Source: Loktanella sp. SALINAS62
GTDB lineage: Bacteria > Pseudomonadota > Alphaproteobacteria > Rhodobacterales > Rhodobacteraceae
DNA: 64,000 nucleotides
Direction of reading: 5' to 3'
Assembly: GCF_018263905.1 (NCBI RefSeq)
Contig: NZ_JAAFZU010000055.1
Span: 323,673-387,672, forward strand
How positions within the stretch are numbered: position 1 is the stretch's first letter; each line of letters begins with the position of its first letter. This document shows, one piece after another, positions 1 through 64,000 of this stretch. The notes below the pieces were generated by a model, which saw only the letters and a list, made by a program, of their open reading frames with translations, was not told the DNA's origin and made no database searches. The position numbers and the translations under genes are program-made.

Positions 1-162
1 GTCTTTCTTCAATGTTGTCTGCATGGCGGTGCCCCACGTGCTGCGGATACTTAATGTATTATAAACGCAGCAATAGTCCGGTTGGGGGCAGGACCACAAT
101 TCACACATTACAACAAGCTGAAACAATGCCCGCTCGATGGCTTAACCAACTGCTTTAAAACG

Positions 163-189
163 AAAAAGCCGCCCCAAGGGGCGGCTTTT
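163..189 (-). terminator. Rho-independent terminator after ftsZ
   Basis: A 12-bp perfect inverted repeat (AAAAGCCGCCCC / GGGGCGGCTTTT, two-base loop) lies 20 bases beyond the ftsZ stop. On the minus strand the stem is followed by a run of U, so it should end the dcw transcript. The A/T flanks make it usable from both sides. The remaining bases 1-162 hold no gene I can support. Confidence 0.85.
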
Positions 190-208
190 GGATCGTATCG
201 GGAAATGC

Positions 209-1837
<1,629 letters not shown>

Positions 1838-2011
1838 GCTCGGTCCGCCTGTTTTTATGTTGCACCCGTCCCACCGGGCATAATTCGACTAATTATCGCA
1901 ATCCTAACGCCTTCACGCAGACGCGTCACCCGAAAACCACAATCTCACCACAAAATGTGGCATGATTCCGCACAGTTTTTCACGATATGGCGAGTCGTGC
2001 CAAATATAGAC
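1838..2011 (-). promoter_or_regulatory. ftsA-ftsZ intergenic region with three GANTC sites
   Basis: This 174-base gap precedes ftsZ, while most dcw genes here are nearly contiguous, so an ftsZ promoter is likely. It and its edge carry three CcrM-type GANTC sites at 1964-1968, 1992-1996 and 2009-2013, plus the small palindrome CCACA-AAA-TGTGG at 1948-1960. In Caulobacter the ftsZ promoter is controlled by GANTC methylation; that the same holds here is inference. No unambiguous -35/-10 pair was found. Confidence 0.5.
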
Positions 2012-3346
2012 TCACCAATTGTCTTTGAACCACTTGACGGCCCTTTTCAGTGATCGCGCCGGATAAGTGTCGGCGGGCACGTCAAAATCCCACCATTCGT
2101 CCTGCGGATGGGCGGCAAAGAGCGCCAGACCGACAGACGATGAAAACGCAGGCCCCGTCGCGGCCTGTGGCAGACCCTGCACGCGCAGGGGGCGACCCAA
2201 TCGCACCTGTTGACCCAGAATTTTCGCCGCAAGCCCGTCCAGCCCCGGAATCTGGCTGCCGCCACCGGTCAGAACGATTTGTTGGCTGGGAAGATGTTCA
2301 AATCCAGCCGCGTCCAGACGCGCGCGGACCTCTTCCAGAATTTCCTCGATCCGGGGGCGCATAATGCCGATCAGTTCCGCCCGGCTGACGGTGCGGCGGT
2401 CGCGTTCCCAGTCCCCGGTATCGCCACCGATCTCGATCATCTCGCGGTCGTCCATACCAGTTGCGACAACGCCACCGTAGAACGTCTTGATCCGTTCGGC
2501 GGTCTGCATCGGCACCTGCAGGCCCATGGAAATATCGCCCGTCACATGATCGCCGCCCATGCGGACCGCATCGGAATAAATCATATGCTTTTTCATGAAA
2601 ACCGACAGGCTGGTGGACCCGCCGCCCATGTCGATACAGGCCGCCCCCAGTTCCTGTTCGTCTTCCACCAGACTCGACACGCCAGACACATATGCCGAAG
2701 AGGCGATGCCAGCCAGTTCCAGATCGCACCGCTTGATACAGAAAAAGAGGTTGCGGATCGCCGTTGCGTCCACGGTCAGCAGATGCAGGTCAGTGGTCAG
2801 CGTCTGGCCCATCTGGCCGCGCGGGTCGCCCAGACCGCTGCGGTGATCCAGCGCGAAATTGACAGGCTGGGCGTGCAAGACGTCGCGGTCATCACCGAAA
2901 TCCGGCATGTCACAGGCCGCCAGCACGCGGCCAATGTCATTTTCCGTCACGATGTTTTCCGCAACCTCGACACTGCCATCCAGACCATAGGACCGGGGCC
3001 GCGCACCGGCAAAGCAGGCGATGACATGATCGACGCGCACTTCGGCCATTTTCTGCGCAGCTTGCACGGCGGTGCGGATGGCGCGTTCGGTTTCCTGCAT
3101 CGCGTCGATTTCACCGAAACGGACGCCGCGCGACCGCGTGGTCGCGGCACCAATCACCCGAAACCGCGATTGCCCCGCCAATGATCCGACACCGTCATTA
3201 TCGCCCAGCCGATCGGGTCCGTCGAAGCGCAGCACAAGGCACGCGATCTTGGATGTGCCGACGTCCAGAATGGCGATGACGCCCCTCTGCATCGCCGCTT
3301 TGCGCACGTTCCGCATCGCCCGTTGCGTTTCGTATAAATCCCGCAT
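2012..3346 (-). CDS. ftsA: Cell division protein FtsA
   Basis: Actin-like ATPase that tethers FtsZ filaments to the membrane and signals to later divisome proteins. The 444-residue product shows the actin-fold phosphate-1 segment ILDVGTSKIACLV near residue 26, the phosphate-2 segment CIDMGGGSTSLSVF in the middle and the adenosine loop VLTGGGSQIPGL near residue 360. It ends in a basic, aromatic amphipathic helix (ARSLKRAVKWFKDNW) of the kind that binds membrane. The ATG overlaps the ftsQ stop (TAATG), so the two are translationally coupled. Length and order fit the alphaproteobacterial dcw cluster. Confidence 0.97.
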   Translation of the reverse strand: MRDLYETQRAMRNVRKAAMQRGVIAILDVGTSKIACLVLRFDGPDRLGDNDGVGSLAGQSRFRVIGAATTRSRGVRFGEIDAMQETERAIRTAVQAAQKMAEVRVDHVIACFAGARPRSYGLDGSVEVAENIVTENDIGRVLAACDMPDFGDDRDVLHAQPVNFALDHRSGLGDPRGQMGQTLTTDLHLLTVDATAIRNLFFCIKRCDLELAGIASSAYVSGVSSLVEDEQELGAACIDMGGGSTSLSVFMKKHMIYSDAVRMGGDHVTGDISMGLQVPMQTAERIKTFYGGVVATGMDDREMIEIGGDTGDWERDRRTVSRAELIGIMRPRIEEILEEVRARLDAAGFEHLPSQQIVLTGGGSQIPGLDGLAAKILGQQVRLGRPLRVQGLPQAATGPAFSSSVGLALFAAHPQDEWWDFDVPADTYPARSLKRAVKWFKDNW

Positions 3347-4227
3347 TACTGCCCCATCCTCTGAACTCTACCTGCCGCGCTTGCGTTGCGCGTTGCGATT
3401 ACTGCCTCTTGTGCCAGACGCAGTGTCGGGCGCTGCGGCACCCGCATGTCGACGACGGCGACATCGCGATCCAACACGTCCTGCGCTTCGTTCAGCGCAA
3501 TCACTCTGTCCAGCGCACTCACCGGACCGTCGGCGGGCAGCAGAATGCGCTGGTCACGATCCAGCACCATGTCCCAACGTCGGTCACCCACACGCACCAA
3601 ACCGCGCATCCGCTCTGCGATCGGTCCCGCGCTGCGAAACAGTGTCAGTGCCTCTGCGATATGGCCCTGCGCGCCCTGCCCTGCGATCAATGGCAGATCC
3701 AGCCGGTCACTACGCGACGTCACTGCCCCGGCAAACACGCCGTCTGCATCAATCATCCGCAACCCTTCGGGCGTGCGCCACAGCGCCACCGGCACCCGTG
3801 GCGTCACGGCGATTTCCAGCGCACCCGCGTCACCGACCCGCACGCGCGCATCGGCAACGCTGTCCAGCGCCGCAATCCGCGTCCGCAATCCGGCCAGATC
3901 CAGATCGAACGACGACACCGGAAAGGTGACATTCGCAACCTTGGTCACGCTGTCTGCCAATGTTTCGTCCGCACCTGTGATCGACAGCTCTGACACCATG
4001 AACTGGGGGCGTTGATGAAAGGCTTCCGTCAGTTGCGCGACCCGGTCGGTCAGCAACGCGCGGTTCGCATCGTTCAGCGACCAAAGCCCCGCAACAAGTG
4101 CCACAGTGGCCATCGGCACACCGACCCGCAGGCCCGTGCGCACGCCGGGCGTCAGCATCCAGCGCTGCCAGCGGTAGCCCCATTTCGACGGGGCCGGATC
4201 GCGGATCGGTCGCGTCATCTGTCGCAT
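3346..4227 (-). CDS. ftsQ: Cell division protein FtsQ
   Basis: Bitopic inner-membrane divisome protein that bridges FtsA/FtsZ with the FtsB-FtsL and FtsW-FtsI complexes. A basic cytoplasmic N-terminus is followed by one membrane helix near residue 40 (VPMATVALVAGLW). A POTRA domain follows (ELSITGADETL onward), then the periplasmic FtsQ beta domain with RVPVALW and RRWDMVL. The frame is open to a TTG at 4254, but ATG codons at 4227 and 4218 are more likely. The ATG at 4218 overlaps the ddl stop as ATGA, the usual coupling in this cluster. I chose 4227; the exact start is unsettled by about ten codons. Confidence 0.93.
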   Translation of the reverse strand: MRQMTRPIRDPAPSKWGYRWQRWMLTPGVRTGLRVGVPMATVALVAGLWSLNDANRALLTDRVAQLTEAFHQRPQFMVSELSITGADETLADSVTKVANVTFPVSSFDLDLAGLRTRIAALDSVADARVRVGDAGALEIAVTPRVPVALWRTPEGLRMIDADGVFAGAVTSRSDRLDLPLIAGQGAQGHIAEALTLFRSAGPIAERMRGLVRVGDRRWDMVLDRDQRILLPADGPVSALDRVIALNEAQDVLDRDVAVVDMRVPQRPTLRLAQEAVIATRNASAAGRVQRMGQ

Positions 4228-5129
4228 GAGGCGTCTTCTACCAAGGTGCGGCAAAGTGATGGAAAGTCGATGCCGACGTGTGCGGCCTGTTCAGGCGCGA
4301 GCGACGTGGGTGTCATGCCCGGCTGCGTGTTGGTTTCCAGCAGGATCAGGCCCGCCAGCCCACGACTTTCGTCCCATCGGAAATCGGTCCGGCTGATGCC
4401 GCGGCAGCCCAACAATAAATGTGCCTTCAGCGCATAATCCATGCAGGCGTCAAAGATGTTGGGCGGCAGATCGGCGGGGATCACATGACGCGACCCGCCT
4501 TCGGTGTATTTCGCCGTGTAATCGTACCAGCCGTCGGTCAGGATATCGGTGACGGTCAGCGCGCGGTTGCCCAGCACGGTCACGGTCAGCTCACGTCCCG
4601 GTGCAAAGGCTTCGACCAATACGCTGTCCGGCATGGTGTCAGCCAATTGGGGCGGGCCGTCAGCGGCGTCATGCACAAGGTAGATCCCGACGCTCGACCC
4701 TTCGTTGTTGGGCTTGACCACATAGGGCGGCACCATGACGTGACCGGCGCGTACGTCCGCCGCACGGGCAATCAGACTGGGCACGACCGGCAGGCCTGCG
4801 TCGATATAGGCGGCTTTGGTTCGTTGCTTGTCCAGCGTCAGCGCCGACGCCAGCACGCCCGAATGTGTATACGGAATCCGCATCCATTCCAGCAGGCCCT
4901 GAATACAGCCGTCTTCGCCCCAGCGGCCATGCAGTGCGTTGAACACAACGTCAGGCGCAACATCGGTCAGGCGCGTGGCCAGATCACGGCCCGCGTCCAG
5001 TTCGATGACTTCGAATCCTGCCTCTCTGAGTGCCTGCGCGCATTCGTGGCCCGTGGACAAAGAGACTTCACGCTCTGCCGATGGGCCGCCCATCACGACG
5101 ACAACCTTGGAGGGTGCCACTTCTGACAT
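4215..5129 (-). CDS. ddl: D-alanine--D-alanine ligase
   Basis: ATP-grasp ligase that makes D-Ala-D-Ala for the pentapeptide stem of peptidoglycan in the cytoplasm. The 304-residue protein has the N-terminal signature VVVMGGPSAEREVSLSTG near residue 10 and the HGRWGEDG motif near residue 65. It also has the ATP-grasp stretch PYVVKPNNEGSSVGI and the metal-binding C-terminal segment LILLETNTQPGMTPTS. Length matches the DdlB type (about 306). Its stop overlaps the ftsQ start, so it is coupled to ftsQ. The 80-base gap on its 5' side contains two small hairpins. Confidence 0.97.
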   Translation of the reverse strand: MSEVAPSKVVVVMGGPSAEREVSLSTGHECAQALREAGFEVIELDAGRDLATRLTDVAPDVVFNALHGRWGEDGCIQGLLEWMRIPYTHSGVLASALTLDKQRTKAAYIDAGLPVVPSLIARAADVRAGHVMVPPYVVKPNNEGSSVGIYLVHDAADGPPQLADTMPDSVLVEAFAPGRELTVTVLGNRALTVTDILTDGWYDYTAKYTEGGSRHVIPADLPPNIFDACMDYALKAHLLLGCRGISRTDFRWDESRGLAGLILLETNTQPGMTPTSLAPEQAAHVGIDFPSLCRTLVEDASCDR

Positions 5130-5148
5130 GCCCTAACCGCCTCGCTTG

Positions 5149-5208
5149 CGGGTCTTTGCGACCCGTCATTATCATTGGCCCTTGCCTGGGGCCGCCCCGT
5201 TTTCGGGG
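5149..5208 (-). other. Two small hairpins between murB and ddl
   Basis: CGGGTC-TTTGC-GACCCG (5149-5165) and CCCCG-TTTT-CGGGG (5195-5208) are perfect short inverted repeats in the 80-base gap between the murB stop and the ddl start. Neither has a U-tract on the minus strand, so they look like RNA-stability or pausing elements rather than full terminators. Confidence 0.4.
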
Positions 5209-5209
5209 A

Positions 5210-6151
5210 TTATTCCGTGGCTTCATGCAGGGTGCGTTCGCCGACCCGCATGATTTCCCACTCTAGTGTGACGCCCGATTCGGCGTAAACCCTTTTTCTG
5301 ACCATTTCGCCCAAATCTTCGAGGTCAGCAGCGGTTGCACCACCCGCATTGGTCAAAAAGTTAGCATGCATCAAGTTCATGACCGCCCCGCCCAGCGTGG
5401 CGCCCCGCATTCCGGCGCCCTCGATCACCTTCCATGCCTTCATCTCGTGCGTATCATCGTCACGTCCCGTTGACGAGTGCCCGACTGGATTGCGGAATGT
5501 GCTGCCCGCCGTCCGGTCCTTGGTCGGTTGGGTTGCATCGCGTTTGGCCAGCTGGTCGGCCATGCGCTGCGCCAATGCGCCGGGATCGCCCAGCGGACCA
5601 CGCAGCACGGCGGACACCAGCACCGCACCATCGGGCAGTGTGCTGGACCGGTAGGCCAGTTGCAGTTCGGCGCCGTCCAGCGTCACCCGGCGGCCATCGC
5701 GTAGCACCACATCGGCGCTGACCAGCACATCGGCCACATAGGACCCGTAGCAGCCCGCGTTCATCCGCACGGCCCCGCCGATACTGCCGGGAATGGTCCG
5801 CAGGAACGTCAGGTCCACGCCCGCATCGGCCGCGCGGCGCGCAACATGGGCGTCCAGCGCGGCGGCCCCCGCCGTCACCGTATCGCCCGCGACCACAATA
5901 TCGTTGAACCCGCGCCCCAACCGGATCACCACGCCACGCACGCCGCCATCACGCACGATCAGGTTGGACCCGACACCCATCGCAAAGACAGGCACCGCCG
6001 GATCGAGGGCCGCCAGAAAAGCAGCCAGATCATCGACATCCGCAGGCTGGAACAGCACATCCGCAGGGCCGCCGACACGCAGCCACGTCAGGCTGTCCAG
6101 CGGACGGTCCAGCGTCAGGGTGCCGCGCACATCGGGCAAAGCGGTCGTCAT
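5210..6151 (-). CDS. murB: UDP-N-acetylenolpyruvoylglucosamine reductase MurB
   Basis: FAD- and NADPH-dependent cytoplasmic enzyme that reduces UDP-GlcNAc-enolpyruvate to UDP-MurNAc. The 313-residue sequence has the FAD-domain stretch [14 protein letters not shown] near residue 23 and the [12 protein letters not shown] motif. The glycine-rich [17 protein letters not shown] and the active-site region TAGSTFRNP (proton-donor Ser) are also present. It ends with the [12 protein letters not shown] strand typical of type-I/IIa MurB. The ATG overlaps the stop of the DUF2484 gene upstream (ATGA), placing it inside one coupled transcription unit. Confidence 0.97.
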
Positions 6152-6408
6152 TCAGCAGGCTCCTGCGTTTTGCGGTGACGCAACCAGCGCCCCAGATAAA
6201 TGATCGGCCAGCGCAGGACGGACCCGCCCGCTGCCATGAAAACCAGCCCGATCACCGGGCCACTGACATAGGTGACCCAGCCCAGCAAGGGAATGCCCAG
6301 CGCGATCATCACATAGGCGAACCGCCAGTGATTGTCGCGCGACGGAAACATCGCCACGACATTGGCCGCGATCAGCCACAGCAGTGCAAGGATGACAGGC
6401 ACGCTCAT
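6148..6408 (-). CDS. DUF2484 family small membrane protein (copy 2)
   Basis: An 86-residue hydrophobic protein with an N-terminal membrane helix ([17 protein letters not shown]) and a second hydrophobic stretch ([19 protein letters not shown]...[11 protein letters not shown]). It ends in a basic tail ([10 protein letters not shown]). DUF2484 proteins are known from Rhodobacteraceae dcw clusters but have no established function. The start at 6408 was chosen because its ATG overlaps the preceding gene's stop (ATGA); the frame is open further upstream without a better start. It aligns by eye with the neighbouring DUF2484 gene (LW-IAA-V-A--P-R, then S--R-P--YL), so the pair is a tandem duplication. 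A membrane role in envelope growth is inference from context. Confidence 0.85.
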
Positions 6409-6659
6409 CGTGGCACCTCCGGGGTCTGCCCCCGCGCCCGTGCGAAGAGGTAACGCAACGGATTGCGGAACATCGACACGAACGCCAGCACGGCAAGTCC
6501 CGCCACCAGCCACCCCAGATCAACCCCCAGCCAGACGATCAGGACGGGAGCCACCAGCAACAGCGCCACCCCCGGCACATATTGGTGTCGCATGGGGAGG
6601 AAAGCGGTGACGGTCGCCGCAATGACCCAAAGCGCCGCGATGATGAGGGAGGGGGTCAT
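6405..6659 (-). CDS. DUF2484 family small membrane protein (copy 1)
   Basis: An 84-residue protein with hydrophobic segments LIIAALWVIAATVTAFL, VALLLVAPVLIVWLGV and LVAGLAVLAFVSMF, then a conserved end NPLRYLFARARG. It matches my recollection of the DUF2484 family found between murB and murC in Rhodobacteraceae; function unknown. Both ends are coupled by four-base ATGA overlaps, to the 500-codon gene before it and to the second DUF2484 gene after it. Its partner keeps the same LW-IAA and RxPxxYL positions, which suggests duplication followed by divergence. Confidence 0.87.
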   Translation of the reverse strand: MTPSLIIAALWVIAATVTAFLPMRHQYVPGVALLLVAPVLIVWLGVDLGWLVAGLAVLAFVSMFRNPLRYLFARARGQTPEVPR

Positions 6660-8158
6660 GGAAAGCTCCGGAAAAAGATTTCCAAAAGAGTGCGAAAGGC
6701 TGGGCCTGAAAAGTAGACCACTGCACCATAGGCCCCTCCAATTACCGCAAAATCCTTCACTACAGACGCAGTTTCTTTAAGCGTGACCCTTACTGCGCGA
6801 TAGCATCGTGCAGTAAGGCCGGCGATGCGATAGAGCGCGTTGCGACGTGCAACTTCATCTTCTTCGGTATCTTCGATAATAGCAGCTTCGGTCGTAAGTG
6901 CTTCGGCAAGTGCTTCATCGCCTGATTGCGCAATGGCGCGCGCGCCTTCGGCAATCAGAGACACATCGCCCTCTGGTACAGCGGGACGGGTCGCTTGATA
7001 GTATGCTCTGATCTCTGGGCTCAGACCGATCAGGTCCAACTGCACATTTTCGAGAATCTCTTGAAAGTCACCGATTTCTGCATCCTGATCAGCAGAAGGA
7101 CAGTCGCCTATCGCGATTTTCTTTGCCAAACGCGTCAAAACGCGGCTCACGTCCTTCAGGATCAGGACAGGCCGATCCCGGTGAATGGTTTGCGCCTCGT
7201 CCAAGATGCGCAATTCGGTAGTGAGAGGGAAACTGTTGCGTGCCACATCACTGGATTCGAACAAGCGACAGGCACTGGAGATCTGACCAAGTACGTCGAC
7301 TAGATAATCCTGCTCAATCGTATCGGTCGCGCGCAGCACGAGGACGGCATTTTCTTCGTCGTAGGTGACGTCTTCACCCAGCGGGGTCGCAGCAATGATC
7401 TGGTCAGCATCCTGCGCCCGATACAGCCCCAGCACCCCGTCAAACATCGGATTGATATGTGCGGGGCCTTTGTCCCAGTCGTCCTTGCCCAGTGTGCTTA
7501 GTACCTCGGCCATATCTGCCGCTAGAAAATCACGGCCCGACAGGACGCGCTCGTACCAGGCGATCCAGAATGACCAATCGGCGGAGGGGTCATTCTCAAA
7601 CACATCCTGAACATGCTCCCAAGATTTTCGATATTCTCCAGACATTTTGGCATACCAGACGGGATCCCCCGACTTGGCCAATAAATCTGTGTTTACTTCA
7701 CTCCACTTCCTATTCGGCACCAACGAATTTAGCGCATTTATTGCATACGGAATGGCTTGTTTTGCTGTGGAAGTAAAACAAGCCATTGGCGCATAGGCAG
7801 CAACAAAGAATCCTGAATTACCATACCGGCCTGACTGAAAAAACGATGAATAGGTTGCTGTTTGCTCGGCAACAGCAGTCGCTACAGATGCCACTGCATA
7901 CGCAGAGCTTTCGAGGGTTCGTTTATTTTTTATATCATTTGCTACCAGCGACGTAGCAACAGCACCAAAAAACGGAACTGCTGTCGCACCCGACGCTCTC
8001 AAATGCTGATTCTCAGCAAACTCAATTGCGATCATCGGCAAATAACGGGCCGATGTTCGCGACAAAATTCGCTTGACAGCCTCTACGGCGTCATCTTCCG
8101 GCAGCGCGTCCAGATACCGCTTTAGGCTCTCCTCATCCTGAACCTGGGCGATGTCCAC
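6656..8158 (-). CDS. Protein of unknown function inserted in the dcw cluster
   Basis: A 500-residue protein I do not recognise. It starts with GTG four bases after the murC stop, and its TGA overlaps the ATG of the next DUF2484 gene, so it sits inside the operon. The N-terminal 70 residues look helical and acidic. Residues 55-150 contain small-residue hydrophobic runs (VPFFGAVATSLVA, AYAVASVATAVA). Near residues 190-215 there is a Trp-rich segment (DWSFWIAWYERVLSG). The C-terminus is a likely membrane helix (FAVIGGAYGAVVYFSG) with a short aromatic tail. The 5' half is clearly AT-richer than its neighbours: 18 of 20 bases at 7921-7940 are A or T. This points to acquisition by transfer or weak codon selection. 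The Trp-rich pattern recalls uncharacterised proteins of Rhizobiales and Rhodobacterales; no function can be assigned. Confidence 0.8.
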   Translation of the reverse strand: MDIAQVQDEESLKRYLDALPEDDAVEAVKRILSRTSARYLPMIAIEFAENQHLRASGATAVPFFGAVATSLVANDIKNKRTLESSAYAVASVATAVAEQTATYSSFFQSGRYGNSGFFVAAYAPMACFTSTAKQAIPYAINALNSLVPNRKWSEVNTDLLAKSGDPVWYAKMSGEYRKSWEHVQDVFENDPSADWSFWIAWYERVLSGRDFLAADMAEVLSTLGKDDWDKGPAHINPMFDGVLGLYRAQDADQIIAATPLGEDVTYDEENAVLVLRATDTIEQDYLVDVLGQISSACRLFESSDVARNSFPLTTELRILDEAQTIHRDRPVLILKDVSRVLTRLAKKIAIGDCPSADQDAEIGDFQEILENVQLDLIGLSPEIRAYYQATRPAVPEGDVSLIAEGARAIAQSGDEALAEALTTEAAIIEDTEEDEVARRNALYRIAGLTARCYRAVRVTLKETASVVKDFAVIGGAYGAVVYFSGPAFRTLLEIFFRSFP

Positions 8159-8162
8159 CGCC

Positions 8163-9581
8163 CTAGCCTGCCAGTCGGTCTTTCAGGCCGTAAGCCCAGG
8201 CGGAAATTGTGCCGGCGCCCAGACAGACGACCATGTCGCCGGGGACGGCCTGTTCGCGTACGAGCCGTTCAAGGTCTTCTTCGGATGCGACGGTGCGGGC
8301 GTGGCGGTGGCCGTGGCGGATCAGGCCTGCGACCAGATCGTCGCGGGATGCGCCGGGGATCGGGTCTTCACCCGCCGCATAGACGTCGGATATCCCCACC
8401 ACATCGGCGTCATTGAAACAGGCGCAGAATTCGTCGAAATGATGCGACAGGCGGCTGAACCGGTGCGGCTGGTGCACGGCGATCACGCGGCCTTCGGTCG
8501 CCTGACGGGCGGCTTTCAGGACGGCCGTGATTTCGACGGGATGGTGGCCGTAGTCGTCGATGATGGTGATGCCGCCCACCTCTCCGACAAGGGTAAAGCG
8601 GCGGTTGACGCCGCCGAATGCCGCAAGGGCCTTGCGGATACCGTCCTTTGTCATGCCCAGATGGCGGGCGACGGCGACGGCGGACAATGCGTTCGATACG
8701 TTATGATCGCCCGGCATGGGCAGCACGCAGCCTGTGATGACATCGTCTTCGGCGCGCAGGGCGATGTCGAAATGTGCGCGGCCCGCCTGATAGGTCAGGT
8801 TGATCGCCCGGACGTCGGCCTGTGCGTTGAACCCGAATGTCACGACGCGGCGGTCGGTGATCTTGCCCACAAGGCTTTGGACCTCTGGGTTGTCGGTGCA
8901 GCACACGGCCAGCCCGTAGAACGGGATGTTCGACACGAAATCCAGAAACCCCTGCCGCAGGTTTTCGATCGTGCCCCAGTGATCCATGTGTTCGGGGTCG
9001 ATATTGGTGACGATGGCGATGGTGGCTGGCAGACGGTTGAACGTGCCGTCGCTTTCGTCCGCTTCGACGACCATCCATTCGCCCTGCCCCATGCGGGCAT
9101 TGGACCCGTAGGCGTGGATGATACCGCCGTTGATCACGGTCGGGTCGATCCCGCCTTCGTCCAGCAGGGCGGCGACCATCGTGGTGGTCGTCGTCTTGCC
9201 ATGCGTGCCCGCGACCGCGACGTTGGATTTCAGACGCATCAGTTCAGCCAGCATTTCCGCCCGGCGCACCACCGGCAAACCGCGCGCGCGCGCGGCGTCC
9301 AGTTCGGGGTTGCCCGGTTTGATCGCCGATGAGATCACGATGACCTGCGCGTCCGCCAGATTTTCGGCCTTTTGCCCGACAAAGACGGTGGCGCCCAGCT
9401 CTTGCAGCCGTTTGGTGATCGGGGTGGCCTTCAAATCGGACCCCTGCACGGTATAGCCGTGGTTCATCAGCACCTCTGCGATGCCGGACATGCCGATCCC
9501 GCCGATCCCGACAAAATGGATCGCGCCCACGTCCAGTGGCAATTTCGTCGGTGCCATAAGCTGTAAACTCCCGTCCATCAT
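8163..9581 (-). CDS. murC: UDP-N-acetylmuramate--L-alanine ligase MurC
   Basis: Cytoplasmic Mur ligase that adds L-Ala to UDP-MurNAc using ATP. The 472-residue protein shows the N-terminal nucleotide-sugar domain with [18 protein letters not shown] near residue 21. The Mur-ligase P-loop [14 protein letters not shown] lies near residue 118 and the central EADESDGTF motif follows. The [10 protein letters not shown] and [10 protein letters not shown] segments of the C-terminal domain are present. The first ATG (9581) overlaps the murG stop; a second ATG follows directly and a third lies eight codons on. The usual MurC start is near the third, so the first few residues are uncertain. Confidence 0.97.
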
Positions 9582-10669
9582 GTCTGTGCTCCTGCCAGTG
9601 TTTCGACCAGCGCGGCCAGCCGTTCCGTAGCGTCCGGTGTCCCGCAGGACAAGGCCGCGCGGGCCATTTGCCCTGCCCCGGTGGGATGCAGCAGGACGGT
9701 TTCCATATGTTCTGCCAACGCGTCGGCGGTGAATTTGCTTTCGGGCATCAGGATCGCGGCACCCGCATCGACCATCTGGCGCGCATTGGCGGATTGTTCG
9801 TCGCGGATCGCACTGGCCAGCGGGACAAAGATCGCGGGCCGCCCGATCACGCTAAGGTCCGCGACAGTGCTGGCACCGGATCGGGCAATGACGAGCTGCG
9901 CTTCTGCCATCAGGGTGGGGATGTCGTGGAAAAAGGTCTGGACCTGCGCCGCGATGCCGCGCGCGGCGTAAAACGCATCGACACGCTTCACGTCTTCTTC
10001 GCGGGCCTGCTGAAAGACGCGGATGTTGCGGCGCACCGCATCGGGCAGTGCGGCGATGGCGGCAGGCACCACATCGGACAGGATACGCGCCCCCTGCGAG
10101 CCGCCGATCACCAGCACCGACATCGGGTAATCACCCGGCGGGATATATCCGGCACACGCGCGGTCCATGATCGCCTGCCGCACCGGGTTACCGGTGTGGA
10201 TGCCTTTGACACCTGCAGGCAGTTTGGTGGGCCATGTCCCGCAGGCCACGGCATCGACGCGGCTGGCGAATAATTGGTTCACCCGGCCCAGCACGCCGTT
10301 TTGTTCGTGGATCATGCGCGGAATCCGCAGTGCAGTCGCCGCCGTCATCGCTGGAATGGCAGGATAGCCGCCGAACCCAACGACAGCCGCCGGGCGGTCG
10401 CGCCGCATCTTCAGGATGGCCTGCACCGCACCGGCCGCGATTTTCGCGGGCACCACGGCCTTGGACAGCACACCGCCTCGGGCAAAGGTGGCGGACGCCA
10501 CCTGATCGACAGCAACCGCATCCGGAAACCCGCCCGCGTAGCGCGCGCCGCGCGCGTCCGTCGACAGTTTCACCCGCCAGCCGCGATCCAGCATCGCCTC
10601 TGCCAGTGCCTGAGCGGGGAACATATGACCGCCGGTGCCACCCGCAGCGATCATCAAAAGCCGGCTCAA
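9578..10669 (-). CDS. murG: UDP-GlcNAc transferase MurG (lipid II synthesis)
   Basis: Membrane-associated GT-B glycosyltransferase that moves GlcNAc onto lipid I at the cytoplasmic face, producing lipid II. The 363-residue sequence starts with the family signature [21 protein letters not shown], includes [14 protein letters not shown] and [12 protein letters not shown], and has the UDP-binding [13 protein letters not shown] loop. [23 protein letters not shown] in the second domain binds the donor. The frame starts with TTG at 10669, overlapping the ftsW stop as TTGA. The first ATG is five codons later, at residue 6, close to the glycine motif. The TTG start gives the usual family N-terminus, so I prefer it. 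Confidence 0.96.
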
Positions 10670-11835
10670 CGTCCCATCCGCCGCATCAGAATGTCACCGA
10701 TTTCGCCTTGTGGACGACTGCGGGTGAGGGCCAGCAGCATGCCGACCGCGATGCCCGTCGCAATCAGTGACGACCCGCCGTAGCTGACGAACGGCAGGGT
10801 CATCCCCTTGGCAGGCAGCAGCCGCACGGCCACACCCATGTTGATCATCGCCTGCACGCCGAACGCACAGGCCAACCCCGTGCCCGCCAGCCGGATGAAC
10901 GGGTCGCGTTCGCGCATCAGCCGCGACAGGCTACGCACCACGATCACGGCATAAAGGATGATAATGGCAACGACGCAGATCAGACCATATTCTTCGGCGG
11001 CGACGGCGATGATAAAGTCTGTATGCGCGTCAGGCAGGGACCATTTCACCTGCCCCTCGCCAACGCCCACGCCAAAAAAGCCACCTTCGCGGATGGCGTT
11101 TGTCGCGTAACCCAGCTGCGTTGTCGGGTCGACCTCGGGTGACAAAAAGCCATTGATGCGACGGGCGAAGTGTTCGGAACTGTTGTAGGCAAAAAACCCA
11201 ACGCCCACGACGCAGGCCGCCAGCGACAGCAGCAACACCATCGGCGCACCGGCCACGAAATACATCACACCCCATGCGAACAACACAAGGCAGGCCTGAC
11301 CGAAATCGGGTTGCAAGGCCAGCAGGGCCACGATCAGGATCGTCAGGACAAAGCTGTACATCCGGCCCGGCGGCCCGCCGACGCTAAGCGCTGCGGCCAT
11401 CATCCAAGCAGAGATCACGACGAAGCCGGGTTTAAGAAATTCCGACGGCTGCACCGAAGCAAAGCCCAGCGAATACCAGCGGGTCGCACCCTTGCCGAAA
11501 TCAGTGCCGAATATCGGGAGCAGGGCCAGCGCGGCAAAGGCAAATGCAAACCCAATGACCGCAAGACGGCGCACCATCACCGGCGTCATCAGCGAAAAGC
11601 CGAACATGACAGCAATCGCCATGCCACCGAAAAACGCCTGACGCGTCACGTAATAGAACGGGGGCAATCCGTTTTTCGCAGCCAAAGGGGGCGATGCGGC
11701 CAGTCCGAGCAGCATGCCAATGGCGAAAAGCACCAGAATGCAGCACATTGTCCACTTGTCGATCGTCCGCCACCAGCGCGGCAAAACGGGATCACCCGTC
11801 ACCACGCGCGGCGCGCCGTACACCATCTCGGTCAT
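10666..11835 (-). CDS. ftsW: Septal peptidoglycan polymerase FtsW (SEDS)
   Basis: Polytopic SEDS glycosyltransferase that polymerises lipid II at the septum together with FtsI. The 389-residue protein has about ten membrane helices, starting with [25 protein letters not shown] hallmarks are [21 protein letters not shown] and [19 protein letters not shown]. The large periplasmic loop [33 protein letters not shown] is split here only in part, and [19 protein letters not shown] closes the core. It is coupled to murG. Its 5' side faces the divergently transcribed flavoprotein gene, so the 156 bases upstream must carry its promoter, or transcription must read through the antisense gene. Confidence 0.96.
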
Positions 11836-11991
11836 GCAAATTCCGCCCGAATTGCCTATCTTCGCCCGGTTTTGTCCGGGTCTGATTGCCAGCCTAAACC
11901 GAAAGCCGGACCGATTCTACTTCTAATTGACGCACCCTGCCCACACGGCGGGGTCTTGCAACCGCGGACGTTTCAGGCGAATCCCGTCGGC
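11836..11991. promoter_or_regulatory. Divergent intergenic region ftsW / flavoprotein
   Basis: These 156 bases lie between two divergently read genes. They must contain the flavoprotein promoter and probably one for the ftsW-to-ftsZ half of the cluster, since that half is cut off from murD by an antisense gene. No -35/-10 pair is convincing by eye. Confidence 0.35.
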
Positions 11992-13164
11992 ATGCAAGTC
12001 AATACGCTGATCCTTGGCGCCGGGGCTGCCGGCATGATGGCGGCCGCCCATGCGGGGCCGTCCACGCTGGTCGTGGATCATGCCCGCGCACCGGGGGAAA
12101 AGATCCGCATTTCTGGCGGCGGACGCTGCAATTTCACCAATCTTTATGCGGAACCCGCCAATTTCATCTCGGGCAATCCGCATTTCATGAAATCGGCCCT
12201 GTCGCGCTATACGCAATGGGATTTCATCGACCTTGTGAACAGCCACGGGATTGCATGGCATGAAAAAACGCTGGGCCAGTTGTTTTGCGACGATAGCGCG
12301 CGACAGATCGTGGCACTTTTGCGGGCCGAAATGGACCGGGCTGGCGCACAGATGTGGCTGCAGACCAGCATCGACAGCGTCACGCATGATGGCGAGTTCC
12401 GTGTGACCCTGACCCGTGACGGGCGCAGCACGGTCGTGACCGCCCATCACCTGATCCTTGCCACGGGCGGTAAATCCATCCCGAAGATGGGCGCGACGGG
12501 CCTTGCGTATCGCATTGCGGAACAGTTCGGCCTGCCGCTGGTCACGCCCCGCCCCGGACTGGTGCCGCTGACGTTTGGCGACACCTTCAAACCGCTGGCG
12601 GGCATCGCACTGCCCAGTCGCATATCGGCAAATGGTCCCGCATTCACGGAAGCCGCACTTTTCACCCATCGCGGGCTATCCGGGCCAGCCGTGCTGCAGG
12701 CGTCAAGCTACTGGACAGAGGGTGAGACCATCACGCTCGACCTGTCACCGGACGCATCGCTGTTCGATCTGCTGAAAACCGCGCGCCAGACCGCAGGTCG
12801 TCGGTCATTGACGACTGTCCTTTCGCAACATCTACCGGCCCGATTGGTTGTATATCTGGATGATGACTTGCCCAAATCGAACTTGGCTGATTTGTCGGAT
12901 GCCAAACTGGCCCAAATTGCAGACCGTCTGCATCACTGGCAACTGACCCCGGCCGGATCAGAGGGCTACCGCACCGCAGAGGTGACATTGGGCGGCATCG
13001 ACACCGACGCGCTGAATTCCGCCACGATGGAAGCGAAAACCGTGCCGGGCCTGTTCGCCATTGGCGAGGCGGTCGACGTCACAGGATGGCTGGGCGGTTA
13101 CAATTTCCAATGGGCGTGGTCATCGGGCTGGGCCGCAGGCACGGCCATTGCCGCCGGGTGTTAG
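11992..13164 (+). CDS. HI0933/BaiN-family FAD-dependent oxidoreductase
   Basis: A 390-residue flavoprotein of the HI0933 (YhiN, BaiN/RdsA) family. It opens with a Rossmann dinucleotide loop, [13 protein letters not shown], at residues 6-18. [15 protein letters not shown] (FAD contacts) follows near residue 37, then [26 protein letters not shown]. The C-terminal [21 protein letters not shown] and [25 protein letters not shown] are strongly family-specific. The physiological substrate is unknown; some relatives act on bile-acid intermediates. It is the only plus-strand gene inside the dcw cluster, and its TAG stop overlaps the murD TAA tail to tail (TTAG). The in-frame codons upstream of the ATG at 11992 are non-coding in character. 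Confidence 0.92.
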
Positions 13165-14558
13165 GCCAATGCGCTGCGGACCTGATCGGTAAAATCATCA
13201 CCTCGCGCGGCAAAACTGTCGTATTGATCGAACGACGCACAGGCCGGTGCCAGCAGCACCACGTCGCCCGGTTCGGCATCCGCCACGGCCTGTGCAACAG
13301 CCACATCCATCGTGCCGCAAATCGCCGCGTCGACGCCACCCAACTGGCGGGCGAAATCCTCGGCCTCGCGTCCGATGACATAGGCGCGGGCGACCGTCCC
13401 CAGATGTGGTAGCAACCCGTCCAGACCGCCCTCTTTTTGCAGGCCACCGCATATCCAGCGGATGCGCGGAAATGCCTGCAACGCCTTGGCCGCCGCGTCG
13501 ACGTTGGTGGCCTTGCTGTCGTTCACGAATGTCACGCCGTCACGTTCGGCCACGATCTGCGACCTGTGCGGCAGACCGGGGTAGCTGCGCATCGCCGCTT
13601 CGATCCCGCGCGGTCCCAGTCCCAGCGTCCGCACTGCGGCATAGGCGCAGCAGGCGTTTTGATGGTTATGCACGCCCGGCAGGCCGGTGATGTCACGCAG
13701 GTCGATGGATGCCACCTGCTTGCCGCGCCGATGTTCAACCAGAAACCCTTTTTTGGCGCAGACCGTCCAGCCGTCACCCAGCTTGCGGGTGACCGATACC
13801 CGGATCAGGCGGTCGTCGGACAGGGCATTGACCAATTGGTTGGCGAGATAACGGCCTTCGTCCTCGTCCACGCCGATGATGGCGCGGTCCGGGCCGCCTT
13901 CGGAAAACAGGCGGCGTTTGGCCGCGAAATAGCCACCCTGCCCGGCGTGACGGTCCAGATGATCAGGGCTGATATTCGTCAGCACGGCCACGTCGGGCGT
14001 CAGATGCCGCGCCAGTTCGGTCTGGTAGGATGACAATTCCAGCACCACGACTTCGCCGTCGTGGGCGGGGTCGATGTCCAGCACCCCACGCCCGATGTTA
14101 CCGGCAAGCTGCGTCGGACGCCCGTTTTCCGCCAGAATATGATGGATCAGCGCAGAGGTGGTGGATTTTCCGTTGCTACCCGTCACCGCGATCACGCGCG
14201 GGCGGGTATCGAACCCGTCCCAGTCATCGGTGGCGAAAGAGCGAAAGAACAGGCCGATGTCGTTGTCAACCGGCACGCCCGCGTCCCACGCGGCGGCGAT
14301 CACTGGGTTTGGGGCGGGATACAGGTGCGGAATGCCGGGGCTGACGATCAGCGCCGCGATCCCGTCGAACGCACCCGGTCTGGTCAGGTCCCGCAGCACG
14401 AGCACCTCTGCCTCTGCGATGTCGCGGGCACGCGGGCTGTCGTCCCAGACGACGGGATGCGCACCGCCATCCCGCAACGCCCGCGCCGTGGCAAGACCAG
14501 ACCGGCCAAGGCCCAGAACAGCGACGGATTGACCGGCAAAACCTTGGACAGGGATCAT
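13161..14558 (-). CDS. murD: UDP-N-acetylmuramoyl-L-alanine--D-glutamate ligase MurD
   Basis: Cytoplasmic Mur ligase that adds D-Glu to UDP-MurNAc-L-Ala. The 465-residue protein has the N-terminal [17 protein letters not shown] (residues 12-28), P-loop [19 protein letters not shown] near residue 125, [32 protein letters not shown], and [16 protein letters not shown] in the domain-3 region. The C-terminal [23 protein letters not shown] is specific to MurD. It is preceded by mraY with a 105-base gap and runs tail to tail into the flavoprotein gene, so the dcw message likely changes here. Confidence 0.97.
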
Positions 14559-14663
14559 GGGAACGGCCTTATGTCAGATGTGGCAGGCTTGGGTTTCAAA
14601 CCGGATACCGCCGGGCGTTTGCAAGCAAAAGGTGTTTCAATCCGGCAAATGGGCGATGCCACT

Positions 14664-15746
14664 TCACCGCACCTTTAGCGTCGCCAACCCGATCATCGCA
14701 AGGATCAGCGCGATGATCCAGAAGCGGATCACGATCTGCGGTTCGGCCCAGCCCTTTTTTTCATAATGATGGTGGATCGGGGCCATCAGGAACACGCGCT
14801 TGCCGGTCCGTTTGAAATACAGGACCTGCACGATGACCGATAGCGCCTCGACCACGAACAGGCCGCCGACGATAGCCAGCACGATTTCATGCTTAGTCGC
14901 TACGGCGATGGCGCCCAACGCACCACCCAAGGCCAGCGATCCGGTATCGCCCATGAACACGGCGGCTGGCGGTGCGTTATACCACAAAAACCCAAGGCCG
15001 CCGCCCACAAGCCCCGCGCAAAAGATCAGGATTTCACCTGAATCGACGACATAATGCAGGCCCAGGCTTTCTGCGAAATCCACGCGCCCCACGAAATAGG
15101 CGATGATCCCGAATGTCGCCGCCGCGATCATCGCGGGCATGATCGCAAGGCCGTCCAGACCGTCGGTCAGATTGACCGCATTCGCGGCCCCCACAATGAC
15201 AATCATCGCAAAGGGCACAAAGAAAATTCCAAGGTTCAGCAAGACATCTTTGAACACAGGGACCGCCAGTTGATATTGCAGATCGATGGGGTGGAAATAA
15301 GACGCCCACAGCGTCGCCAGCAGCGCGATCAAAAAACCAAGCCCCAGTCGCACCTTGCCCGGCACACCGTCGGATTTCTGTTTGCTGACCTTTGCGTAAT
15401 CGTCAGCAAATCCGATGGCGGCAAAGCCCAAGGTCACAAACAGGACCATCCAGATATAGGGATTGTCCCAGCGCGCCCACAGCAGGGTCGATGTGGTCAG
15501 CGCACCCACAATCAGAAGCCCCCCCATCGTGGGGGTGCCTGCCTTGATAAAATGGCCTTCTGGTCCGTCGCTGCGGATCGGCTGCCCCTTGCCTTGGGTG
15601 CGGCGCAAGACATTGATCAGCGGCAGACCGAACAGGAAACCAAACACCAGCGCCGTCATGAACGCCCCGCCGGCGCGGAAAGTAATGTAACGAAACAGGT
15701 TGAAAAAATCACCGCCGTCCGACAGCTCGGTAAGCCAGTATAGCAT
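14664..15746 (-). CDS. mraY: Phospho-N-acetylmuramoyl-pentapeptide transferase MraY
   Basis: Ten-helix inner-membrane enzyme that links UDP-MurNAc-pentapeptide to undecaprenyl phosphate, forming lipid I. The 360-residue protein shows the cytoplasmic loop motifs [35 protein letters not shown] with the catalytic Asp pair, [14 protein letters not shown], and [15 protein letters not shown] with the nucleophilic Asp. It ends with [13 protein letters not shown], the family C-terminal signature. All key residues are present and the length is exactly typical. It lies 27 bases after murF in the same operon. Confidence 0.98.
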
Positions 15747-15773
15747 GTTGTGGTTCCCTTGCTGGACCGCGCG

Positions 15774-17189
15774 TCAGCGATGCCCGAGTTTCCTGATGGC
15801 GTCAACGACACGCGAGACGTGCGATCCTTTGGACCCTTTGACCAGCACGACATCGCCGGCATCGACCAGACTTCTGACTGTGGCGGCCAGATCATCGGCG
15901 TCGGGTGCCCAATGCCCCCGCAGTTCGGCGGGCAGCGCGTCGAACAGCGCCCGCATCCGTGGCCCTGCACAATGGATGACATTCACCGTTCCCAGATGCG
16001 CACTGTCGGCCAGACCCGCGTGCATCGCCATTTCATCCGGCCCCAGTTCCAGCATATCGCCCAGGATCGCGATGCGGCGACCACGACGGGTGCGGCCCAC
16101 ATCATCACGCGGCAGGCTGGCGGCAAGCACTTCCAGTGCGGCGTCCATGGATGTCGGGTTGGCGTTGAACGCATCATCGATCAGATCCAGCGTGATCCCG
16201 TCTTCCAGCGGGTCCAGAACCACGCGTTCGCGGGTGCCACGGCCCTGCGGCGGCTGCCACCGTGACAGGTTGACGGCAGACTGCACAGGGTCTGCCCCCA
16301 ACGCGTCGGCCGCTGCCAGCACGGCGACGGCGTTCATCGCAAAATGCCTGCCCGGCACCGACAGCTTGCACAGGTATTCGGTCCCGTCGTGCTGTATCGC
16401 TATAGTCGTGACGCTGTCGGTGATCCGCACTTTACCCAATGCCCATTCGCCCGATGTTCCAAAAGTAACAATTTGCGCGCCTGCATCGCGGGCAATATCG
16501 GTCAGAATGTACGATGTATCCAAGTCGGCGTTCAGCACAGCGACACCATCCCCATCCAGCCCGGTGACAATCGACGCCTTTTCGCGGGCGATGCCGGACA
16601 GGTTTTCAAAGGCTTCCAGATGGGCGGGCGCAACGGTTGTGACCATCACCACATGCGGGCGGGTCAGCCGCGACAGCGGTGCAATTTCGCCGGGATGGTT
16701 CATGCCGATTTCGATGATCGCATATTGCGTGTCCACAGGCATCCGCGCCAGCGTCAGGGGCACGCCCCAGTGGTTGTTGTAGGACGCTTCTGCCGCGTGG
16801 GTGCGGCCTTGCATTGCCAAGGCAGACCGCAGCATTTCCTTTGTCGATGTCTTGCCGACCGACCCTGTGACGGCAACGATCCGGGCGCGCGTCCGGGCGC
16901 GCGCAAAGCGGGCCAGATCAGCCAGCCCCGCCAGCACATCATCCACGATCAAAAGCGGTGCATCAGCCGCAACATCCGCAGGTCGATGTGACACAAGCGC
17001 GGCGGCGGCGCCTTTTTCCAGCGCTTGTGCGACGAAATCGTGGCCGTCACGGGCAGCCGTCAGGGCCACAAACAAATCACCGGGCTGCACCGTGCGCGTA
17101 TCAATCGACACACCTGTCGCCTGCCAGTCGGTCGTTGTTTCACCCTTGGTTGCCGTCACCGCATCGGCGCTGGTCCACAGCGGGGTCAA
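15774..17189 (-). CDS. murF: UDP-MurNAc-tripeptide--D-alanyl-D-alanine ligase MurF
   Basis: Cytoplasmic Mur ligase that adds D-Ala-D-Ala (from Ddl) to finish the UDP-MurNAc pentapeptide. The 471-residue sequence has the N-terminal GVSIDTRTVQPGDLFVALTAARDGHDF segment near residue 27. The P-loop AVTGSVGKTSTKEML is near residue 112, followed by SYNNHWGVPLTLARMP and EIGMNHPGEIAPLSRLTRPHV. The C-terminal LDLIDDAFNANPTSMDAALEVL is diagnostic of MurF. Its ATG overlaps the murE stop by four bases. Confidence 0.97.
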   Translation of the reverse strand: MTPLWTSADAVTATKGETTTDWQATGVSIDTRTVQPGDLFVALTAARDGHDFVAQALEKGAAAALVSHRPADVAADAPLLIVDDVLAGLADLARFARARTRARIVAVTGSVGKTSTKEMLRSALAMQGRTHAAEASYNNHWGVPLTLARMPVDTQYAIIEIGMNHPGEIAPLSRLTRPHVVMVTTVAPAHLEAFENLSGIAREKASIVTGLDGDGVAVLNADLDTSYILTDIARDAGAQIVTFGTSGEWALGKVRITDSVTTIAIQHDGTEYLCKLSVPGRHFAMNAVAVLAAADALGADPVQSAVNLSRWQPPQGRGTRERVVLDPLEDGITLDLIDDAFNANPTSMDAALEVLAASLPRDDVGRTRRGRRIAILGDMLELGPDEMAMHAGLADSAHLGTVNVIHCAGPRMRALFDALPAELRGHWAPDADDLAATVRSLVDAGDVVLVKGSKGSHVSRVVDAIRKLGHR

Positions 17190-18679
17190 ATCCGTCCCTC
17201 CAGTGCAGCGACAGCAACGCTGGCCTGTTCGGCATCGTCAAATGGCAGCACTGTATCGCCAACAATCTGGCCCGACTCGTGTCCCTTGCCCGCGATCAGC
17301 AGCGCGTCACCCGGCCCCAGCGCGTCGATGCCACGCAGGATCGCTTCGGCGCGGTCGCCGACCTCTATGACCTCTGCGGCGTTTTCGGCCATTGCACCGG
17401 ACAAAACTGCAGCGCGGATATCGGCGGGCCGTTCGGACCGGGGGTTGTCATCGGTCACCACGACCAGATCGGCGTTGGCTGCAGCCGCCTGCCCCATCAG
17501 GGGCCGCTTGCCCTTGTCACGGTCCCCGCCCGCGCCCACGATCACAACGATCCGACCCATCACATGCGGACGCATCGCCCGCAGCGCTGTCTGCACCGCA
17601 TCGGGTGTATGCGCGTAATCGACAAAGACCGGCGCGCCGTTTTCGCGGGTGGCAACGAGTTGCATCCGTCCGCGCACCGTCGTCAATTTTTCCAGCGCGG
17701 CAAAGACATCACCGGGCAGTGCGCCCGCCGCGATGGCCAGCCCACAGGCGACAACGACATTATCGGCCTGAAAGCCGCCGATCAGGTTCAGCCGGGCGCG
17801 AAATGGCCGATCCTGCCACAAAAGCTGCAAATCCTGTCCGGTATCGTCGAATCGCTGCGCCACGATCCGCAACCGCGCATCGGCATGACGGCCGACCCCG
17901 ATCACTTCAATCCCACGTGTCGTGCACAGACTGGCAACCTCTGGCCCGCGCGGATCGTCAAGATTGACCACCGCCACGCCGTCGTCGGCCAAAATGCGGG
18001 TAAACAGCCCCATTTTCGCTTCGAAATAGGCCTCAAACGTTTCGTGATAGTCCAGATGGTCCTGGGTGAAGTTCGTAAACCCCGCCGCCGCGACCATGAC
18101 GCCGTCCATCCGGCGCTGATCCAACCCATGAGAGGATGCTTCCATCGCGGCATGGGTCACACCGTCTTCTTCGGCCTCTGCCAGAATGCGGTGCAACGTC
18201 ACGGGATCCGGTGTGGTGTGGTGCAACGGCGCGGTCCACGCGCCTTCGACGCCGGTGGTGCCGATGTTGATTCCCGCATAGCCAAGGATTTCCCAGATCT
18301 GCCGGGTAAAGGTCGCCACGGATGTTTTACCGTTGGTGCCGGTGACGGCGACCATGACCTCTGGATGGGGGCCGAACCACAGGGACGCGGTCTGCGCCAA
18401 CGCCTGACGCGGTTCCTGCGCGATGACCAGCGCGGCATTGGTGTCAGCCAGCACGTCGGCGGCCAGTTCCGCACCGGCGGTATCGGTCAGGATCGCCGCC
18501 GCGCCCTGTTCCAGCGCCAAGGGAATAAAGCTTGCACCGTGAACGCTGGTGCCGGGCAATGCCGCGAATAAATAACCGCGCCGGACGGCCCGGCTGTCCG
18601 TTTCGACCCCAAGGATTCGCGGATTGCGACCACCGCGCGCGTGCAGACCAAGGTCCAGCAAGGTTTTGATCTCGGACAT
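17186..18679 (-). CDS. murE: UDP-MurNAc-tripeptide synthetase MurE (meso-diaminopimelate type)
   Basis: Cytoplasmic Mur ligase for the third residue of the peptide stem. The 497-residue protein has GVETDSRAVRRGYLFAALPG near residue 23, the P-loop TGTNGKTSVATFTRQIWE near residue 114, and HAAMEASSHGLDQRRMDG. VDYAHTPDAVQTALRAMRPH opens the third domain. The DNPR motif in TDDNPRSERPADIRA is the known mark of meso-diaminopimelate rather than lysine specificity, as expected for a Gram-negative organism. It is followed by murF with a four-base overlap and preceded by ftsI with a 19-base gap. Confidence 0.97.
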   Translation of the reverse strand: MSEIKTLLDLGLHARGGRNPRILGVETDSRAVRRGYLFAALPGTSVHGASFIPLALEQGAAAILTDTAGAELAADVLADTNAALVIAQEPRQALAQTASLWFGPHPEVMVAVTGTNGKTSVATFTRQIWEILGYAGINIGTTGVEGAWTAPLHHTTPDPVTLHRILAEAEEDGVTHAAMEASSHGLDQRRMDGVMVAAAGFTNFTQDHLDYHETFEAYFEAKMGLFTRILADDGVAVVNLDDPRGPEVASLCTTRGIEVIGVGRHADARLRIVAQRFDDTGQDLQLLWQDRPFRARLNLIGGFQADNVVVACGLAIAAGALPGDVFAALEKLTTVRGRMQLVATRENGAPVFVDYAHTPDAVQTALRAMRPHVMGRIVVIVGAGGDRDKGKRPLMGQAAAANADLVVVTDDNPRSERPADIRAAVLSGAMAENAAEVIEVGDRAEAILRGIDALGPGDALLIAGKGHESGQIVGDTVLPFDDAEQASVAVAALEGRI

Positions 18680-18698
18680 GGCGTATCTCCGGCGCGCG

Positions 18699-20483
18699 TC
18701 AGTTCGAGGTGAGTGTTACACTAGCCTGTGCCAAAGGTTCAATCAGTGGTCTCATGCCCAGCAGCGGTGCGACGCGACGGATCATTTCGGCGGCCACGGG
18801 CACCGCCGTCCAACCCGCAGTCCGGCGTGGTTCATCGCCAGAGGATTCGACCGCTTCATCCAGCGTCACGATGACCACGTATTTGGGGCCGGACGCGGGA
18901 AAGACGGATGCAAAGGTCGTGATTGTCTTGTCATCGTAATAGCCGCCGCCGTTCGTCAGCGGTTTGTCGGCGGTTCCGGTTTTGCCGGCCACCTCGTATC
19001 CTGCGACCTCGCCCATGGATGCGGTGCCGCGAGTCACGACCTGCCGCAGCATATCAACCGCACGTTCTGACGTATCTTCGCGGATCACCCGCGGGCCAAC
19101 CTGCGGTGTCTCACGTTTCAGCAGCGTCGGCGTCACCTTTGTGCCGCCATTCACAACGGTCGCATAAGCCTGCGCCAGATGAAGCGGAGAGCTGGACAAG
19201 CCGTGACCAAAGGAAATCGTCGCTGTGTTCACCTCGCCCCAGCGGGGCGGCAGCAGAGGTCGGCCTGATGGCGCTTCTGTCAATTCGATCTGGGTGGGTT
19301 CGGTCAGGCCCAATTTCGCCAGAAATTCCTTTTGCCGCACGCCACCGATCTGCAAAGCGACCCGCGCCGTGCCCACGTTGGACGACTCGACGATCACGTC
19401 GGTCGCGGTCATGACCGGGTCCATGCGGTGAAAATCCCGGATGCGCTGGCGGCCAAACGACAGCGGCCCCTTGGTGTCGACCATCGTCATCGGGTTGATC
19501 AGGCCCATTTCCATCGCTTGGGCGATGGCGAAAATCTTGAACGTCGATCCCAGTTCATAGACGCCCTGCACCGCGCGATTGAACAGCGGACTATCAGACT
19601 GGTCACCTGTGGTCAGCGCCGGCGGGCGGTTGTTCGGATCGAAATCCGGCAATGACGCAAGCGAGATGATTTCACCGGTATGAATATCCATGATGATGGA
19701 TGCCGCACCCTTGGCGTTCAGCAGCATCATGCCACCTGCCAACACTTCCTCTGCGGCGGCCTGCACCGTCAGATCAAGCGACAGTTGCAGCGGCGCACCT
19801 TCGTTGGCGGGGTCGCGCAGCAGATTGTCAAACCGGTGCTCGATGCCCGCGACACCGATGACTTCGGCGCTCGATACGCCTTCACGGCCATAGGACGCAC
19901 CGCCCAGCACATGCGCCGCAATCGGCCCATTGGGGTAAAGCCGCATTTCACGCGGGCCGAACAGCAGGCCGGGCGACCCGATATCATGCACTTGCTGCAT
20001 CTGTTCAGGTGAAATCTGCCTGCGGACCCAGACAAATTTTCGGCTTCCTGTAAAGTCCTTTAGCAGGCGTTCTTCATCCAGATCGGGGAAAATCGCTGCC
20101 AGTTCCGCCGCCGCACGCGCGGGTTCGATCATCTGATGCGGCTGGGCATACAGTGCATGCGTCGCAAGGTTGGTCGCAAGGATGCGGCCGTTGCGATCGA
20201 CGATATCGGCACGCTGCCCGATGATCGGGTTGCCGCTGGCGGCGACACGCGGTTCTTCGGGCACCGATGCGGCCAGCGTGGACATCCGCACCCCGATGGT
20301 GCCGAACGCCAACGCAAAAGCCGCGCCCAGCAGCAACAGGCGCGATTCTGCGCGGGCACGGCTGCGATCGGCCAATGCTTCGTGACGCAGGCGCAGGTTT
20401 TCTTTTTCAATCGCGGACGGGTCTTCGCCCGTTTCGCGCGCTTTGAGGATACGGGCCAGCGGGCGCAGTGGGGTGCGGATCAC
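18699..20483 (-). CDS. ftsI: Septal transpeptidase FtsI (PBP3)
   Basis: Class B penicillin-binding protein that cross-links septal peptidoglycan in partnership with FtsW. The 594-residue product has a charged cytoplasmic N-terminus and one membrane helix near residues 48-66 (RLLLLGAAFALAFGTIGVRM). The PBP dimerisation domain follows, with RADIVDRNGRILATNL near residue 91. The transpeptidase motifs are STFK at 313-316 (nucleophile S313), SSN at 367-369 and KTGT at 501-504. Its ATG overlaps the ftsL stop. Confidence 0.97.
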   Translation of the reverse strand: MIRTPLRPLARILKARETGEDPSAIEKENLRLRHEALADRSRARAESRLLLLGAAFALAFGTIGVRMSTLAASVPEEPRVAASGNPIIGQRADIVDRNGRILATNLATHALYAQPHQMIEPARAAAELAAIFPDLDEERLLKDFTGSRKFVWVRRQISPEQMQQVHDIGSPGLLFGPREMRLYPNGPIAAHVLGGASYGREGVSSAEVIGVAGIEHRFDNLLRDPANEGAPLQLSLDLTVQAAAEEVLAGGMMLLNAKGAASIIMDIHTGEIISLASLPDFDPNNRPPALTTGDQSDSPLFNRAVQGVYELGSTFKIFAIAQAMEMGLINPMTMVDTKGPLSFGRQRIRDFHRMDPVMTATDVIVESSNVGTARVALQIGGVRQKEFLAKLGLTEPTQIELTEAPSGRPLLPPRWGEVNTATISFGHGLSSSPLHLAQAYATVVNGGTKVTPTLLKRETPQVGPRVIREDTSERAVDMLRQVVTRGTASMGEVAGYEVAGKTGTADKPLTNGGGYYDDKTITTFASVFPASGPKYVVIVTLDEAVESSGDEPRRTAGWTAVPVAAEMIRRVAPLLGMRPLIEPLAQASVTLTSN

Positions 20484-20842
20484 AGCGGGTCCTCTTCGTC
20501 CGATGGGCCGATGGAATTGATATCGATGGGATCCGTGATCGGCAGAATATCGGGGATCGGATAGACGATATAGCGCGGATCGCCAAAGCTGTCGGGCGAC
20601 AGTGGCAGCAGCCCCAGCCTGTCAAAGTTCAGCTCTGCCAGATCGACCAGCCGGTCGGGCCGGTTCAGATACGCCCATTCGGCGCGCAGCATACCCAGAC
20701 GTTCGTGGGCATCGCCAATCTGCGCGTGCAAAAGGCGCACATCCTTGATCGCGGTCTGCGTGCGGTAGTTTTCCTGATAGGCCCAAAACCCAAGCCCCAT
20801 GACCGCGACGGCAGCGGCGACATACATCACGAAACGCATCAT
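20480..20842 (-). CDS. ftsL: Cell division protein FtsL
   Basis: A 120-residue bitopic protein: short N-terminus, one membrane helix ([19 protein letters not shown]), then a periplasmic coiled coil with spaced Leu (residues 25-60) and an acidic Pro/Ile-rich tail ([17 protein letters not shown]). FtsL forms the FtsQLB complex that activates FtsWI. It is poorly conserved, so identification rests on size, topology and position. It is flanked by rsmH and ftsI, with four-base overlaps on both sides. Confidence 0.92.
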
Positions 20843-21807
20843 TGGTCGGTCGTCCTGAGTGGCATGCCCAGATCACGCCGCGCGATGTCGGCGGCGGGGG
20901 CGTCGGTACGGGTGGCGATCCGCAATTTGGCGGACCGGGCGCGTGGGTTGGCCGCGACTTCGTCCGGGTCGGCGGCAATCGCCTTGCGGGTCTTTTGTGT
21001 AAAGGCCGGGGTGATTTCATCCAATGCGGGGGCATAGCGGTTGGCGTTGGCGGTCGTGCCGCTCCGCGCTTGAATGAACCGTTTTGCCATCCTGTCTTCG
21101 ACGGAATGGAACGTCACCACGGCCAATTTGCCACCGGGCCGCAAGGCCCGTTCAGCGGCCATCAGCCCGTCGGCCAGTTCGCCATATTCGTCGTTCACCG
21201 CGATCCGCAGCGCCTGAAACGTCCGTGTTGCCGGGTGCGATTGGTTAGGTTTGGCACGTGGCAGGCAGCTTTCGACGATCTTGGCCAGTTGCAACGTTGT
21301 CGTCACCGGACGCGCGGCGACAATCGTCCGCGCAATCCGGCGGCTGGCGCGTTCTTCACCATAAAGATAGATAATGTCGGCCAATTCGGTTTCGTCGGCG
21401 GTGTTGACTATATCCGCGGCAGAGGTGCCCGCCTGCGACATCCGCATGTCCAGCGGTCCGTCACGCATGAACGAAAACCCACGTTCCGGCAGGTCAAGCT
21501 GCATGGACGACACACCCAGATCCAGCACCACGCCGTCCAGATCCTGCGCATAGCTGTCCATCTGCGAAAACGTGCCTGCAACCGGCACGATCCGGTCGCC
21601 ATAATCCCCGATCCAGTCCTGCGCCATGTCGAACGCCAGCGGGTCGCGGTCAACGGCGATCACGCGATCAGCGCCCGCATCCAGCAGGCGGCGGGTATAG
21701 CCGCCCGCGCCGAACGTGCCATCCAGCCAGACACCGGTGATCGGCGCACAGCCATCGATGATCGCGTTGATCAGAACGGGAATATGGGGTGCGTCCGGAC
21801 CTGACAT
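20839..21807 (-). CDS. rsmH: 16S rRNA m4C1402 methyltransferase RsmH
   Basis: S-adenosylmethionine-dependent enzyme (MraW) that methylates N4 of C1402 in the decoding site of 16S rRNA. The 322-residue protein has the N-terminal [12 protein letters not shown], the SAM loop [19 protein letters not shown] near residue 30, and [10 protein letters not shown]. It also has [20 protein letters not shown] and the [17 protein letters not shown] and [14 protein letters not shown] signatures. It is the second gene of the cluster, nine bases after mraZ, as in most bacteria. Confidence 0.98.
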
Positions 21808-21816
21808 TTCCGCGCC

Positions 21817-22308
21817 CTATTCGACCAGGCTCATCGGGTCGAAATCGTCGCCCTGTTCGGCGATCCATTCGTCCAGATCGTCGTTCACGCTGGCTTCGAA
21901 GTTTTCAAGCTTCCAGATCTGGAAAAAATCGCCAAGGCCCATGAATTTCAACTCGCCTTCGACGACGCCCATTTTCTTGCGGAACGCCAACGGCATGACA
22001 ACGCGACCGTCCTTGTCGATGGTCAATTCGTCCGAAAACCCGATCATCAGGCGGCGCAGCTTTGATTTGTTGGGGTTGTTGTCAGGCATGGCGATGATTT
22101 TTGCCATCCGAATGTTGAAATCGTTCATCGTCATGATCTGCAGGCTTTCGCCCAGATGGTTTCCGAACAGGATCTTGGCCTGCATCGGTTTGTCTGGGGA
22201 CCATTCGGGATCACCGGCTTCGATCACGCGCCGAAATTTAGCCGGGATGGACATGCGCCCCTTCCCATCCACTTTCGACTGAAACTGGCCTGTGAAACCC
22301 AGGTCCAC
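21817..22308 (-). CDS. mraZ: Transcriptional regulator MraZ
   Basis: DNA-binding regulator with two AbrB-like SpoVT domains that usually represses its own dcw promoter. The first domain (FQSKVDGKGRMSIPAKFRRV) is at the N-terminus and the second (DELTIDKDGRVVMPLAFRKKMGV) near residue 105. An acidic tail (EWIAEQGDDFDPM) ends the protein. The frame is open to a TTG at 22332. I prefer the GTG at 22308 because an AAGGA ribosome site lies five bases upstream; this gives 163 residues. It is first in the cluster. The direct TGGG-type repeats bound by E. coli MraZ were not clearly found upstream. Confidence 0.93.
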   Translation of the reverse strand: MDLGFTGQFQSKVDGKGRMSIPAKFRRVIEAGDPEWSPDKPMQAKILFGNHLGESLQIMTMNDFNIRMAKIIAMPDNNPNKSKLRRLMIGFSDELTIDKDGRVVMPLAFRKKMGVVEGELKFMGLGDFFQIWKLENFEASVNDDLDEWIAEQGDDFDPMSLVE

Positions 22309-22352
22309 CGTGATCCTTTCCGCCCGCCCCAAATGTGTCGCTAAATGTAGAA

Positions 22353-22391
22353 ACGGCGGATTGAGTTAGCTGCCACTACTCAACCCGCCGT
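22353..22391. repeat. Inverted repeat in the mraZ leader
   Basis: Arms ACGGCGGATTGAGT (22353-22366) and ACTCAACCCGCCGT (22378-22391) match over 14 bases with one A-C mismatch, around an 11-base loop. It lies 45 bases before the preferred mraZ start, so it could be an operator or a leader-RNA hairpin. No U-tract follows on either strand. Confidence 0.6.
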
Positions 22392-22663
22392 CTCATGCCC
22401 TTTGGAGTAAGGGCGGGACCAGCTGCGCGCGCCATCTGGGGGGATGTCTGCTCGCTCACGCGCCGGATCGCTTTGTCAGTAAAAACGAGGCCTGTATGAA
22501 ACCTGACTATTTGCCGGTGGGGTCTTTGGCGCCCCTTGATTGTCTGCCCGTCGTTACCGTGATGACTTTGTGGCATGCAGAAACGGACCGGGCAACGCCT
22601 AAATTGGGATTTCTGTGAACATCACGGGATGTCACGCAGAATCACGCCCCTGTGATTCGATGG

Positions 22664-22672
22664 TTATCCACA
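22664..22672 (+). promoter_or_regulatory. DnaA box 1
   Basis: TTATCCACA matches the consensus high-affinity DnaA box at all nine positions. It pairs with an inverted copy 25 bases away, in an AT-rich stretch upstream of mraZ. Confidence 0.65.
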
Positions 22673-22697
22673 GAGCCGGTTATAGATATGCCGCGTT

Positions 22698-22706
22698 TGT
22701 GGATAA
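22698..22706 (-). promoter_or_regulatory. DnaA box 2 (inverted)
   Basis: TGTGGATAA is the exact complement of the consensus DnaA box. It is followed by an AT-rich run and the perfect palindrome ACCATATATGGT at 22712-22723. Confidence 0.65.
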
Positions 22707-22870
22707 ATTTTACCATATATGGTGCTGAGGCGAGACGTTCCCAGAAGTTCACAGGGATCGAAAAAAGTTTTCGCCGCTCCCCCGAGTCGGCTTGAACCAG
22801 TGGCGCCGCCGCCGCAGTCAATCCCCTTCGTGCGATAAAATGACAAAAATTTTGGCCGTCAAAGGCCAGA

Positions 22871-22896
22871 ATCGGGCATCCAAAAAGATGCCCGAT
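22871..22896 (-). terminator. Hairpin downstream of mrp
   Basis: ATCGGGCATC / GATGCCCGAT form a perfect 10-bp stem with a CAAAAA loop, 84 bases beyond the mrp stop. It is the best terminator candidate for mrp although no U-tract follows on the minus strand. Confidence 0.45.
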
Positions 22897-22979
22897 CCAG
22901 ATTCACAGAGATTCAGAAATGTTGTTCGAATCGCAGACCGCAGCCCAGACCCGACCGGGTCGCCGGTCAGGCGGGGTCG

Positions 22980-24053
22980 TCAGGCCATGCCACCGTCGAT
23001 GAAACGCTGCGCAAGCGCGGCATAGGCATCGGCGACCGGGCCTTCACCCGCCGCAATCGGAACGCCGGCGTCACCGGACACGCGGGTTTGCAGATCAATC
23101 GGAAGCGCACCTAGGAATGGCAGCCCCAGCGCCTCTGCCTCGTCGGCGACACCGCCGTGGCCGAAAATCTGGGTTTCCTCGCCACAATGCGGGCAATGAA
23201 AGGTGCTCATATTCTCGATCAGGCCAAGAATTGGCGTTTTGAGTGTGTTGAACATGTCCATCGCCTTGCGGGCATCCAGCAGGGCCACGTCCTGCGGCGT
23301 GCTGACGATCACGGCCCCGGTCAACGCGGTCTTTTGCGCCAGCGTCAATTGCACGTCGCCCGTCCCCGGTGGCAGGTCGATGATCAGAACGTCGAGTTCG
23401 CCCCATTCCACCTGTCCTAGCATCTGCTGCAATGCGCCCATCAACATGGGTCCGCGCCAGACCACGGCCTTGGCCGGGTCGACCATCAGGCCAATGGACA
23501 TCATGGTGACGCCATGTGCCTGCAGCGGCACGATACGTTTCCCATCGGGACTGCCGGGTCGCTGGTTCACGCCCATCATGCGCGGCTGGCTGGGGCCATA
23601 GATATCGGCATCCAGCAGACCGACCCGCCGCCCTGCCCGCGCCAGTGCCACGGCCAGATTCGACGACACCGTCGATTTGCCAACGCCACCCTTGCCCGAA
23701 CCAATCGCAAGGATCCGGTCCACCCCCGCGACACGTTCCGGACCGGCCTGCGGGGTCGGATGACGCCCGACCTTTAGACTGGGCGGTTCCGGTTTCGCTG
23801 CGGGCGCACTATGGGCCGTCAAGACGGCGGAGACAGCTTCAACGTCGCCAAGCGCCCGGATCACATCCACCGCTGCGGCGCGTACCGGTTCCATACGTGC
23901 GGCCGTGGCGGCATCCGGTGCTTCGATCACAAAACGGACCTGTCCACCGTCCACCGTCAACGCGCGGATCATGTCGCGCGACACAAGATCGCCCCCGTCA
24001 GGCAGGCCCACGCGAGACAGCTCTGCCATGATCATGTTCTTGTCCAACGCCAT
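22980..24053 (-). CDS. mrp: Mrp/ApbC iron-sulfur cluster carrier ATPase
   Basis: MinD/NBP35-type ATPase that carries and delivers Fe-S clusters in the cytoplasm. The 357-residue product has an N-terminal DUF59/MIP18-like domain (residues 5-80). A Pro/Ala linker follows, then the deviant Walker [10 protein letters not shown] at 120-128, [14 protein letters not shown], and [20 protein letters not shown]-terminal CPHC pair in [13 protein letters not shown] serves as the cluster site. Length and order match ApbC. It is transcribed away from the ccaF1-like gene, which shares the 228-base region on its 5' side. Confidence 0.95.
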
Positions 24054-24170
24054 CGGTGCGACCTTTCACTACTTATACAGGCGCACAGTCTGCCTGTCGG
24101 TTCCAAGGTTCAAGGGCGCGCGGAAAGCCAATGTAACTGCTTTGTAACGTGACCCAGAGTAAATTGCATC

Positions 24171-24185
24171 TGCTGCATAGCAGCA
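24171..24185. repeat. Short palindrome between mrp and the ccaF1-like gene
   Basis: TGCTGC-ATA-GCAGCA is a perfect inverted repeat in the divergent promoter region. It could be an operator for one of the flanking genes; the regulator is unknown. Confidence 0.35.
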
Positions 24186-24200
24186 TTGACGAGACAGCTA

Positions 24201-24228
24201 TTGTGCAACTGCAGCATGATCCTAGATA
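24201..24228 (+). promoter_or_regulatory. Candidate promoter of the ccaF1-like/hairpin transcript
   Basis: TTGTGC (24201-24206) and TAGATA (24223-24228) are spaced by 16 bases, 54 bases before the ccaF1 start. The R. sphaeroides counterpart is driven by the stress sigma factors RpoHI/RpoHII; I cannot tell by eye whether this site is of that type or a sigma-70 type. Confidence 0.4.
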
Positions 24229-24281
24229 TTGGTCATCAGAAGCGCAGACGTGCTTCACCAGATGAGAAGAGCGAGAGCAAC

Positions 24282-24491
24282 ATGGCATACACGAATACGA
24301 ACACCGCACCGACGCTGAACCAGCGCTTTGCAGGTATGCGCGCACAAATCGCCGAAGCAGCTGCAAAGCGCCGTGTCTACCGCACGACGTTGACCGAACT
24401 TTCAGCGCTCAGCAACCGCGAACTTGCCGATCTGGGCATTGCCCGGTCGATGATCAAGGGTATCGCGATAGAAGCCGCATACGGCAAATGA
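24282..24491 (+). CDS. ccaF1: CcaF1-like DUF1127 small RNA-binding protein
   Basis: A 69-residue basic protein with the DUF1127 core: RRVYRTTLTELSALSNRELADLGI near residues 30-53, then a conserved end IAIEAAYGK. In Rhodobacter sphaeroides the DUF1127 protein CcaF1 (RSP_6037) binds RNA, takes part in maturation of the CcsR small RNAs and affects RNA turnover. Its gene is co-transcribed with them under heat-shock-type sigma factors. Here the same gene order is seen: the stop at 24491 lies ten bases before the first of eleven CCTCCTCCC hairpins. The ATG at 24282 was chosen because it gives the family N-terminus MAYTNTN and follows GAGAGCA; in-frame codons upstream lack homology. The symbol is given by synteny and similarity. 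Confidence 0.92.
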   Translation: MAYTNTNTAPTLNQRFAGMRAQIAEAAAKRRVYRTTLTELSALSNRELADLGIARSMIKGIAIEAAYGK

Positions 24492-24500
24492 ATTCCAATC

Positions 24501-24534
24501 GGGTCCTTATCAACCTCCTCCCTGATACGGACCT
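24501..24534 (+). ncRNA. Cuckoo hairpin 1
   Basis: Arms GTCC-t-TATCA (24503-24512) and TGATA-c-GGAC (24523-24532) pair with one T-C mismatch, and an outer G-C pair extends the stem. The loop is A plus CCTCCTCCC (24514-24522). Confidence 0.8.
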
Positions 24535-24538
24535 GACC

Positions 24539-24571
24539 GCGCAGCCTGCTACCTCCTCCCGGCGGGCGCGC
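24539..24571 (+). ncRNA. Cuckoo hairpin 2
   Basis: GCGC-(a)-GCCTGC pairs with GCGGGC-GCGC, one bulged A and one G-U pair. This is the most GC-rich stem; the motif is at 24552-24560. Confidence 0.8.
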
Positions 24572-24585
24572 ACATGACAAAGCGG

Positions 24586-24623
24586 CGGCTCTGACCGACC
24601 TCCTCCCCGTGTTGGGGTCGCCG
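24586..24623 (+). ncRNA. Cuckoo hairpin 3
   Basis: CGGC and GACC on the left pair with GGTC and GCCG on the right, with a three-base bulge. A competing stem, CCCC(24605-24608)/GGGG(24614-24617), would hide part of the motif (24599-24607), so this unit may behave differently. Confidence 0.65.
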
Positions 24624-24642
24624 TTTTGAACAGATGCGAATA

Positions 24643-24673
24643 CGGACGCTGCACCTCCTCCCGCGGTGGTCCG
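24643..24673 (+). ncRNA. Cuckoo hairpin 4
   Basis: CGGAC-GCTGC pairs with GCGGT-(g)-GTCCG; the motif is at 24654-24662. It belongs to a 37-base block nearly identical to unit 8. Confidence 0.8.
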
Positions 24674-24680
24674 TTGATAA

Positions 24681-24718
24681 CCGGAACGATGGCTACCTCC
24701 TCCCAGCCGGACTTTCGG
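24681..24718 (+). ncRNA. Cuckoo hairpin 5
   Basis: Short inner stem GGCT/AGCC (24691-24694, 24705-24708) with an outer CCG/CGG clamp across an internal loop. Motif at 24696-24704. It is among the weakest stems of the array. Confidence 0.65.
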
Positions 24719-24725
24719 GAAAGAC

Positions 24726-24762
24726 CAGGGTTTGCCCCGCCTCCTCCCGGCGGATGAACCTG
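24726..24762 (+). ncRNA. Cuckoo hairpin 6
   Basis: Outer CAGG/CCTG plus TT/AA and an inner GCC/GGC-type pairing flank the motif at 24740-24748. It is the only copy preceded by G instead of A. Confidence 0.6.
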
Positions 24763-24770
24763 ACTAACAG

Positions 24771-24802
24771 CGGTGGTGGTCACCTCCTCCCGGCCACCAC
24801 CG
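24771..24802 (+). ncRNA. Cuckoo hairpin 7
   Basis: Perfect 9-bp stem CGGTGGTGG / CCACCACCG with the motif at 24783-24791 in the loop. Confidence 0.85.
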
Positions 24803-24819
24803 CGCCAAGAATTCGAATA

Positions 24820-24850
24820 CGGACACTGCACCTCCTCCCGCGGTGGTCCG
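24820..24850 (+). ncRNA. Cuckoo hairpin 8
   Basis: CGGAC-ACTGC pairs with GCGGT-(g)-GTCCG; the motif is at 24831-24839. It differs from unit 4 by a single G-to-A change over 37 bases. Confidence 0.8.
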
Positions 24851-24854
24851 CATA

Positions 24855-24889
24855 GCCGGCTCTTCCTACCTCCTCCCAGGGGGACCGGC
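24855..24889 (+). ncRNA. Cuckoo hairpin 9
   Basis: GCCGG(c)TCTTCCT pairs with AGGGGGA-CCGGC using two U-G pairs and a bulged C. Motif at 24869-24877. Confidence 0.75.
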
Positions 24890-24894
24890 ACTGG

Positions 24895-24925
24895 CGCAGA
24901 CCCGACCTCCTCCCCGAGGTTTGCG
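24895..24925 (+). ncRNA. Cuckoo hairpin 10
   Basis: CGCAGACC pairs with GGTTTGCG over eight bases with one G-U pair. Motif at 24906-24914. Confidence 0.8.
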
Positions 24926-24934
24926 TTCATAACG

Positions 24935-24973
24935 AAAGGCGATGCGCACCTCCTCCCGCGCATCGCCTTTTTT
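24935..24973 (+). terminator. Cuckoo hairpin 11 doubling as Rho-independent terminator
   Basis: Perfect 13-bp stem AAAGGCGATGCGC / GCGCATCGCCTTT, followed by T-tract 24968-24973. The loop is A plus CCTCCTCCC (24949-24957). The end of the transcript thus carries an eleventh functional motif inside its terminator. Confidence 0.9.
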
Positions 24974-24991
24974 GTTTTCGCGGGGGATGGG

Positions 24992-25444
24992 TCAGGCGCG
25001 CAGGTCTTTGGGGCTTCCCATGACCATATAGCTGGTGATCGACCGGACATGCGGCACGGTGCCCAGCGTTTCGGTGTGAAACAGCTTGTAGGCGGGCAGA
25101 TCCGCGACTTCGACCCGCAGCATGTATTCGAACGCGCCAGCGACGTTGTGACATTCCACGACATCTTGCGCCCGGTCCATTGCACGTTCGAACCCCTGCT
25201 GTGCGGCTTTGGTGTGTTCGGCAAGTCCGACCGCTACATAAACCACAAAACCACGCCCCGTTTGCACCGGATCAAGCCGGGCGCGATAGCCGCGGATGAC
25301 GCCGCGCCGTTCCAGTTCCTGAACGCGGCGCAGACAGGCGGACGGCGACAACCCGACGCGGTCGGCCAGTTCCAGATTGCTGATCCGGCCATCACAGGCC
25401 AGCAGACGCAATATTTCAGCGTTTATACGATCTTGTTCATTCAT
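24992..25444 (-). CDS. Lrp/AsnC family transcriptional regulator
   Basis: A 150-residue feast/famine regulator. The N-terminal AsnC-type winged helix spans residues 4-60 (ILRLLACDGRISNLELADRVGLSPSACLRRVQELERRGVI), and a RAM ligand-binding domain follows (VVECHNVAGAFEYMLRVEVADLPAYKLFHTETLG). Such proteins usually sense an amino acid. It is divergent from a LysE-type exporter gene with 71 bases between starts, the classic arrangement in which the Lrp protein controls the exporter. The ATG at 25444 gives the standard family start MNEQDRIN; codons upstream are not conserved. Confidence 0.93.
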   Translation of the reverse strand: MNEQDRINAEILRLLACDGRISNLELADRVGLSPSACLRRVQELERRGVIRGYRARLDPVQTGRGFVVYVAVGLAEHTKAAQQGFERAMDRAQDVVECHNVAGAFEYMLRVEVADLPAYKLFHTETLGTVPHVRSITSYMVMGSPKDLRA

Positions 25445-25515
25445 AATTGCGAAAGTAGGCAGTTTTACACCATCTTCGCAATTTATATCCACGCAGGGCA
25501 CGATATACCGGCGCG

Positions 25516-26115
25516 ATGGATACCCTCACACTTCTTTTATTGTTCCAATTCGCCTTCGTCAGTTCGATCACACCCGGTCCGAACAACCTGATGCTGATGG
25601 CATCCGGCGCAAACTATGGCTTTCGGCGGTCGCTGCCACATATGTGCGGGATCAGTCTGGGCCATTCGTTCATGGTAGTAATGATCGGGCTGGCCCTGCT
25701 GCGCGTGTTCGATGCGTTCCCCGTCCTGAACACCCTGCTGACCGTCGTGGCGGTGATCTACATGACATGGCTGTCGTGGAAGATCGCAACCGCCGTCCCG
25801 CCAGAGGCACGTCAGGTCACGGGCAAACCATTCACGTTCTGGCAGGCAGCGGCATTCCAATGGGTCAACCCAAAGGCATGGGTCATGGCGATCACTGCCA
25901 TCACGGCGTTTGCGCCGCAGGATCGTGCGGTCTGGGTCGGATCGCTGATCGTGGCGGGCGTGTTTTTATTGTCCAACTTTCCAGCAATTACCGTCTGGAC
26001 GGCACTTGGCGTCCAGTTGCGCCGCTATCTGGGCACCGCACGGCGATTGCGCGTGTTCAACATCACGATGGCCGTGTTGCTGATGGCGTCGCTGGTGCCG
26101 ATGGTATGGCATTAA
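25516..26115 (+). CDS. LysE/RhtB family amino acid exporter
   Basis: Six-helix inner-membrane exporter of 199 residues. It has the family start LLLFQFAFVSSITPGPNNLMLMASGANYGFRRSLPHMCGISLGH (residues 7-50), where the Pro-Gly-Pro-Asn segment is characteristic. LSWKIA and FQWVNPKAWVMAITAI follow. Members export Lys, Arg, Thr, homoserine or similar; the substrate here is unknown. The Lrp-type regulator directly upstream on the other strand is the likely activator. Its stop overlaps the uvrD stop tail to tail by four bases. Confidence 0.92.
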   Translation: MDTLTLLLLFQFAFVSSITPGPNNLMLMASGANYGFRRSLPHMCGISLGHSFMVVMIGLALLRVFDAFPVLNTLLTVVAVIYMTWLSWKIATAVPPEARQVTGKPFTFWQAAAFQWVNPKAWVMAITAITAFAPQDRAVWVGSLIVAGVFLLSNFPAITVWTALGVQLRRYLGTARRLRVFNITMAVLLMASLVPMVWH

Positions 26116-28508
26116 AACGGTGCGTCCGTCGCGGCATCCGCCGATACCACGAATTTCGCCACGACGTGTTTATCGCCCGCCTTGTCAAAAGAGATCGCAA
26201 GCTTGTCGCCCTCGATCCCGGTAATTTCACCGTAGCCGAATTTCGTATGGAACACCCGGTCGCCGGTGGTGAATGCACTGACGGCGTTCATGTCGATGAC
26301 CATGTTGCGCGCCTCTGACGGTTGCGACATGCCACGCGCCTGCCCGCGCGACTGTAACCTGCGCCACCCCGGAGAGTTGTAGACATTGGCGTCATGCGCC
26401 TTTTGATGCAGGTCCGACATGGATTCTTCGCGCAGTTTCGGACTGGCGCTGGTGGCCATGCCCGCCGCACCATAGCCACCGCCATACAGGCCCGGCGGCG
26501 TCAGCACGTCGACGTGATCTTCTGGCAATTCGTCGATGAACCGTGACGGCAGTGCCGATTGCCATTGGCCATAGACCCGGCGGTTTGCGGCGAATGAAAT
26601 CGTGCAGATTTCTTCTGCCCGCGTGATGCCGACATAGGCCAGACGGCGTTCTTCTTCCAAACCTTTCAGCCCGCTTTCGTCCATCGACCGCTGGGACGGA
26701 AACAACCCGTCTTCCCAGCCCGGCAGGAATACCGCGGGAAATTCAAGACCCTTGGCGGCGTGCAGGGTCATGATGCTGACCTTTTCGCCGTCCTGTTCGG
26801 TTTCGTTGTCCATGATCAGCGCGACGTGTTCCAAAAACCCTTGCAGGTTTTCGAAATTGTCCAGCGCCTTGACCAGTTCTTTCAGGTTTTCCAGCCGCCC
26901 CGGTGCTTCGGGCGTCTTGTCGTTCTGCCAGAACCCGGTGTAGCCGGATTCGTCGAGGATCATTTCCGCCAGTTCCTGATGGGTGTCCGCTTCGGCCCGG
27001 ACCTGCCCGTGCCAGCGGTCCAGCCCGTCGACCAAAAGGCCCAGTTCCTTCAGCCCCTTGCCGCCCAGCAGCTTTGACTGCACCACGATCCGCGCGCCTT
27101 CGACGAGGCTGACGCCGTTGCTGCGTGCGGTGCGCTGGATGGTCTGTACCGCCTTGTCGCCCAGCCCGCGTTTGGGCGTGTTCACAATCCGCTCGAACGC
27201 CAGATCGTCGTCGGGGCTGACCGCCAGCCGGAAATAAGCCATCGCGTCGCGGATTTCCAACCGTTCATAAAAACGCGGCCCGCCGATCACGCGGTACGGC
27301 AGCCCGATCGTCAAAAAGCGGTCTTCGAATGCGCGCATCTGGTGGCTGGCACGGACAAGGATTGCCTGATCGTCCAGCCCGACCGGGTCCATGCCCCGCG
27401 TTCCGCGCTGCATCGCCTCGATTTCCTCACCGATCCAGCGGGCTTCTTCTTCGCCGTCCCAATGGCCGATCAGGCGGACCTTTTCACCGTCCTGCGCGTC
27501 AGTGAACAGGGTCTTGCCCAGCCGCCCCTTGTTGGATGCGATGACACCTGATGCCGCAGCCAGAATATGCGGGGTGGACCGATAGTTCTGTTCCAGTTTG
27601 ACGACCTGCGCGCCGGGAAAGTCGGTTTCGAACCGCAGGATGTTGCCCACCTCTGCGCCGCGCCAGCCGTAAATCGACTGGTCGTCGTCACCCACGCAGC
27701 AGATGTTCTTGTTCTTTTGCGCCAGCAGTCGCAGCCACAGATATTGGGCAACGTTGGTATCCTGATATTCGTCCACCAGAATATAGGGCAGCCAGCGCTG
27801 GTATTGCGCCAGCACATCAGGATGGGTCTGAAAGATCGTCACCATGTGCATCAGCAAATCACCGAAATCGCATGCGTTCAGATCGCGCAACCGGGCCTGA
27901 TAGGCGGCATAAAGCGCCACACCTTTGTGATCGAATGCGCCGGCATCGGCCAGCGGTACCTTGTCGGGGCCATGCGCCTTGTTCTTCCAGTCGTCGATGA
28001 TCCCGGCCAGCATGCGCGGCGGCCAGCGTTTTTCGTCGATCCCTTCGGCAATGATCAACTGTTTGAGCAGCCGAAGCTGATCATCGGTATCCAGAATGGT
28101 GAAATTGGATTTCAGGCCGACCAGTTCGGCGTGACGGCGCAGCATCTTGACGCAGATCGCGTGGAACGTGCCCAGCCACGGCATTCCCTCAACGGTCTGG
28201 CCCAACAGGCGACCGATGCGGTTCTTCATCTCGCGCGCGGCCTTGTTGGTGAATGTCACCGCCAGAATGTCGCGCGGTTGTGCCGTGCCCGTGGTCAGCA
28301 GATGCGCAATGCGTGCGGTCAGTGCCCGCGTCTTGCCGGTGCCCGCACCTGCCAGCATCAGGACCGGACCGTGCAACGTTTCCACAGCCGCACGCTGCGC
28401 GGGGTTCAGCCCGTCCAGATAATCAGGGGCCGCCGCAGGCCGGGCCATCGCGCGTTGCGACAGCGGGACGGCCCGTTCGAATGCATCGTCTTCGGAATAA
28501 TCGCTCAT
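26112..28508 (-). CDS. uvrD: ATP-dependent DNA helicase UvrD/PcrA
   Basis: SF1A 3'-5' helicase for nucleotide-excision and mismatch repair and for removing RecA filaments. The 798-residue product has the Q motif LNPAQRAAV near residue 34, Walker A AGAGTGKT at 53-60, and DEYQDTN for Walker B. GDDDQSIYGWRGA, LEQNYRS, TPKRGLGDK, LMTLHAAKGLEF-like MTLHAAKGLEFPAVF and VGITRAEE are the later motifs. The Tudor-like C-terminus (VFHTKFGYGEITGIEGDKLAISFD) is typical of PcrA/UvrD. The ATG at 28508 has GAGGA five bases upstream; the longer open frame has no better start. Confidence 0.96.
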   Translation of the reverse strand: MSDYSEDDAFERAVPLSQRAMARPAAAPDYLDGLNPAQRAAVETLHGPVLMLAGAGTGKTRALTARIAHLLTTGTAQPRDILAVTFTNKAAREMKNRIGRLLGQTVEGMPWLGTFHAICVKMLRRHAELVGLKSNFTILDTDDQLRLLKQLIIAEGIDEKRWPPRMLAGIIDDWKNKAHGPDKVPLADAGAFDHKGVALYAAYQARLRDLNACDFGDLLMHMVTIFQTHPDVLAQYQRWLPYILVDEYQDTNVAQYLWLRLLAQKNKNICCVGDDDQSIYGWRGAEVGNILRFETDFPGAQVVKLEQNYRSTPHILAAASGVIASNKGRLGKTLFTDAQDGEKVRLIGHWDGEEEARWIGEEIEAMQRGTRGMDPVGLDDQAILVRASHQMRAFEDRFLTIGLPYRVIGGPRFYERLEIRDAMAYFRLAVSPDDDLAFERIVNTPKRGLGDKAVQTIQRTARSNGVSLVEGARIVVQSKLLGGKGLKELGLLVDGLDRWHGQVRAEADTHQELAEMILDESGYTGFWQNDKTPEAPGRLENLKELVKALDNFENLQGFLEHVALIMDNETEQDGEKVSIMTLHAAKGLEFPAVFLPGWEDGLFPSQRSMDESGLKGLEEERRLAYVGITRAEEICTISFAANRRVYGQWQSALPSRFIDELPEDHVDVLTPPGLYGGGYGAAGMATSASPKLREESMSDLHQKAHDANVYNSPGWRRLQSRGQARGMSQPSEARNMVIDMNAVSAFTTGDRVFHTKFGYGEITGIEGDKLAISFDKAGDKHVVAKFVVSADAATDAPF

Positions 28509-28651
28509 GCGATCCTCAATAGACCCAGACGGCGCGCAAAGAAACCCCTTGTTCATGCTTCGTTCACAACACAAGTTCTTGGTTTCTGCAAAATATGCCC
28601 GCCAGTGCCACCCCCCTTTCAACCGATGACCCAACGCCGTAGCGTGGCTGC

Positions 28652-29785
28652 ATGACCCTGCACAACCGTTATCCCGCCATTGCCGATCTCAAAGCGCGCG
28701 CGCGCCGCCGGATTCCGCATTTCGTCTGGGAATACCTTGATAGCGCGACGGGGGACGAAGCGACACTGGCCCGCAACCGCGCGGCACTGGATGCGGTGCT
28801 GTTGCGCCCTTCGATCCTGCATGGCGAATTCACGCCCGACCTCTCGGTCACGGTGATGGGCCGCACCTACCCCCTGCCCTTTGGTATTGCGCCTGTGGGC
28901 ATGTCGGGTCTGGTCTGGCCCGATGCCGAATGCCTGCTTGCCCGCACGGCTGCGACCGCAGGCATTCCCTATGGTCTGTCCACCGTTGCCACCCGTACGC
29001 CAGAGGACGTCGCCCCGCACTTGGGCGACGATGGCTGGTTCCAGATCTATCCGCCGCGCGACCCCGACATCCGCGCCGATATGCTGCGCCGGGCACGCGC
29101 AGCTGGATTCGGCACATTGGTGCTGACGGTCGATGTGCCGGTGGCATCGCGGCGCGAACGGCAGACGCGTGGCGGGCTGACCAATCCGCCGCGCCTGACG
29201 CCACGTCTGGCGGCACAGGCCGCCCGGTGCCCGGCATGGCTGGCGGGCATCCGGCGGACAGGCATGCCGCGCATGCGTCTGATCGACAGTTACGCCGATG
29301 CCGCGACCGCGCTGCCGTCCACGGCCCATGCCGGATACCTGCTACGTACCTCTCCGGATTGGGACTACCTGCGCCAGATCCGCGACGCGTGGGATGGCGC
29401 GCTGGTGGTCAAGGGCGTGCTGGACCCGGATGATGCGGCCCCGCTGCAACAGGCCGGTGTCGATGCGATCTGGATCAGCAACCACGCCGGACGTCAGTTC
29501 GCGGCCGCACCCGCCACCGCAAGCGTCGTTCCCGCGATGCGCGCCGCGACGGATTTGCCGCTGATCGTCGATTCCGGGATTGCGGGTGGTCTGGATATAC
29601 TGCGGATGATCGCGCTTGGCGCGGATTTCGTCATGCTGGGCCGCGCGTTCCATTATGGACTGGCCGCGCTGGGTGAACCCGGCGCGGCCCATGTGATCGA
29701 CATTCTGCGCGCGGATCTGATCGCAAACATGGGTCAGTTGGGTACGCACCGCCTGTCAGACGTACCGGGACGCTTGATCCGTTAG
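28652..29785 (+). CDS. FMN-dependent alpha-hydroxy-acid dehydrogenase/oxidase (LldD-like)
   Basis: TIM-barrel flavoenzyme of the L-lactate dehydrogenase/glycolate oxidase/mandelate dehydrogenase family; 377 residues. N-terminal DLKARARRRIPHFVWEYLDSATGDE is typical, followed by LPFGIAPVGMSGLVWPDAE and WFQIYPPRD. LVLTVDVPVASRRERQTRGG follows, and the catalytic loop WISNHAGRQF near residue 275 holds the active-site His. Most relatives read SNHGGRQ, so the Ala is a small departure. The phosphate-binding end IVDSGIAGGLDILRMIALGADFVMLGR is intact. The substrate cannot be told from sequence. It is divergent from uvrD with 143 bases between. Confidence 0.9.
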   Translation: MTLHNRYPAIADLKARARRRIPHFVWEYLDSATGDEATLARNRAALDAVLLRPSILHGEFTPDLSVTVMGRTYPLPFGIAPVGMSGLVWPDAECLLARTAATAGIPYGLSTVATRTPEDVAPHLGDDGWFQIYPPRDPDIRADMLRRARAAGFGTLVLTVDVPVASRRERQTRGGLTNPPRLTPRLAAQAARCPAWLAGIRRTGMPRMRLIDSYADAATALPSTAHAGYLLRTSPDWDYLRQIRDAWDGALVVKGVLDPDDAAPLQQAGVDAIWISNHAGRQFAAAPATASVVPAMRAATDLPLIVDSGIAGGLDILRMIALGADFVMLGRAFHYGLAALGEPGAAHVIDILRADLIANMGQLGTHRLSDVPGRLIR

Positions 29786-29848
29786 CGGCACTGGACATCC
29801 TTGGGTGCAAGGTTACAAATTGCTGCAACTGCAAAAGGACTGTTTTAC

Positions 29849-32800
29849 ATGGCCGACTTCAAAAAGATCCTGATTGCCAACCGGGGCGAAATCGCAATCC
29901 GCGTGATGCGCGCCTGTAACGAGATGGGCAAGAAAACCGTCGCCGTCTTTGCCGAAGAGGACAAGCTGTCATTGCACCGCTTCAAGGCGGACGAGGCATA
30001 CCGCATCGGCGAGGGTCTGGGTCCGGTCGCGGCCTATCTGTCGATCGCGGAAATCATTCGCGTGGCCAAGATGTCAGGGTCGGACGCGATCCATCCGGGC
30101 TATGGTCTGCTGTCGGAAAACCCCGATTTTGTGGATGCCTGCACGGACGCAGGCATCACCTTTATCGGGCCAAAGGCCAAGACGATGCGCCAGTTGGGCG
30201 ACAAGGCCAGCGCGCGCCGCGTCGCGGTCGAAGCGGGCGTGCCCGTCATCCCAGCAACTGAAGTGTTGGGCGACGATATGGACGCCATCCGCAAGCAAGC
30301 CGCAGAGGTGGGTTATCCCCTGATGCTGAAGGCATCATGGGGCGGCGGCGGACGCGGCATGCGCCCGATCGAGTCCGAAAAGGAACTGGAAGAAAAGGTC
30401 CGCGAAGGCCGGCGCGAGGCAGAGGCCGCATTCGGCAACGGCGAAGGTTATCTGGAAAAGATGATCCTCAAGGCGCGCCATGTCGAGGTGCAGATCCTGG
30501 GCGACAGCCACGGCGAAATCTATCATTTGTGGGAACGCGATTGTTCCGTGCAGCGCCGCAACCAAAAGGTCGTTGAACGCGCCCCCGCGCCCTATCTGTC
30601 GGAAACCCAGCGCGAACGTATCTGCAATCTGGGCAAGAAGCTTTGCGCGCATGTGAATTACGAATGCGCGGGCACGGTCGAATTCCTGATGGATATGGAT
30701 TCGGGCGAATTCTATTTCATCGAAGTGAACCCCCGCGTGCAGGTCGAACATACGGTTACCGAAGAAGTGACGGGCATCGACATCGTGCGTGCGCAAATCC
30801 TGATCGCCGAAGGCAAAAGCATCGTCGAAGCAACCGGATGCGCGTCGCAATACGATGTAAAACTGGACGGTCACGCCCTGCAGTGCCGGGTCACGACAGA
30901 AGACCCGCAGAACAACTTTATCCCCGATTACGGGCGCATCCAGATGTATCGCACCGCCACCGGGCCGGGCATCCGCCTGGACGGCGGCACCGCCTATTCG
31001 GGGGCCGTGATCACACGCTATTACGATAGCCTGTTGACCAAGGTGACGGCCCGTGCACCGACGCCGGAAATGGCCATCGCCCGGATGGACCGCGCGTTGC
31101 GCGAATTCCGCATCCGGGGTGTCAGCACCAATATCGCATTCGTCGAAAACCTGCTGAAGCATCCGACGTTCCTGAACAACGAATACCACACCAAATTCAT
31201 CGATCAGACCCCGGCGCTGTTTGAATTCAAGGCGCGCCGGGACCGTGCGACGAAAATCCTGACATATATCGCGGATATCACCGTCAACGGACATCCCGAA
31301 ACAGCAGGCCGTCCGCGCCCGGCGGCGGATGTGAAATTGCCAAAGGCGCCGGTAAAATCCACCGCAGACGTGCCTGACGGCACGCGCCAGATCCTTGATC
31401 GTGACGGCCCCGCCGCCATCGCACAATGGATGAAGGACCAGCCGCAGTTGCTGATCACCGACACCACGATGCGCGACGGGCACCAGTCGCTGCTGGCCAC
31501 CCGGATGCGGTCCATCGACATGACCACCATCGCACCGACCTATGCCACCAAGATGAGCCAGCTGTTCAGCGTCGAATGCTGGGGCGGTGCAACATTCGAT
31601 GTGGCGTATCGGTTCTTGCAGGAATGTCCGTGGCAGCGGTTGCGCGACATTCGCGCACGCATGCCCAACGTGATGACGCAGATGTTGCTACGCGCATCCA
31701 ACGGCGTGGGATATACCAACTATCCCGACAACGTGGTGCAGGCGTTCGTCACACAGGCGGCCACGTCAGGGGTCGATGTGTTCCGCGTGTTCGACAGCCT
31801 GAACTGGGTCGAAAACATGCGCATCGCGATGGATGCGGTCATCGACAGCGGCAAGGTCTGCGAAGGCACGATCTGCTACACCGGCGACATGCTGGACCCC
31901 GACAGGTCCAAGTATGACCTGAAATACTACATCGGCATGGCCAAGGAGTTGGAAAAGGCCGGTGCGCATGTGCTGGGATTGAAGGACATGGCGGGCCTGC
32001 TGAAAGCACCGGCAGCCAGCCAGTTGTTCAAGGCGTTGAAAGAAGAGGTCGGCCTGCCGATCCATTTCCACACCCACGATACATCGGGCGCGGCCATCGG
32101 GACCGTGCTGGCCGCATCCGCCGCGGGCGTCGATTGCGTGGATGCCGCGATGGACGCGCTGTCGGGCAACACCAGCCAGCCCACGCTGGGGTCCATCGTC
32201 GAGGCGCTGAAAGGCAGCGACCGCGACACCGGGCTGGATATCGCCGCCATCCGCGAAATTTCCAACTACTGGGAACAGGTCCGCGCGCATTATCTGGCGT
32301 TCGAATCCGGTTTGCAGGCCCCCGCGTCAGAGGTCTATCTGCACGAAATGCCCGGCGGGCAGTTCACCAACCTCAAGGCGCAGGCGCGCAGCCTGGGACT
32401 GGAAGACCGCTGGCACGAGGTCGCGCAGACCTATGCCGACGTGAACCGGATGTTCGGTGATATCGTCAAGGTGACGCCGTCGTCCAAGGTGGTGGGCGAC
32501 ATGGCGTTGATGATGGTCAGTCAGGGCCTGACCCGCGATCAGGTCGAAGATCCATCGGTCGATGTGTCCTTTCCCGAATCGGTGATCGACATGATGCGCG
32601 GCAGTCTGGGCCAGCCCCCCGGCGGCTGGCCTGCCGGTATTCAGAAAAAAGTGCTGAAAGGCGAAAAACCCAACACCGAACGCCCCGGCAAGCGTCTGCC
32701 GCCGGTCGATCTGGATGCGACGCGCAAAACCTTGGCCGACACGATCGGCACAGCCGTCGATGATGAGGATCTGAACGGCTACCTGATGTATCCAAAGGTC

Positions 32801-33289
32801 TTTACCGAATATGCCGCGCGGCATGAACTGTACGGTCCGGTCCGCACCCTGCCGACAAAGACGTTCTTTTACGGCATGGAACCCGGTGAAGAGATCAGCG
32901 CCGAGATCGATCCCGGCAAAACGCTGGAAATCCGGATGCAGGCCGAATCCGAAATGAACGAGGACGGCGAGGTCAAAGTGTTCTTTGAACTCAACGGTCA
33001 GCCCCGCACGATCCGTGTGCTGAACCGTCTGGCCGCCGCCGACCGTGTCAGCAAGCCCAAGGCGGAAATGGGCAACCCCAACCATATCGGCGCGCCGATG
33101 CCCGGTGTGGTGGCCACCGTGGCCGCACAGGCGGGTACAAAGGTGAAAGAAGGCGATCTGTTGCTGACCATCGAAGCGATGAAGATGGAAACCGGCATCC
33201 ACGCCGACCGCAGCGCGACAATCAAGGCGGTCTACGTCAACGCCGGATCACAGATCGATGCAAAGGATCTGCTGATCGAATTCGAGTAA
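29849..33289 (+). CDS. pyc: Pyruvate carboxylase
   Basis: Biotin-dependent anaplerotic enzyme converting pyruvate, bicarbonate and ATP to oxaloacetate. The single 1146-residue chain holds all parts. Biotin carboxylase occupies about residues 1-455, from KILIANRGEIAIRVMRA. The carboxyltransferase TIM barrel occupies about 530-810, from LITDTTMRDGHQSLLATRMR. It has the pyruvate/metal-binding FDSLNWVENMR and the His pair FHTHD; a tetramerisation domain follows. The biotinyl domain has the acceptor Lys at 1112 in EAMKMETG. The ATG at 29849 follows an AAAGGAC ribosome site; in-frame codons before it are non-coding. It appears monocistronic. Confidence 0.98.
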   Translation: MADFKKILIANRGEIAIRVMRACNEMGKKTVAVFAEEDKLSLHRFKADEAYRIGEGLGPVAAYLSIAEIIRVAKMSGSDAIHPGYGLLSENPDFVDACTDAGITFIGPKAKTMRQLGDKASARRVAVEAGVPVIPATEVLGDDMDAIRKQAAEVGYPLMLKASWGGGGRGMRPIESEKELEEKVREGRREAEAAFGNGEGYLEKMILKARHVEVQILGDSHGEIYHLWERDCSVQRRNQKVVERAPAPYLSETQRERICNLGKKLCAHVNYECAGTVEFLMDMDSGEFYFIEVNPRVQVEHTVTEEVTGIDIVRAQILIAEGKSIVEATGCASQYDVKLDGHALQCRVTTEDPQNNFIPDYGRIQMYRTATGPGIRLDGGTAYSGAVITRYYDSLLTKVTARAPTPEMAIARMDRALREFRIRGVSTNIAFVENLLKHPTFLNNEYHTKFIDQTPALFEFKARRDRATKILTYIADITVNGHPETAGRPRPAADVKLPKAPVKSTADVPDGTRQILDRDGPAAIAQWMKDQPQLLITDTTMRDGHQSLLATRMRSIDMTTIAPTYATKMSQLFSVECWGGATFDVAYRFLQECPWQRLRDIRARMPNVMTQMLLRASNGVGYTNYPDNVVQAFVTQAATSGVDVFRVFDSLNWVENMRIAMDAVIDSGKVCEGTICYTGDMLDPDRSKYDLKYYIGMAKELEKAGAHVLGLKDMAGLLKAPAASQLFKALKEEVGLPIHFHTHDTSGAAIGTVLAASAAGVDCVDAAMDALSGNTSQPTLGSIVEALKGSDRDTGLDIAAIREISNYWEQVRAHYLAFESGLQAPASEVYLHEMPGGQFTNLKAQARSLGLEDRWHEVAQTYADVNRMFGDIVKVTPSSKVVGDMALMMVSQGLTRDQVEDPSVDVSFPESVIDMMRGSLGQPPGGWPAGIQKKVLKGEKPNTERPGKRLPPVDLDATRKTLADTIGTAVDDEDLNGYLMYPKVFTEYAARHELYGPVRTLPTKTFFYGMEPGEEISAEIDPGKTLEIRMQAESEMNEDGEVKVFFELNGQPRTIRVLNRLAAADRVSKPKAEMGNPNHIGAPMPGVVATVAAQAGTKVKEGDLLLTIEAMKMETGIHADRSATIKAVYVNAGSQIDAKDLLIEFE

Positions 33290-33301
33290 GCCCTTTTGGA
33301 T

Positions 33302-33324
33302 GGCGGATTGATCTGCGATCCGCC
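33302..33324 (+). terminator. Hairpin after pyc
   Basis: GGCGGAT / ATCCGCC with a nine-base loop, 13 bases after the pyc stop. It has no clear U-tract, so it is a weak terminator or 3'-end stabilising stem. Confidence 0.45.
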
Positions 33325-33417
33325 GTCCGGCGGTAATCCTTCGCAGAAGTTGAATTTCTGCGAAAATACACTTGCAGGCCAAAAGCCGGAACGGTAAAGC
33401 CTGCCCTACTTGATGAC

Positions 33418-33492
33418 GCGGGCGTAGCTCAGGGGTAGAGCATAACCTTGCCAAGGTTAGGGTCGAGAGTTCGAATCTCTTCGCCCGCTCCA
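33418..33492 (+). tRNA. tRNA-Gly (anticodon GCC), copy 1
   Basis: 75 bases including an encoded CCA. Acceptor GCGGGCG/CGCCCGC, D-arm with AGCTC...GAGC, anticodon stem CCTTGCCAAGG region with anticodon GCC, T-loop TTCGAAT. Copy 2 is identical and starts 19 bases later. Confidence 0.97.
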
Positions 33493-33511
33493 TCAAGTGA
33501 CGATCTGGTGC

Positions 33512-33586
33512 GCGGGCGTAGCTCAGGGGTAGAGCATAACCTTGCCAAGGTTAGGGTCGAGAGTTCGAATCTCTTCGCCCGCTCCA
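33512..33586 (+). tRNA. tRNA-Gly (anticodon GCC), copy 2
   Basis: Identical to copy 1 over all 75 bases, including CCA. The two share one upstream region and one terminator, so they are probably one transcript. Confidence 0.97.
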
Positions 33587-33594
33587 GATTGACG

Positions 33595-33628
33595 AAAACA
33601 GCCGCCCCCTTGGGGCGGCTTTTGTTTG
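33595..33628 (+). terminator. Terminator after the tRNA-Gly pair (bidirectional)
   Basis: AGCCGCCCC / GGGGCGGCT with a three-base loop, flanked by AAAAC on the left and TTTTGTTT on the right. It ends the tRNA transcript and can also serve the minus-strand gene that stops at 33636. The stem is almost the same as the ftsZ terminator. Confidence 0.85.
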
Positions 33629-33635
33629 TGGTGGA

Positions 33636-33875
33636 TCAAAACGCCTTGAACGTCAGTGTCGTCAATGTGCGTTCGATGCCCTTGATCCCTGCCACGCCTT
33701 CGTTGATGAAATGGCCGATGTCTTCGTCCGCTGGCACGTAGGCTTTCATCAGCAGGTCGAAATCGCCGCTGGTGGAATACAGTTCCGAATGCAATTCGCG
33801 CAGCGCGATCTTTTCGGCGACCTCATAGGTGGTGCCGGGCTTGCAGCGGATCTGGACGAACACGCAGGTGGTCAT
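33636..33875 (-). CDS. Stand-alone Lrp/AsnC ligand-binding (RAM) domain protein
   Basis: A 79-residue protein that consists only of the RAM domain: [42 protein letters not shown] and [13 protein letters not shown]. It has no DNA-binding helix. Such single-domain proteins are widespread; they oligomerise and bind small ligands, but their roles are mostly unknown. The ATG at 33875 follows AAAGGAAG, giving a clear start. It is divergent from hisB with 122 bases between. Confidence 0.9.
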
Positions 33876-33997
33876 GGGGCTTCCTTTCGGGGGTGTTTTC
33901 GGCAAACCTGCACCACGGACGCGTTCCGCGCAATCCGTGGACTTGGCACGATACCCCTGCGCCGCCTATACGGGGCGCGCAACGACAGGAGTCCGCG

Positions 33998-34585
33998 ATG
34001 CGCAGCGCCACGATCACACGCAAGACCGCCGAAACCGACATCACCGTCATGCTGGAACTGGACGGGTCCGGCACATATGACAACCGTACCGGTGTCGGGT
34101 TCTTTGATCACATGCTGGACCAGTTGGCCCGACACGCGCTGATCGATCTGCGCGTCAAGGCTGCGGGCGATCTGCACATCGACGACCACCACACGGTCGA
34201 GGACGTAGGCATCGCCATCGGCCAAGCCCTGACGCAGGCCTTGGGCGACAAGAAAGGCATCCGGCGTTACGGCGACTGCCACCTTGCGATGGATGACGCG
34301 CAGGTGCGATGCGCGCTGGATCTGTCGGGCCGTCCCTACCTGATCTGCAATCTGGACCTGCCCTACGGCAAGATCGGCACGTTCGACACCGAACTGGTGC
34401 GCGAATTCTTTCAGGCATTGGCAACCCACGGCGGCATCACACTGCACATCGACCGCCTGCACGGTTTCAACGCGCACCACATCACCGAAGCCGCATTCAA
34501 ATCCGTCGCGCGCGCGTTGCGCGAAGCGCTGGAAACAGACCCGCGCAAGGCCGATGCGATCCCGTCTACCAAAGGTATCCTGTGA
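33998..34585 (+). CDS. hisB: Imidazoleglycerol-phosphate dehydratase HisB
   Basis: Manganese enzyme for the sixth step of histidine synthesis (IGP to imidazole-acetol phosphate). The 195-residue protein has [35 protein letters not shown] and [21 protein letters not shown], carrying the duplicated metal-binding His/Glu sets. It is the single-function form, without the phosphatase domain of E. coli HisB. The ATG at 33998 follows CAGGAG. Its TGA overlaps the GTG start of hisH. Confidence 0.97.
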
Positions 34586-35220
34586 CTACAGTTCTGATCG
34601 ATTACGACAGCGGCAACCTGCATTCCGCACAAAAAGCGTTCGAGCTGATGGCACGCGACAGCGGGTCCGGCCCGGTCGTCGTCAGTGGCGATGCGGATGT
34701 CATCGCCAGCGCCGACCGGCTGGTGCTGCCCGGTGATGGCGCATTCCCACATTGCCGCGACCAATTGTTCAGCCGCACAGCACTGGCAGAAGCCATCGTG
34801 GATTCGGTCGAAAATCGGGGCGTGCCGTTTTTTGGCATCTGTGTAGGCATGCAGCTTTTGGCGTCGACGGGTCACGAATATGAAGCGACGTCAGGATTTG
34901 GCTGGATTCCCGGCGACGTGAACCGGATTCGCCCTGTGGATACAGCGCTAAAAATCCCCCACATGGGCTGGAACGATCTGGTGATGGACAGCGCCCATCC
35001 CGTGCTCGACGGCATGGCGACGGGCGATCACGCCTATTTCGTTCATTCCTATGCCATGCGTGTGCATGATGACGCGCACCTGCTGGCGCATGTGGATTAT
35101 GGCGGGGACGTGACGGCAGTGGTCGGGCGCGACAACATCATCGGCGCGCAGTTCCACCCCGAAAAAAGCCAAAGCGCGGGCCTGCGGATGATTGCGAATT
35201 TCCTCCGCTGGACCCCGTGA
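34582..35220 (+). CDS. hisH: Imidazole glycerol phosphate synthase glutaminase subunit HisH
   Basis: Class I glutamine amidotransferase that supplies ammonia to HisF. The 212-residue protein starts with [18 protein letters not shown] and has [10 protein letters not shown]. The nucleophile elbow [11 protein letters not shown] has Cys87, and PHMGWNDL follows. The His-Glu pair is in QFHPEKS near the end. The GTG start overlaps the hisB stop (GTGA); the open frame extends upstream through hisB without coding character. Its partner hisF lies 3.4 kb away on the other strand. Its own stop overlaps the glutaminase start in the same way. Confidence 0.96.
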
Positions 35221-36131
35221 CCGATCTTCAGGCTATCATTGACCGGATCGGGGCACAGATGTCTGTCGCCCCTGACCGCGGGATCGTCGCGCAATACATA
35301 CCGCCGTTGGCCCGGATCGATCCGCGCCAATTCGGTATGGCCGTTGCCCTGCCCGATGGGCAGGTGTTGACCACCGGCGACGCCGACACACGGTTTTCGA
35401 TCCAAAGCATTTCCAAGGTATTCACCCTGTCGCTGGCGCTGGGGCGGCTGGGGGATTCGTTCTGGACCAACGTGGGACGCGAGCCATCGGGTCAGGCCTT
35501 TAACTCGATCCTGCAACTGGAACACGAGGCAGGCCGCCCGCGCAATCCGTTCATCAACGCGGGCGCCATTGCCACGACAGATGCGGCTATGGCGCATCAT
35601 GCGCCCAAGGAGTTTCTGGCCGAACTGGTGCAATTCGTCCGCAACGCAGCCGGTGACGACGACATCCATATCGATGCAGACGTCGCCCGATCCGAAGAGG
35701 CAACAGGCGACCTGAACCGGTCGCTCGCTTATTTCATGGCGTCCCACGGACGGCTTCAGAACGCGGTTCCCAACGTGCTAGGCGCATATTTCCACCAATG
35801 CGCGCTGGCGATGACCTGCCGCCAACTGGCCCGCGCCGCACTGATTTTTACCGGTGCAAAGGGCACGCCGCGCCTGATGTCGGCGGCACGGCGGCGGCGC
35901 ATAAACGCACTGATGATGCTGTGCGGGCATTATGATGCATCGGGCGATTTCGCTTTTCGCGTAGGACTGCCCGGCAAGTCGGGCGTCGGCGGTGGCATTC
36001 TGGCCGTCGCACCGGGGCGCGCGGGGATCGCAGTCTGGTCACCAGGCCTGAATGCGCGCGGCAATTCGAAACTGGGGTCCGAAGCGATGGAAATGCTGGC
36101 CCAGGATACCGGATGGTCGGTCTTTTCCTAG
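35217..36131 (+). CDS. glsA: Glutaminase GlsA
   Basis: Serine-dependent beta-lactamase-fold enzyme hydrolysing L-glutamine to glutamate and ammonia; 304 residues, the usual length. The catalytic pair S64-x-x-K67 lies in [40 protein letters not shown] and [15 protein letters not shown] are family-specific. The GTG start overlaps the hisH stop (GTGA), so it is translationally coupled to hisBH. That is not the usual location for this gene. The coupling hints at co-control of glutamine use and histidine synthesis; this is inference. Confidence 0.95.
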
Positions 36132-36146
36132 GCCAGCAGCGGGCGG

Positions 36147-36968
36147 TCAGTGGCCCAGAAATTCCAGCATGTCGCTTGTCAACTGTTCCTTGTGGGTCGC
36201 AGTCAGCGCATGTGGCGCACCGTCGTAGGATTTGAACGTCGCGCCATCGATCATGTCAGCAGCCTGTTGACCGGCAGGCGCAATCGGCACGATCTTGTCA
36301 CCGGTGCCATGGACAACCAGCGTGGGCACCTTGAAATGCGCCATGTCGGGTCGGAAATCGGTCCGCCCAAAAGCGTCCACGCAATCCAGCGTCGCCTTTG
36401 GACTGGCCAGCATCGCCATTGACCACAACCAGTTCCGGGTCGCGTCCGATACACCACCCGCATCGGTTCCTTCTCCGGTGAAGTCGTTGAAAAAATCCTG
36501 CAAAAACGCTTGGCGGTCGTCGCGCAATCCTGCCTTCATATCTTCGAACACGCTGTCGTCGACACCGTCAGGATTGTCGTCGGCCTTTTTCATGTAGGGC
36601 GCGACCGAAGAGATCAGCATCGCCTTTGCCACGTTCTTGCCGCCGTGACGTGACATGTAACGGCTGACCTCGCCGCCACCCATCGAGAACCCCGCGAGGG
36701 CGGCGTTTTCAAGGTTCAAGGCTGTCATCACGTCAACCAGATCGTCGGACAGCGTGTCATAATCGTAGCCTGCAAAAGGTTGGCCGGACCGCCCAAAGCC
36801 ACGGCGATCATAGGCGATGACACGGTAGCCTGCCTCTGCCAGTTTGACGGCCTGATATTCCCAGCTGTCAGCATTCAGGGGCCAGCCGTGGATCAGCACG
36901 ACGGGATCACCGATGCCCCAATCATTGACGTAGATGGGTGTGCCGTCGCGTGTTTCGATCATTGGCAT
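36147..36968 (-). CDS. Alpha/beta hydrolase, non-heme haloperoxidase-like
   Basis: A 273-residue alpha/beta hydrolase. The oxyanion region VVLIHGWPLNADSWEYQ is at 23-40 and the nucleophile elbow GFSMGGGE has S95. The acid D224 lies in HGTGDKIVP and H253 in APHAL. The family includes cofactor-free haloperoxidases/perhydrolases and esterases (annotated as arylesterase or non-heme chloroperoxidase). The true substrate is unknown. The start has AGGAGA upstream. It faces glsA tail to tail, 15 bases apart. Confidence 0.9.
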   Translation of the reverse strand: MPMIETRDGTPIYVNDWGIGDPVVLIHGWPLNADSWEYQAVKLAEAGYRVIAYDRRGFGRSGQPFAGYDYDTLSDDLVDVMTALNLENAALAGFSMGGGEVSRYMSRHGGKNVAKAMLISSVAPYMKKADDNPDGVDDSVFEDMKAGLRDDRQAFLQDFFNDFTGEGTDAGGVSDATRNWLWSMAMLASPKATLDCVDAFGRTDFRPDMAHFKVPTLVVHGTGDKIVPIAPAGQQAADMIDGATFKSYDGAPHALTATHKEQLTSDMLEFLGH

Positions 36969-37127
36969 CGGTGTCTCCTATTACAGCCTTTGCCAAATAA
37001 CCCGATGTCATGACTGCGGTTCCATCACTGCTGCGTGCGCCGGAACTTGCCGACGCGGACGCACGCACTTGTCCGCACGCCAGCCACGCGGCTAAGTAAG
37101 CGCAGCATCACAACAGGACAACGATCC

Positions 37128-37619
37128 ATGCAGACCACAAAGATCGCCCTTGCGGCGTTTTGCCTTGCCCTGATGGCCGCCTGTTCCAGCCCGGCCACCA
37201 CGCCAGAGATCACCAAATCCTTTGCACAGGTCGCCCCACGCATCCCGATGCACCCCAACGAGACGCCGGAACTGCGCGCACTTATCAACGAATACGCGGA
37301 TACCTACGACATTCCCCGCAGCCTGCTGCACCGGGTCATTATCCGCGAAAGCACCCACAATCCCGGCGCGCGTAATGGCCCCTATTACGGGCTGATGCAG
37401 ATCCTGCCCGCGACCGCCCGCACTATGGGATTTCGTGGCGCGCCATCCGATCTGCTGGATGCCGAAACCAACCTGAAATACGCTGGGAAATATCTGCGCG
37501 GTGCGTGGTTGCTATCGGGCGGGTCCGAAGCGCAGGCCGTCAAATGGTATTCGCAGGGTTTTTATTACGAAGCCAAGCGACAGGGCAAACTGGTCGAAAC
37601 CGGATTGCGCAGCGGCTGA
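37128..37619 (+). CDS. Lytic transglycosylase lipoprotein (SLT domain)
   Basis: A 163-residue envelope protein. A lipoprotein signal with lipobox LMAAC (Cys19) is followed by a transglycosylase SLT domain from residue 55. It has the catalytic Glu74 in IIRESTHNPGARN, then YYGLMQILPATARTMGF, then NLKYAGKYLRGAW. It should cut MurNAc-GlcNAc bonds in peptidoglycan from the outer membrane. It is shorter than the E. coli Mlt enzymes and close to the compact single-domain forms. The ATG at 37128 was chosen because it starts the signal peptide. Confidence 0.92.
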   Translation: MQTTKIALAAFCLALMAACSSPATTPEITKSFAQVAPRIPMHPNETPELRALINEYADTYDIPRSLLHRVIIRESTHNPGARNGPYYGLMQILPATARTMGFRGAPSDLLDAETNLKYAGKYLRGAWLLSGGSEAQAVKWYSQGFYYEAKRQGKLVETGLRSG

Positions 37620-37650
37620 CACTGCCTGCCGTGTCCGGGAAAATCGCGGA

Positions 37651-37959
37651 TCAGGACCGCGCCTGTTTTTCAGCGATGCCGGATGTGCCCCGCCGCCGTT
37701 CAAGTTCCGCCATCACCGCATCCAGTGACACATCGCTGGCCGCCAGCATGACCAGCAGGTGATAGATCACATCGGCCGCTTCGGACGTCAGCGCCGCTTT
37801 ATCGCCGCGCGCGGCCTCGATGATCGCCTCGATTGCTTCTTCGCCGAACTTTTCGGCACATTTTGCAGGGCCTTTGGCCAGCAGTTTCGCGGTCCAACTG
37901 GTATCGGGATCGGCGTGCTTGCGCGATTCAATCGTTTTGAAAAGATCGTTCAGGGTCAT
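37651..37959 (-). CDS. hisE: Phosphoribosyl-ATP pyrophosphatase HisE
   Basis: All-alpha NTP pyrophosphohydrolase (MazG-like) for the second step of histidine synthesis; 102 residues, single-function form. [23 protein letters not shown] and [16 protein letters not shown] carry the E-x-x-E and E-x-x-D metal sites. The ATG overlaps the hisF stop by four bases, so hisF and hisE form one unit on the minus strand. Confidence 0.96.
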
Positions 37960-38717
37960 TGCAGCCTCATCGGGATACCGGCAGCGGCCATGTGATCCTT
38001 GGCCTGCTGAATGGTATAGGTGCCAAAATGAAAGATCGACGCGGCCAGCACGGCGCTGGCACCGCCGTCGGTCACGCCTTCGACCAGATGATCCAGCGTG
38101 CCCGCCCCGCCACTGGCGATGACCGGGATGTCGACCGCATCGGAAACCGCCCGCGTCAGTGGCAGGTTGTAACCCGTCTGCACCCCGTCATTGTCCATCG
38201 CCGTCAGCAGGATTTCCCCCGCACCCTTTTGGGCCACCGTCCGGGCAAATTCGACAGCATCGATGCCCGTGGGTCGCCTGCCGCCATGGGTAAAGATTTC
38301 CCAACGGCCGGGTGCCACGGTTTTGGCGTCGATGGCGACCACGATGCATTGGCTGCCAAACCGCAACGCGGCTTCGGTGACGACATCCGGATTGGCGACT
38401 GCGGCAGAATTGAAACTGACCTTGTCCGCACCCGCCAGAAGCAGATTGCGCACGTCATGGTGCGTCCGCACGCCACCACCGATGGTCAACGGCATGAAAC
38501 ACGCCTCTGCGGTGCGCGTCGCCAAGTCGAACATGGTGCCGCGGTTTTCTTCGGTCGCCATGATGTCAAGAAAGCAAAGCTCGTCCGCGCCAGCCGCATT
38601 ATAGGCGATGGCCGCGTCCACGGGGTCGCCCGCATCGCGCAGATCGACGAAATTCACGCCCTTGACCACCCGGCCATTGGCGACGTCCAGACAGGGGATG
38701 ATACGGGTTTTCAGCAT
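37956..38717 (-). CDS. hisF: Imidazole glycerol phosphate synthase cyclase subunit HisF
   Basis: TIM-barrel cyclase that uses ammonia from HisH and PRFAR to give IGP and AICAR. The 253-residue protein has [29 protein letters not shown] (catalytic Asp11), [31 protein letters not shown], and [18 protein letters not shown] (catalytic Asp near 130). [18 protein letters not shown] binds phosphate. It is coupled to hisE. Between it and hisA lies a plus-strand gene, so hisF needs its own promoter or read-through. Confidence 0.97.
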
Positions 38718-38807
38718 GGATGCGTCATATCGCGCAGTCCGGCAAAGGGGAACCCCAGACGGTGCAACCGGGTTTCCCGGTCAGACCCATCAGAAAGGAA
38801 TCGTTCA

Positions 38808-39242
38808 ATGCTTCGCGCCACTGCCCTGATACTGGCCCTTGCCAGCCCCGCCGCCGCAGAAATCCGCACCGTGCAGTCACTGAAATCCGTGCCCGACACG
38901 ATGGACGCACTGGAAGCCGCCGTCGAAGAGGCGGGTGCAACCGTCTTTGCCCGCGTGGACCACACCGCCGGGGCCGAAGCGGTCGATATGGATCTGTCGC
39001 CGTCGCAGTTGCTGATCTTTGGCAATCCGCGTCTGGGAACCCCCGCCATGCAGGCCGATATCCAGACCGGGCTGGTGCTGCCACTGCGGGTGCTGGTTTA
39101 CGAAGGCGATCAGGGCGACGTGCAGGTCGCATACGAACGTGTCAGCGATATGTTCGACGGATTCGGCGTCGATGTGACAGCAGATTACGTCGCGCAGATG
39201 GAAAGTGCACTGCGCATGCTGGCGGACCGCGCCGTCGAATGA
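38808..39242 (+). CDS. DUF302 domain periplasmic protein
   Basis: A 144-residue protein with a signal peptide (MLRATALILALASPAAAE). The DUF302 domain follows: LKSVPDTMDALEAAVEEAGATVFARVDHTAGAEAVDMDLSPSQLLIFGNPRLGTP in sequence, then LPLRVLVYEG and VQVAYERVS. The fold resembles heme/ligand-binding or stress proteins, but no activity is established. The ATG at 38808 follows AGAAAGGAA. It lies between hisA and hisF on the opposite strand. Confidence 0.9.
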   Translation: MLRATALILALASPAAAEIRTVQSLKSVPDTMDALEAAVEEAGATVFARVDHTAGAEAVDMDLSPSQLLIFGNPRLGTPAMQADIQTGLVLPLRVLVYEGDQGDVQVAYERVSDMFDGFGVDVTADYVAQMESALRMLADRAVE

Positions 39243-39246
39243 CGAC

Positions 39247-39966
39247 CTATTTGCGCAGGGCGGCCAGCGCTTCTGCCAGATCAAGCGCACCATCGTAGAG
39301 TGCGCGGCCCGAAATCGCACCGGCAATGACACCGGTGTCGCGCAGGGCCGTCAAATCGGCCAATGACGACACGCCACCCGATGCGATCACCGGAATATCG
39401 ACGGCACGTGCCAGATCGGCGGTGGCGTCGATGTTCGGACCTTTCATCGCACCATCGCGCAGGATATCGGTGTAGATGATCGCGGCGATTCCGGCGTCTT
39501 CGAACGACCGTGCCAGATCCGTCACCATGACGTCGGTTTCTTCGGCCCAACCGCGTGTGGCAACGCGCCCGTTGCGCGCATCCAGACCGACGGCCACCTG
39601 ACCGGGGAACGCCTTGGCCGCTTGTCGCACCAGATCGGGGTTTTCCACAGCGACAGTACCAAGGATCACACGGGTCAGCCCGCGATCCAGCCAGCGTTCG
39701 ATTGTCGCCATGTCGCGGATACCGCCACCCAGCTGGGTCGGCACCTTGCAGGCTTTCAGGATCGCCTCGACCGGGGCGGCGTTCACGGGTTCGCCCGCGA
39801 AGGCGCCGTTCAGGTCCACCAGATGCAGCCACGTACAGCCCGCCGTGACGAAGCTGCGCGCCTGTGCTGCCGGATCATCGTTGAAAACGGTCGCCTGATC
39901 CATTTCGCCATGCACAAGCCGCACGGCCTTGCCGTCTTTGAGATCGATTGCCGGATACAGGATCAT
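39247..39966 (-). CDS. hisA: Phosphoribosylformimino-AICAR-P isomerase HisA
   Basis: TIM-barrel isomerase converting ProFAR to PRFAR, which feeds HisF. The 239-residue protein starts [20 protein letters not shown] with catalytic Asp8 and has [47 protein letters not shown] carries the second Asp, and [14 protein letters not shown] binds phosphate. The ATG at 39966 follows AAAGGA; the frame is open much further, but the extra codons run into the plus-strand DUF2147 gene. It stops four bases from the DUF302 stop. Confidence 0.97.
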
Positions 39967-40096
39967 GCGCGGGTCCTTTTGCGTTTGCCGCGTTCTGGCG
40001 TGGTCAGCTGGAAATTGCAACCGACCCCACGTCAGGCTTGATCGGGTGCCAGCCACTGGCCCAGTGTAGATCATCACATCGGGGGAGGAGACCCAT

Positions 40097-40486
40097 ATGA
40101 AGCGCATATTCGCCGCCATCGCGGCCACCGTTATTGCGACCGCAGCCCACGCTCAGGATGCTGCGGTTGGCACATGGCAGACCGAAGTCGACGACGGCGC
40201 ATTTGCGCATGTCGATGTCTCAGCCTGCGGCACGGCCGTCTGCGGAACCATTGTGCGGACCTATCAGGCCGACGGCACGCCCTATCAGTCGGAAAACATT
40301 GGCCGTCAGATCGTCATCGGGATGGCCCCGAATGGCGACGGCACCTATGCCGGTCAGGTTTTCCGCCCATCGAATGGCAAAACCTACGTTGGCAAAATGC
40401 AAGTGCAGGGCAATGCATTGCGGTTGCAGGGTTGCGTCGCGGGCGGCCTGATCTGCGCCAGCCAGAACTGGGTGCGCGTCCAGTAA
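40097..40486 (+). CDS. DUF2147 secreted protein
   Basis: A 129-residue protein with a Sec signal peptide ending at AHA (residue 18). The DUF2147 beta-domain follows: [38 protein letters not shown] and [10 protein letters not shown], and it ends [20 protein letters not shown] with two late Cys. DUF2147 proteins are small lipocalin-like periplasmic proteins of unknown role. The gene often sits near his genes in Rhodobacteraceae by my recollection. It is divergent from hisA. Confidence 0.88.
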
Positions 40487-40539
40487 CGCAGCATAGACAG
40501 AACCAGTCAGGGGCGACGCCAGTGGCAGCGCCCTTTTCT

Positions 40540-41058
40540 TCAGGTCAGTTTTGACGACACCCGGCCCGTATTGAACCCGCCCATCCGCAACTCTTCATAA
40601 AGCCGCTGATACTCAATCTTCGGGCAGCGGTTCTGAACGACCGTCACGCCCCTTGCGCGCGCAAGATCGGCAGCCGCAGCGTGCTGAACACCCAATTGCA
40701 TCCAGATCACCGAAAGATCGGGCCAGCGGGCCAATGCCTCATCCACCAAATCGGGCACGGCTTCGGATTTGCGAAAGATGTCGGCCATGTCCACTTCGTC
40801 CGGAATATCGGCAAGCGCCCCATATACCGTTTCGCCAAACAGCGTTTGCCCGGTCAGACCAGGGTTGACCGGGATGATCCGGTAGCCACGCAATTGCAGG
40901 TAGCGTGCAACGAAATAGCTGGGCCGCACCGGGTTTGCAGACAGGCCCACCACTGCGATGGTTTTCACCGACGCAAACAATGCCCGCAGTTCTGTATCTG
41001 ACAAGTTATCCAAAGATCTGCCGCCAATTTGTGTCACCGGCATGAATATAGACCGCAT
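40540..41058 (-). CDS. CoA-binding domain protein (YccU-like)
   Basis: A 172-residue Rossmann-fold protein of the CoA_binding_2 family: TIAVVGLSANPVRPSYFVARYLQLRGYRIIPVNPGL near residue 35, VDMADIFRKSEAVPDLVDEAL, and VIWMQLGVQHAAAADLARARGVTVVQNRCPKIEY. Relatives bind CoA, but the process is unknown. The first residues are uncertain: ATG codons at 41058 and 41043 are both possible, and the frame is open to 41109. No strong ribosome site separates them. Confidence 0.85.
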   Translation of the reverse strand: MRSIFMPVTQIGGRSLDNLSDTELRALFASVKTIAVVGLSANPVRPSYFVARYLQLRGYRIIPVNPGLTGQTLFGETVYGALADIPDEVDMADIFRKSEAVPDLVDEALARWPDLSVIWMQLGVQHAAAADLARARGVTVVQNRCPKIEYQRLYEELRMGGFNTGRVSSKLT

Positions 41059-41195
41059 GATCCAGTCGCCAGCGATTTCTGTCTCACAAGTTGACGCGGC
41101 TGCAATCACATTTTGCGCCCGGGGTCACGTCACGCGTATCGTTGTTCTGTTCCAGTACACATGCCGCCCCCATCGCGCACAGCCAACGGGGTATT

Positions 41196-41501
41196 TTAGT
41201 CAAAGATATCTTCGACGACGTCCCACAGGTCTTCGATCAGGGATCGCATGGCGCGCTTGCGGCTTTTCTTGCGTCTCGTTTTCTGGGGGCGATTTGGAAA
41301 ATCCGCGCGCAGGGTGCGGGCCGGGCGGGCGGGTGTCGCGGCACGCGCAGACGCACCGCTGGCACGGACGGGCATGATCTTTAGATCATGCAAGGGTGCG
41401 CCGCATTGCGCACAAGACAGCTCGTGCCGTTGATCGCCGCGCAGCACCAGCGCCGCCCGCGTGCCGCAATAACAGCATGTCGCAACCTTTGTCGCCGTCA
41501 T
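41196..41501 (-). CDS. Zinc-ribbon protein of unknown function
   Basis: A 101-residue protein with an N-terminal zinc ribbon (C9-x2-C12 and C30-x2-C33), then HDLKIMPVRA. A strongly basic Arg/Lys/Ala linker (residues 50-87, RPQKTRRKKSRKR) precedes an acidic helix at the end (SLIEDLWDVVEDIFD). The basic stretch suggests nucleic acid or ribosome contact. Its ATG overlaps the rlmB stop by four bases, and a link to rRNA processing is inferred from that coupling only. Confidence 0.85.
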   Translation of the reverse strand: MTATKVATCCYCGTRAALVLRGDQRHELSCAQCGAPLHDLKIMPVRASGASARAATPARPARTLRADFPNRPQKTRRKKSRKRAMRSLIEDLWDVVEDIFD

Positions 41502-42274
41502 CCGCGCGCCGCATACAACGCGACAGCAGCCGCATTCGACACGTTCAGCGATCCGAATGCACCCGCCGCGTCCAACCGGACCAACGCATCACAGGTTTCA
41601 CGGCTTTTTTCGCGCAGCCCCGGCCCTTCGGCGCCCAGCACCAATGCGGTCGGACGATCGCGGTAGCCGTCGATGGCCGCTTCGATCGTGGTGTCCGCCT
41701 CTCCGTCCAGACCCAGTACGCGGTATCCCATGTCCTGCAATTGCGTCATCGCGTCGGCCAGATTGCGGACCCGCAGATAAGGCTGACGTTCCAGCGCACC
41801 GGATGCCGTTTTGGCCAAGGCACCGGTTTCAGGGGCCGCGTGACGTTGCACGGCCACCACGGCGCGTGCGCCGAATACCTCTGCTGACCGCAGGATCGCG
41901 CCGACGTTATGCGGATCGGTCACACGGTCCAGCAGGATGATCCGTGCGGGTTCCGGCCCTTCGCCGAGCGCGATGTCCTGCAGCGATCCCCAGTCCAGCG
42001 GCTTGACCTCTAGCGCGGCGCCCTGATGGACCGACCCTTGGTCGATGGGGGCCGCGAATTTGCGCGGGTCGCTGATTTCAGGCGTCATGCCGGCTTCTGT
42101 GACCGCATCCTGCAATTTGGCCAGCGCGTTCTGTGTCACCACCAACCGCAGCCGTTCGCGGCGCGGGTTCAGCAGCGCATCGCGCACCGCATGCAGCCCG
42201 AACAGCCACACGGTTTCCGCCGCAGCTGCGCGTTTGCCTTGTTCTTTCGCGATGACCCACTTGGGTTTTTGCAT
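41498..42274 (-). CDS. rlmB: 23S rRNA 2'-O-ribose methyltransferase RlmB (TrmH family)
   Basis: SpoU/TrmH-class knotted methyltransferase expected to methylate a guanosine in the 23S peptidyltransferase loop. The 258-residue protein has an N-terminal substrate-binding L30e-like domain with WLFGLHAVRDALLNPRRERLRLVV. SPOUT motifs follow: LLDRVTDPHNVGAILRSAEVFGA (motif 1, Asn-Arg), TALVLGAEGPGLREKSRETCD (motif 2) and GAFGSLNVSNAAAVALYAAR (motif 3). The assignment to RlmB rather than another SpoU member rests on length and the N-terminal domain. Confidence 0.93.
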   Translation of the reverse strand: MQKPKWVIAKEQGKRAAAAETVWLFGLHAVRDALLNPRRERLRLVVTQNALAKLQDAVTEAGMTPEISDPRKFAAPIDQGSVHQGAALEVKPLDWGSLQDIALGEGPEPARIILLDRVTDPHNVGAILRSAEVFGARAVVAVQRHAAPETGALAKTASGALERQPYLRVRNLADAMTQLQDMGYRVLGLDGEADTTIEAAIDGYRDRPTALVLGAEGPGLREKSRETCDALVRLDAAGAFGSLNVSNAAAVALYAARG

Positions 42275-42397
42275 GACGTTTGTCCCTGATCGTGTCTTTA
42301 TCCTACTTGGCTGCTAACGCCGCGCGGAACAAGCCCACGTAAACTGCAGATTTTCGTGTTGACGCCCCAAAACGCTGCGGCTATTCCCGCCGCCAGT

Positions 42398-42481
42398 GGG
42401 CGACAGGCCGCAAGGTGTGGCAGGGGACTGTAACTCCCTCGCGGAGACGCACGCCTGGTTCGATTCCAGGGTCGCCCACCA
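42398..42481 (+). tRNA. tRNA-Tyr (anticodon GTA)
   Basis: 84 bases with encoded CCA. Acceptor GGGCGAC/GTCGCCC, anticodon stem-loop GGGA-CTGTAAC-TCCC with anticodon GTA. It has a long type-II variable arm (GCGGAGACGC) as expected for tRNA-Tyr, and T-arm CCTGG-TTCGATT-CCAGG. Confidence 0.97.
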
Positions 42482-42511
42482 CTAATCCAGCATCTCTGTC
42501 ATGGCATAAAA

Positions 42512-42531
42512 CCCAGCCTCTGGGTGCTGGG
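42512..42531 (+). terminator. Weak hairpin downstream of tRNA-Tyr
   Basis: CCCAGC / GCTGGG with an eight-base loop, 31 bases past the tRNA. No proper U-tract follows, so this is only a candidate. The rest of the 222-base gap up to 42703 shows nothing else. Confidence 0.35.
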
Positions 42532-42703
42532 CGCAGTTTGGCAATGGCCATGCGCCCGGTGCGTTGGATTGTGTCGATTTGCAGCATGACACCGCATAAT
42601 GGCTCGAATCACGCAATATTTATGCCGTTTTTCGGCTTTAGCCCATTGGGAACGTCGGTCCGCGATCAAAAGCGGTTCACCCGGCGCCCTTTTGGAATGA
42701 CCA

Positions 42704-43633
42704 ATGCACAGACTTGCCGACCACGCCGATTACCGGATTACATATCATCCTGCCCCACAGCCGACCGAAAAGCTGCTGGTGACGTTTGGCGGGCAGCCAT
42801 CCGATATCGCTGACAGTGGGTTCGGGACAGATTTTGCCCAAAAAAACGGATGGGATCATGTTTTTGTCGCGCAGCGGCGCGGCACCCAGTTCCAAGGTTT
42901 GCACGCCGCCGTTTTTCGGGCCGCACTGTCGCCACTGTGCACACCGGGGCGCGATGTCATCTGTTACGGGTCCAGCCTCGGCGGTTATGCCGCCCTGTAT
43001 TACGGCGGTCAGATCGATGCGCGAATCATCGCCGCAGCCCCCATGCTACCCGCCTGGGATGGACTGGCACTGCCCGCTTACAAAGATGTGCGCGTCCTGC
43101 ACCGCCATTTGAAGCGCAGCCGCAAATCAAGGCATGCGCCGTTCGTTATCTACGATCCCGTACAGACACGTGATGTCAAATTCCTGAACCAAACCGTGCG
43201 TCCGGCTTACCGCAACGTGCGTGAACTGGCCCTGCCATTTACCGGGCATACGGTGCTGGTGGCGCTTTCGAAAATGCGGTTGGTCAAGACATTGATCTCC
43301 GGCCTGATAGAGGATGACCGCATTCCGCAGTTCAAGCTTGCCCGCAACGGCAATGCGGCGTTTCACCGTGAACGCGGCAAGGCGCTGGCGTTCAGTCATC
43401 CCGATTTCGCACGGCGCGAATATGAACGCGCGCTGGAATTGCAACCAGCCAAAGCCACGTTGAACAATCTGTTCAGCCTGCTGATCCGAATCGGCGATGG
43501 TCCAGCGCTTCAGGACCTGCTGGATCGTTGCGCGCGCGATCCCGATCCGAAAATAAAGATCATGCAATCCCTGCACGACCGCGCCATTGAACGGGGGCTG
43601 ATCCCATCGCCCTACTATGCGCTCAGCGCCTGA
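42704..43633 (+). CDS. Alpha/beta-hydrolase-like protein of unknown function
   Basis: A 309-residue protein. The first half looks like an alpha/beta hydrolase: KLLVTFGGQPSDIADSGFGTDF, WDHVFVAQRRGTQFQ, and a nucleophile elbow YGSSLGGYAALYYGG with Ser91 in G-S-S-L-G. A following RIIAAAPMLPA strand fits the fold. The second half (residues 230-305) is helical and TPR-like (FARREYERALELQPAKATLNNLFSLL). Similar proteins in Rhodobacteraceae occur near polysaccharide genes by my recollection, but no neighbour here supports that. No signal peptide. The last 19 bases overlap the histidine-kinase gene tail to tail. Confidence 0.82.
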   Translation: MHRLADHADYRITYHPAPQPTEKLLVTFGGQPSDIADSGFGTDFAQKNGWDHVFVAQRRGTQFQGLHAAVFRAALSPLCTPGRDVICYGSSLGGYAALYYGGQIDARIIAAAPMLPAWDGLALPAYKDVRVLHRHLKRSRKSRHAPFVIYDPVQTRDVKFLNQTVRPAYRNVRELALPFTGHTVLVALSKMRLVKTLISGLIEDDRIPQFKLARNGNAAFHRERGKALAFSHPDFARREYERALELQPAKATLNNLFSLLIRIGDGPALQDLLDRCARDPDPKIKIMQSLHDRAIERGLIPSPYYALSA

Positions 43634-44967
43634 AAAGAGATGCTGACGCAAAGACCGGGATCGTTATCCGACAGAGTAATTCCGGCATCGTGCAGGTTGG
43701 CGATGACCGACACAAGGCTGAGCCCCAATCCGCTGCCGGGCGTGTTACGGCTGCGGTCCAGCCGATACAATCGTTGCATCACCTTGTCCCTTTCCGACGC
43801 GGGGATGCCGGGACCGTTGTCACTGACATGCAAAATCGCACGATCAGGCAGCCGTTCCAGCCGAAGCGCGATATCGCTGCCATGGGGCGTATGCCGCAGG
43901 GCGTTTTCGATCAGATTGGCCAGAATTTGGCCGATCAGGTCGGCATCACCATGCACCATCATGGGCCGTTCCGGAACATCTGTGCGTAACTGACGCCCGG
44001 ATTCCTGCGCCGCCGGTTCATAAAGTTCAGCAAAGGTATCGACCAAGGCTGCCAGATCAACGGGCTGAAACCGGCTTTTGGGTGTACCGGCTTCGATTTG
44101 GGCGATCTGCAGCAGTGCGCGGAACACGGACACCACGCCCGCGATATCGGCGCGCGCCTGATCGACCAGTGCCTGCGCGTCCGGGTCCAGATCGGTCCGG
44201 CCCAGTTCATCCAACCGCACCGATATGCGCTGGATTGGCGTTTTCAGGTCATGCGCCACGTCCGAAGACACTTGCCGTAACGCAGCGGTCGAGTTTTCGT
44301 AGGCGGCCGCCATCCGGTCGATCCCGTTCCCGACCCTGCGCAGATCGTCGGACCACGCGGACGTCGGCCGCACCCGCGCCGACAGATCGCCAGATGTCAA
44401 AATCCCCAGCGTGCGGCGCACCGCATCCACTTGTCGGGCGGACCGGCGCGCCATTGCCAGCCCCGCGCCCAGTGCAATGATCAGCGTTGGCAGCAACGAT
44501 AACAGCGCGATGGTGCGATATACGGCCCATAGCTGGTCAATCTCGGACCGGCTGCGCGCGACAGTCAGCAAGCCGCGATGTTCGCGCGTCGCCAATGCCA
44601 GATATTCGCCGCTGATCGGGGTGCCGGTGTCTTCCAGCGTCGTCAGGACGTAGCCTTCTTGATCGCGTTCCAGCCTGCCATTGCCGAAATGCCGTCCGTT
44701 TTCGGTGACGTAGGACAGCACGACGCGGTCGGGGTCGGTCGCCTGCGCCTCTGCCGCGACAAGCGCCGCCAACGCCGCCGCAGTCGGCGCCGCCCGAAAC
44801 CCCGCCAGATCCTGACGTAGCTGCTGACGCATCTGGGTATCCAGCGCACGACTGGTCAACGTGTAGCTTGCCACCAGCGATGCCACACTGACGAGCGCAA
44901 ACAGCGCAACCAGCCCCAGCGCCAGGCGCACGGGACTGGCGCTGAACAGATGGCCGCGCCCGCTCAT
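43615..44967 (-). CDS. Sensor histidine kinase
   Basis: A 450-residue inner-membrane kinase. The first membrane helix is near residues 14-35 and a periplasmic sensor of about 110 residues follows. The second helix is near 153-172 (IALLSLLPTLIIALGAGLAMA), then a HAMP domain and a dimerisation box with phospho-acceptor His239 (DVAHDLKTPIQR). The ATPase domain has the N box (QILANLIENALRH), G1 (DNGPGIP) and G2 (GSGLGLSLV). It overlaps its response-regulator gene by four bases and follows a degP-type protease gene, suggesting envelope-stress sensing. Confidence 0.94.
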   Translation of the reverse strand: MSGRGHLFSASPVRLALGLVALFALVSVASLVASYTLTSRALDTQMRQQLRQDLAGFRAAPTAAALAALVAAEAQATDPDRVVLSYVTENGRHFGNGRLERDQEGYVLTTLEDTGTPISGEYLALATREHRGLLTVARSRSEIDQLWAVYRTIALLSLLPTLIIALGAGLAMARRSARQVDAVRRTLGILTSGDLSARVRPTSAWSDDLRRVGNGIDRMAAAYENSTAALRQVSSDVAHDLKTPIQRISVRLDELGRTDLDPDAQALVDQARADIAGVVSVFRALLQIAQIEAGTPKSRFQPVDLAALVDTFAELYEPAAQESGRQLRTDVPERPMMVHGDADLIGQILANLIENALRHTPHGSDIALRLERLPDRAILHVSDNGPGIPASERDKVMQRLYRLDRSRNTPGSGLGLSLVSVIANLHDAGITLSDNDPGLCVSISFQALSA

Positions 44968-45635
44968 GCCTCGATCCGGTAGCCTGCACCCCGGACGGTC
45001 TTGATCAGTTCGGTGTCAAAGGGTTTGTCCACTTTCGCCCGCAAGCGGCTGATGTGTGTTTCGACGACGTTTGTCTGTGGATCGAAACTGATGTCCCAGA
45101 CCGATTCCAGCAACATGGTGCGGGTTTGCACCCGACCCTTGCGGCGCAGCAGGTGTTCAAGAATGGCAAATTCACGCGGCAGCAGATCAATGCGCTGACC
45201 CGCGCGGGTCACGTCGCGGGTGACCAGATCGACCGAAAGATCGCCCGCCGTCAGCACCGTTTCCTGTGCCAGCGCGCGCGGACGACGGCCCAGCGCGCTG
45301 ATGCGCGCCGACAGTTCGCCAAAGGCAAACGGTTTCACCAGATAATCGTCTGCCCCCGCATTCAGGCCTGCGATGCGGTCGTCGACGCTACCCATCGCTG
45401 TCAGAAACAGAACCGGCGTCGCATTGCCAGCGCCGCGCAGGGTCTGCACCAATGTCAGCCCGTCGATTTCCGGCAGCATCCAGTCCACGACCAGCACGTC
45501 GTGGTTCGCACCTGTGGCCTGCACCAGCCCTGCCCGTCCATCGGTCACGTGATCGACGGTGTGCCCTTCTTCGCGCAGTCCCCGCACGATATACGCACCG
45601 GTGGTCGGATCGTCTTCGACGACCAGTATTTTCAT
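44964..45635 (-). CDS. OmpR-family response regulator
   Basis: A 223-residue two-domain regulator. The receiver domain has the acidic pair at residues 8-9, phospho-acceptor Asp51 (VVDWMLPEIDG), Thr79 and Lys101 (YLVKPFAFGEL). The C-terminal winged helix runs from LTAGDLSVDLVTRDVTRAGQRIDLLPREFAILEHLL to ISRLRAKVDKPFDTELIKTVRGAGYRIEA. The start ATG at 45635 is the standard MKILVVEDD. It lies between the protease and kinase genes, and probably autoregulates the unit. Confidence 0.95.
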   Translation of the reverse strand: MKILVVEDDPTTGAYIVRGLREEGHTVDHVTDGRAGLVQATGANHDVLVVDWMLPEIDGLTLVQTLRGAGNATPVLFLTAMGSVDDRIAGLNAGADDYLVKPFAFGELSARISALGRRPRALAQETVLTAGDLSVDLVTRDVTRAGQRIDLLPREFAILEHLLRRKGRVQTRTMLLESVWDISFDPQTNVVETHISRLRAKVDKPFDTELIKTVRGAGYRIEA

Positions 45636-45816
45636 GTCGGACCCTGTCTGCATCTGCGTCACCCTGCAACATGGGGGTCTTGCCCGTGATTCCAAGAAAA
45701 TGGGCCTTGGCCTCTGAAAAGAGTGTGCCAAGGCCCAGAATGACCCGCGTCAACAGTGCATCCGGATGCGGGTCACGTGGCGCGGCCAACGTCAGTGTCA
45801 GCCGCGCGTTGCGCGA

Positions 45817-46905
45817 TCAGGTCGACCGGTCAGCCAGATTGCCGACGGTAACCTTGATCGTTTCTTCGGACCCACGGCGCAGGACCACGGCATCGACCGT
45901 CGTATCGGGTTCGACATCGGCCACCACACGGGTCAGGTCGCCCACATCCGCGATGTCCTTATCGGCAAAGCTGATGATGATGTCACCTTCCTGCAGGTCA
46001 GCATCGGCGGCGGGGCTGCCATCGGACACCATTTCCACCACAGCGCCCGTCGGTTTGTCATAGCCCAGCACATTGGCGATTTCATCGCTCATCGGTTTGA
46101 TCTGGACGCCCAGCCAACCGCGCGCGATGGTACCGTCGTCCATCAAATCAGCGACCACGTCCTGCGCCAGATCGGACGGCACGGCAAAACCGATGCCGAC
46201 ACTGCCGCCGCCGGGGCTGAAGATCATGGTGTTCACACCAATCACATCGCCATCCGCGTTAAACAGCGGCCCGCCGGAATTGCCCCGGTTGATCGCCGCG
46301 TCGGTCTGGATATAGTCGTCATAGGGACCGGACTGGATGTCGCGCGACACGGCCGACACGATGCCGGATGTCACGGTGCCGCCCAGACCAAAGGGATTGC
46401 CGATGGCCAGTGCCTCGTCACCGGGGCGCACATCCGCACTGATCCCCCAGGATACTGTCGTCAGGTCGTCTGCTTCGATATCCAGCACGGCAAGGTCGGT
46501 CAGCGGATCGGTTCCGATGACTTCGGCCTCGTATTCCGTGCCGTCAGCCAGTTTGACCGTGACGGTATCGGCGTTTTCAACGACGTGGTTATTGGTCACG
46601 ATCATCCCGTCTTCGGACAGGATGAAGCCGGACCCCAGACCCTGAACGGGACGGCCCTGATCAGGGAACATCGGGCCAAAGCGGCGTTCCAGTTCTTCGC
46701 GCGGGAAACCTTCGGGCAGGCTGTCCTCGATCGAGGTGTCGCCAGATTTTCCGGTGACTTCGATAAAGACCACGGCGGGGTTCAGGCGTTCGACCAGATC
46801 GCCGTATCCCCCAGCGGGAACAGCAAAAGCGGTGGCGGGCAGCAGGGCCAGTGCGGTGGTGCCTGCCAATGTGGCAGTCATCGTGCGGCGGATTGCAGTA
46901 GACAT
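45817..46905 (-). CDS. DegP/HtrA-type periplasmic serine protease, single PDZ
   Basis: A 362-residue protease with a signal peptide ending at ATAFA (residue 28). The trypsin-like triad is His107 (VTNNHVV), Asp137 (DPLTDLAV) and Ser210 (NRGNSGGP). One PDZ domain follows (residues 263-355, RGWLGVQIKPMSDEIANVLG). DegP and DegQ have two PDZ domains and about 450 residues, so this is a shorter, DegS-like form without a membrane anchor. The two-component genes follow after 181 bases on the same strand, suggesting joint control in envelope protein quality. Confidence 0.94.
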   Translation of the reverse strand: MSTAIRRTMTATLAGTTALALLPATAFAVPAGGYGDLVERLNPAVVFIEVTGKSGDTSIEDSLPEGFPREELERRFGPMFPDQGRPVQGLGSGFILSEDGMIVTNNHVVENADTVTVKLADGTEYEAEVIGTDPLTDLAVLDIEADDLTTVSWGISADVRPGDEALAIGNPFGLGGTVTSGIVSAVSRDIQSGPYDDYIQTDAAINRGNSGGPLFNADGDVIGVNTMIFSPGGGSVGIGFAVPSDLAQDVVADLMDDGTIARGWLGVQIKPMSDEIANVLGYDKPTGAVVEMVSDGSPAADADLQEGDIIISFADKDIADVGDLTRVVADVEPDTTVDAVVLRRGSEETIKVTVGNLADRST

Positions 46906-46991
46906 AAGGTGTGCTCCATCCTCGGTGTTGTTACGAGGCTGTATTTGTCACCGCTGTCTGTCAGCCACCTGTCGTCGTCTATACAAATTTG

Positions 46992-48032
46992 TCAGGTTTG
47001 CGCGTCGCCCATCCGTTTGATGTCGCCCACCAGTGCGATGGCTGCCGTCAGCGCCCGCCCGGTCGTTTGCGCCATTTGCGGCAGGACCATCCATTCCAGT
47101 GCCCAGGCAGCACCTGACCGTTCCTGTTCATGCACCATCGCCTGTTGCAACACACCCGCCTGACCCGCGTTATAGCGCGCCAATGTCACCAGCAGTTCCG
47201 CCAGAACAGGGTTCTGCTTATGCGCCATCGCAGACGATCCCCCCCCGCCACTGATCGACACGGCACCGATACCCTGTTGCGCCATCAATGCGATATCCTG
47301 CCCGATCTTGCCGATGCTGCCGGTCATCAGCGCCAGCAGGTTGCCGTAGGCGACGATCCCGCTGCGGTCGGTGTGCCACGGCTGTGCTGTGGTCAATCCC
47401 AGCGCCTGCGCCATATCTGCCGCCACATCGGCGAAATCGCCTGTGCCGACCGGACCCGCCAGCGACAGCCGTTCGGTCTGGGCGCGCGCCAGATCCAACC
47501 GCGCGCGATGATCAATCAGCGGCATCCGCCAGATCCGCACCCGGTCGGCGACCGTGATCGGCAATGCCGCCTGCATCCGGGTCCGCCCCATCAGGTCTGC
47601 GCCACCATCGCGGTCCGACAGCGCGGAAAGCCCATCATTCAGGGCACGCAACCGCGCATCCAGCAGGGTCGTCGTCCCCTGCAAGGTCAGCGCAAGGGCG
47701 GTATCCATCACATCCTGACTGGTGGCGCCTGCGTGGATGGCCGCAGCGGTGTCCCCGGCATCCGCCTTTAGCGCAGCGACAAGCGCCGGAACCGGCAGAC
47801 CGTCACGCGCGCAGCCACCACGCAAGGTGGTTGGGTCCAGCGCCAGCTGGTCAATATGCGTTGCCGCCTGTGCGGCCAGATGGCGGTCAAATCGGCCTGC
47901 CGCCCCCATGGCGCGGCTGAACGCGGATTCAAACGCCAGCATATGCGCCACCTGCGCCTTGGCGGACCACAGGACTGCTAACTCGGGATCGCCGAACAAG
48001 CCGGACAGATAGGGGTGATCGAAAACGTCCAT
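46992..48032 (-). CDS. pcaB: 3-carboxy-cis,cis-muconate cycloisomerase-like lyase
   Basis: Fumarase/aspartase-superfamily protein of 346 residues. It matches PcaB by VFDHPYLSGLFGDPELAVLWS at the start, HAGATSQDVMDTALALTL, GRTRMQAALPITVADRVRIWR and HEQERSGAAWALEWMVLPQM. The superfamily loop normally reads GSSxMPxKxNP; here it is GSSAMAHKQNP, with Ala for the conserved Pro. No other protocatechuate-pathway gene is near. It follows the C45 gene by ten bases, so it is probably the last gene of the decarboxylase operon. Its real reaction may differ; the symbol marks the family. The ATG at 48032 has AAGGA upstream. Confidence 0.8.
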   Translation of the reverse strand: MDVFDHPYLSGLFGDPELAVLWSAKAQVAHMLAFESAFSRAMGAAGRFDRHLAAQAATHIDQLALDPTTLRGGCARDGLPVPALVAALKADAGDTAAAIHAGATSQDVMDTALALTLQGTTTLLDARLRALNDGLSALSDRDGGADLMGRTRMQAALPITVADRVRIWRMPLIDHRARLDLARAQTERLSLAGPVGTGDFADVAADMAQALGLTTAQPWHTDRSGIVAYGNLLALMTGSIGKIGQDIALMAQQGIGAVSISGGGGSSAMAHKQNPVLAELLVTLARYNAGQAGVLQQAMVHEQERSGAAWALEWMVLPQMAQTTGRALTAAIALVGDIKRMGDAQT

Positions 48033-48042
48033 GTCAGATCCT

Positions 48043-49014
48043 TCAGGCGGCACCGGGGACCGTGACGCGACGTCCCCCTTCGACGAATGCGTGCATCGAC
48101 ATCGGCCAGACCGTGCCGGGCCAGCGGACCTCCATCTGGCGCAGACGGGGGCGATAGACGGCGGTATAAAGCGTTCCGAACCCTTTGGAAAAAGCGGTCG
48201 AATATAGCGGCGGTTTCAAGAACGCATCAATGAACGTTTCCTGTGGCTCACGGTGCAGGGTCAGGCGTTGCAACAAAAAGCGTTCACGCTCTACCGTTGC
48301 GGTGAACCGGGCATGGCTGACCCATTCGACGCTTTCCTGATGATTGGTCGCCACGGCATTATGCGTGATCAGCGTGTCACGTCCCGGACCCATCATGGCG
48401 GTCAGATACTGCCGGTTTTCATCCAGCACCGTGACATTATAGCTCATATGCGTGGGGATGCGGGCCAGTGCCGCGCCTGCCTCTGCCGTGGTGGTGCAGG
48501 TTTGCAGGACGTAACGCAGGATCAGCGGCACGCCGAACCCCTGCCCGACCACGTTGCGCCCGCCGAACGTCAGCGAAATCGCAAGACCTGCGTCATTCAC
48601 CCCGTCCACCAGCCCCCATAGCCCGTCGGACACACCCATCACGGTACGCCCACCCCATTTTGTCCGCAGGATCAGGCTGTCGAACGCGCGGCTGTCGTAG
48701 TCATAGTTGCGCACCATGACAGGTTCCGGCCCCTGCCAGATCGCCTGACTGCACCCCGACAAATAAGCGGGCGGATTCCAGAACGACAGGAACCGCGCGG
48801 CTTTGTCACCGCCCCCCGCCAGTTCGCACAGCGTTTCATATAGCGGCAGCAGTTCCGGCATATGCCGCGCCAACTGGCGACGACATTCGGCATAGGTCGG
48901 GCGCGCGTGTTCGCCTTCGCGCATCCACCAGTCCCGGTAGGCGGGCCAGTATTCTGCAAAAAGCCCGGCCCATCGCGGGCCGGGCTGATCTTCTGACAGG
49001 GCACGCCACAGCAT
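48043..49014 (-). CDS. Peptidase C45 family Ntn-hydrolase (acyl-CoA:6-APA acyltransferase-like)
   Basis: A 323-residue protein of the C45 N-terminal-nucleophile family, which includes penicillin acyltransferase and unknown bacterial amidases. The predicted self-cleavage site is Gly87-Cys88 in YLSGCSQAIW, so Cys88 would become the N-terminal nucleophile. PVMVRNYDYD, GLWGLVDGVNDAGLAISLTFGG and ILRYVLQTCTTTAEA are family motifs, as is VTVLDENRQYLTAMMGPGR. No signal peptide, so it acts in the cytoplasm. It is three bases downstream of the ATP-grasp ligase gene, which suggests it processes or breaks that enzyme's amide product. The substrate is unknown. Confidence 0.85.
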   Translation of the reverse strand: MLWRALSEDQPGPRWAGLFAEYWPAYRDWWMREGEHARPTYAECRRQLARHMPELLPLYETLCELAGGGDKAARFLSFWNPPAYLSGCSQAIWQGPEPVMVRNYDYDSRAFDSLILRTKWGGRTVMGVSDGLWGLVDGVNDAGLAISLTFGGRNVVGQGFGVPLILRYVLQTCTTTAEAGAALARIPTHMSYNVTVLDENRQYLTAMMGPGRDTLITHNAVATNHQESVEWVSHARFTATVERERFLLQRLTLHREPQETFIDAFLKPPLYSTAFSKGFGTLYTAVYRPRLRQMEVRWPGTVWPMSMHAFVEGGRRVTVPGAA

Positions 49015-49017
49015 CGT

Positions 49018-50478
49018 TTACATGATCTTGAAAACAGGTTCGGCGAGCGCTGGACCTGCGGCGGCGACGGGCAGTGGTTTGCCGGTCACTTCCTTTTTGA
49101 TGCCGTGAATCCATTTTTTGGCACGTTCGTTGAGCATGAAGTTTTTGGTCATCGAACGTCCGCGCGTCACCAGAATGCCGATGTCGGCACCTTCGTAGCG
49201 GTAATCGCCCGGTTGCAGGATGCGCAAAAAGAAACATTCGTTTTCGGATTCCACGGCGCGGCGGTGGTAATCGAACCGGTCAAATACGACGCGCCCGTCC
49301 TCTGTCATCTTGTAGATGCCAGTTTCCGGCACAGTTTCGCACAGATCGACACTGTCCTGCGTATGCTTGATGACCATCTGGCTCCAGCCGTCGATCATGT
49401 CTGGATCGGACCAGCGCGCGTTCAGTTCGTCGACATCAAGGTTGAACTTCTTGCGGCTGAATTCCAGCAGGTGGAACAGAAACAGCGGCGCGTCCGCATG
49501 GGCAAAGGCCGCGTGGTTCGTCATCGACGACGCACCCGTGATCCGTGGGTTCAATTCGCCCAGCCACAGATCGCCCGTTTTCTTGTCGATCAGGAAATCA
49601 AGCTCGAAGTAGCCGCGATAGCCCTCCTTGCGGAGCTGTTCACCGAATTTGAACGTCAGGTCGCGGGCATGCTGGCGCACCTTGGGCGGAAAGGCGGTCG
49701 CCAGAATTTCGTTGCCGCACCAGCCACCGCGATACGGCGTCAGATCCTTGAAACCGACAAGTTCGGTCATCAGCGGACCAACGATGGTGCCCTGCGATGT
49801 GGCGCAGGCTTCGATCGCGGACCCACGACAGTCGATCCGTTTCATGATCTTGATTTCGCCTTCCCCCACGATTTCATGCTCGTGGCGGCGGAAATCCTCT
49901 TCGGACTTGATAAAGAACGTGGTGTGGCCGCTATCGCCAAAGGCCGATTGCAGCACCAGATCGTGCCCCAGACCGGCCTTTTCGCAGGTGTTGCGCAGGC
50001 CTTCGTAGGATTTGACCTCTGCCAGCGTGTTCGGCACGGACGGCACGCCCGCCTTGTTGCCGATCCGGACCGTTTCGATCTTGTTATCCATCTTCTGGCG
50101 CAGATTTGCCTTTGGGAACCAGACTTCGCCACCCAGCTCTTTTGCCAGACGTTCGGTTTCTTCGTCGAACATCAGGAAAACGAATTTCGGCTTGCCACCA
50201 CGTCGCTTGACGAAGTCGATGACTTCCTTGTGCTGCAACAGGTAGTTGTTGATGTCCTCGATCGACTGGAATTCCGCGTGCGGTTGTTCCGACGGGCAAA
50301 ACACGTTCGGGTGCTTGCCTTCGTAGCAGTCGATATAGGTGATGTATTTGAAATTCTTGACCCATTCGTCCAGCCCCAACAAATTGAAATTGGTGGCCGA
50401 CACGAAATAGACAGGCTCTTCGTTGCGATGGAAGAACCGCCGGATGTCCGAGATATTCTGAAGAACGGCTTTGGGCAT
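49018..50478 (-). CDS. ATP-grasp carboxylate-amine ligase (biotin carboxylase-like)
   Basis: A 486-residue ATP-grasp protein. Residues 1-120 form a pre-grasp domain. VRIGNKAGVPSVPNTLAEV and LVLQSAFGDSGHTTFFIKSEED (nucleotide loop) follow. YFELDFLIDKKTGDLWLGELNPRITG carries metal ligands near Asp294, Glu308 and Asn310. It is often annotated as biotin carboxylase, but it has no biotinyl partner and lacks the biotin-carboxylase signature. A role as an acid-amine (amide-forming) ligase is more likely. It lies 14 bases after the decarboxylase gene and three before the C45 gene. Substrates are unknown; a polyamine or its amino acid is a reasonable guess. Confidence 0.85.
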   Translation of the reverse strand: MPKAVLQNISDIRRFFHRNEEPVYFVSATNFNLLGLDEWVKNFKYITYIDCYEGKHPNVFCPSEQPHAEFQSIEDINNYLLQHKEVIDFVKRRGGKPKFVFLMFDEETERLAKELGGEVWFPKANLRQKMDNKIETVRIGNKAGVPSVPNTLAEVKSYEGLRNTCEKAGLGHDLVLQSAFGDSGHTTFFIKSEEDFRRHEHEIVGEGEIKIMKRIDCRGSAIEACATSQGTIVGPLMTELVGFKDLTPYRGGWCGNEILATAFPPKVRQHARDLTFKFGEQLRKEGYRGYFELDFLIDKKTGDLWLGELNPRITGASSMTNHAAFAHADAPLFLFHLLEFSRKKFNLDVDELNARWSDPDMIDGWSQMVIKHTQDSVDLCETVPETGIYKMTEDGRVVFDRFDYHRRAVESENECFFLRILQPGDYRYEGADIGILVTRGRSMTKNFMLNERAKKWIHGIKKEVTGKPLPVAAAGPALAEPVFKIM

Positions 50479-50492
50479 TTAACTTCCTTTAT

Positions 50493-53282
50493 TTATTCGG
50501 CGGCGGTTTTCGATGCGGATTTCGGCTTTGCCTTGGATTTGAGTTTCGGTGCGGGATCGCCTTTTTTGTCCTGCAGCGCGCGCAGGGCTTCGGGTGTAAA
50601 GATGCGCAGCCCCAGATCGGCGCGATAGCCGTGGATTTCATTCACATCCAACGCCCGCATGAACGCCAGAATTTCACGACTGATGACCTGCCCCGGCACA
50701 AGGATGGGGAACCCCGGTGGGTAGGGAATAATGAAACTGGCGGACACAACTTCGCGCCCTTCTTCCAGCGCGTTGTACAGCGTGCCGTCCAAGTCCATGT
50801 AATCGCACGATTGTTCATCATATGCGAGGTAATAGGCCGACCGGATGTCACCTTCGGAGCTTTGTAGATCGGTGCGAAAGGCGTCGTGGAAACAGCTGAA
50901 GTCGGGCAGCGGCGGATAGTTTTCTGTCAGGTTCGTCACCCGGCGTTCAAATCCCAGCCGTTCCATCTTGCTGGCATCATCCAGCAGATCGTCCAGTGAC
51001 CGGGCGATTTCGACCAGCACCTCGATCAGATAGGCGACCGACGACCGGGTGGTGCCGATATTGGTCATGAACAGGACCGAATTGCGCGACGTCTTGTTGA
51101 TCTGGATGCCGTAGCGATCCATCAGGATCTTGGTCTTGAAGGTATCGCCGTCCCAGCCAGTGCCACCAACGGCCAGCGTGACCCGCGTGGCGTCCAACAC
51201 GAATTCGTCGTTCTGCCAAGCGTCCAGCATATCGACCCAACCGCGTTCCGGGTCGTAATACATTTCGGTCCCGCTTTCACGAAACTCTTCCGGCACCATG
51301 TCCGCGACGGTCAGCACGCGGAAATATTTGGCCAAAAGCGGGTGCGTTGAAATCGCGCGGCGCATTGCCATCGCAGCTTCCAGCTGGCGCTGGACGAATT
51401 CGAAACCTTCCAGTTCGACCTGCCGCCGACCCACGTCCAAAGACGCAATGATCTGGTAGTTCGGCGACGTAGAGGTGTGCGTCATATAGGCTTCGTGAAA
51501 CGCCTGTTCGACCTCGCCTTTGAAATCGCTGTCGTTGACGTGGATCATGCTGCCCTGCCGCAGCGCGGTCAGCGTCTTGTGTGTGGATTGCGTGGTGTAG
51601 ACGCGCACACGTGCATGCGGCGGTGCGATCAGACGGGCATCCAGCAGGTCGTCCTGCGACGCATTGGCCAGCAATTCCTGTTGTGCGGCATAACTACGGG
51701 CGTGCTCTTCGGACCGAAGGCGCACGCGCATCTTGTTGGCGGCGCGCATCCCCGTGCGCTTGCGATAGGTCGGGTTGAACCGGGCAAAGGCAAACCATGC
51801 CTCGTCCCACAGGAAAATCAGGTCCGGCTTGATCGCCAGACATTCTTCCATGACCCGTTCGACATTGTAGACGATCCCATCGAAGGTGCAGTTCGTCAGC
51901 AACAGCATGCGCACGCGGTCCAGCTTGCCCGCCGCCTTGAGCACCAGAAGCTGCTTTTTAATCTCGCGCAGGGGCACAGCCCCGTACATCGAATATTCGT
52001 TCAGCGGATAACTGTCGAGGTAACAGACCTGCGCGCCTGCCAGCACCAGACCGTAATGATGCGACTTGTGACAGTCGCGGTCCACCAGAACGATGTCATC
52101 GGGTTTGATCAGCGCCTGCACCACGATCTTGTTGCAGGTCGATGTGCCGTTGGTGGCGAAAAACGTCTGTTTCGATCCGAATGCCCGGGCCGCGAGTTCC
52201 TGCGCCTCTTTGATTGTGCCGTGCGGTTCCAGAAGGCTGTCCAACCCGCCTGACGTGGCAGAGGTTTCGGCCAGAAAGATATTGGGCCCGTAAAACGCGC
52301 CCATGTCCTGAATCCAGTGCGACCGGGTGATCGACTTGCCCCGGCTGATCGGCATGGCGTGAAACACGCCTGTCGGTTGTTTGGAATATTCCGTCAGTGC
52401 CGTGAAGAACGGCGTTTTATACCGCGCCTGCACACCGCGCAGGATGTTCAGGTGTAATTCGACGAAATCTTCCTGATTGTAGAATACGCGACGGCAAACG
52501 CCCAGATCGGTGCCTGCAATTGCTTCGACCGACCGTTCCGTGACCAGATAGGCGTCCAGTTCCGGGCGCACGTCGTCGATCAGGCGGCACAGGGCCGGGC
52601 CGTAATCTTCGGGGCCAAGGTCGTTCAGATGGTCGATTTCCGCGATTCCACGCAAAAACCGTTCAAGGATCGGATGGTCCTGCTTAGTGCGCAGCGTCAC
52701 ACCCGGGCGCACGACGATGGCTTGGATGTTGTGATTGAACAGGACCGCGATCAGCGCGTCTTCGACCGATGGGACAACCACCGCTTCGTAGATGAACGCG
52801 TCTTCGGCGCGGCGCATCGAATGCACATTGGCTTTCAGCCAGCGTTCCTGCTGCTCGTTCACCTCGTCCACGATCAGCACTTCGAAATAGGGCTTTGTCA
52901 TGGCCCGCATTTCGGGGCTGAGCATCGCTTCGTCGTCGTGTTCTTCGCGGTCGGCGGTATCGGCCTGATCCAGCGGGATGTGGCGCCTGCGGTATGCGCC
53001 GGTTGTCAGCGCGCGTGCGACCCGGTGCACAGCGAACGCCAGCTCGGCAAAGCTGTTGTGGTTGAACTGGCGGCGCATGTAGTCAAAATCCTGCATGCCC
53101 GGGAACGCCCAGTATGGTTCGATTTCGGCCAGTTGCGAGAAAAGCTCGTCCGCGCGGCTGCGTAGGTTGGGTGAAATCTTGGCCGGCGCTTCTCTGGACA
53201 GTTGTGCGGTGACATCGCGGAGCGCGCTCCATCGGTCCGACCGCAACTGGGTTGCAGAGTAGTACTCGGTGACTGAATTCAT
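50493..53282 (-). CDS. Orn/Lys/Arg decarboxylase family protein, large form
   Basis: A 929-residue PLP-dependent basic amino acid decarboxylase. Residues 1-130 are an extra N-terminal helical region, and 131-200 a receiver-like wing domain (FEVLIVDEVNEQQERWL). The PLP core starts near 285 with TSATSGGLDSLLEPHG, FFATNGTSTCNKIVVQA, DRDCHKSHHYG (His405 stacks on the cofactor) and FLWDEAW (Asp493). STHKT has the Schiff-base Lys569. A long insertion (about 500-560, Arg-rich) separates the last two, and a basic tail (KLKSKAKPKSASK) ends the protein. E. coli LdcI and AdiA have 715-755 residues. Whether it acts on arginine, lysine or ornithine cannot be read from sequence. Confidence 0.93.
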   Translation of the reverse strand: MNSVTEYYSATQLRSDRWSALRDVTAQLSREAPAKISPNLRSRADELFSQLAEIEPYWAFPGMQDFDYMRRQFNHNSFAELAFAVHRVARALTTGAYRRRHIPLDQADTADREEHDDEAMLSPEMRAMTKPYFEVLIVDEVNEQQERWLKANVHSMRRAEDAFIYEAVVVPSVEDALIAVLFNHNIQAIVVRPGVTLRTKQDHPILERFLRGIAEIDHLNDLGPEDYGPALCRLIDDVRPELDAYLVTERSVEAIAGTDLGVCRRVFYNQEDFVELHLNILRGVQARYKTPFFTALTEYSKQPTGVFHAMPISRGKSITRSHWIQDMGAFYGPNIFLAETSATSGGLDSLLEPHGTIKEAQELAARAFGSKQTFFATNGTSTCNKIVVQALIKPDDIVLVDRDCHKSHHYGLVLAGAQVCYLDSYPLNEYSMYGAVPLREIKKQLLVLKAAGKLDRVRMLLLTNCTFDGIVYNVERVMEECLAIKPDLIFLWDEAWFAFARFNPTYRKRTGMRAANKMRVRLRSEEHARSYAAQQELLANASQDDLLDARLIAPPHARVRVYTTQSTHKTLTALRQGSMIHVNDSDFKGEVEQAFHEAYMTHTSTSPNYQIIASLDVGRRQVELEGFEFVQRQLEAAMAMRRAISTHPLLAKYFRVLTVADMVPEEFRESGTEMYYDPERGWVDMLDAWQNDEFVLDATRVTLAVGGTGWDGDTFKTKILMDRYGIQINKTSRNSVLFMTNIGTTRSSVAYLIEVLVEIARSLDDLLDDASKMERLGFERRVTNLTENYPPLPDFSCFHDAFRTDLQSSEGDIRSAYYLAYDEQSCDYMDLDGTLYNALEEGREVVSASFIIPYPPGFPILVPGQVISREILAFMRALDVNEIHGYRADLGLRIFTPEALRALQDKKGDPAPKLKSKAKPKSASKTAAE

Positions 53283-53355
53283 CCGTTTATCCTCGTCCTT
53301 TTGGGTGCGGGACGCCGATCTGTGGCGCTGCCGACGTTTCGGCAGCGCATCGCCG

Positions 53356-54330
53356 CTACTGGTTCTTTATACCTTGATGCAGGTAACCGCCCCCTGCAAC
53401 ACCTAGCGCGGGGGTATCTAATTCAAGCGGCACGTCCGCTTCACTTACAGGATCGACATGCAGACCCGCACGTGTGCCCTGATGCGGAATTTCAAGTGGT
53501 CCCAATGTTTTAAGAAAATCATCGCGGCCTGACGTACGATCATACACATCGAAATCGACATCGCGGTCGCGGAACGATTTAAGCACCTGTCCCAGACCCT
53601 TCATCCCGGTTTCACGCTGGCGGCGAACCATGTCCAGATCAACCTCGATCGGGAACATGTCTTCCTGACCGCCCGACTGGTGCAGCACCATGGATGTCGG
53701 ATCGACCACGCAGGATTTCCCGATCCCGCCCGACCCCAAACCGTTCACATCGATGACGTAGCATTGGAACTGCGCGGCCGTGGCGCGCGCAATGGCCAGT
53801 TCCGCATCGCGGTCGGTGGTGCCGGTCAGGACCGGATGCAGCAGCACCTCGACCCCTTGGGATGTCAGTTGGCGTGTCGTTTCGGGGAACCACATATCGT
53901 AACAGATCGACAAACCGAAACGTCCGACATCCGGCACGTCGAACACGCAAAATTCGGTGCCAGCAGCAATTCCGGCTTCGTAAGGGCGGAACGGGAACAT
54001 CTTTGCATATTGCCGGATGACGTTGCCATCGGGGTCGATCACATAAGATGTGTTCAGAATGCGCCCGTCTTCCTGGCGGATGAACATCGAACCGGGGATC
54101 AACCAGACGCGATGACGGCGCGCAGCTTCGCAGAACCGGGACAGCGTGTCATTCTGGGGCGGCAACGCAAATTTATCCAGCGGGCCATAGGGCGCCAATT
54201 CGGAAAACAGGACCATCTGGGTCCACGGAAAGCGGGCCATCAGAACATCAAGGCGCTGGATCATACCTTCGATATTGGGTTGCAGGGCCTGCACGTACAT
54301 CTGCACGCCAGCGATTGCGAAAGGGGTCAT
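53356..54330 (-). CDS. Carbon-nitrogen hydrolase (nitrilase superfamily)
   Basis: A 324-residue cytoplasmic amidohydrolase with the full triad: Glu44 in LFSELAP, Lys110 in YAKMFPFRPYE and Cys143 in SICYDMWFPE. After the core (about 265 residues) comes a C-terminal extension of some 60 residues not seen in the standard enzyme. It ends in an Ala/Gly-rich stretch (ALGVAGGGYLHQG). Family members hydrolyse N-carbamoylputrescine, omega-amides or other amides. Placed 73 bases before the decarboxylase gene on the same strand, it probably starts the operon. A role in cleaving an amide or ureido derivative of the decarboxylation product is inferred. Confidence 0.88.
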   Translation of the reverse strand: MTPFAIAGVQMYVQALQPNIEGMIQRLDVLMARFPWTQMVLFSELAPYGPLDKFALPPQNDTLSRFCEAARRHRVWLIPGSMFIRQEDGRILNTSYVIDPDGNVIRQYAKMFPFRPYEAGIAAGTEFCVFDVPDVGRFGLSICYDMWFPETTRQLTSQGVEVLLHPVLTGTTDRDAELAIARATAAQFQCYVIDVNGLGSGGIGKSCVVDPTSMVLHQSGGQEDMFPIEVDLDMVRRQRETGMKGLGQVLKSFRDRDVDFDVYDRTSGRDDFLKTLGPLEIPHQGTRAGLHVDPVSEADVPLELDTPALGVAGGGYLHQGIKNQ

Positions 54331-54502
54331 GTCGATATCTCTTTGATTGCGCGGGATGCGCTTGAGGCCGATCTTAACCGGACAAACCCAGAACTTAAAC
54401 CGGATAGCGCGTGATCACGGGATAATGCACCCGCGTTACAACCCAAACAGGCGATAGGGGCAGGTCTTTTGACCCGCCCCACATGCCATTCAGCCTGTCG
54501 CG
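54331..54502 (-). promoter_or_regulatory. Likely promoter region of the nitrilase-decarboxylase operon
   Basis: 172 bases between the transaminase stop and the nitrilase start, on the same strand. It is the only sizeable gap upstream of the five-gene run and probably holds its promoter. I see no confident hexamers or operator. Confidence 0.35.
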
Positions 54503-55903
54503 TCAGGCGTGCTGCTCGGCCACGGCGGCCTGAAGCGCTGCTTCGAAAATGGCCAGACCTTCTTCGATGATTGCGTCGGACGCGGTCAGCGGCACCATGA
54601 TCCGCAGGGCATTGCCATGCAGGCCACAGGACAGCAGCAGCAGGCCGCGGTCCAGCGCGTGCGCCACCACGCGTTTTGTCAGGTCCGCATCCGGTGTGGC
54701 GGTGGCAAAGTCGGTGACGAATTCCACCGCGACCATGCCGCCCAGACCACGGATGTCCCACATCCGGTAAGGTGCGGATCGTGCGCCGATTTCCGCGAAC
54801 TTCACTTTGAAGTGATCGCCCAGTGCCGTGGAACGTTCCAACAGGCCTTCTTCTGCGATCACGTCGATGGCGGCCAGTGCGGCGGCACAGGCCACCGGGT
54901 TCCCGCCATAGGTGCCACCCAGACCACCGGGGATCATGGCGTCCATCACCTCTGCCCGGCCAATGACACCGGCCAGCGGGTAACCGCCCGCCAGTGATTT
55001 TGCCACGGTGATCAGGTCAGGCACGACGCCGGAATGTTCAATGGCGAACCATTTGCCGGTCCGGCCAAAGCCCGCCTGGATTTCATCCGCGATCAACATG
55101 ATACCGTGCTGGTCGCACAGCGCCCGCAGCGCCTGCATCATTTCAAATGGCACGGGGGTATAACCGCCCTCGCCCAGCACGGGTTCGATGATGATGGCAG
55201 CGATCCGTTCGGGCTGTGCGTCGGTCAGCATCAGGTTGCGCAGTCCGGTCAGTGCGTCCTGCACACTGATGCCGTCACGCTGCGACGGGAACGGCGCGCG
55301 GTAGATGTCGGACGGGAACGGGCCCACGTCTTTTTTGTAGGGGCTGATCTTGCCGGTCATGCCCAGTGTCAGCAACGTGCGGCCGTGATAACCGCCGGTA
55401 AAGGCGATGATACCAGGACGGCCTGTTGCGGCGCGCGCAATTTTGACGGCGTTTTCCACGGCTTCGGCGCCGGTCGTGACCAGCAGCGTCTTTTTGGCAT
55501 GGTCGCCCGGCGCCAGTTCGTTCAGACGTTCCGCCAGTTCGATGTAGGGCGCGTAGGGCATCACCTGAAAAGAGGTGTGGGTATAAAGATCTTCCTGCGC
55601 CTTGGCGGCTGCGACCACGCGTGGATGACGGTGGCCGGTGTTCAGCACCGCGATCCCGCCGACAAAGTCGACATAACGATTGCCTTCGACGTCCCAGACT
55701 TCGGCGTTTTCGGCAAAGCTGGCGAACACCGGTGCTGCGGATGCGACACCGCGCGGCACGGCGGCCTGACGGCGTTTTAAAAGCTCTGCGTTCGACTGCG
55801 CTTCGAACGGCATATCGCGCACCACCTTCAGGTCGGTGCGGGCCGTCGATGATGTGTTGGCGGTTTTCTTTGGGGTCTTCGTCGTCTGTTTTTTCTGTGC
55901 CAT
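54503..55903 (-). CDS. gabT: 4-aminobutyrate-type aminotransferase (GabT-like, class III)
   Basis: PLP-dependent omega-aminotransferase of 466 residues. The class III core includes VDFVGGIAVLNTGHRHPRVV, LLVTTGAEAVENAVKIARAATGRPG and FTGGYHGRTLLTLGMTGK. IIEPVLGEGGYTP, IADEIQAGFGRTG (Asp273) and LITVAKSLAGGYPLAGVIG (PLP Lys302) complete it. It best fits GabT, or a putrescine/5-aminovalerate relative. An extra 30-residue N-terminal tail is rich in Lys, Thr, Ala and Gln (AQKKQTTKTPKKTANTSS). The ATG at 55903 follows GAAGGA. It is divergent from a PuuR-like regulator gene. Confidence 0.93.
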   Translation of the reverse strand: MAQKKQTTKTPKKTANTSSTARTDLKVVRDMPFEAQSNAELLKRRQAAVPRGVASAAPVFASFAENAEVWDVEGNRYVDFVGGIAVLNTGHRHPRVVAAAKAQEDLYTHTSFQVMPYAPYIELAERLNELAPGDHAKKTLLVTTGAEAVENAVKIARAATGRPGIIAFTGGYHGRTLLTLGMTGKISPYKKDVGPFPSDIYRAPFPSQRDGISVQDALTGLRNLMLTDAQPERIAAIIIEPVLGEGGYTPVPFEMMQALRALCDQHGIMLIADEIQAGFGRTGKWFAIEHSGVVPDLITVAKSLAGGYPLAGVIGRAEVMDAMIPGGLGGTYGGNPVACAAALAAIDVIAEEGLLERSTALGDHFKVKFAEIGARSAPYRMWDIRGLGGMVAVEFVTDFATATPDADLTKRVVAHALDRGLLLLSCGLHGNALRIMVPLTASDAIIEEGLAIFEAALQAAVAEQHA

Positions 55904-55956
55904 GCGACAGTCCTTCCGCAAGCGAGAGAGGTGAGCGTTGAATATCAGTGACGCCT

Positions 55957-55975
55957 GTTGATTATTCTTGTCAAC
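55957..55975. promoter_or_regulatory. Candidate operator between gabT and the PuuR-like regulator
   Basis: GTTGA-N9-TCAAC is an inverted repeat in the 156-base divergent region. On the minus strand it overlaps TTGACA, a good -35 box for gabT. It could be the binding site of the adjacent XRE-cupin regulator. Confidence 0.35.
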
Positions 55976-56059
55976 GCAATTCAGAGGGTCTGCGTTCCCG
56001 CTTGTTTTCCGGTGTCGTTTGCAGTCTTTGAGGTGTCGGAAATATCGGGATTTGCAGGC

Positions 56060-56620
56060 ATGGATATCGGTGAACGACTGCGGCAGTTGCGCGAACGTCA
56101 CGGTCTGTCCCAGCGCGAACTGGCCAGCCGCGCTGGACTGACGAACGGGACCATTTCCCTGATCGAAAAGAATCGCACATCGCCGTCGGTGGCATCGCTG
56201 AAATCACTGCTGGATGCCTTTCCGATTTCGATGGGCGATTTCTTTGCCCCACTCGAAGACGCGGCACCTGCGCGGCATTTCTACACGGCAGACCAGTTCA
56301 CCGAAATTGCACCGCAAGACGACGCGCCCGGTCCGCATGTTTCATTGCGGCAGCTGGGACGCGCGGCGGATCATGCCCTGCAGATCCTGCACGAAACCTA
56401 TCCCCCCGGCGCGGATACCGGACCCGAACCCCTGCAACACACCGGAGAAGAGGCCGGGATCGTCGTGCGCGGCGCGATAGAGGTCACGGTGGACGGCGTG
56501 TCGCAGGTTTTACAACCGGGCGACGGCTATCTGTTCGACAGCCGCCTGCCGCACAGGTTCCGCAACTGCGGCACGACAGAATGTGTCGTGATCAGCGCCT
56601 GCACACCGCCGACGTTCTAG
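56060..56620 (+). CDS. XRE-cupin transcriptional regulator (PuuR-like)
   Basis: A 186-residue regulator. The N-terminal Cro/C1-type helix-turn-helix is at residues 5-60 (GERLRQLRERHGLSQRELASRAGLTNGTISLIEKNRTSPSVASLKSLL). A C-terminal cupin follows (residues 110-180, EEAGIVVRGAIEVTVDGVSQVLQPGDGYLFDSRLPHRFRN). Its layout equals E. coli PuuR, which represses putrescine catabolism and responds to putrescine. Its location opposite gabT and next to an amine operon supports a polyamine-linked role. The ATG at 56060 begins the family N-terminus MDIGERLR. Its TAG stop shares a CTAG with the next gene's stop. Confidence 0.92.
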   Translation: MDIGERLRQLRERHGLSQRELASRAGLTNGTISLIEKNRTSPSVASLKSLLDAFPISMGDFFAPLEDAAPARHFYTADQFTEIAPQDDAPGPHVSLRQLGRAADHALQILHETYPPGADTGPEPLQHTGEEAGIVVRGAIEVTVDGVSQVLQPGDGYLFDSRLPHRFRNCGTTECVVISACTPPTF

Positions 56621-57210
56621 CGGCAGATGCGGGCCTGCGGGTCCAGTTTGACGTATTCGCGCGCGCGAATGGACACCAGATCGTCGTTCGGCACGAACTG
56701 CCATTCTTTCACGAACCGTTCCTTGATGCCGCCGCGCAGATATTTGGCGATCTGTTCATTGCCGACAAAGCCGCGATTGACGTTGGAACTGTGAAAACCG
56801 ATCCGCAGTTTCGGACCCAGACAGGCATTGGGCAGGGTTGTAAAGATGACGCAGGCCGACCGGCATGACCCACGGATTTCCACAGGACCACCCCACTGGC
56901 GCAGCATTTCGCGGTCCGCTTCGGCACTGATGATCTGGCCACCGCCGTCGCGCGCGATGACATAGACCTCTCCGTCGCGGGGGGCGGGCCGTCGGTCGGT
57001 GCAGAGCCCCAGATCACACAGCATACCCGTCAGCGCACCAGAGGTCTGGCCACGGCGCGCGACCCCGCTGGATTGTTCCGGCGAAGCGGCCACTTGCGTG
57101 TTCAGCGCGGCGACGTCCTCTGGGCTACAGGCGGACAAGACCGCGACACAGGTAAGTGCAGCGATCCGTACGAGGTTGGTACGGGTCAGGACACGATTGA
57201 AAAGCGACAT
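56617..57210 (-). CDS. Lipoprotein with a ClpP-like periplasmic domain, function unknown
   Basis: A 197-residue protein with a lipoprotein signal (lipobox LSAC, Cys28). A low-complexity linker is followed by VYVIARDGGGQIISAEADREMLRQWGGPVEIRGSCRSACVIFTTLPNACLGPKLRIGFHSSN in sequence. The pattern G-x-C-x-S-A-C then G-x-H resembles periplasmic ClpP/crotonase-like proteins (COG3904), in which the Ser and His would be catalytic. No function is established. The C-terminus is basic/aromatic with a final Cys. The ATG at 57210 was chosen because it starts the signal peptide. Confidence 0.82.
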   Translation of the reverse strand: MSLFNRVLTRTNLVRIAALTCVAVLSACSPEDVAALNTQVAASPEQSSGVARRGQTSGALTGMLCDLGLCTDRRPAPRDGEVYVIARDGGGQIISAEADREMLRQWGGPVEIRGSCRSACVIFTTLPNACLGPKLRIGFHSSNVNRGFVGNEQIAKYLRGGIKERFVKEWQFVPNDDLVSIRAREYVKLDPQARICR

Positions 57211-57257
57211 GACAAAGGCCTTTGACTGAAAAGCGGGGCGGCATTGCGCCGTCCCGT

Positions 57258-59150
57258 TCATGAGTCGACCATATCCCAAGCCACCGTGTATTCCGATAGC
57301 ACGCGGGCGATATCCTCTTTGGACGCGCCATCGCTGTCGATATGGGCGACCAGACCCAGCTTTTTATCTTCTGTCACCGATCCGACCCGCGCTGCGACAC
57401 CGCGTTCGGCCAATGCCGCATCATAGACGCGGGTGATCGCACGTTTGCGCAGGTCCGGCTTGAAAATCTTGCCGACTGCGGTTTTCGGCAGTTCGTCCAG
57501 AATTTCCAGATGCTTTGGAAATGCCGCGCGTTCATTAATCTTGTCACGCGCAAAGGTCATCAATTCCGCTTCGGTCACTTTGGCCCCGTCCACCAGTTCG
57601 ACATAGGCGCAGGGCAATTCGCCCGCATGGCTGTCGGGCTGGCCGATGGCACCACAGAACGCGACTGCGTCATGCCCCGCCAGTGCTTCTTCGATTTCGG
57701 CGGGGTCGATGTTGTGGCCGCCGCGAATGATCAGATCCTTTGCACGACCGGTGATCCAGACGTATCCATCCGCATCCACGCGTCCCAGATCGCCAGTCCG
57801 CAGGTATTCGGATTGGTCGGTTTCGCCTGCATAGAACAGGTTCTTGTTCTTGTCGGCTTCGGTATAGGTGTGTCCCTTGAACACGCCGGGGCTGGCCACG
57901 CAGATTTCACCAATTTCGTCGACACCGCATTCTTCATGCGTTTCGACCGACATGATCTTGACCTTGGTATAGGGGAAAGGAATGCCGATGGACCCGACCT
58001 TCTTTTCGCCAGCGGGCGGATTGATCGACACAAGACAGGTCGCTTCGGTCAGGCCGTAGCCTTCGCAGATCGTGATTCCGGCGGCTTCTTCGAAGCGGCG
58101 ATACAATTCCAGCGGCAGCGGCGCGGACCCACAGAACGCCAGTTTCAGCGACGAAATATCTGCGTCCACCTTGCGCTGCATCAGCGCGGACATCGCGGTG
58201 GGCACGGTGATCATGAACGTCACGCGGTAGCGTTCCACCAGTTTCCAGAAATTGTCGAAAACCCCGTCGCCACGGTAGCCCTGCGGCGTCGGGAATACGA
58301 CATGCGCCCCCGATCCAAGCGAGGCACCCAGCGATACGATGGCCGCAAAGACGTGAAACATCGGCAGCGGGCAGATCTGCACGTCGTTTTCGGTGAACAA
58401 CAGCCGCGCGCCCAGCCATGCGTTATAAACGATGCCCGAGTATCTGTGTTGTGCGACCTTTGGCATGCCGGTCGTCCCACCGGTGTGGAAATAGGCGGCA
58501 ATCCGGTCGGTCGGGCTATCCATGAACTGCAATTCGGTCGACTGGCGTGACACCGATTTGTCAAAGGCTGTGACCTTTGCTTTGTGTTCGACGGGGTTTT
58601 TGGGCCGGATCAGCGGCACGATCAGCTTTTTGGCACCGGTCAGGTAACGGTGCAGATCGACCTCGACCACGTGTTTGACGTTGGGGGCCAGCGCCACGGC
58701 GGCGGCGGCCTTTTGCGCGACATCGGTCTTTGGAAAGCTGCGCAGCGTCACCAGAACCTTTGCATCTGTTTCACGCAGGATCGCGGCGATCTGTTCGGGT
58801 TCCAGCAACGGGTTGATCGGGTTCACGATCCCCGCCACCTGCCCGCCCAGATAGGTCAGCACCGCTTCGGAACAGTTCGGCAGCATAAAGGCGACAACAT
58901 CACCTTCTTTGATACCCAGGCTGCGGAACAGGTTGGCCGTCTGAGTCACGCGATCCTTGAGTTGCGACCATGTAAATGTCTCTGCCGGGTCTTTGGGACC
59001 GGAAAACAGCTGGAACGTGACCGCCGGGCGGTCTGGGAATCGGGCGGCAGTCTGCGAAAGTTGGGCATAGGTCGTAACCGGCAGGTCACGGTCCCCCCAC
59101 GAGACTTCCTGTTCAATCGCATTGCGGTCCGCAAGTCCGGCATAACCCAT
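57258..59150 (-). CDS. Acyl-CoA synthetase (AMP-forming)
   Basis: A 630-residue ANL-superfamily ligase that activates a carboxylic acid through an adenylate and passes it to CoA. The phosphate loop is YFHTGGTTGMPKVAQH. LPLELYRRFEEAAGITICEGYGLTEAT (adenine pocket), YLRTGDLGRVDADGYVWITGRAKDLIIRGGHNIDP (hinge) and LPKTAVGKIFKPDLR (catalytic Lys) are all present. A region VEVDLHRYLTGAKKLIVPLIR before the phosphate loop is seen in fatty-acid-type members. The chain-length preference is unknown. The ATG at 59150 has GGGAGGGA upstream. Confidence 0.92.
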   Translation of the reverse strand: MGYAGLADRNAIEQEVSWGDRDLPVTTYAQLSQTAARFPDRPAVTFQLFSGPKDPAETFTWSQLKDRVTQTANLFRSLGIKEGDVVAFMLPNCSEAVLTYLGGQVAGIVNPINPLLEPEQIAAILRETDAKVLVTLRSFPKTDVAQKAAAAVALAPNVKHVVEVDLHRYLTGAKKLIVPLIRPKNPVEHKAKVTAFDKSVSRQSTELQFMDSPTDRIAAYFHTGGTTGMPKVAQHRYSGIVYNAWLGARLLFTENDVQICPLPMFHVFAAIVSLGASLGSGAHVVFPTPQGYRGDGVFDNFWKLVERYRVTFMITVPTAMSALMQRKVDADISSLKLAFCGSAPLPLELYRRFEEAAGITICEGYGLTEATCLVSINPPAGEKKVGSIGIPFPYTKVKIMSVETHEECGVDEIGEICVASPGVFKGHTYTEADKNKNLFYAGETDQSEYLRTGDLGRVDADGYVWITGRAKDLIIRGGHNIDPAEIEEALAGHDAVAFCGAIGQPDSHAGELPCAYVELVDGAKVTEAELMTFARDKINERAAFPKHLEILDELPKTAVGKIFKPDLRKRAITRVYDAALAERGVAARVGSVTEDKKLGLVAHIDSDGASKEDIARVLSEYTVAWDMVDS

Positions 59151-59260
59151 GGCTGTCCCTCCCAAGACGTCTTTACCGGCTGCCCGGTCATTTATTTTGC
59201 TGGCTTGGACGATGGACGCAGTTAGGGGGGCAGCGCAAGACTGACGCCGCGCCATTTCTG

Positions 59261-61054
59261 CTATTCGGCTGCCATGCCTTCGGTGAATTGCAACCGTGCG
59301 AGTCGGGCATAAAGCCCGTTTTCCATCACAAGGCTGTCGTGGGTGCCGGTTGCCACGATGCGGCCCCCGTCAAACACGACGATGCGATCAGCCTTTTTCA
59401 CCGTCGCCAGACGGTGCGCCACGATCAGCGTGGTGCGGCTGCGGGCCAGATCATCGACCGCCTGTTGCACCAGACGTTCGCTTTGCGCGTCCAGCGCGCT
59501 GGTGGCTTCGTCCAGCAACAGGATCGGTGCGTCGCGCAGGATTGCGCGCGCAATGGCGATTCGCTGTTTCTGCCCACCGGACAGCATCACACCACGTTCG
59601 CCCACATAGGAATCGTAACCTTCGGGCAAGGCGGTCAGGAAATCATGCGCGGCGGCGGCGCGTGCGGCGTCTTCGACCTCGGCGTCAGTGGCGTCGGGCC
59701 TGCCGAACCGGATGTTTTCACGCGCGGTATCGGCAAAAATCACCGGGTCCTGCGGCACCAGCGCCACCTGTGCGCGGAACGCGGCACGGGTCATGTCGCG
59801 CAGATCGACACCGTCCATCGTGATGGCGCCGTCGGTCGGATCGTAAAAGCGTTGCAACAGCTGAATGATCGTTGTCTTGCCCGCACCGGACGGACCGACC
59901 AGCGCGACTGTTTCACCCGGCTGCACATCCAGACTGACATGGTCCAGCGCCGCAATGCTGGGCCGCCCCGGATACCGGAATGTCACGTCATCGAACACGA
60001 TATGCCCGGTCCGCAGGTTCCCGACGGGTTTCGGATCAGCCGGGTCCTGCACCGCGTCACGCGATTCAAGCAGTTCGACCAGACGTTCGGTCGCCCCCGC
60101 CGCGCGTTGCAATTCGCCCCAGATTTCGGTCAGCGCGCCAACGGCCCCCGCGACCATCACGGAATAGATCACGAACTGCACCAATTCGCCCACGCTCATG
60201 ATACCGGTGCGCACGTCGCGCGCACCCATCCACAGCACGCCAACGATGCCCGCAAAGATCAGAAAGATTACGATGGCGGTCATCCATGCGCGCACGCCGA
60301 TCCGCCGCCGCGCCGCGATAAACGATTTTTCGGTCACATCCCAGAACGCATGACGACTGCGGGATTCGTGGGTGAATGCCTGAACGGTCTGCACGGACAA
60401 CAGCGCCTCTGACGCGGAACCAGAGCTTTGGGCGATCCAATCCTGATTTTCACGGCTCAGCACCCGCAAGCGCCGCCCCAGCAGCACGATGGGCACGATC
60501 ACGGCGGGCACCAACAACAGCACCATGCCCGTCAATTTGGCAGAGGTGAACATCATCAACACCAGACCGCCAAAGAAAATCAGCACGTTCCGCAGCGCCA
60601 CCGACACGGACGATCCGATCACCGATAGGATCAGCGTGGTGTCGGTCGTGATGCGGCTCAGCACTTCTCCGGTCATGATCTTTTCGAAAAATGCGGGCGA
60701 CATGCCGATCATGCGGTCAAACACCGCTACGCGAATATCGGCCACGACCCGTTCGCCCAGCCGCGTCACAAGGTAATATCGCAGTGCCGTTCCCAGTGCG
60801 AGCAGGACCGCAATCCCCATGGCGGCTGCAAAATAGCCGTCCAGCAATACCGCGGAAGAGGCATCAAAATTATCGACGACCCGCCTGACGGCCAGCGGCA
60901 ACACCAAGGATACGATCGCGGTCAGCACCAATGCCGCACCCGCCAGCGCCATCATCAACCGATACGGCCACAGGAACGGCAACAACTGCCGCAGCGCGCC
61001 CATGTTACGTGATTTTTCCCGCTCTGTCTCTGCGGTTTTGGGATGATCTGCCAT
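59261..61054 (-). CDS. ABC exporter, fused membrane and ATPase domains
   Basis: A 597-residue half-transporter of the MsbA/LmrA type. Six membrane helices occupy residues 20-320, from LLPFLWPYRLMMALAGAALVL. The nucleotide-binding domain has Walker A GPSGAGKTT, Q-loop VALVPQDPVIF, signature LSGGQKQR, Walker B ILLLDEATSALD and switch His in IVAHRLATV. Related proteins move lipids or drugs; the substrate is unknown. It lies 110 bases upstream of the acyl-CoA synthetase gene on the same strand, which weakly suggests a lipid link. Confidence 0.93.
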   Translation of the reverse strand: MADHPKTAETEREKSRNMGALRQLLPFLWPYRLMMALAGAALVLTAIVSLVLPLAVRRVVDNFDASSAVLLDGYFAAAMGIAVLLALGTALRYYLVTRLGERVVADIRVAVFDRMIGMSPAFFEKIMTGEVLSRITTDTTLILSVIGSSVSVALRNVLIFFGGLVLMMFTSAKLTGMVLLLVPAVIVPIVLLGRRLRVLSRENQDWIAQSSGSASEALLSVQTVQAFTHESRSRHAFWDVTEKSFIAARRRIGVRAWMTAIVIFLIFAGIVGVLWMGARDVRTGIMSVGELVQFVIYSVMVAGAVGALTEIWGELQRAAGATERLVELLESRDAVQDPADPKPVGNLRTGHIVFDDVTFRYPGRPSIAALDHVSLDVQPGETVALVGPSGAGKTTIIQLLQRFYDPTDGAITMDGVDLRDMTRAAFRAQVALVPQDPVIFADTARENIRFGRPDATDAEVEDAARAAAAHDFLTALPEGYDSYVGERGVMLSGGQKQRIAIARAILRDAPILLLDEATSALDAQSERLVQQAVDDLARSRTTLIVAHRLATVKKADRIVVFDGGRIVATGTHDSLVMENGLYARLARLQFTEGMAAE

Positions 61055-61150
61055 GTCTTAGGTCCCCTTGCCCGAAAGCACATAAAAGGATGGGCAACAG
61101 GACACAAGCGACGACGGCTGCGACCATAGGACAGGCTGTATCGGAAAAGC

Positions 61151-61224
61151 TGGAGCGGGCGACGGGAATCGAACCCGTGTCATCAGCTTGGAAGGCTGAG
61201 GTCTTACCATTACACAACGCCCGC
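61151..61224 (-). tRNA. tRNA-Gly (anticodon TCC)
   Basis: 74 bases on the minus strand with encoded CCA. Acceptor GCGGGCG/CGCCCGC (the same as the tRNA-Gly(GCC) genes), anticodon loop CTTCCAA with TCC, T-arm CGGG-TTCGATT-CCCG. Confidence 0.97.
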
Positions 61225-61361
61225 TTTGCGCTGTACGAACTCTATATCGTGGCCGCGACTGACAGTGCAAGCCCGTCCCGGGTCATAAAATCGCCCGATT
61301 AGGTGATTACCGCTTGGTAAAGGCCCGCAAGACCACTGGGCGAATGACACGTAGGTAGACC

Positions 61362-61886
61362 ATGAAAAACGCCCTTCGGACCCTGATCTGCGGTCTTGTG
61401 CTGGCCCCGGGCCTGTTGCTTGCCCAAACTGCGACGCAGGCCTGTGATGTGAACGACGAAATCTTTACCATTCAGGATCAGGGCATCCTTCCGCCACAGA
61501 TCTATTTTGAAAACCTTTCCGGCGCATGGGATTCGAGTCAGGTGGATATCTGCTTTGTGAACCAGTCATTCCGCGACGTTCATTTGCGTTACCTGAACCC
61601 CACTGGAAACAAGGTTTATACGCCCAACATTCCCAGGGGGCAGACCTCTGCGATCCTGCTGGACAAGGCGCCGTCCGAAATCCGTGCGGTCGATGTGGAA
61701 GACGTCACCACAACGACAAGCTATGCGTGCGGCACAGAAGAGGTTCGGGTCTGCTATTGGTTCTGGTGCACATGGGAAACGCGAACGGTCTATTGTGAAG
61801 AAACGACGACCGAACAAGTCGAAACCGTTTACACCGATATGCGTCCGGGACGGCTGATTCAGGGGCCGGTCAATCTGAGCTATTGA
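61362..61886 (+). CDS. Secreted Cys-rich protein of unknown function
   Basis: A 174-residue protein I do not recognise. A signal peptide (LICGLVLAPGLLLAQTATQA) ends at about residue 27. The mature part begins with Cys28. It contains DICFVNQ, then a Cys/Trp/Thr-rich segment (SYACGTEEVRVCYWFWCTWETRTVYCEETTTEQ) with clustered Cys that probably form disulfides in the periplasm. No domain hit comes to mind. The last seven bases overlap the YedK/HMCES gene tail to tail. Confidence 0.78.
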   Translation: MKNALRTLICGLVLAPGLLLAQTATQACDVNDEIFTIQDQGILPPQIYFENLSGAWDSSQVDICFVNQSFRDVHLRYLNPTGNKVYTPNIPRGQTSAILLDKAPSEIRAVDVEDVTTTTSYACGTEEVRVCYWFWCTWETRTVYCEETTTEQVETVYTDMRPGRLIQGPVNLSY

Positions 61887-62560
61887 TCGTGCGCGTCCGG
61901 ATCGATGGGCACAATCAGGTCCGGACCGCTGGCACGGTTTGAATTGACCGCCGTGCCAACCCGCGTGAAATGCAGCGCATCATCCGCAACCTGTGTCATC
62001 AACGTCGCGGCACCGTGCCCCTGTTCGCCCAACCATTTGCCCCAGTCGCCCGGTGACAGGATCACGGGCAGCCGGTGGTGGATCGGTTCCATCGCGGCGT
62101 TCGCGGCACAGGTCACAATGGCGCAGGTGGCCATCGCGGACCCGTCGCGGTCCCAGTCCTGCCAGATGCCCGCAAACGCCATCGGGGCCGCATCAGCGCG
62201 CGTGATATACCACGGCAATGGCTTTTCGCCCGCGATCCGTTTCCATTCATAAAACCCCGATGCGACGATCAGACAGCGCCGCGTCCGGGCCGCCTGCCGG
62301 AATGCGGGTTTGGTGGCGATGGTTTCCGACCGCGCATTGATCAGCAACGGACCATCCGTCGGGCTGTCGTACCAATGGGGGATGAACCCCCACCGCATCG
62401 GGCGCAACCGCCGCAGGCCATCGTCACTGGTGACGGTATGCACCTGCACCGTAGGGCAGACGTTGTAATTCGGCACGTCTGGCAGATCGTTCGACGCCAC
62501 CGCGTCAAAGACCTGCGCCATCGCCGCGTGGGGCAGTGTTATGGCCATGCGTCCGCACAT
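61880..62560 (-). CDS. yedK: SOS-response-associated peptidase, HMCES/YedK family
   Basis: A 226-residue SRAP-domain protein that links covalently to abasic sites in single-stranded DNA and shields them. The catalytic Cys2 is exposed after Met removal (MCGRM). Other active residues are Asn75 (NARSET), Glu105 (GFYEWK) and His161/162 (PIHHRLPVIL). YNVCPTVQVHTV and MRWGFIPHW are family hallmarks. All key residues are intact and the length is typical. Confidence 0.95.
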   Translation of the reverse strand: MCGRMAITLPHAAMAQVFDAVASNDLPDVPNYNVCPTVQVHTVTSDDGLRRLRPMRWGFIPHWYDSPTDGPLLINARSETIATKPAFRQAARTRRCLIVASGFYEWKRIAGEKPLPWYITRADAAPMAFAGIWQDWDRDGSAMATCAIVTCAANAAMEPIHHRLPVILSPGDWGKWLGEQGHGAATLMTQVADDALHFTRVGTAVNSNRASGPDLIVPIDPDAHDQ

Positions 62561-62641
62561 GGCAAAACGCTAGGACATCCGACGCGCACTGACCAGCCGG
62601 TGCATACAGACAACAGGGTCACGGTCTTTTCTCCGTCACAG

Positions 62642-62674
62642 TAAACGCAAACGCCCCGGCCAATGACCGGGGCG
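62642..62674 (-). terminator. Terminator after the 5'-nucleotidase gene
   Basis: CGCCCCGG / CCGGGGCG with a seven-base loop, 28 bases past the 5'-nucleotidase stop, followed on the minus strand by TTTGCGTTTAC. A plausible Rho-independent terminator with an imperfect U-tract. Confidence 0.6.
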
Positions 62675-62701
62675 CAGCATCCGTCCAGATGGATCAGCGC
62701 A

Positions 62702-64000
62702 TCAGTTCATCGTGATGCGGCCATCGGTATAGGGTGTATAGGTGCCACCCAGATTGGCGATGTATTCAGCCACCACGTCAGCCACGTCCGGCCCGAAATC
62801 ATAGGCGTCTTCGGCATTCTGGAACATCGTGTAGCCGTCACCACCGTTGCGGACAAAGTTGTTGCTGACCAAACCATAGGTCTGCGACGGATCGATGGCC
62901 GCGCCGCCAACCATCACGTTCGACACGCGGCTGCCGACTTCGGCTGTTGGATCAACCTCGAATGTCATGCCCGCGACCTGCGGAAAACGACCACTGCCGT
63001 CTGCAATCTGGCTGACGCCGTTTTCCAGTGCTTCCATCAATTGTTCGCCCGTCACCCGGAAGGTGGACAACGTGTTCTGGAACGGCAGCACGGTCAGCAC
63101 TTCACCCTTGGTGATTTCGCCTGCGTCGATACTGGCCCGGATACCGCCAGAGTTGGTAAATGCCACGGCGATGCCCTGATCCTGCACACGGTCCAGCATC
63201 GCATCGGCAATCAGATTGCCGCCCGAACATTCCATCGCACGGCAAACATCGCGGTTGCCTTCGATTGCGTCGGTCGTCTCACCGACGACTTCGTTGCGGA
63301 TTTCCTCCAACGGCTGGGCCAGTTCCGCGATCCGGTCGACGGTGGCCGTATCTTCGGTGACGCCGCCATCCATCAGGATGGGCTGACCGGCGGCTTCCGT
63401 AATCACCCCGTCGTCGTCAAAGGTGACATTCAGTTCGCCCAGGAATTTACCGTAGGCATAGGCCTGCACGATCGCAGTCCCGTTCACCATCGTCGGATAA
63501 GGCCCCTTTGCCCCGTCCATATTGCCCAGCAGGCTGTTGTCATGACCGCCGACGATCACATCGACACCAGTGGTGTTGGCCGCGACATCCTGATCGATGC
63601 CATAACCGGAATGCGACAGCACGATAATCTTGTTCACGCCATCGGCCGTCAGCGCATCAACCTGCGCCTGCACCGCATCGGCAGGCTGGGTAAAGATGAT
63701 ATTTCCACCGGGGTTGGACAATTCACCGGTATTTTCAGGGGTCAGGCCGATCAGGCCAATCCGTTCGCCACCGCGTTCGATGACTGTGGATTTCATGATC
63801 TTGTCGGACAGCAAGTCTTCGCCGCTGACATCGGCGTTCGACATCAGGACGGGGAATTCGACCGCATCGATAAAGGCGGCCAGCACTTCGGGGCCGTCGT
63901 CGAATTCGTGGTTGCCCACGGTCATCGCGTCGTAACCCAGCTTGTTCATGAATTCTGCGGTCATCTCGCCCTTATACAGGGTATAGAACAACGTGCCCTG
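62702..64000 (-). CDS. 5'-nucleotidase/metallophosphoesterase, 5' end cut by the window
   Basis: The frame stays open to the window edge, so the N-terminus (signal peptide and first metal motifs) is missing. About 433 residues are visible. The metallophosphoesterase motif GNHEFDDGPEVLA is near the visible start, followed by VLSHSGYGIDQDVA and IVGGHDN. The C-terminal 5'-nucleotidase domain contains GNLIADAMLD, ITKGEVLTVLPFQNTLSTFRVTGEQL and SNNFVRNGGDGYTMF. Such UshA-like enzymes dephosphorylate extracellular nucleotides in the periplasm. A TTG within the window could be read as a start but lies inside the conserved domain. Confidence 0.93.
   Translation of the reverse strand, partial: QGTLFYTLYKGEMTAEFMNKLGYDAMTVGNHEFDDGPEVLAAFIDAVEFPVLMSNADVSGEDLLSDKIMKSTVIERGGERIGLIGLTPENTGELSNPGGNIIFTQPADAVQAQVDALTADGVNKIIVLSHSGYGIDQDVAANTTGVDVIVGGHDNSLLGNMDGAKGPYPTMVNGTAIVQAYAYGKFLGELNVTFDDDGVITEAAGQPILMDGGVTEDTATVDRIAELAQPLEEIRNEVVGETTDAIEGNRDVCRAMECSGGNLIADAMLDRVQDQGIAVAFTNSGGIRASIDAGEITKGEVLTVLPFQNTLSTFRVTGEQLMEALENGVSQIADGSGRFPQVAGMTFEVDPTAEVGSRVSNVMVGGAAIDPSQTYGLVSNNFVRNGGDGYTMFQNAEDAYDFGPDVADVVAEYIANLGGTYTPYTDGRITMN

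Follow-up and report, generated by a model that had tools for sequence, protein, structure and literature searches.

The window analysed here, a stretch of 64,000 nucleotides from Loktanella sp. SALINAS62, carries at 24282..24491 on the forward strand a ccaF1-like gene for a DUF1127 protein of 69 aa (PF06568, 1.4e-12), followed by a tandem array of hairpins built around the motif CCTCCTCCC. The genes next to the array encode an Mrp/NUBPL-type ATPase (22980-24053, reverse strand), an Lrp/AsnC regulator (24992-25501, reverse strand) and a LysE-type exporter (25516-26115, forward strand). Elsewhere in the window, at 33418-33583, two equally scoring tRNA genes, perhaps duplicates, have starts separated by 94 bases. 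The first motif begins 25 nt past the end of the DUF1127 protein match, and a short DUF1127 gene thus lies directly upstream of the array, a neighbour that is also described for the CIN1 locus in the available text of PMC10253847. Among the named loci compared, the best DUF1127 matches are those of the Loktanella MAG L150 and Cognatiyoonia sediminum L100, at 86.7 bits each.

An exact count over both strands of the window found CCTCCTCCC eleven times at 24514-24957, always on the forward strand (starts at 24514, 24552, 24599, 24654, 24696, 24740, 24783, 24831, 24869, 24906 and 24949), and nowhere else; chance would supply approximately 0.5 copies per window (mean 0.47, maximum 4, in 100 dinucleotide shuffles). 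Genome-wide there are 16 exact copies (13 forward, 3 reverse), eleven of them in this array. The start-to-start spacings are 38, 47, 55, 42, 44, 43, 48, 38, 37 and 43, with a mean of 43.5. An earlier reading of the sequence alone had reported eleven exact motifs, a mean spacing of about 43 bases and flanking arms that differ in sequence while keeping their pairing, and all three observations hold, the last by the folding and covariation results given below.

All eleven loops consist of the same nine bases, with the conserved loop CCUCCUCCC exact in each, and every unit closes round its own loop when folded singly (-11.0 to -24.7 kcal/mol, mean -17.6). Three hairpins, all on the forward strand like the rest, are the strongest: hairpin 3 (24582..24624, -24.0 kcal/mol), after which comes the largest spacing, 55; hairpin 7 (24770..24803, -24.7 kcal/mol); and hairpin 11 (24934..24977, -24.2 kcal/mol), the last unit, whose stem runs into a T-run and which is likely a Rho-independent terminator, although a simple terminator scan with a loop limit of 8 did not list it. 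The others range from -11.0 to -18.8 kcal/mol. These are hairpins 1 (24499..24536, -16.9), 2 (24539..24571, -18.8), 4 (24642..24674, -14.5), which is a near-copy of hairpin 8 (similarity score 25), 5 (24681..24718, -12.6), 6 (24726..24762, -11.0 alone, the weakest), 8 (24820..24850, -13.8), 9 (24855..24889, -18.1) and 10 (24893..24927, -15.2 alone). When all 485 nt are folded together, the minimum-energy structure retains nine of the eleven hairpins, 6 and 10 being displaced by other pairings.

The pairing of the arms is specific to each unit. When left and right arms were swapped between units (n=110), the mean energy was -6.9 kcal/mol, compared to -17.6 for own arms, and the true partner arm ranked first of 11 for eight units and second for three. 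It is the means and ranks that separate real from swapped units; a threshold of -6 kcal/mol does so poorly, being passed by 482 of 488 real units and 1015 of 1290 swaps. In the alignment of the eleven units, 72.0% of cells are paired (47.5% when shuffled) and the covariation score is 0.721, against 0.255 for shuffled alignments, none of 500 reaching the observed value, and 0.402 for the best slid control. All 12 pairs are changed on both sides, a less telling figure, as shuffled alignments average 9.6 and 19 of 500 reach 12. Fold stability relative to shuffles is strand-specific (z -6.70 on the forward strand, -1.03 on the reverse).

The covariance search that the sequence-only reading had called for was run with a model trained on 70 hairpins from other genomes, selected because they fold well and share one loop geometry; the window and the congener G006 contributed none, and the possibly close Loktanella MAG L150 contributed one. 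The model found nine of the eleven units, eight of them with E<0.001 and the ninth with E 0.041; hairpins 6 and 9 were missed. At genome scale, with 150 of 354 first-look candidates scored, four units reached E<=0.001, all within the array, and of the five single motif copies outside it one gave a match, of 10.5 bits (E 1.3). The recovery of nine units by an independent model, together with the PF06568 gene upstream, supports the earlier assignment of the locus as a cuckoo or CcsR-type array following a DUF1127 gene.

Among Rfam families, αr14 (RF02344) matches at 24850-24973, over hairpins 9-11, with 72.2 bits against a threshold of 58.8, which it exceeds there only; it falls below the threshold over hairpins 1-3 (42.0 bits) and 4-6 (23.7 bits). 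CcsR1 (RF02791) gives five two-hairpin matches (E 2.7e-05 to 2.6), the best of 29.5 bits falling short of the gathering threshold of 65.3, and αr7 gives two sub-threshold matches (best 31.3, threshold 60).

The closest known system is the CcaF1-CcsR1-4 operon of R. sphaeroides (RF02791), for which the available text of PMC10253847 describes a DUF1127 gene, tandem CCUCCUCCC hairpins and a terminal terminator, as in the window. The spacing differs: at CcsR-type loci most hairpin pairs have an internal spacing of 37-44, and the distance from one pair to the next is mostly about 59-92, whereas in the window spacings of 37-55 run throughout and the strong hairpins stand at positions 3, 7 and 11. 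The αr14 sRNAs (RF02344; NfeR1 and SmelA075 of Sinorhizobium meliloti) and the four-hairpin SmelA099 are reported to carry, per RNA, three or four hairpins with the loop found in the window, and in the available descriptions they are single RNAs (PMC3927594, PMC10746234), in contrast to eleven hairpins in one array after a DUF1127 gene. The cuckoo RNA family as a whole shares the conserved loop and free stems; the available text of PMC4504443 describes it with 2-4 hairpins, compared to arrays of 2-26 counted in the window and its relatives, and to the eleven of the window itself, with predicted RNAs of 3, 4 and 4 hairpins.

The claim that the array is far larger than the known four, in contrast, is not supported, both because it mixes units and because other genomes of the family hold arrays of 11-26 hairpins. 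With two hairpins in each of its four RNAs, the CcsR1-4 set amounts to approximately eight hairpins, since the Rfam CcsR1 model contains two CCUCCUCCC hairpins and the R. sphaeroides RNA RS0680a is likewise described as two stem loops (PMC3927594, available text). A layout that R. sphaeroides, itself outside the compared set, should resemble is found in genome G111, which has four matches to CcsR1 and eight motifs arranged pairwise. Close motif pairs, one or more per genome, occur in 296 of 394 family genomes (about one genome per genus), and the sizes among 50 distinct family arrays counted include 26, 20, 17, 16, 15, 14 (in three arrays), 12 (in two) and 11 (in four arrays besides the window); twelve CcsR1 loci have 6-14 motifs each. 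Richness in motif pairs was part of the reason for choosing these loci, which are therefore not a random sample. The eleven hairpins of the window are thus large in number and not exceptional, and the array is a real one of a known kind, short of record size. The longest array counted (L013 / L243) has 26 hairpins after a DUF1127 gene and consists mostly of a repeated three-hairpin block. Counting single motifs per genome was rejected as a measure of array size, as matches to the reversed pattern were equally many in many GC-rich genomes.

A scan of named genomes returned at least 120 motif stretches; among the named matches listed, at least seven motifs occur in Paracoccus, Thalassovita, Falsirhodobacter, Sulfitobacter, Yoonia, Loktanella and Phaeovulum, and a few listed stretches (Streptomyces, Lachnospiraceae, Hungatella) are probably chance repeats. 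The link to DUF1127 is nearly general: 49 of 51 distinct non-viral arrays with at least six motifs, window included, have a same-strand DUF1127 match upstream, and one of the two that lack it (L167) is a short repeat of six motifs, none of which folds. In Yoonia litorea (L099), a seven-motif array has no DUF1127 match detected upstream. Among viral sequences, 57 contigs (L180-L236) carry at least three motifs each at array-like spacing; of the 32 distinct viral arrays, 24 have three motifs, and none has a DUF1127 match upstream. They are perhaps αr14-like RNAs on prophages of rhizobia. In two contigs, L186 and L206, the motif recurs every 18 bases and forms a simple repeat, not hairpins.

The distribution of similar hairpins, defined by a score of at least 20 and compared over 48 arrays of at least six hairpins, points to how such arrays are built. 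Similar hairpins are rare as neighbours (4 of 434 adjacent pairs, against a mean of 33.7 and a minimum of 20 in 300 order shuffles), common at distances of two (34/386), three (47/338), four (48/290) and six (44/194), and scarce at distance five (5/242); the arrays are related to one another and a few long ones give many of the pairs. Because likeness is rare between neighbours and frequent two to four units apart, arrays appear to grow by blocks of two to four hairpins. In the congener G006, whose array has 15 hairpins, window hairpins 1, 2, 3, 7 and 11 find their best partners in hairpins 1, 2, 3, 7 and 15, in colinear order (score 18 for hairpin 7), and hairpins 5, 6, 9 and 10 have no clear partner there. 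Hairpins 6 and 7 of G006 are repeated as its 10 and 11, so that the two arrays are probably one four-hairpin block apart.

Fold energy, taken as hairpin strength, was then related to the gaps on either side in 44 arrays with DUF1127. Strength correlates positively with the following gap (mean rho +0.59; 41 of 44 arrays have a positive value) and negatively with the preceding one (mean rho -0.43; 6 of 44 have a positive value), whereas longer stems alone would shift both correlations the same way. One array, L041, is clearly opposite (rho -0.85), and the window's own correlation is moderate (rho 0.41 for the following gap, -0.21 for the preceding). With strong hairpins 3, 7 and 11 placed before long gaps, the array is predicted to yield RNA A (hairpins 1-3), RNA B (hairpins 4-7) and RNA C (hairpins 8-11), ending in those hairpins; products of 3-4 hairpins, roughly 130-165 nt, would fit the anatomy better than discrete species of 35-50 nt.

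Upstream of the DUF1127 gene lies a conserved promoter-like block. In the window it starts with a putative PhaR-type operator CTGCATAGCAG (24173..24183, forward strand), an exact match to CTGCNNNGCAG, which the available texts give as the PhaR site of R. sphaeroides (PMC12542648, PMC3206438) and which occurs three times in the window, operator included. It continues with the element ATTGTGCAACTGCAGCA (24200..24216, forward strand), composed of ATTG at the likely -35 position and TGCA-N2-YGCAGCA, and ends with a possible -10 element CCTAGAT (24221..24227, forward strand), 18 bases past ATTG. The same order recurs before the DUF1127 start of relatives, where in 27 of 28 cases ATTGTGCANNYGCAGCA starts 27 or 28 bases after CTGCATRGCNGCATTG; a -10-like stretch comes next, often CCCATGTT or CCTAT, and several relatives have CCCATGTT or a similar sequence there. 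Over 62 upstream regions, each comprising the 130 bases before a rule-chosen start codon and Rhizobiales loci included, CTGCNNNGCAG is exact in 19 (shuffled 0.1), the first element CTGCATRGCNGCATTG is present with up to three mismatches in 30 (shuffled 0.05), the second with up to two mismatches in 43 (shuffled 0.0) and both in 28; the second element was seen at none of the Rhizobiales loci among the 62. ATTGTGCANNYGCAGCA is exact at all twelve CcsR1 loci and in 273 of 394 family genomes, with the reversed control seen in one genome. Of 30 places with ATTGTGCANNYGCAGCA, 23 have DUF1127 downstream, 23 have an array, and 26 have at least one of the two; two of the remaining four precede genes read by eye as a putative pyruvate carboxylase (L285) and a malyl-CoA-lyase-like protein (L267). 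A sigma-70 promoter scan gave no match at the locus, and the ATTG-N18-CTAGAT arrangement plausibly fits an RpoH-type promoter.

Several observations favor a role for PhaR at this promoter. The genome encodes phaR (TIGR01848, 149.8 bits, above the cut-off), its own phaP promoter has two exact CTGCNNNGCAG sites, and the array has a CTGCNNNGCAG operator in its promoter region, so that operator and regulator occur together. Within the first element, TGCATAGCAGCA matches 11 of 12 letters of the B. diazoefficiens PhaR consensus TGCRNYGCASMA (PMC6201568, available text). The only other exact ATTGTGCANNYGCAGCA in the genome (L256, 1501-1517) stands 14 bases ahead of the start of a gene for 3-hydroxybutyrate dehydrogenase and is oriented opposite to it. 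PhaR-regulated phaP promoters share the CTGCNNNGCAG operator with the array promoter, and those of S. meliloti and B. diazoefficiens are reported to have a pair of PhaR sites close to the -35 region or on both sides of it (PMC12542648, PMC6201568). Against this reading, the second element has one extra base between its halves (TGCA-N2-YGCA) relative to the PhaR consensus, and no link to polyhydroxybutyrate genes was seen at three of the six GCTGCANNGCAGCA places in the genome (L260, L261, L262). The spacing of the sites differs too: a spacing equal to that of phaP was considered and rejected on counting, with centres 26 apart at the genome's own phaP and about 30 at the array promoter. Together, the operator and ATTGTGCANNYGCAGCA are suggestive of control by polyhydroxybutyrate status besides stress. 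A 52-aa ORF behind a PhaR-like site elsewhere (L266, 1501-1514) looked DUF1127-like by eye and was discarded, as Pfam and direct comparison gave no match.

Ribosome-binding sites are the predicted targets of the loops. Sites of the form GGAGGAG-N4-10-ATG number 23 in the genome, compared to 5 for the reversed pattern; 20 of the 23 genes were scanned, the others being L318 and two with questionable or very small frames, L313 and L315. Nine of the 20 encode ABC or TRAP uptake components (L297, L298, L299, L300, L306, L309, L310, L311 and L319), a share that is suggestive only. Solute-binding genes often have strong ribosome sites. The nine-base complement in the form GGGAGGAGG-N3-11-ATG has no match in the genome, so any loop-mRNA pairing must involve fewer than nine bases. 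The uptake-rich list resembles that of NfeR1, whose candidate targets are reported to be mostly ABC transporters and which silences ntrBC by pairing of its anti-Shine-Dalgarno motifs at the translation start; its three motifs are described as redundant (PMC10746234, available text). The suggestion in the sequence-only reading that the target range has expanded is therefore unsupported, given the same nine bases in every loop and the reported redundancy of the NfeR1 motifs. With identical loops it is dose rather than target range that would change, and each transcript may deliver more dose.

The sequence itself establishes the operon layout, the hairpins with their identical loops, the block structure, the placing of strong hairpins ahead of long gaps and the conserved operator-like sites. 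The best explanation, which we consider likely, is a stress operon of DUF1127-cuckoo (CIN1) type whose transcript is processed into RNAs that block ribosome sites. One transcript would comprise the message for a small CcaF1-like RNA-binding protein and a 3' region with eleven anti-Shine-Dalgarno CCUCCUCCC hairpins, presumably transcribed from an RpoH-type promoter that probably also answers to PhaR, the polyhydroxybutyrate sensor. RNase E, assisted by the DUF1127 protein, may cleave the longer linkers that follow strong hairpins 3 and 7. The result would be three RNAs with 3, 4 and 4 hairpins, and the strong hairpin at the end of each would shield the new 3' end. The loops would pair with GGAGG-type ribosome sites and lower translation; the genes affected probably include those for nutrient uptake and carbon. 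Several identical loops per RNA and more than one RNA per transcript would set the dose. For R. sphaeroides, the available texts report an RpoHI/RpoHII promoter, processing by RNase E and CcaF1, and effects on C1 and pyruvate metabolism (PMC10253847, PMC8625941, PMC7866481, PMC8307010), as well as destabilisation by PNPase and dependence on Hfq.

The eleven hairpins might instead be excised singly, yielding eleven RNAs of 35-50 nt and making the array a simple dose multiplier, the picture of the sequence-only reading, as the similar unit lengths and spacings and the identical loops would allow; this is improbable, as the gaps are uneven, with the long ones following strong hairpins family-wide, and the described relatives are RNAs of two, three or four hairpins (PMC4504443, available text). 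We give an equally low rating to an unprocessed array acting as a sponge that sequesters the DUF1127 protein, Hfq or a further RNA-binding protein, or else sRNAs whose seed is rich in G. One transcript does hold many identical loops together with a gene whose product probably binds RNA, and CcaF1 is reported to affect many RNAs and bind some (PMC10253847); the CcsR RNAs, however, are reportedly processed and target flhR mRNA (PMC8307010, PMC8625941).

Slightly less probable still is a general brake on translation, in which the loops mimic the 3' end of 16S rRNA and reduce initiation at all strong ribosome sites. The tail of 16S rRNA contains CCUCC, as does the loop, and arrays reach up to 26 loops. 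A large regulon is moreover predicted for NfeR1 (PMC10746234, available text), but such a brake would need RNA amounts high enough to compete with ribosomes, and the available portions of the reports describe no global effect. That the array acts other than as RNA, whether as a repeated protein, a DNA-binding array or mobile palindromes, is very improbable: an open frame on the reverse strand does span it (24454-25224), yet the motif spacings fit no constant reading frame, G-U pairs and strand-specific folding are present, the four genome-scale model matches (150 of 354 candidates scored) all fall in the array, and long arrays lie downstream of a same-strand DUF1127 match in 49 of 51 cases.

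Beyond the processed stress operon itself, we tentatively propose a broader reading that we hold slightly more apt to be wrong than right: these arrays may be modular, block-grown cassettes in which block size (2-4 hairpins, the last strong) would set RNA valency and block number the dose, neighbouring stems would differ as a guard against mispairing and, in the Rhodobacteraceae, PhaR acting on an RpoH-type promoter would let polyhydroxybutyrate and stress set the silencing of uptake and pyruvate genes. The cuckoo RNA family is credited to Reinkensmeier and Giegerich (2015). No description of block growth, of the strong-hairpin/long-gap rule or of the promoter link was found in the literature available, and earlier notice of block structure, of the promoter element or of long arrays is possible in the 2015 cuckoo, 2021 CcaF1 and 2015 CcsR papers; searches on PhaR with DUF1127, PhaR with small RNA, long anti-Shine-Dalgarno arrays and cuckoo with CIN1 found nothing relevant.

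Taken together, these results set the comparison right, with hairpins rather than RNAs as the unit and with arrays of this kind reaching 26. The strong-hairpin rule offers a simple predictor of the RNAs made by each array, and the occurrence of arrays of 2 to 26 hairpins in nature makes valency and dose directly testable. Should the PhaR link be borne out, it would connect carbon storage with a stress sRNA system already known, and the reported effects of CcsR on pyruvate dehydrogenase (PMC8625941) and the reported PhaR site at pdhA (PMC6201568) could belong to one circuit.
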